Source: Candidatus Thorarchaeota archaeon (GTDB taxonomy: Archaea; Asgardarchaeota; Thorarchaeia; Thorarchaeales; Thorarchaeaceae). From it: 20,899 nucleotides of DNA. How positions within the stretch are numbered: position 1 is the stretch's first letter; each line of letters starts with the position of its first letter. This document shows positions 1 to 20,899 of the stretch, in pieces. The DNA lies in contig JAEORG010000354.1 of the NCBI GenBank assembly GCA_016841005.1, forward strand, positions 1-20,899, in the 5' to 3' direction. Under the pieces are notes generated by a model. The model ran no database searches and was not told the DNA's origin. It saw only the letters and a program-made list of their open reading frames with translations. A program made the translations under genes and the position numbers.

Positions 1-182
1 GCAAAAGCCCATGCCCAGCTGGGCCGCCCAAGTTTCTCTGCTTCGGCCTTATGCTGTTGGAAAGTACGCTCGTCAACAGCGCCTGTTTCGTAGAGCAACC
101 TACCTGTCATTGTGGACTTGCCGTGGTCGACATGTCCGACGACGACGAGGTTAAGATGCTCTTTGTCGGTTTTCTTGGACAA
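1..182 (-). CDS. tuf: Elongation factor 1-alpha (EF-Tu homologue), N-terminal part
   Basis: This is the first 60 codons of the GTPase that delivers aminoacyl-tRNA to the ribosome; the rest lies beyond the left edge. The visible protein has the P-loop GHVDHGKST and the following [16 protein letters not shown] segment, which are typical of archaeal/eukaryotic EF-1A. I place the start at a TTG (180-182) because it gives a normal-length N-terminus ([15 protein letters not shown]) and an AAGGAG lies 10 nt upstream. The only nearby ATG (185-187) is in another frame and reaches a stop after about 26 codons. In many archaea tuf directly follows rps7; here it is about 7.3 kb away and has its own promoter. 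Confidence 0.93.
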
Positions 183-187
183 GGCAT

Positions 188-272
188 TTAATCTCCTTAT
201 TCTTAATTAGCCGGTCCCCTATAGATGGGAACCTGCTCGCTCTCACTTTGGGGGATGCTTTTAACGGTTTCG
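188..272 (-). promoter_or_regulatory. tuf promoter and 5' leader with hairpin and SD
   Basis: Read on the minus strand, CGAAACCGTTAAAAGC (257-272) resembles an archaeal BRE plus TATA-type box. It would start transcription near 236. Just downstream GGTTCCC (227-233) pairs with GGGGACC (213-219) in a 7-bp stem with a 7-nt loop, so the mRNA would begin with a hairpin. An AAGGAG Shine-Dalgarno follows just upstream of the ATG/TTG start region. The start point is inferred from spacing only. I see nothing else between tuf and the plus-strand gene that starts near 372. Confidence 0.5.
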
Positions 273-371
273 ACAAGGCCGCTTGACCATAGATAGAAAA
301 GCGGTCTTAGAAGCCCCAGAATAATTATCAAGACAATGCATCTGACGGAATTAGTAGGAGTATCAATCTGG

Positions 372-785
372 ATGAATGAAGTATTTCGATTACGACTAGA
401 TGAGATTCAACCAAGCCAATTGTACATCAGTAGGACCAAGTTCGCTGAAGTAATGAAGTACTTCGAGACCTCCACTGAATCCCAGCTTGAGCCGATCCCT
501 GTGCGAGATTTCGATGGAGAGTTCGTATCGACTGATGGCCATACAAGGGGAGTTGCATGGTATCTTCAGGGATACGAAGAAGTTGATGTAGTCTGGGAAG
601 ACCTAGAGATGGACTGGGAGGCATACCAAATCTGTATCGATTGGTGTAAAGAGGAAGGCATCAATTCGATTCTAGACCTGACTGACAGATTTCTAGACCA
701 CTCAGAATATGAGATTCTCTGGCTTGAGCGATGTCGAGTAATGCAAGAAAAACTCGAAGCGCAGAGAGAAGCCTCACTTCGTTAA
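372..785 (+). CDS. ParB/sulfiredoxin-fold N-terminal domain protein
   Basis: A 137-aa soluble protein. Its core runs from a LDEIQPSQLYIS strand, through PIPVRDFDGEFVSTDGHTRG, to a helical C-terminus. The LxxIxPSQ opening and the DGHTR signature are those of the ParB/Srx-like N-terminal fold, in which this loop binds nucleotide or phosphate. No helix-turn-helix DNA-binding domain follows, so a partitioning role is not implied. Function is unknown. I prefer the ATG at 372, where the family similarity begins and an AGGAG lies 11 nt upstream; an ATG at 336 would add 12 residues. It is followed in the same direction by a 61-aa gene and faces away from tuf. Confidence 0.7.
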   Translation: MNEVFRLRLDEIQPSQLYISRTKFAEVMKYFETSTESQLEPIPVRDFDGEFVSTDGHTRGVAWYLQGYEEVDVVWEDLEMDWEAYQICIDWCKEEGINSILDLTDRFLDHSEYEILWLERCRVMQEKLEAQREASLR

Positions 786-857
786 TGATCACGATAAAAA
801 TGGGGGGAAATGGATGGCATTGATAATAGTGATACCGAGAGAAGAAGGAGAATTACC

Positions 858-1043
858 ATGAATGAGAATCATCCTGATACAGTACCACTACATCTCCTAA
901 CAAGCGCCATCCGTTTCCGGGGTGATGTTTCTGTTCTCAGAAACATACCAGAAAGTGACTATTTGCTAATTAAGAGCTATGAGCTACGCAATGGCCAGAA
1001 TCCGCGGATAGTTTTACTAGAAATTATCATATCTTGGGTCTAG
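858..1043 (+). CDS. Small protein of unknown function (61 aa)
   Basis: I do not recognise a family. The ATG at 858 has a strong AAGGAG 7 nt upstream; an in-frame ATG at 810 would add 16 mostly charged residues and has a poorly spaced G-run, so I prefer 858. No membrane segment or metal-binding motif is visible. It follows the ParB-fold gene by 72 nt and could be co-transcribed with it. The last codons (RNGQNPRIVLLEI then IISWV) are duplicated 1,379 bp downstream in a broken copy, and conservative differences between the copies suggest a real coding history. The 3' end overlaps the convergent hydrolase gene by 17 bp. Confidence 0.55.
   Translation: MNENHPDTVPLHLLTSAIRFRGDVSVLRNIPESDYLLIKSYELRNGQNPRIVLLEIIISWV
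987..1024 (+). repeat. Direct repeat copy A (3' end of the 61-aa gene)
   Basis: Matches 2366-2403 at a constant offset of 1,379 bp: cgcaatg is identical, then 5 differing bases, then 24 of 26 bases are the same (aatccgcggat, two changed bases, ttttactagaaat). It codes for RNGQNPRIVLLEI in the 61-aa gene. Together with copy B it brackets the serine hydrolase gene. Confidence 0.85.
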
Positions 1044-2307
1044 TTCGAGTAAATGCAACATAGATGACTGCTAATACTACTGGAGCAACAAGAATCACTA
1101 TAACTATCTCATTCATGGGTGGTGAGAACGAACTAGGATTCGTATAATTCGGACCCTCCTCTATAGAACGCAGAATGTAATCTTTGAATAGACTGAATTC
1201 AGGGTCATATTCACCATCTGGAATCATTGCATTGAATGCGACAACCATGTCATGTTCAGGTGATACCATGATCTTCTGGCCATGACGCCCCCAAGCAAAG
1301 TAGATTCCAAGATCTGAGCGGGTCCACCATTGCCAACCGTATCCGTATTCAGGTTCATTCTCGTATGGTCTAAGGGCAATAGGAGTAGTGGCATTTGCAA
1401 CGAACTCTTCGGATAGAATCTGTGTTCCATTCCAGTTGCCATTGTTCAGATAGAGAAAACCAAGCTTTGCCATATCCTGAGTTGCCAGCTTAAGTCCTCC
1501 GTGACAATTGTACCATCCTCCATTCATCATATACCAAGTTACACTAGTGATGCCAAGAGGAACAAAGAGATGCTGTCGAGCAAACTGAAGTGTTGTACGA
1601 CCGGATATTTTCGGGATAATTGCACCGAGAAGATTGGTTCCTCCACCATTATAGGTCCAATGCTCACCCGGTTCGTATGCCATGGGTCTATCTAAGACAA
1701 ACTGGATACAATCATCGGCACCTGCCATTATCAGGAGAGTATTTGCTTCTGCATCCTCGTATGAAGTTGACCATTCATCCCACTCGAACCCAGCTGTCAT
1801 CGTAAGGAGGTCTTCTATTGTCATCCTATCTTTCCTTGAATCAGGATTTGCGATTTCATAATCTGGAAAGAAATCAAATACAGTTTCATTAATTCCTGTT
1901 AAAAGACCCTGCTGGAGCGCGATTCCAATCAGTGTGCTCGTGAAGCTCTTCGTTACTGAATGAAGAAGGTGAAGTCTTGATGCTGGATAATAATCTGACA
2001 GATACTCTTCAAATACAACATATCCATCTTTTACAATGAAGATAGATCGTATTGGCCATTCCTGTGATTCGATTACATCTATCATTTCATATAGAGTTTC
2101 ATTGTTCATTCCGTGTTCCTGAGGAGTACTATTCCTCCAACCTTCTGTCGGCCAATAATCTCGTGTAATACTGTCTTGAGAAGTTATCGTATGTCGGACA
2201 ACAGAAGAGCTTTCAATTGCTAGTGCATTTGTTGGCATGACTATAGCAAGAAGAAGAAATGTGAATAGTATGGAAACTGTTTTTGAAAGTGGAGCGGCTT
2301 TTTTCAT
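1027..2307 (-). CDS. Exported, membrane-anchored beta-lactamase-fold serine hydrolase
   Basis: A 426-aa member of the beta-lactamase/penicillin-binding-protein-like (class C, Pfam Beta-lactamase) family. Residues 1-30 form a signal peptide (KK, then a hydrophobic run, then TNALA). The catalytic S-x-x-K is S117-V-T-K120, the tyrosine motif lies in WTYNGGGTNLLG (Y219), and GRHGQ (340-344) is the likely third element. A C-terminal segment (about 400-419) followed by RTRPK looks like a membrane anchor, which would put the enzyme outside the cell. The substrate cannot be inferred; archaeal relatives are usually peptidase- or esterase-like rather than antibiotic resistance enzymes. It stands alone between two copies of a direct repeat and has no partner gene. 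Confidence 0.9.
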   Translation of the reverse strand: MKKAAPLSKTVSILFTFLLLAIVMPTNALAIESSSVVRHTITSQDSITRDYWPTEGWRNSTPQEHGMNNETLYEMIDVIESQEWPIRSIFIVKDGYVVFEEYLSDYYPASRLHLLHSVTKSFTSTLIGIALQQGLLTGINETVFDFFPDYEIANPDSRKDRMTIEDLLTMTAGFEWDEWSTSYEDAEANTLLIMAGADDCIQFVLDRPMAYEPGEHWTYNGGGTNLLGAIIPKISGRTTLQFARQHLFVPLGITSVTWYMMNGGWYNCHGGLKLATQDMAKLGFLYLNNGNWNGTQILSEEFVANATTPIALRPYENEPEYGYGWQWWTRSDLGIYFAWGRHGQKIMVSPEHDMVVAFNAMIPDGEYDPEFSLFKDYILRSIEEGPNYTNPSSFSPPMNEIVIVILVAPVVLAVIYVAFTRTRPKI

Positions 2308-2335
2308 CTATCATTCCCTTCGTTGTAGAATAATT

Positions 2336-2416
2336 GACTCAAGATTGTATAAGAAGCCTGAATGGCGCAATGCATCAAATCCGCGGATGATTTTACTAGA
2401 AATGAAGTTTATCTAA
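2336..2416 (+). pseudogene. Broken second copy of the 61-aa gene (3' end only)
   Basis: The plus-strand frame ending with TAA at 2414-2416 reads a tail (KKPEWRNASNPRMILLEM) that aligns with the tail of the 61-aa protein (KSYELRNGQNPRIVLLEI). Upstream of about 2336 the similarity stops and no ATG lies in the frame (a TTG at 2345 would give only about 24 residues). Differences are mostly conservative (I/M, V/I). It overlaps the stop of the convergent SH3 gene by 8 bp, just as the intact copy overlaps the hydrolase gene. A very short functional peptide or a non-coding element cannot be excluded. Confidence 0.55.
2366..2403 (+). repeat. Direct repeat copy B
   Basis: Second copy of the element at 987-1024, in the same orientation and on the other side of the hydrolase gene (31 of 38 bases identical overall, 24 of 26 in the core). 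No inverted repeats, transposase or clear target-site duplication accompany it. Confidence 0.85.
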
Positions 2417-2771
2417 GATCAGAATCAGTGATATCTTCTAGATTCTCAAGCGGAATCCAGCCCTCCTCCCCTTGAGGCGTTTTTACCCAGGCCCAACCGC
2501 TTTCTTCGTCTTGTATCAGAACTTCCTGACCGATGCTGATTGTTAGTTCTTTGGCATTGTAATCTCTTGTAGCAACATACTTTCCCTCTTCAGGAAGTGG
2601 ATTGAGGTATGCTTCAGGAACCCACCCAAAGTTACCAGCCGAAGTCTTACACCAGAGCCATCCGTCCCATTCGGTTGCACGTCGTTCTCCTTCCAATACT
2701 TCGCCCAATCTTATGACAAGTGGAATGAGATTGTCACTCTTGTGATTCTTGATGACTCTGGTATTCCGCAT
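2409..2771 (-). CDS. Tandem SH3-domain protein (120 aa)
   Basis: Two SH3-like beta-barrels make up nearly the whole protein. The first (about residues 15-58) ends in WLWCKTSAGNFGWVPEAYL. The second (about 64-113) begins YVATRDYNAKELTISIGQEV and ends GWAWVKTPQGEEGWIPLENL. These follow the eukaryotic-type SH3 order: ALYDY-like opening, E-L-x-hydrophobic-x-x-G, tryptophan pair, G-W-[VI]-P. There is no signal peptide or membrane segment, so it should act in the cytoplasm, unlike most bacterial SH3b proteins. It starts 4 nt after the stop of the flavodoxin gene, so the two are probably co-translated. The ligand is unknown; a bacterial-type variant SH3 origin is the alternative. Confidence 0.82.
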   Translation of the reverse strand: MRNTRVIKNHKSDNLIPLVIRLGEVLEGERRATEWDGWLWCKTSAGNFGWVPEAYLNPLPEEGKYVATRDYNAKELTISIGQEVLIQDEESGWAWVKTPQGEEGWIPLENLEDITDSDLR

Positions 2772-2775
2772 CCAA

Positions 2776-3312
2776 TCACATCTGAATTACATTCAAAGTC
2801 CAATCTTTTATCATGTCCCAATTCCTGAAGTCCATAACCTCCGGAAGTTCTTCTCCTTCTGGAGCTCTGTCCTTTATGATTTTTTTAATCAACGACCGAA
2901 CAACAAAGTTGTACCGCTTGAAATCGAACATCCCTGCGAAGAGACCTGTTGATATTGGTGTAAGACCAGGATATCTCTCTGCTATATCATCTAGATAATT
3001 CTTCTGAGCCTCATCACATAACTCTGGATTGCTCGCATCTCCACAGACCACAAATAATGCAATCTTTTGAGTGGTTAGGTCTTCAAGATTATCTTCTAAG
3101 AATTTCAGAGGTTCTTTGGTCCACTGTCCTGCTTGAATACCACTACCAATAAGAATCAGGTCATAATCAGCAATAGGAGAGGTCAGCCTTTTCTTTTTCA
3201 GCTCGACAATTTCCACATTGGCACCAACTTCCTCAGCGGTCTTTGCCATTTCTTGGACTATCTCCTTGGTTGTCCCATATCTGGTCCCATAGCATATTGC
3301 GACTCTTCTCAT
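2776..3312 (-). CDS. Flavodoxin-domain protein (HemG-like flavodoxin_5 type)
   Basis: A 178-aa single-domain flavoprotein. The FMN phosphate-binding loop YGTRYGTTKEI is near the N-terminus, followed by the second loop GSGIQAGQWTKEPLKFL and the third VVCGDAS, a pattern seen in protoporphyrinogen-oxidase-like flavodoxins. A redox role with FMN is likely; a specific role in haem synthesis is not shown, as no haem gene is nearby. The ATG at 3310-3312 starts directly at the first strand (MRRVAICYG). An ATG at 3318 or a GTG at 3321 would add 2-3 residues. It is upstream of, and probably co-transcribed with, the tandem-SH3 gene. Confidence 0.85.
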   Translation of the reverse strand: MRRVAICYGTRYGTTKEIVQEMAKTAEEVGANVEIVELKKKRLTSPIADYDLILIGSGIQAGQWTKEPLKFLEDNLEDLTTQKIALFVVCGDASNPELCDEAQKNYLDDIAERYPGLTPISTGLFAGMFDFKRYNFVVRSLIKKIIKDRAPEGEELPEVMDFRNWDMIKDWTLNVIQM

Positions 3313-3321
3313 AGTCATCAC

Positions 3322-3461
3322 ATGATGGAAAAAATACCTAGCAAAAAATGATTCGACTCATCTTCAATTCAATGAAACTCTAGTACAACTCTTTTGCTAT
3401 CAGTATAATATTGTACAGATTTTGAGTAAGTTTCATAGAATATTTGGAGGGATGATAGCAG
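3322..3461. promoter_or_regulatory. Divergent intergenic promoter region
   Basis: This 140-bp AT-rich stretch separates the divergent flavodoxin and six-TM genes. On the plus strand agtataatattg (around 3400-3412) is a TATA-like element that would start the rightward transcript near 3433. GGAGG at 3446-3450 precedes the ATG at 3462 by 11 nt. No clear box for the leftward gene stands out. Confidence 0.35.
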
Positions 3462-4232
3462 ATGATTAGTGATGATGAGAAAGCTACAGATGATGACATT
3501 CAGAATTTACCATTTGATCCATTGAAGGTCATAATATTACAGATTTTTCTTGTGGTTCTGACGTATGTCCTCATCCCAAACGACCGATTTCTATCGTATC
3601 ACTATCGCGACATCCTATACATACCAATATCTTCGACAAGTGGACTCAGACTGATGTTGATTCCAGTGATAGTGGGATTTGTCATATATTTTGCAATTGA
3701 ATGGACAATTGATGAATTAATGGAAAGTCTATGGGTAGCATGTTCCTTTGTTTTCATATCGTTTCCTGTAATCCCTCTCTGGCAATATTATGGTTGGGGA
3801 GAATCGCTGTATTTGGAAGAGATGTTTGTATATGGTTTGAACTCGACTTGGTGGCCTGTAATTCAGGGAATGGGTCTGGCTATCTTGATTATTGTGAAAC
3901 GAGAATCTGAGTATGCTGAACAGGGAATTGAAATGAGGAATATGAAGAATGATGTTTTTGCGTTATCGTTAGGAGGTGCTATCCTATCGGGATATTCGAT
4001 TGTACAAATTGCTCGTCCAGATGGTATACACTTCCGTCCAACGCCATTTACTGCTATGACACTAGTTACAGGAATGATTGTCTGTATTTTGTCAGTAATT
4101 ATACCAATAGCTAGATGGAGTATCTCATATTGGAATAACAGAAGCAGATTCAGGTCGAGAAGAGATTTATCAACATCGGAGATAGAAAACAACTCATGTA
4201 CTATGGAAAGCTTGTCTGTCTACGACCGCTAG
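3462..4232 (+). CDS. Polytopic membrane protein of unknown function
   Basis: A 256-aa protein with about six hydrophobic helices (roughly residues 25-40, 62-79, 88-106, 129-145, 165-184 and 198-219), an acidic N-terminus and a basic Arg/Ser-rich C-terminal tail. I recognise no family and no catalytic or transport motif. The start at 3462 is set by GGAGG upstream; the ATG at 3452 hits a stop after five codons. The last 37 bp overlap the next gene, a GNAT acetyltransferase, which suggests the two are translated together. Confidence 0.75.
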   Translation: MISDDEKATDDDIQNLPFDPLKVIILQIFLVVLTYVLIPNDRFLSYHYRDILYIPISSTSGLRLMLIPVIVGFVIYFAIEWTIDELMESLWVACSFVFISFPVIPLWQYYGWGESLYLEEMFVYGLNSTWWPVIQGMGLAILIIVKRESEYAEQGIEMRNMKNDVFALSLGGAILSGYSIVQIARPDGIHFRPTPFTAMTLVTGMIVCILSVIIPIARWSISYWNNRSRFRSRRDLSTSEIENNSCTMESLSVYDR

Positions 4233-4765
4233 AGTTGTCAGATCTTGATGATATTGTCAAATATCAGAATGACTGGAAGCTTCGAAGGTGGTCCGGTGTT
4301 CCATTACCTAAATCTCGTTGTTCAGTAGAAGAGTGGTTAGAGAGAACATCGGTTTCGAATCCAATAAACGATAGCAAAATGGTTTTGGCTATTACAGACA
4401 AGAAGAGTGGAGCATTCATTGGGATAACTCGATTTTATGATATGAAAGTACCACATTATAGAGCCTGTCTTGGAATAGGAATTCAGAATCCGGATAATCG
4501 ATCAAGAGGGTACGGGACAGATGCCACCTTAGTTATGCTCTGGATTGCATTCAATGTACTTGGTCTTCACAGTGTATATCTTGACACAATGGAACATAAT
4601 GAACACGCGATTCATGTCGCAGAAAAGGCAGGCTTCAAAAGAATTGGAATCTTTCGAGAAACAGAATTTATTGATGGAGAGTTCAAAGGACTGGTCTATT
4701 TTGACATTCTTAGCAGTGAGTTTTTTGAGAATTATCCACCAGGTGTCCTGATTGGGAAACCGTAG
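4196..4765 (+). CDS. GNAT-family N-acetyltransferase (RimJ/RimL-like)
   Basis: A 189-aa acetyl-CoA-dependent acyltransferase. It begins with the LRPLELSDLDDI segment of the RimJ/RimL subgroup. The acetyl-CoA pyrophosphate loop R102-S-R-G-Y-G-T108 fits the R/QxxGxG/A rule, and HNEHAIHVAEKAGFKRIG (about 134-151) is the conserved C-terminal motif. The acceptor, protein N-terminus or small molecule, cannot be told. It starts inside the end of the membrane-protein gene. It converges on the microprotein operon, with only 19 bp between its stop and the end of the last small ORF. Confidence 0.88.
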   Translation: MYYGKLVCLRPLELSDLDDIVKYQNDWKLRRWSGVPLPKSRCSVEEWLERTSVSNPINDSKMVLAITDKKSGAFIGITRFYDMKVPHYRACLGIGIQNPDNRSRGYGTDATLVMLWIAFNVLGLHSVYLDTMEHNEHAIHVAEKAGFKRIGIFRETEFIDGEFKGLVYFDILSSEFFENYPPGVLIGKP

Positions 4766-4784
4766 GAGAGAGAAAGAGTTGTGC

Positions 4785-4907
4785 TTACGTAGCTTCTAAC
4801 GCGAGCACATCATTAAGGGTCATTTCATCATCCTTGCGGGATGAGTGAGTATGTACTGAACTATCTGTCGAGCCTACAGATTTAGTATCAAGCGACTGGG
4901 TCTTCAT
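4785..4907 (-). CDS. Microprotein 3 of a three-gene operon (40 aa)
   Basis: A 40-codon ORF that starts with MKTQSLDTKSVG, is rich in Ser, Thr and Asp, and ends in an acidic/hydrophobic helix-like stretch (MTLNDVLALEAT). The AGGAGG made by the last codons of microprotein 2 lies 8 nt before its ATG, an ideal Shine-Dalgarno. Its first residues (KTQSL) echo the KTQALA/STQALA core of the other two. An in-frame extension upstream exists only as read-through of gene 2's opposite frame, so I take the internal ATG. I do not recognise a family. It may be a divergent relative of its neighbours or a partner of them. Confidence 0.55.
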   Translation of the reverse strand: MKTQSLDTKSVGSTDSSVHTHSSRKDDEMTLNDVLALEAT

Positions 4908-4914
4908 CGGAGAA

Positions 4915-5010
4915 TTACCTCCTGAAGTAGACCTGAGCAAGTGCCTGGGTTGAAACCTCGTTCTTAGGGACTTTGTCCTTAGGATGTAGGTTGTACTTAG
5001 CAAGTGCCAT
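4915..5010 (-). CDS. Microprotein 2 of a three-gene operon (31 aa)
   Basis: A 31-codon ORF that begins MALAKYNLHPKDKVPKNEV and continues STQALAQVYFRR. It resembles microprotein 1: both open with MALA, have a short basic polar middle and end in a TQALA-x-x-Y-x-R helix, so they look like tandem paralogues. GAGGT at the stop of gene 1 is its Shine-Dalgarno, and the two genes are only 5 nt apart. No Cys, signal peptide or membrane segment is present. Function is unknown; peptide ligand, regulator or ribosome-associated peptide are all open. Confidence 0.6.
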   Translation of the reverse strand: MALAKYNLHPKDKVPKNEVSTQALAQVYFRR

Positions 5011-5015
5011 GATTA

Positions 5016-5120
5016 TTACCTCACAACAGTTCTGTAAGCGTATGCTAGAGCCTGGGTCTTTACGACCTCAGGATTGCTTTTCTTCATATGTCGAGTCCGG
5101 TTATTAGTTGCCAGAGCCAT
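5016..5120 (-). CDS. Microprotein 1 of a three-gene operon (34 aa)
   Basis: The first gene of the micro-operon, 34 codons. It opens MALATNNRTRHMKKSNPEVV, continues KTQALAYAYRTVVR, and is strongly basic. The TATATATA box at 5153-5160 would place the transcript start about 10 nt before this ATG, a near-leaderless arrangement that fits the lack of a clear Shine-Dalgarno here. Its end (GTG AGG TAA) supplies the ribosome site for gene 2. Similarity to gene 2 in both N-terminal MALA and C-terminal TQALA-x-x-Y supports coding. It lies downstream of an EamA transporter gene on the same strand, but has its own promoter. Confidence 0.6.
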   Translation of the reverse strand: MALATNNRTRHMKKSNPEVVKTQALAYAYRTVVR

Positions 5121-5152
5121 GATATTTCACAAGAATTACTACTCAGAATTAG

Positions 5153-5160
5153 TATATATA
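5153..5160 (-). promoter_or_regulatory. TATA box of the microprotein operon
   Basis: TATATATA read leftward, preceded by the GC-containing stretch TGGCTTCGC. With usual archaeal spacing (about 25 nt) transcription would begin near 5130, 10 nt before the first small ORF. It is the clearest TATA box I see in the window. Confidence 0.7.
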
Positions 5161-5222
5161 GCGAAGCCACTTCTTAGGGTCACGAATTAAGGTCACAATT
5201 TGTTACTATGATTTAGTCAATT

Positions 5223-6167
5223 CTAATCATCAGATTCAATGGTTTCTAAAGGGTCTTTTTCGCCATTTTGCCCTCGAGCATATCTATGAGTCAAGACAAC
5301 TCCAGTAATTGTAAATGCCCCACCAAGTAGTTGTAGTATCGACGTGGGTTCATTCAAGATGAGAACAGACATGAGAACACCCCAGACCGAGATGAGATTT
5401 AACGCGATTTGGACTCGTGAAGCCTCTATATACCTCATAGATTCATAGTACAGAATGAAGGCCAATACAGAATTGATTATTCCGACCCACAGAACGATCA
5501 TCCATGTTGTAAGACTCAGTTGGGTCAATATCGAGAGATCCTCAAATATTGCTGCAGATATCCATATGCAGGGTACTGCGGCTATTGTACTGAATGCAGT
5601 AACTGATATTGAATCGACTTCACGCATCGCAATCTTACCGGCAATTCCGTTGATTGCAAAAAGAAATGTGGATACTACAATAATCAGGTCTCCTAAAATT
5701 CTGACAGGTCCGAGTCCAGTATCTAAAGGAGCTCCTCCAATTACTATGAATGAAACTCCCAGAGTAGCAAGCAAGAGACCTCCAATCTTATCCATCGTGA
5801 TTTTCTCATTTAGAAGTGGTAGAGCTAGAATAACAGCAAAAACTGGGCTCATGTTCAGAAGTAACAGTGTTTCTCCTGCTGTTGTTATTCCAAGACCAAT
5901 ATATTGTAGAATCTGGGATAGAAATGGACCTGCCATTCCAGCAATCAGAATGGATTTCCAGTTCAGCCGAGATTGTTTCAGATTGTCTGATCGATTTCTG
6001 GAAGTCAGAACAAGTAGGATAAGAAAAGGAACTGCAATAGTATAACGAAGTGCCACAAAGATGATGGGTGTCAATTCGGCATAGGCAATTTTTGCGAGTA
6101 TCAATGAAGATGACCAAAACATCGTAGTAAAGATGATTGCAACCCATGCTAGAGTGGATTTCTTCAT
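5223..6167 (-). CDS. EamA/DMT-family transporter
   Basis: A 314-aa drug/metabolite-transporter protein with ten predicted helices in two EamA repeats (roughly residues 8-140 and 160-292). Recognisable segments are WSSSLILAKIAYAELTPIIFVALRY in the first repeat and the helix pair around ILILNEPTSILQLLGGAFTITGVVL in the second. Members usually export small metabolites or amino acids; the substrate here is unknown. It follows the nucleotidyltransferase-fold gene by 37 nt and is probably the last gene of that three-gene run. The C-terminal tail is acidic and cytoplasmic. Confidence 0.9.
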   Translation of the reverse strand: MKKSTLAWVAIIFTTMFWSSSLILAKIAYAELTPIIFVALRYTIAVPFLILLVLTSRNRSDNLKQSRLNWKSILIAGMAGPFLSQILQYIGLGITTAGETLLLLNMSPVFAVILALPLLNEKITMDKIGGLLLATLGVSFIVIGGAPLDTGLGPVRILGDLIIVVSTFLFAINGIAGKIAMREVDSISVTAFSTIAAVPCIWISAAIFEDLSILTQLSLTTWMIVLWVGIINSVLAFILYYESMRYIEASRVQIALNLISVWGVLMSVLILNEPTSILQLLGGAFTITGVVLTHRYARGQNGEKDPLETIESDD

Positions 6168-6204
6168 GTACAGTTCGAGAACTAGTCAGTCTGAGGCCGT
6201 TTTA

Positions 6205-7029
6205 TCACCTTCGGATGAGGTTCTTACCCTCATCATGACATTGTTTGAGTAAGTTGTATCCATGTGTGACAACGTCTCGGTAGGCCTTCAGACTTCTAAA
6301 TTCCGAGAGGAATAGCTCCCATCCGGACATGTAAAAACCTCTGTACGAATCTGCAATCTGGCTGTAGTCCTGAGTTCGCAATTCCTGTTCAATCCTAGTC
6401 CTGTTCCAAGACCACAGATCAATTGGATTATCATAGGTCTGGCTAAGTATTCTGATTGGGGATGGAGATACACGCCAAGTCATAGACCTGATTATGTACC
6501 AAAAATCATGCCCAGCTCTATCAAATACCTGCCTTGGTATAGGTTCAATGTATTCTTCCAATTGAATTAGATTAGTGACATCCTGCTTGCGAATTGTATC
6601 TATATCAGGAAATTCTTCCTGTTTGGGTTCTCCAAAGAGAATTTGAACATCGCTTATTCGAGGAGGACAGTAGTGCACCATTACTTCTTTCATTTGTTTA
6701 ATACGTACAATCTGCGACCTTGGCATATGCAAAGCATCTGGCTTAATCTTGTGAAAACGTGTTTCATATTGCTCTGAGAAATGCATTGCGTAATCAAAAT
6801 CGTATGGAGGATTGAAGAGACCCTCTTCTTTTGTCGTGAAAAGGTGAATATCTACATCGCTAATCTCAGGAATGTAATCAATTGGTGAATCCCATGCTTT
6901 TGTAGCTGACCCTTTTGCGTATGCATATTCAATCTCTCTACCTTCTTCAGTCAGAATCTCCTTCCACACCGCGATACAGGTGTTTACATCCTCTCTTGCC
7001 TTCTTTTGTAATTTGGCATAGTCAGTCAT
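6205..7029 (-). CDS. Nucleotidyltransferase-fold protein, unknown substrate
   Basis: A 274-aa soluble protein. Near the N-terminus YAYAKGSATKAWDSPIDYI followed by PEISDVDIHLF fits the G-S then D-x-D metal/nucleotide motif of the polymerase-beta-like nucleotidyltransferase superfamily (G40, S41, D58, D60 counting from this start). The remaining about 200 residues are alpha-helical and tryptophan-rich with no motif I know. A start at 7029 has GGGTGG 5 nt upstream; an ATG at 7050 would add seven residues. No obvious antitoxin partner flanks it, so I do not call it a toxin-antitoxin pair. The downstream neighbour is a transporter and the upstream one a 97-aa protein. Confidence 0.72.
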   Translation of the reverse strand: MTDYAKLQKKAREDVNTCIAVWKEILTEEGREIEYAYAKGSATKAWDSPIDYIPEISDVDIHLFTTKEEGLFNPPYDFDYAMHFSEQYETRFHKIKPDALHMPRSQIVRIKQMKEVMVHYCPPRISDVQILFGEPKQEEFPDIDTIRKQDVTNLIQLEEYIEPIPRQVFDRAGHDFWYIIRSMTWRVSPSPIRILSQTYDNPIDLWSWNRTRIEQELRTQDYSQIADSYRGFYMSGWELFLSEFRSLKAYRDVVTHGYNLLKQCHDEGKNLIRR

Positions 7030-7083
7030 AAAATCCACCCTTCTCTGCATCTAATAGAACAATGAGTCGTTGAAAAATCCATA

Positions 7084-7377
7084 CTATAGATGACGAGCTA
7101 TCTCGCCCCATGTATATTCGTCCAACGCGGACCGCTCAAGAGCCTCTTGTGCAAAGACCCACATTACTTTAGCAAAAATCTCGTGTTCCATCATATTAAT
7201 CCAGCCGGACCAGGGGGTGTAGAGGTCAACATCAGGCTCGTATTCTCTCGATCTGGTCTGAAGTACGAATAGTCCAGTTTCTAGATATACGACCCTGAGA
7301 TGATCACGGTCGGTCCTGTATTCTGCTTGGACTGCATCATCGTCTGGTTGAAAGTCACTGATGTCTGGAGACCACAT
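7084..7377 (-). CDS. Hypothetical acidic protein (97 aa)
   Basis: A soluble, acidic, Trp- and Tyr-containing 97-aa protein with no membrane segment and no family I recognise. The pattern HLRVVYLETGLFVLQTRSREYEPDV looks like paired beta strands, followed by helices. It is the first gene of a run with the nucleotidyltransferase-fold protein (next gene starts about 54 nt after its stop) and the EamA transporter. It begins 114 bp beyond the end of rps7. Confidence 0.6.
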   Translation of the reverse strand: MWSPDISDFQPDDDAVQAEYRTDRDHLRVVYLETGLFVLQTRSREYEPDVDLYTPWSGWINMMEHEIFAKVMWVFAQEALERSALDEYTWGEIARHL

Positions 7378-7462
7378 TGTTCATGCCCACCTGATATTGG
7401 ACCATAGAAGGCTATGTGCCTTCGTATTATGTACTCTCTTAAAACAATAGAAATGGAATAGC

Positions 7463-7476
7463 ACGGAAAAATCCGT
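7463..7476 (-). terminator. Possible terminator hairpin after rps7
   Basis: ACGGA (7463-7467) and TCCGT (7472-7476) form a perfect 5-bp stem around a four-base loop, 16 nt beyond the rps7 stop. In the transcript the loop is UUUU. It is short and not followed by a long U tract, so this is weak. Confidence 0.25.
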
Positions 7477-7491
7477 ACCAGAGTACTGAGA

Positions 7492-8166
7492 TTATCGTGC
7501 AGAACGTGCTACACGCTCTCGCTCTTCCTTTCTAGCGACTGCAAAACTACCTGGGTCGCCCTTGTAGGCAAGCATCAACTCGTCCACAATGCACTCCTCG
7601 AGGCTCTTTGCGTTCTTGTGTGCGTTTCTGACTGCACCGACTGCTAGATATCTGAGAGCAAGGTCAATCCTGCGCTGGGGGGCGACATCCACTGAACGTG
7701 GGTAAGCCATTCCACCATAGGAGATCCTTGTGGTTTCCTCTGCGGGAGCTGCGTGCTCGATAGCAGTCACTAGGACCTGTACTGGATTCAGTCCGGTCCT
7801 GAAACCGATCATCTCAAAGGCTCTGTGCAGGGTGTTGATTGCGTGAAGTTTCTTACCAGCATTACGACCGGTTCTTGTCCTCTTGTCCTTTCGTCGTCCT
7901 GCGTTCAGGAGTTTGTTGACATAGCGCTCGACGATTGGTACCCGTGACTTCCTGAATCTTCTGTGAGCCTGTCTACCAGATGTATGAGGAATGAGTACGG
8001 GTTTTAGTGAAATGTAATTGACAAGTCCGGGGTCTTTGATCTCGACCTCGGTGGAGTCCCATTTACCGAAAAGGAGTAGGTCGGGGGAAACATGGGGCAT
8101 TGCTGCGGGCTCTTCTGTGATGGTTTCGTCCTCTTCAGTTTCAGTAATCTTCTCTTCTTCAGACAT
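7492..8166 (-). CDS. rps7: 30S ribosomal protein S7
   Basis: 224 aa, a little longer than is usual for archaeal S7, because of an acidic N-terminal extension (about 30 residues rich in Glu and Thr) before LLFGKWDSTEVEIKDPGL. The core with RRFRKSRVPIVERYVNKLL and GGMAYPRSVDVAPQRRIDL identifies the protein, which binds the 3' major domain of 16S rRNA at the head. The ATG at 8164-8166 has GGTGAT about 5 nt upstream, overlapping the stop of rps12, so the two are translationally linked. A GTG at 8175 is a worse choice. In many archaea tuf follows; here a minus-strand accessory run does. Confidence 0.96.
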   Translation of the reverse strand: MSEEEKITETEEDETITEEPAAMPHVSPDLLLFGKWDSTEVEIKDPGLVNYISLKPVLIPHTSGRQAHRRFRKSRVPIVERYVNKLLNAGRRKDKRTRTGRNAGKKLHAINTLHRAFEMIGFRTGLNPVQVLVTAIEHAAPAEETTRISYGGMAYPRSVDVAPQRRIDLALRYLAVGAVRNAHKNAKSLEECIVDELMLAYKGDPGSFAVARKEERERVARSAR

Positions 8167-8175
8167 GACTATCAC

Positions 8176-8616
8176 CTAACGAATTGGCTTCTCCTTTCTC
8201 TGGTAAATCAAAGAGTCGAGGCTTACTCCGTTGACTTTAACGACTTTCCATCGCACACCAGGTAGGTCACCAATAGCACCGCCCATTGCACCACCAATAC
8301 CCTCTACAGTGACCCTATCGTGCTCGTCGATGTACTTTAGCGCGCCGTCGCCAGGCAGGAACGCAGTAATCTGCTTACCGTTCTTGGACAGCTGCATCCT
8401 GACACACTTTCTGATAGCTGAGTTAGGCTGTTTTGATTCGACGCCTACCTTCTCCAACACGATTCCACGTGCCTGTGGAGCGCCTTCAAGTGGGTCAGTC
8501 TTCTTCTTGAGTTTGAGCACTCGTCGTTTGTGGTCGGCCTTCTTCCACAGGAACTTCCTACGCTTTCTGCCTAGGGGTCTTCCAGCGAATTCGCCGAGGG
8601 GGCTCTTTTTCGTCAA
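8176..8616 (-). CDS. rps12: 30S ribosomal protein S12
   Basis: 146 aa, the normal archaeal length. The [15 protein letters not shown] and [15 protein letters not shown] segments are diagnostic; the protein sits at the decoding centre. I choose the TTG at 8614-8616 (then [12 protein letters not shown]), which has GAGGT 7 nt upstream and begins where archaeal S12 normally begins. The open frame runs on to 8715, but those 33 extra residues look nothing like S12. A promoter-like box lies at 8701-8710, so rps12-rps7 are probably transcribed on their own as well as, or instead of, from the upstream genes. Confidence 0.95.
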
Positions 8617-8700
8617 ATTATGTACCTCGTAAAGGGTATGCTGCCGAGTCAACCAAACAAGGTCTTCTCTGCAGGTGGATAGCGCTCTCGACTGTTGTAT

Positions 8701-8710
8701 GCTTAAAAGC
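8701..8710 (-). promoter_or_regulatory. TATA-like box for rps12-rps7
   Basis: GCTTTTAAGC read leftward, preceded by GTGAG. The same core CTTTTAA occurs in the rpl30e box, with a related GTTAAAAG in the tuf box. Usual spacing gives a transcript start near 8680 and a leader of about 64 nt. Confidence 0.5.
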
Positions 8711-8765
8711 CTCACGGTCTAGCTCCATAATTCCATTCTATTTCCGTGTCCTGTCACAGATGTTT

Positions 8766-9332
8766 CTAGTTCCTCTTCTTTCGCCATACTAACAATACGA
8801 CAGTGAATATTCCAACTACAGCAATGATACTACCACTCAAGATTAATGGATTGAACGGAGGTTCCTGTAAAAGCATGAGATAATAAGAATTATTCATCAC
8901 AGCAGATACATTCCAATTACCCAGAGTGTCATTGGCGTAATATTTCACGTTCCAGATTTTAAGCCGTATCTCTGGCTTGAGAGTGACATTCTCCCCATGT
9001 CCAACATAATACATCCAATCGTCTTCCAGAGTATCAAAAAGAGTGAGTGTCACATTACTCCATATCGTTCCATTAGCATCTTTGTAACTCCCAATTACGG
9101 TATCAATTCCATCAGAATCACGTACAGTGACAAACAGATTCAGTCTTACATGTGCTTCGTTTGTGTCATTTGGTAGGAGATCTGCATAGAAATTACCAAG
9201 ATTCGCAAACTCGGGTCCTTGTTCATCACTCAGAATGTTTTCATTGGTGTCAATAGAATTTGGATTCCATGATGATGACACTAGTAGGAAAGTTACTATC
9301 CCCCAAATGATGGTAAATCTGACCTCCTTCAT
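8766..9332 (-). CDS. Secreted or surface-anchored protein with Ig-like features
   Basis: 188 aa. An N-terminal hydrophobic signal (FTIIWGIVTFLLVSSSW) and a C-terminal helix (ILSGSIIAVVGIFTVVLLVW) followed by RKKRN predict a protein facing outward on a membrane anchor. The ectodomain is beta-rich, with VTVRDSDGIDTVIGSYKDAN and YYANDTLGNWNVS reminiscent of Ig-like repeats. It holds seven N-x-S/T sequons, consistent with glycosylation. The ATG at 9332 has GAGGG 6 nt upstream; a GTG at 9344 is less likely. It sits between nusA and rps12, where no gene is normally found, and CTATAATTC upstream suggests its own promoter. Confidence 0.75.
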   Translation of the reverse strand: MKEVRFTIIWGIVTFLLVSSSWNPNSIDTNENILSDEQGPEFANLGNFYADLLPNDTNEAHVRLNLFVTVRDSDGIDTVIGSYKDANGTIWSNVTLTLFDTLEDDWMYYVGHGENVTLKPEIRLKIWNVKYYANDTLGNWNVSAVMNNSYYLMLLQEPPFNPLILSGSIIAVVGIFTVVLLVWRKKRN

Positions 9333-9444
9333 AGCAACCCTCACTCTCCGAGTCTATGAATTATAGGAATTATTCAGATATCCCTTTTTCCAATTGAGAA
9401 ATAGTAAGAAGATTTTCAGTATTATAGACTGCATTGCGTTTAAT

Positions 9445-9876
9445 CTACGCAATCATGACATTATCGAGCTCAAAATGACGACGTGCGAGTATCCGTGCAC
9501 GGGCCACATTGCGTCCGTTCTGTCCAATAGCAATTCCACGGTCTTCCTTCTTGACCGTGACATATGCTACGATATCACCACTCTTGGTCTCTGAGATCTT
9601 GATCTTCTCAACCCGAGCAGGTGAAAGGGCATTCTTGACAAAGTCCTCGGCGGAATCAGCCATCTCGACCACGTCTACTGGTCGACCAAATGCATCAGCT
9701 GCAGCCTTTACCTTCTCGCCACCCTTACCGATGGCTCTACCGAGTTGTTTTTGGCGTACGACAAAGAGGATTCTGTTGCCGGTGTCATCACGGACGACAT
9801 CCACCGCTGCTGCACCTGTAATGCGCTCAAAAGTAGCGATGAGCTGCATATCATCCATAGAGAGTTTGACCGGCAC
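9445..9876 (-). CDS. nusA: Archaeal NusA (two KH domains)
   Basis: 143 aa, the standard archaeal form, which lacks the N-terminal polymerase-binding and S1 domains of bacterial NusA. Two KH RNA-binding loops are visible, GKGGEKV (first half) and GQNGRNV (second half). It likely acts in transcription termination or antitermination or in rRNA synthesis. The start is a GTG (9874-9876), 10 nt after the stop of rpl30e, so the genes form one unit. It is followed by a 112-bp gap before the surface-protein gene, in place of the usual rps12. Confidence 0.93.
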   Translation of the reverse strand: MPVKLSMDDMQLIATFERITGAAAVDVVRDDTGNRILFVVRQKQLGRAIGKGGEKVKAAADAFGRPVDVVEMADSAEDFVKNALSPARVEKIKISETKSGDIVAYVTVKKEDRGIAIGQNGRNVARARILARRHFELDNVMIA

Positions 9877-9886
9877 GTGAAAGACC

Positions 9887-10177
9887 TCAGTTCTTCAGAA
9901 TCTTGGAATCTCCGGGTTCAATTACCGCAATTGCTGAAACCATGAAGGGTTTTCCGACTGCTTCACCGAGGTCCCAAGATGTTCCCTCGAAGACTTGGAT
10001 CTTGATTCCTCCAAACTGGGCATATCTGTCAATATCGTCACGTTCGGCTCGTGGGCAATTTGCTGCCACTACTACTAGTTTTGCCTCGCCTGTTTTCAGT
10101 GCATCTATGGAGGACTTGGCACCAATCTTGCACTTTCCGGTGCTTACTGCGCTGGCGATCTGCTGGTTTAGGCTCAA
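9887..10177 (-). CDS. rpl30e: 50S ribosomal protein L30e
   Basis: 96 aa, normal length. The L7Ae/L30e/S12e-type fold is shown by GKCKIGAKSSIDALKTGEAK, VVVAANCPRAERDDI and the G-T/S-W-D-L-G-E-A-V-G-K-P segment. It is a component of the large subunit and binds kink-turn-like RNA. The start is TTG (10175-10177), with GAGGT 7 nt upstream. It lies between rpoA2 and nusA as in other archaea, but a promoter-like box in the preceding gap suggests extra initiation. Confidence 0.95.
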   Translation of the reverse strand: MSLNQQIASAVSTGKCKIGAKSSIDALKTGEAKLVVVAANCPRAERDDIDRYAQFGGIKIQVFEGTSWDLGEAVGKPFMVSAIAVIEPGDSKILKN

Positions 10178-10209
10178 TTGTATGACCTCTTTATCTTAAA
10201 CTGTGACTT

Positions 10210-10219
10210 GTTAAAAGCC
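10210..10219 (-). promoter_or_regulatory. TATA-like box for rpl30e-nusA
   Basis: GGCTTTTAAC read leftward, placing a start near 10189, about 12 nt before the TTG. A second AT-rich palindrome, CGTTAAAACG, lies upstream at 10249-10258 beside a CGAAAC stretch. Both fall in the 106-bp gap after rpoA2. Confidence 0.45.
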
Positions 10220-10283
10220 CAGACACTAGACTGCTCCAGAGGGAGTTTCGTTTTAACGATTCCGCTGTAGCACGCTTTCAGGT

Positions 10284-11627
<1,344 letters not shown>

Positions 11628-14282
11628 CTACTTTATCCTACCTTTACCTATTACTTTCTCGATTGCGATGTCGATGTTCACAGATCTTCCGTGGTCAGAT
11701 TTACTTGGATCAACTCCATCGTCACCGAATCGGAACTGTACAATCCTGCCTGGTGCGGTCCTAACAGTTCCATCAGTTTCAACTTTCAAATCTTGTAGAG
11801 CAGTCATGAGCCTGCGCTGCATATATCCTGATGTAGATGTTCGTACGGCTGTGTCAACGAGTCCCTCACGACCTCCAGCTGCATGAAACCAGTATTCTAT
11901 GGGGTCGAGTCCACTCTTGTAGCTAGAACTGACAAAGCCTCGTGCTCTGGCACCGAGGTCGCCACGCTCAAAGTGAGGAAGAGTTCGACCTATGTAACCT
12001 CTACTGATACGACCTCCACGTACTGATTGCTGACCAACAACAGCTGCCATCTGTGAGAGATTAAGTCGTGAACCTCTAGCACCTGTCTGTGCCATGATGA
12101 CTGCAGAGTTCTCAAGACCAAGGTGCTGTCCTGCTACCTCACCTGCAGAGTCTCGCGCTTCTGCAAGGGTTGCTTGAATTCTCTGCTCAAGTGTTTCCAG
12201 AAGGGTCTGACCAGGATTGGGGTCTAACTCATCTCGCTTGTAAGTTTCTATAAGTCGATTCACCTTGTTATCAGCCTCTTCTAGAATGATTCTGATACGT
12301 TCTTGTGCCTCACGTGGTAGCGTGACATCGTTGAGTCCCATTGAGAATCCTCTGTCTGTGATAAGACGCACTAGTAACCTACCGACAGAATCGAGGAACT
12401 TCCGTGCAGCGTTTGAACCCTTCTCCTTGATTATTCGATTAAAGAGTGAGTCGGGTTCACCTGCACCAAATGCCTTCTCATCAACAACACCGAATAGTAA
12501 CTCGCCATCACGGACTACCACATAGGAATCATATGCACAGTCTTCCAAGTCACACGTCTGGCATTTCCTACAGACATTGGCCTTGAAGGAGATATTGATG
12601 CCCTCGGGAATGAATAGGCTGAATATCTGTTTGCCAGTCCATAGTTGGATTGGTGCTTTTATTGCTGGTGATGGGAGTTCACCTGAGAAGCCGGTTACTG
12701 CTGTAAGCTGGTTGACTTGGTTCAGAGTATACAGACTGGACTTCCTTGTGAGAAGGAATGCTGCTGATATGTAGTCCTGGAGTGCTCCAATGATTGGGCC
12801 ACCATATCGTGGTGAGAGAATCTGTTCCTGTACCCTCATGAGAACTCGCGCCTCAGCACGTGCCTCCTCAGACTGTGGTACATGGAGATTCATTTCATCG
12901 CCATCAAAGTCTGCATTGTATGGTGGACAGACATAGAGTGCCAACCTAAATGTCCTATAGGGCATTACTCTGACCTCGTGGGCCATGATTGACATCCTGT
13001 GTAGGGATGGTTGTCGATTGAATAGTACTATGTCACCTGTATCGAGATGTCGCTCTATAATGAAACCGGGTTCAATGGTATCGGCTATGATTGTACGGTC
13101 CTTAACAAAACGTAGATCAACACGACGACCATCTGTCCGGATGAGGTAATTACATCCAGGGTGCCTATCTGGACCTCGGATGACTAGATCCTTCATCTTC
13201 TCAACGTTCCACTCTGTGACACGCTCAGGAATAGTAAGAATAGTAGCAATCTGCTCAGGGACACCAACTTCATTCATACTGAGGTTGGGGTCTGGAGAAA
13301 TAACGGTACGTGCAGAGAAGTCCACACGCTTACCGGACAGGTTCGAACGGAATCGACCCTCTTTTCCTTTCAGACGCTGGGACAGGGTCCTCAACGCCCT
13401 ACCAGATCTATGTCGTGCGGGAGGGATTCCACTCACGCCATTATCAAAGTAGGTTGTTGTATGATACTGAAGTAGCTCCCACAGGTCTTCCACAATCAGT
13501 TGTGGAGCTCCTGCTTCTAGGTTCTCTCGCAGACGCTGATTGATACGAATAATATCAATGAGTTTGTGACTCAGGTCATCCTCGCTTCGTACACCAGACT
13601 CAAGGGTAATTGAAGGTCTGACTGTGACTGGTGGTACAGCAAGTACAGTAAGAATGGACCATTCAAGGCGGGCTGCGTTGGGATTGATACCAAGCATCTT
13701 GTAATCATCATCATCAATATTCTCAAGTCGTGCACGAATATCGATTGGAGTAAGTCGTACAGAGCCAGTTTCACCCACCTCGTAGATTGAAGTTGGCTTT
13801 TCAAGCTTCAATTTGAGCTGCTCAGCCTCACAGTGAGGACAACTCTTGACCTTAGCAGCCTTCTTGAGAATATCCTTTGAGAGATTGGCAGTCTTTTGAC
13901 CAATCTCAGGATATCTCTTGAACAGGCGATGGAAATGCTCAATCTCTTCCTCAGTGAGAAGAATTCTATTGCATTCCCTGCATATGGCTCGTAAGACTTT
14001 GTGAATCACCTTTGCATAGCCTGCATGCATTACTGGACGGGCCAATTCGATGTGACCAAAGTGCCCAGGACAATTACCGACTCGGTTTCCGCAGGTCCTA
14101 CATCGCTGACCAGGGTCGATGACTCCAAGACGGGGGTCCATAATACCTGATTCGATGGGATAACCATCTTCGTCGTATGTGTCAGCCACAACTATCTGTG
14201 CAACTGACATCTTTCGGATGTCTTCTGGGGAAAGAAGCCCAAATTCAATCTCATCTATCTTTTTGGTAGTGCTGACCATCAT
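11628..14282 (-). CDS. rpoA1: DNA-directed RNA polymerase subunit A'
   Basis: 884 aa, normal length. The catalytic Mg-binding motif NADFDGDE is at residues 456-463. Clamp zinc ligands are C61, C64, C71 and H74, and a second set is C101, C104, C148 and C151. A further cysteine cluster, C571-x2-C-x2-C-x4-C582, lies in a loop after the active centre. The start (ATG 14280-14282, or the next ATG) is one base after the rpoB stop. The gene is part of rpoB-rpoA1-rpoA2. Confidence 0.97.
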   Translation of the reverse strand: MMVSTTKKIDEIEFGLLSPEDIRKMSVAQIVVADTYDEDGYPIESGIMDPRLGVIDPGQRCRTCGNRVGNCPGHFGHIELARPVMHAGYAKVIHKVLRAICRECNRILLTEEEIEHFHRLFKRYPEIGQKTANLSKDILKKAAKVKSCPHCEAEQLKLKLEKPTSIYEVGETGSVRLTPIDIRARLENIDDDDYKMLGINPNAARLEWSILTVLAVPPVTVRPSITLESGVRSEDDLSHKLIDIIRINQRLRENLEAGAPQLIVEDLWELLQYHTTTYFDNGVSGIPPARHRSGRALRTLSQRLKGKEGRFRSNLSGKRVDFSARTVISPDPNLSMNEVGVPEQIATILTIPERVTEWNVEKMKDLVIRGPDRHPGCNYLIRTDGRRVDLRFVKDRTIIADTIEPGFIIERHLDTGDIVLFNRQPSLHRMSIMAHEVRVMPYRTFRLALYVCPPYNADFDGDEMNLHVPQSEEARAEARVLMRVQEQILSPRYGGPIIGALQDYISAAFLLTRKSSLYTLNQVNQLTAVTGFSGELPSPAIKAPIQLWTGKQIFSLFIPEGINISFKANVCRKCQTCDLEDCAYDSYVVVRDGELLFGVVDEKAFGAGEPDSLFNRIIKEKGSNAARKFLDSVGRLLVRLITDRGFSMGLNDVTLPREAQERIRIILEEADNKVNRLIETYKRDELDPNPGQTLLETLEQRIQATLAEARDSAGEVAGQHLGLENSAVIMAQTGARGSRLNLSQMAAVVGQQSVRGGRISRGYIGRTLPHFERGDLGARARGFVSSSYKSGLDPIEYWFHAAGGREGLVDTAVRTSTSGYMQRRLMTALQDLKVETDGTVRTAPGRIVQFRFGDDGVDPSKSDHGRSVNIDIAIEKVIGKGRIK

Positions 14283-14283
14283 A

Positions 14284-17200
14284 TTAGATCATCTCCTTGA
14301 GTCGTAGCCTGGTTGCCAGGCCAAGCGACATCATTTCTTGTATTAGCAGTTTGAAAGCATAAGACACTACGACGCTACTGATCTTCGCACCAGTGCCACA
14401 TATTGGACAATAGTAGGCGTCACGATTTCTATCATAGACACCAATGAGGCCACATTCCTCACAGACAAGCATGTTACTCTTGTCAGATTCATCTAGAAGT
14501 CTGCCTTTCAGTAGGATGGCTGCTCCGTGTCCAATCAGTACATCACGTTCCATCTCTCCGAATCGTAGGCCACCCTCCCTGGCACGACCCTCTGTTGGTT
14601 GCCGTGTGAGAATCTGGACAGGCCCTCGGGCTCGTGCGTGAATCTTGTCAGCTACCATGTGATGTAATCTCTGATACATGATTACTCCGATGAATATGTC
14701 AGTCTTGAGTTTCTCACCTGTGATTCCTGAGTACATAACCTCTCGACCATTATGCTTTAGACCATGCTTTCTCAGAATATCAAACAATTCATCTTCAGTG
14801 ACACCACAGAATGGAGTTGCATCTTGTTGTTGACCAGCCATTGCACCAGCCTTACCCGCAACCATCTCCAGTATCTGACCAATGGTCATTCGGCTGGGGA
14901 TAGCATGTGGGTTGATAATGAGGTCGGGTACAACACCGTCCTCTGTGAATGGAACATCCTGTTGTGGTACAAGATACCCAAGGACACCCTTCTGGCCGTG
15001 TCTTGATGCAAATTTGTCACCAAGCTCAGGTATTCTGAGATCTCGAACCTTGACCTTAACGAGCCTGTTACCGTCGATTGTTTCTGTGAGGATGACGCTA
15101 TCAACGACTCCAGCCTCTCCATGACGCACTGCCACGGAGGTTTCACGACGGTTAGGTGATGCGATTTCGAACTCAGAGTATTCCTCAAGGAATCTTGGTG
15201 GTGATGTCCTACCGATGAGAACATCTCCTCCTTGTACTTCTACTTCGGTTTCGATGATTCCATCCTCACCAAGGTTTCTGTAAGACTCTGATGCACGATA
15301 ACCTCGAACACTCCTATCAGGTATCTCAAAACGGTCTTCTTGACCACCAGGATATTTGCGTTCTTCGCTTTCATAGACTCGCGCAAATGTGCTTCTACCA
15401 AGACCTCGCTCAATAGAAGCCTTATTCATAATGAGCGCGTCTTCAATGTTGTAACCCTCGAAAGATAAGATTCCAACAACAAAGTTCTGGCCTGCTGGGC
15501 GTTTCTCGTATCCAATCGAGTCCATTGCCCTAGTCTTGACCATCGGTAGCTGTGGATAGTGGAAGAAGTGTGAACGTGTATCAGCTCTGAACTTGAAGTT
15601 AGCTGGAGGAACTCCTACGGATTGCTTGGCCATTCCAGCCATATACACATTACGTGGCGATTGGTTCCTCTCCGGGAATGGAATGAGTGCGGCTGAGATG
15701 CCCAAAATTGTTGATGGTACAATTTCCAAGTGTGTAGTATTTGGTCCAATGTCCTCCGGGCCCATAGCGATGAGTGTGTTCTCTTCCTCTTCTGCATCAA
15801 GATATTCAACAATCCCGTTTCTGAGAAGATCTGTAAAGGTCCACTCACCGTCTGTGACCATGCGAAGATGTTCATCAGTGAGCCTGCTCTTACCATTCTC
15901 AACAACAATAATTGGACGGCGTACACGGACTGCATCACTATTGACTTGAACTTCGTTAGTATCTTCATAGTAGCAGATGTTAACTTCAGGATCTAGTTCG
16001 CCAGCACGTCGCTTCTGTCTAATGGTCTTTGCAAGTACTTGAGGTGCGGGATGAACACCAACAAGTCTACCATTAAGGAATACATCAGCCCATTTGGTAC
16101 CACGTTTGCCCATTAGTTTCTCTATTGATTCAACTTCTGCCTTGTAGAGCGCTCTTTCGACAGCATCCTCATCAGTTCCTACTGAGATATACGCCATCAT
16201 TGCAATGTTCTTGACTAGACCACAGTTTGGTCCTTCAGGAGTTTCATTGGGACAAATCTTACCCCAGTGAGTTGAGTGAAGGTCTCGTGCCTCGAAGTGA
16301 GGTTGTGATCGTGATAGCGGAGAAACAACTCTCCTGAGATGTGATAGAGATGAAATGAAGTTGGTACGGTCTAGAAGCTGTGATACGCCAGCCTTCCCGC
16401 CAACCCAGTTGCCTGTAGCCAGTGCATGTTTCAGTCGTTGAGTAATAACATCCGCACGAACGGCGGTACGAATATTGGGTTTGCGACCTCGTACAGCAGT
16501 TCGCTCTAATTGATATTTAATATCACGAGTTAGAGAGTAGAGTGCAACTCTAAAGAGTGACATAAGAAGGTCACCTGAGAGTTTGAGCCGCTTGTTTGAG
16601 TAGTGATCCTTGTCATCAGCTGAGCGTTTACTAAGAACCAGCTCAAGAAGTCTCTCAACCATCTGTCCGAGATAGTATGCTTTCTGAAGACGATGTTTAT
16701 CTTCAGTACCAATATGGGGTAGAAGATATCGGTCTAACACTTTCTCTGCACGTGCAAGTCGGTATTCCTTTGTCTGACCAACTGCAACTCGCTTTCCAAT
16801 GAAATCGAGTGCATTTGTTTTAGTTGACGTGTCTTCATCTCCTTCATCACGTCCAACATTGATTGGTGCAGCCTGCTCTATAGTGACAATTAATTCGTTT
16901 CTAATCTCATCATCATCTGAAATCACTTCAGCAATGTTTCTATCAGATTCCAATCCAAGTGACTTCATGAGAATAGCGAGTGGTATCTTTCCAGGCACTG
17001 ATGGGAACGATACACGAAGTTCACCTGTGCGTTTTCGCTCAATGGTGACAGGTGCACGGAATCCACGTGATGTTGAGAAGACCTTTGCAATGTGGGTGTA
17101 GCTTGAGCTCTTGCTAGCCTCCTCAATAAGTATTCTATTCGGCGCCAAATCCTCTTGTGTCACAAGAACACGTTCTGACCCGTTGATGATGAAATAACCG

Positions 17201-17658
17201 CCAGGATCACTGGGATCTTCTCCATGTTTAATCAATTCTTCTTCTGACATTGTGCTTAGAAGACACTTTTCACTGCGAAGCATGATTGGTAAATCACCAA
17301 TGTAGATTCGCATTGTTTCAAGCCTTGTAGTGACAGATCCTTCCTGACGTACAGGGGTCATATCAAGAAACAGCTTGCTGGCATATGTGAGATTGCGAAT
17401 CCTTGCCTCGTTAGGGTACAGAGGATGTTCACTTCCATCTGCTTCCCTTACTGATGGAGGCATGACTGTAATCTCACCAAGATCAACAAAATATCCCTCG
17501 ACCTTGGGATTGAGCCGCCCCACACTGTCCACTACGTGTTGTAGTTCTTCTCGTACAAATCTATTAAACGAGTCAAGATGCTGGCCCACTAGTCCCTTCT
17601 CTGAGAAATATGATTCAATAACTGGCCAGTACTTCTGCCTTTCCTTCAGTTCCAACAT
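14284..17658 (-). CDS. rpoB: DNA-directed RNA polymerase subunit B (undivided)
   Basis: 1,124 aa in a single gene, as in Crenarchaeota, Thermococcales and Asgard archaea, not split into B'' and B' as in most methanogens and haloarchaea. Recognisable parts: [41 protein letters not shown], the hybrid-binding [14 protein letters not shown], and near the C-terminus a zinc ribbon with C1066, C1069, C1084 and C1087. Start ATG 17656-17658 ([18 protein letters not shown]) matches the usual archaeal N-terminus, with GGTG 7 nt before it. No rpoH lies upstream, where it normally would; a tRNA gene is there instead. Confidence 0.97.
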   Translation of the reverse strand: [1124 protein letters not shown]

Positions 17659-17814
17659 GTGCTACACCCTTGAGGAGTATGGACGGGGAAACCACTGCAG
17701 CCCGTTTCGCTTCCCACAGCATAACTCAGAAATCTAAGTCTGCTCATGTGCCGCACTAGCCGCCCCGCTGGTTTACTCTGCACAAACAACTCCCAATCAA
17801 TATGTTTCAGTGTA
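17659..17814 (-). promoter_or_regulatory. rpoB upstream region
   Basis: 156 bp between tRNA-Lys and rpoB. No strong TATA box is visible; GAAGCGAAACGGG (about 17703-17715, read leftward) is BRE-like and TTATG-rich sequence lies near it. It may hold the rpoB operon promoter or be a processed tRNA/mRNA spacer. Confidence 0.25.
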
Positions 17815-17922
17815 TGGCGGGCTCGGCGGGATTTGAACCCGCGGCCCGTCCCCGCATTAGAGAACATTCTCTCATACTTCAGGTTAAAAGCCTGCTGCGC
17901 TACCTAGCTGCGCCACGAGCCC
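17815..17922 (-). tRNA. tRNA-Lys (anticodon UUU) with an intron
   Basis: The cloverleaf is clear: acceptor GGGCTCG/CGAGCCC, D-stem GCGC/GCGC with an AGCTAGGTA loop, anticodon loop CTTTTAA, T-arm GCGGG-TTCAAAT-CCCGC, discriminator G and an encoded CCA. Removing 31 nt (17849-17879) between positions 42 and 43 gives a 77-nt tRNA with a perfect anticodon stem GCAGG/CCTGC and a 5-nt variable region. An RNA box CGTTTTACG lies about 25 nt upstream (17942-17950). The intron site is discussed separately. It could be misread as a class II tRNA, but the TTT anticodon argues against Leu or Ser. Confidence 0.88.
17849..17879 (-). other. tRNA-Lys intron at a non-standard site (about 42/43)
   Basis: Archaeal tRNA introns mostly sit at 37/38. 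Here the anticodon arm is intact and the extra bases follow it. The intron can fold into TAT-x-AGAGA / TCTCT-x-ATG around an ATGT loop. Exon CCTG pairs with CGGG (four bp) with 3-nt bulges AAG and GAC, which is a bulge-helix-bulge shape recognised by the archaeal splicing endonuclease. The bulge model would remove 29 nt (17849-17877) and the cloverleaf model 31 nt, so the exact 5' junction is uncertain. Confidence 0.65.
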
Positions 17923-17941
17923 CTTACGCTGATACTGACCA

Positions 17942-17950
17942 CGTAAAACG
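17942..17950 (-). promoter_or_regulatory. TATA-like box of tRNA-Lys
   Basis: CGTTTTACG read leftward, centred about 24 nt before the first tRNA base, the expected distance for an archaeal promoter. Confidence 0.5.
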
Positions 17951-18220
17951 TGACGTACATGGCTACATCTCATGTATGAAACATTACATATGGTCATGCA
18001 TGAATGGGAAGCAGTTCTGCTGAGCAATCGAACGCGATTTTGTGGAAATAAAAGGTTTTGGATAAAACAAGAAATTGGCATATCATCTAAGGGGCTGCTA
18101 TATTGAGCCAAACTACAATGCACATTATTTTGTAAAAAGCATTTTGTTGGTTTTGATGTGACACTATTCACATCTGACTTTCATTTTCTTTAACCATGTC
18201 ACAATCTTTTTATTCAGACT
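17951..18220. other. Intergenic stretch between divergent tRNA-Lys and rps3ae
   Basis: About 270 bp with no convincing gene. It is AT-rich to the right. Two TATA-like elements for rps3ae are visible, TTTCTTTAACC (about 18185-18195) and CTTTTTATT (18206-18214); they would start transcripts near 18217 and 18235. Nothing else stands out. Confidence 0.4.
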
Positions 18221-18313
18221 CTTAGATGTCGGCGAAGTCCCGACGGTATCACCGGAGGGTCTAAGACATTCTCTGGACGGCCAATCGTGTCCAGTGATAG
18301 AGCGTGATAACGA
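18221..18313 (+). promoter_or_regulatory. Structured 5' leader of rps3ae
   Basis: Three nested or consecutive stems are visible: 18221-18227 with 18259-18265 (7 bp, one G-U), enclosing 18228-18232 with 18240-18244 (GUCGG/CCGAC); then 18273-18279 with 18288-18294 (CUGGACG/UGUCCAG, one G-U). The ribosome site GTGAT (18305) follows just before the ATG. It could be an mRNA leader that controls S3Ae, or a separate small RNA. Confidence 0.45.
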
Positions 18314-18970
18314 ATGTCATCAAGAAGTCGACAAGCAGCAGCCCGAACAAGGGACAAATGGAGAGAGAAAGTCTGGTATCAGATAGTTACACCTGATTAT
18401 TTCGAAGGAAAGGATATCGGGACTACTCCAGCTGGAAACCCAGAACAATTAATTGGTCGCACAATAAAACCCACGCTCTACGATCTTACTGGTAATTTTG
18501 ACCAGATTCATGTCAAGCTGAAGTTCAAGGTCCTAGAAGTGAATGGTCAGACGGCACACACTGTGTTTCATGGACATGAATGGAGCTCTGACTATCTGAG
18601 AGGGCTTGTCCGACGTGGAACTTCTAGAATTGACTGGATTGGTCCTATTCTTACAAAAGATGACTATCTCATGCGAATCTCTGTAATTGTCTTCACTAAT
18701 TCCCGTGTAAAGACAAGCCAAGAACATTCTGTACGCAAATCAATCGAGAAAGTCATTCGCGCCCATGCTAAGAAACATGTCTTCGATGAGTTGGTCACAA
18801 AAGTTGTACTAGGGGATTTAGCTTCGGAAGTACAAACAGAAGTGAGAAAAATCCTCCCAATTCGTGAATGCGAGATAAGAAAGAGCAAGGTACTCAAGGG
18901 TCCTGAAGAGGTCAAAGCAAGAAGAGCTAGACTTCGAAGAGGCGGGGCCAAGAAAGAAGAAACTGAGTAA
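18314..18970 (+). CDS. rps3ae: 30S ribosomal protein S3Ae (S1e)
   Basis: 218 aa, normal length. It opens with a basic stretch and RDKWREKVWYQIVTPDYF, and contains GRTIKPTLYDLTGNFDQ and GLVRRGTSRIDW, all diagnostic of the archaeal/eukaryotic small-subunit protein eS1. It ends in a charged KKEETE tail. GTGAT 5 nt upstream of the ATG fits a Shine-Dalgarno. It is transcribed rightward behind a structured leader and is separated from the convergent zinc-protein gene by a hairpin. Confidence 0.96.
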   Translation: MSSRSRQAAARTRDKWREKVWYQIVTPDYFEGKDIGTTPAGNPEQLIGRTIKPTLYDLTGNFDQIHVKLKFKVLEVNGQTAHTVFHGHEWSSDYLRGLVRRGTSRIDWIGPILTKDDYLMRISVIVFTNSRVKTSQEHSVRKSIEKVIRAHAKKHVFDELVTKVVLGDLASEVQTEVRKILPIRECEIRKSKVLKGPEEVKARRARLRRGGAKKEETE

Positions 18971-18991
18971 TCATTGTTTCAGTTAATTTCT

Positions 18992-19011
18992 GTGCTGCTA
19001 GCGAGCAGCAC
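18992..19011. terminator. Bidirectional terminator-like hairpin
   Basis: GTGCTGC (18992-18998) and GCAGCAC (19005-19011) pair perfectly over 7 bp with a 6-nt loop. It sits exactly between the ends of two convergent genes, rps3ae and the zinc protein. Confidence 0.6.
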
Positions 19012-19017
19012 TTTACT

Positions 19018-19374
19018 CTACTTTTTTCCCATTGTTTCAAGCTGATGTAAGGATTGAAGCAGTAAGACCATCAGGTTGGCAAGTTTCGTGAGCGCTTCTG
19101 CATCATTTTCTCTCTCAATGACATTATTTAGAGTTGCAAGTTTTGCGAGGAGAGTTTCTCTGAGCTTTGGAATTAACTCTTTTACAGCCTCTGACTCTAT
19201 TTCTTCATCTGAGTCTGCGTAAACAATACGACGGTCACATAAGGCACAGTAGATATCATCGCCAACTTGGAGAAGAGGAGACCCGCACTGTGGGCAGGCA
19301 TCAGCTAACATAGTTGCCCCTTGGCGTAATAGCTCTGCCATCTTCTTTACTGAAGCATCCTTCCTTTCGTTCAT
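19018..19374 (-). CDS. SSSCA1/autoantigen p27-type zinc protein (UPF0148)
   Basis: 118 aa. The first third holds KKMAELLRQGATMLADACPQCG followed by L and a second cysteine pair, giving a C27-x2-C30 ... C43-x2-C46 zinc ribbon. This is the archaeal form of the Sjogren syndrome/scleroderma autoantigen 1 (ZNRD2) family. The rest is helical and Leu-rich. The biochemical role is unknown. TTATACC (around 19404-19410, read leftward) gives a start near 19383, only about 10 nt from the ATG. Confidence 0.85.
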   Translation of the reverse strand: MNERKDASVKKMAELLRQGATMLADACPQCGSPLLQVGDDIYCALCDRRIVYADSDEEIESEAVKELIPKLRETLLAKLATLNNVIERENDAEALTKLANLMVLLLQSLHQLETMGKK

Positions 19375-19574
19375 CAGTAACCATTTCCTGAAAGATTTTT
19401 ACAGGTATAAGAGCAATGCGTTTGGATATAATATCGGTTGTAGTTTCAAATCTATCGCATGGAACAGTGAATGGGACACGCCGAAAGAATGATATGAGAA
19501 TAGGAAACATCTTTCGCTTGTTGTTCGCACTCACATTTGTGCGTCAAGATAATTTACAGGGGATGATCTTTCCA

Positions 19575-19838
19575 ATGGACCCCGAGACACAGAGAGCAGT
19601 AGACCAATCCAAACACCTTTTGAAACAAATTGGCGAGGACAGTTCTGTCCCCCGCAATATCAGACGTGCAGCAAATGAGGCAATTGCAGTCCTTGAGAAT
19701 GAAGCAGATTCACCTGCAGTAAGAGCGCAAAATGCGATCTCTATTCTCGATGAGCCTAGTCAGGATCCAAATTGTCCAAATCATGCCAGAACCAAGATTT
19801 GGCATGTGTCTAGCCTTTTGGAACCTATTCGCGACTAG
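19575..19838 (+). CDS. UPF0147 family protein (87 aa)
   Basis: A small, conserved archaeal helical protein of unknown function. EDSSVPRNIRRAANEAIAVL, the RAQNAISILDEPSQDPN segment and HARTKIWHVSSLLEPI match the family order. I start at the ATG at 19575 (MDPETQRAVDQSKHLLKQIG), which gives the typical length; the open frame reaches back to 19416 but those residues are unlike the family. GGATGATC lies upstream as a possible ribosome site. It is followed by fau-1, 84 nt on. Confidence 0.88.
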   Translation: MDPETQRAVDQSKHLLKQIGEDSSVPRNIRRAANEAIAVLENEADSPAVRAQNAISILDEPSQDPNCPNHARTKIWHVSSLLEPIRD

Positions 19839-19926
19839 TGCTGTGTGACATACAATTAAGCGGACCTAACAGCCAGTCGCAAAGAGGCGAATTATGGCTC
19901 ATAATGCACGACGTGTTTGTAGATGA
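19839..19926 (+). promoter_or_regulatory. fau-1 upstream region with a 10-codon leader ORF
   Basis: CAATTAAG (about 19853-19860) could be a TATA-like element. An ORF at 19894-19926 (MAHNARRVCR) has GAGG 6 nt upstream. Its TGA overlaps the fau-1 ATG as ATGA, and fau-1 itself has no Shine-Dalgarno, so translation may be coupled. Confidence 0.4.
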
Positions 19927-20899
19927 TTAAGGCAAGGATACGAGGGATATATTCCCAGTCACTTACGCAGATAATGCTGCAGAACCATTTTGAAATGGTT
20001 CAACCAACTCCAGAAGTGGCTAGAAGATTTGGCCTACCGTATCGTGCAGATATTCCCGATGTCGATATTTGGGACAGGAGTGACCTGCAGGGTATCGTTG
20101 CAATTGCCTTTGAATCGATTTTGATAAAACTTACAGATGTGCTTCGTAGAAGATTGGGTTGGGTAATAACAAGAACACCTAGAGTTGCTAAGAGCTCCAT
20201 ATACCGAGGAATTGTTCTTGGTAGAGATGAAAGAACAGGGCAAACACGTGTTGATTTGGGACCAATTTCAGGACTACTTCCGGACAGGTCTCTTGAACGT
20301 GGAAAGGCTGTGATGGTTCAGATTCGTGCACATGATTATGGTAGAAAAGCTCCTGTATTGTCATCTAGCATAACAATTCCTGGCAAAGCTGTGGTCCTCC
20401 TTCCGGATCCTGTAGTCAGACTGAGCACCAAAATAAAAGATCCAGATGCTAGAAACGATTTGACAGTCCTTGGTAGAAAACTACGTGAGCACACGGAAGA
20501 CTGGGGAATATTATGGCGAACATCTGCTGTGAAGCTAACTGATGAGGAACTATACAACGAAGTCGATGGGCTCTTAGAAACTGCTCAAAATATTCAGAGC
20601 AAATACAATTCTCTAGCCACACCGGGATTGTTGTTCGAGGGAACAAGCAATGCAGACATAGAATTTCCAGCAGAGGTGAAGGATACATTAGACAAGACTC
20701 GTGCAAAGATACGCCCGACGATAAAACACCATCACTTTTACAAAAGTGCAGGATACGCATCTCTAGTAGACTTTGCAGAGATGGTCATTGAAGACCGTCC
20801 AGATGAGCTCGATTATGTTACATTAAAGCTCGAAAAAGTGGTCAATAGGGACATGCCGAAGGTTGGAGATCCAGTCAATATTCTTCATGTTAAGGCGGA
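19923..20899 (+). CDS. fau-1: Ribonuclease FAU-1 (RNase E/G-like), 5' part
   Basis: The first 325 codons; the end, with the DUF402 domain, lies outside the window. FAU-1 is an archaeal AU-rich RNA-binding protein with RNase E/G-type nuclease activity, linked to 5S rRNA maturation and mRNA turnover. Visible parts are the N-terminal IKARIRGIYSQSLTQIML segment, the S1-like VDLGPISGLLPDR, and an RNase E/G-like ITIPGKAVVLLPD ... LGRKLREHTEDWGILWRTSA region. I place the start at ATG 19923, which directly follows an in-frame TAG and matches the family N-terminus; the first ATG in the longer frame downstream (19995) would cut it short. Confidence 0.85.
   Translation, partial: MIKARIRGIYSQSLTQIMLQNHFEMVQPTPEVARRFGLPYRADIPDVDIWDRSDLQGIVAIAFESILIKLTDVLRRRLGWVITRTPRVAKSSIYRGIVLGRDERTGQTRVDLGPISGLLPDRSLERGKAVMVQIRAHDYGRKAPVLSSSITIPGKAVVLLPDPVVRLSTKIKDPDARNDLTVLGRKLREHTEDWGILWRTSAVKLTDEELYNEVDGLLETAQNIQSKYNSLATPGLLFEGTSNADIEFPAEVKDTLDKTRAKIRPTIKHHHFYKSAGYASLVDFAEMVIEDRPDELDYVTLKLEKVVNRDMPKVGDPVNILHVKA

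Follow-up and report, generated by a model that had tools for sequence, protein, structure and literature searches.

Microprotein operons dispersed in Thorarchaeota behind a common promoter and linked to MFS exporters and a PadR-like regulator

The window is the whole 20,899-nucleotide stretch of Candidatus Thorarchaeota DNA that was analysed. Three ORFs of 34, 31 and 40 codons (ORF A, ORF B and ORF C), all read leftward behind a TATATATA box as the initial annotation had described, were confirmed at positions 5120-4785. The whole unit is wider than the three ORFs, as it reaches upstream to 5206 with an operator and downstream to about 4780 with a hairpin. The features of the locus are as follows.

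5223..6167, minus strand: EamA transporter, the upstream neighbour, ending before the window's promoter
5178..5206, minus strand: class-I operator GTAACAAATTGTGACCTTAATTCGTGACC, palindromic GTNAC...GTGAC plus a further GTGAC, fitting the family pattern
5153..5160, minus strand: TATATATA box, with a conserved GTGGCTTCG just before it (consensus of 81 promoters)
5016..5120, minus strand: ORF A, 34 aa, cationic, with a predicted C-terminal helix; ATG at 5120, stop at 5016
4915..5010, minus strand: ORF B, 31 aa, cationic paralogue of ORF A
4785..4907, minus strand: ORF C, 40 aa, acidic family, ending VLALEAT; ATG at 4907, stop at 4785
4780..4809, minus strand: terminator-like RNA hairpin spanning the last codons and the stop of ORF C, with a T-rich run after it
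4196..4765, plus strand: GNAT acetyltransferase (Acetyltransf_3), the convergent neighbour, recurrent but not constant

The gap between ORF A and ORF B is 5 nt, and that between ORF B and ORF C is 7 nt. A Shine-Dalgarno-like GTGAGGTAA overlaps the stop codon of ORF A, and a Shine-Dalgarno-like AGGAGGTAA overlaps that of ORF B. In the program-made list of ORFs the frame of ORF C opens earlier, at an upstream TTG, and gives 72 aa. MALA and TQALA-x-x-Y are common to ORF A and ORF B in the window, and the earlier view of the two as tandem paralogues is supported.

The window's ribosomal protein S7 was used to collect 38 comparison loci with up to 85% identity, which by title comprised 33 Candidatus Thorarchaeota, 2 Lokiarchaeota, 2 'archaeon' and 1 Woesearchaeota. 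In a tBLASTn comparison, A and B were found in the same order and place in S7-linked loci of relatives, with C in several of them, and the A-B(-C) order recurred in other Thorarchaeota at loci linked to S7 as well as elsewhere in the chromosome. A Thorarchaeal group of 46 genomes (G001-G046) was delimited by S7 identity among the 74 genomes of the S7 comparison; well-matching S7 sequences were at least 72% identical in this group and no more than 61% in the others. No S7 match was obtained for five of the 46, and fragments only for one; these six were assigned to the group by list position. A profile built from 19 A/B sequences (A1) was run on 149 genomes. Matches at E ≤ 1e-3 were obtained in 43 of the 46 Thorarchaeota-like genomes and in the unplaced G047, a small genome outside the S7 comparison, while the best E in the remaining 102 genomes was only 0.24. 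Up to 14 matches per genome were recorded at E ≤ 1. The weak Thorarchaeal genomes were G002, G034 (E 0.04) and G044 (E 0.004), and in G002 the promoter is retained, together with a degenerate A and an MFS gene.

The copies have a common promoter, GTNACANNNTGTGAC-N8-GTGNCC...TATATAC. The pattern GTNACANNNTGTGACN8GTGNCC gave 131 matches in 43 of the 74 genomes, and the reversed control pattern gave 0 among the matches listed for the same 74. All but one of the 43 promoter-bearing genomes lie within the Thorarchaeal group of 46, the exception being G055. Among 87 loci in which the start of ORF A could be delimited, the start lay 86 nt downstream of the start of the pattern in 81, the window included, with 85 nt in five and 99 nt in one. 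Across the 81 promoters there was a strong consensus, which included GTGGCT and TATATAC. For the comparison of neighbourhoods, part of the 131 matches was left out and promoters identical over the first 110 nt were merged, giving 116 distinct promoters, the window's included. A/B micro-ORFs were present behind 89 of these and C behind 30, and a further 12 drive a gene for a bactofilin-like (4) or membrane protein (8), without micro-ORFs. A variant of the operator, with a GTGACC-like first repeat and GTGGCC or GTGCCC as the second, was seen at 16 loci in 15 genomes (L118-L133); it lies directly 5' of a bactofilin-like or multi-pass membrane protein gene at 12 of the 16, and at the other four the gene was cut off or not assigned. 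At one locus of G055 (L134), outside the Thorarchaeal group, a class-I operator precedes an MFS2 relative with no recognised micro-ORFs. This suggests either that the link between operator and exporter predates the micro-ORFs or that it was acquired by transfer.

Purifying selection acts on A and B. A single alanine is invariant in 93 of 93 B genes and is written with all four codons (GCA 42, GCT 32, GCG 13, GCC 6), and a similar third-position freedom was found at the conserved Thr, Ala and Tyr of A. The dN/dS values over non-overlapping pairs of close sequences were 0.31 for A (29 pairs), 0.24 for B (22 pairs) and 0.42 for C, the last from 4 pairs only. Values over all pairs (A 0.58, B 0.66, C 0.77) were set aside, as these pairs had been picked by synonymous distance up to saturation. 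Conservation, codon pattern and dN/dS rule out chance ORFs, and from the conserved order and the synonymous excess in relatives (for ORF C in those four pairs) all three ORFs look to be translated, as had been proposed. They look like genuine genes of the kind that ordinary annotation tends to miss, since the family is present in many Thorarchaeota copies, behind one strikingly fixed promoter and often directly before pump genes. The constraint is similar with and without an MFS gene behind the unit (A: 0.29 with, 0.31 stand-alone; B: 0.29 with, 0.21 stand-alone), which argues that the A and B peptides themselves are the product.

ORF C has a double nature, with constraint of both the protein and the RNA kind. 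The VLALEAT-stop end is encoded within the hairpin and is followed by the T-rich run (TTT in 28 of 29), while the Leu and Thr/Ser just before the hairpin show protein-type conservation. The hairpin was counted in 29 of the 30 C sequences; L090, annotated as C without a hairpin, was left out. Over these 29 distinct sequences 83% of cells were paired, compared with 27-46% when the pairing was slid by one to three positions. Column shuffles gave a mean of 79.6% and a maximum of 81.6%, and 0 of 1000 reached the observed 83%, an excess that is small and uncontrolled for kinship. The pair formed by the third position of the Val codon and a base after the stop varies on both sides, being GC in 18 sequences, AT in 6, GT in 3 and TA in 1, with one unpaired. 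Part of the conserved end of C is accounted for by the RNA hairpin and the T-run. The window's own hairpin, at -12.8 kcal/mol, is weaker than that of most relatives. Gene finders call C proteins in a few sources (7 clusters with the window's own). The six other C proteins start MKTESL, MKTESF, MNTESF, MKTETL, MHPDYS and MKTDAF, and these differing starts exclude the KTQSL start of ORF C as a sign of paralogy with A and B; the resemblance is incidental and not a family feature.

The median net charge is +5 for A, +6 for B and -2 for C. This opposition would suit intracellular microproteins that assemble together, basic A/B with acidic C, on nucleic acid, the ribosome or a membrane, with the exporters merely sharing a stress promoter, and the use of the operator for bactofilin-like and membrane genes would agree with it. 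However, C was not found in any of the 40 exporter-linked units, and the best conserved part of C is the RNA hairpin. We consider co-assembly unlikely.

The exporter-linked units were defined by a same-strand MFS gene among the two nearest downstream ORFs, in a clustering of neighbours that was restricted to ORFs of 100 codons or more and took in one on the upstream side and two on the downstream side. Such a gene was found at 40 of the 116 promoters, 17 with MFS1 (PF07690, PF05977) and 23 with MFS2 (PF07690); the other 76, the window included, had none there. In 10 of the 17 MFS1 units the exporter gene starts 8 nt after the last micro-ORF, B. When the search was started from MFS1 instead, micro-ORFs were found upstream at 19 of 23 loci, at one of these with no better than E 0.05. 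Among the four loci without them, L244 and L250 are fragmentary and lack the 5' end, and L245 and L247 are real misses.

The short distance to MFS1 fits cis-acting leaders, in which a drug or metabolite would cause ribosomal stalling or slow termination at the C-terminal motif of A and B and thereby control translation or transcription of the downstream exporter. The conserved motif in the last 13 residues, the overlap of the next ORF's Shine-Dalgarno sequence with the stop and the further recurrent hairpins within MFS2 leaders agree with such a mechanism. Leaders of the Erm/Bmr type act in cis and have their functional residues near the C-terminus, and A and B are like them in being short ORFs near the start of a resistance or pump gene with conserved residues near the C-terminus. 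They differ from them in that most A/B copies, the window's included, stand alone, with no MFS gene after B or C, and are nevertheless under equal constraint. The N-terminus of A (MALxxNN) is conserved too, which also speaks against a leader. Erm leader peptides are reported ahead of drug-resistance genes (PMC5118997). In the window no regulated gene follows the micro-operon, the next gene being the convergent GNAT. Cis-acting leaders, the main rival, therefore fit the exporter-linked units but not the stand-alone type of the window, and overall we regard them as unlikely.

Several elements were seen in the exporter-linked leaders. MFS2 leaders have in common a strong hairpin element that consists of CTCCTATCTCC and, after it, a GC-rich stem around GCAGCGG...CCGYTGC. 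This element carries a Shine-Dalgarno-complementary CTCCT and lies between B and MFS2 at L097, L104, L147, L148, L161, L168, L171 and L181. A second element of about 70 nt, TGGTCAC..TGGTCACAGA..TGGTCAGTTAGTCTCAGAAAC.GCATATC.TGTGACCA, was found between the micro-ORFs of exporter-linked units at L039, L099, L147, L161, L182 and others (35 leaders compared). It falls within an ORF of about 42 codons in several loci, and is a candidate RNA structure, operator or peptide. A search of Rfam at E ≤ 1 in nine loci with exporter-linked or related units (L097, L104, L147, L161 and L171 among them) gave no known RNA family.

An exported or modified peptide had been suggested on the basis of the GNAT and EamA neighbours. 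Export gains from the MFS genes, which stand behind the same promoter in the 40 units, but not from EamA, which occupies the nearest upstream position at only 3 of the 116 loci (the window and two others) and lies before the promoter; a link to EamA is not supported. A GNAT of the window's family (43-58% identical) does recur, being one of the two nearest downstream ORFs at 12 of the 116 loci, the window included. In ten of the 11 other loci it follows an intervening gene, and eight of these ten have the same upstream neighbour, so the recurrence largely reflects one orthologous site. Support for a link to the acetyltransferase is thus only partial, and a modified peptide stays conjectural. 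The peptides might be secreted as archaeocins or signals and exported by the linked MFS pumps, after the manner of leaderless two-peptide bacteriocins, which are tandem cationic peptides with ABC export. A and B are likewise tandem, short and cationic, with no signal sequence as judged by eye, and have a co-transcribed transporter in part of the cases. The transporter is, however, of the MFS and not the ABC type, and MFS pumps rarely move peptides of 30 residues. Most units have no pump, and no modifying enzyme of the kind that would accompany a RiPP precursor recurs generally among the nearest ORFs, apart from the GNAT at the 12 loci. No candidate immunity gene was recognised in the clustered neighbourhood, which comprised two ORFs downstream and one upstream, each of 100 codons or more. 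The sequences are moreover homogenised, not diversified, within the two genomes compared (see below), and secretion is on balance improbable. Predicted antimicrobial peptides have been reported in Asgardarchaeota, in an article whose main text does not contain 'Thorarchae' (PMC13321764).

A second type of unit has no class-I promoter and is divergent to a PadR/ArsR-like HTH protein, the match to PadR being just above the cut-off. This PadR-like regulator was present in 29 of 46 genomes searched for it, 30 of which belong to the Thorarchaeal group; the 29 are 28 of these 30 and G063. A divergent micro-operon was found at 26 of 30 regulator loci, 23 of them with C; the misses were the non-Thorarchaeal G063, two copies in G010 and a short locus of G031. 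An operator derived from the regulator-facing units, GTTNG-N5-CAAACCTTTATA, gave 8 matches in 7 of 16 genomes, and 0 when reversed. Six of the eight sites lie before micro-operons, one inside an MFS2 leader and one (in G002) before a degenerate A-like ORF. In the G063 locus (L212), outside the Thorarchaeal group, the regulator faces a VWA-domain-like protein (by eye) and no microproteins, with a similar GTTTGT..ACAAAC repeat between the two genes.

Six upstream neighbours of the micro-operons are each common to 9-11 genomes, which indicates that the sites are old. G003 and G005 have four sites in common, as judged by neighbours. Their copies nevertheless group by genome and not by site (100/100 support), with 88-98% identity within a genome and 81-85% between the two. 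The flanks of the common sites are 60-73% identical upstream and 46-84% downstream, compared with 48-51% for different sites; at two of the sites the downstream flank no longer shows the orthology, since its identity overlaps that of different sites. We read this as concerted evolution, in which copies at common sites have probably been homogenised within each of the two genomes compared. Such homogenisation of tiny protein operons is unusual, and it points to the importance of dosage or of an identical product. Near-identical copies scattered through a genome might also be left by a mobile or selfish repeat carrying the ORFs as passengers. Copies at orthologous sites across species disfavour a mobile element, as does the clear coding constraint, and this origin appears very remote.

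No Pfam or PHROGs family was matched by 35 A/B members at E ≤ 0.1, NCBIfam gave one weak entry (E 0.065), and no relative was found among PDB sequences. The window's C matched no Pfam family. A type II toxin-antitoxin system was rejected, as no known toxin or antitoxin family was matched by A/B (Pfam, NCBIfam and PHROGs) or by the window's C (Pfam only). The conserved C-terminal motif of A/B is ST-x-A-[ILV]-x-Y-A-Y-x-Y-R-R, and the N-terminal side is basic and variable. In a structural model of ORF A a C-terminal helix is predicted at residues 17-33, with a second, low-confidence helix at 6-13; confidence was limited over the whole model (mean pLDDT 67, pTM 0.29) and higher for residues 21-30 (mean pLDDT 84). 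The YR ends were considered as a proteasome-type HbYX end, and this idea was dropped because most members end in YRR or VVR. Lineage-specific families of small proteins are known from comparative genomics as short, conserved and easily missed by annotation. The present family differs from others of that kind in its rigid common promoter, its within-genome homogenisation and its exporter/regulator regulon.

The best explanation, which we hold tentatively and at close to an even chance, is that A, B and C act in trans as effector or regulatory microproteins of an efflux or stress regulon and dock on a common partner by the C-terminal helix. The window holds one copy of a transcription unit that is dispersed in multiple copies through Thorarchaeal genomes. 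A stress or drug signal would act through the common operator-promoter (GTNAC-N5-GTGAC-N8-GTGNC ... TATATAC) to switch on one to seven units per genome, and each unit would typically make the two cationic microproteins A and B by translational coupling. Units end in one of three ways: with the acidic C, as in the window, whose last codons also form the terminator-like hairpin; with an MFS exporter; or directly after B. The second unit type faces the PadR/ArsR-like regulator. The microproteins would act in trans, the C-terminal helix of each docking on the common partner. Weighed against this trans-acting reading are the presence of MFS1 (E ≤ 1e-60) in only 20 of the 74 genomes and the position of the motif next to the stop, which also fits a ribosome-arrest leader. 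The 76 of 116 promoters with no MFS gene nearby, the 12 that drive a bactofilin-like or membrane gene, the four pairs behind the dN/dS of C together with the RNA share in its conserved end, and the limited confidence of the ORF A model count on the same side.

The peptide peTrpL is a bacterial product of 14 residues from a single trp attenuator gene, whereas the Thorarchaeal A and B are unrelated to it in sequence and form a multicopy operon family. In Sinorhizobium this very short leader-type peptide is reported to be linked to multidrug efflux and to act in trans (PMC7298713); A and B resemble it as very short peptides tied to efflux, and action in trans is our proposal for them. Among the open PMC papers found by the searches, as judged by title and the start of the abstract, no description of the A/B/C family was found.

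It seems possible that Thorarchaeota have a dedicated regulon of homogenised, multicopy, trans-acting operons with a PadR-like regulator and two operator types, which governs or accompanies drug or stress efflux. If true, such a microprotein regulon would be a layer of Asgard physiology without a counterpart in the families and papers searched. Asgard archaea are the closest known prokaryotic relatives of eukaryotes. The analysis adds to them a conserved small-protein family tied to two operator types, a regulator and two pump families, and provides testable targets in a lineage with few known regulons.

Two further features were observed elsewhere in the window. At 17818-17922 on the minus strand, a 105-nt tRNA was detected by Rfam and missed by ARAGORN, and its length suggests that it contains an intron. 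At 2409-2771, also on the minus strand, lies the gene of a protein of 120 aa that has SH3-type domains, with two PF07653 stretches; a flavodoxin-like gene is its neighbour.
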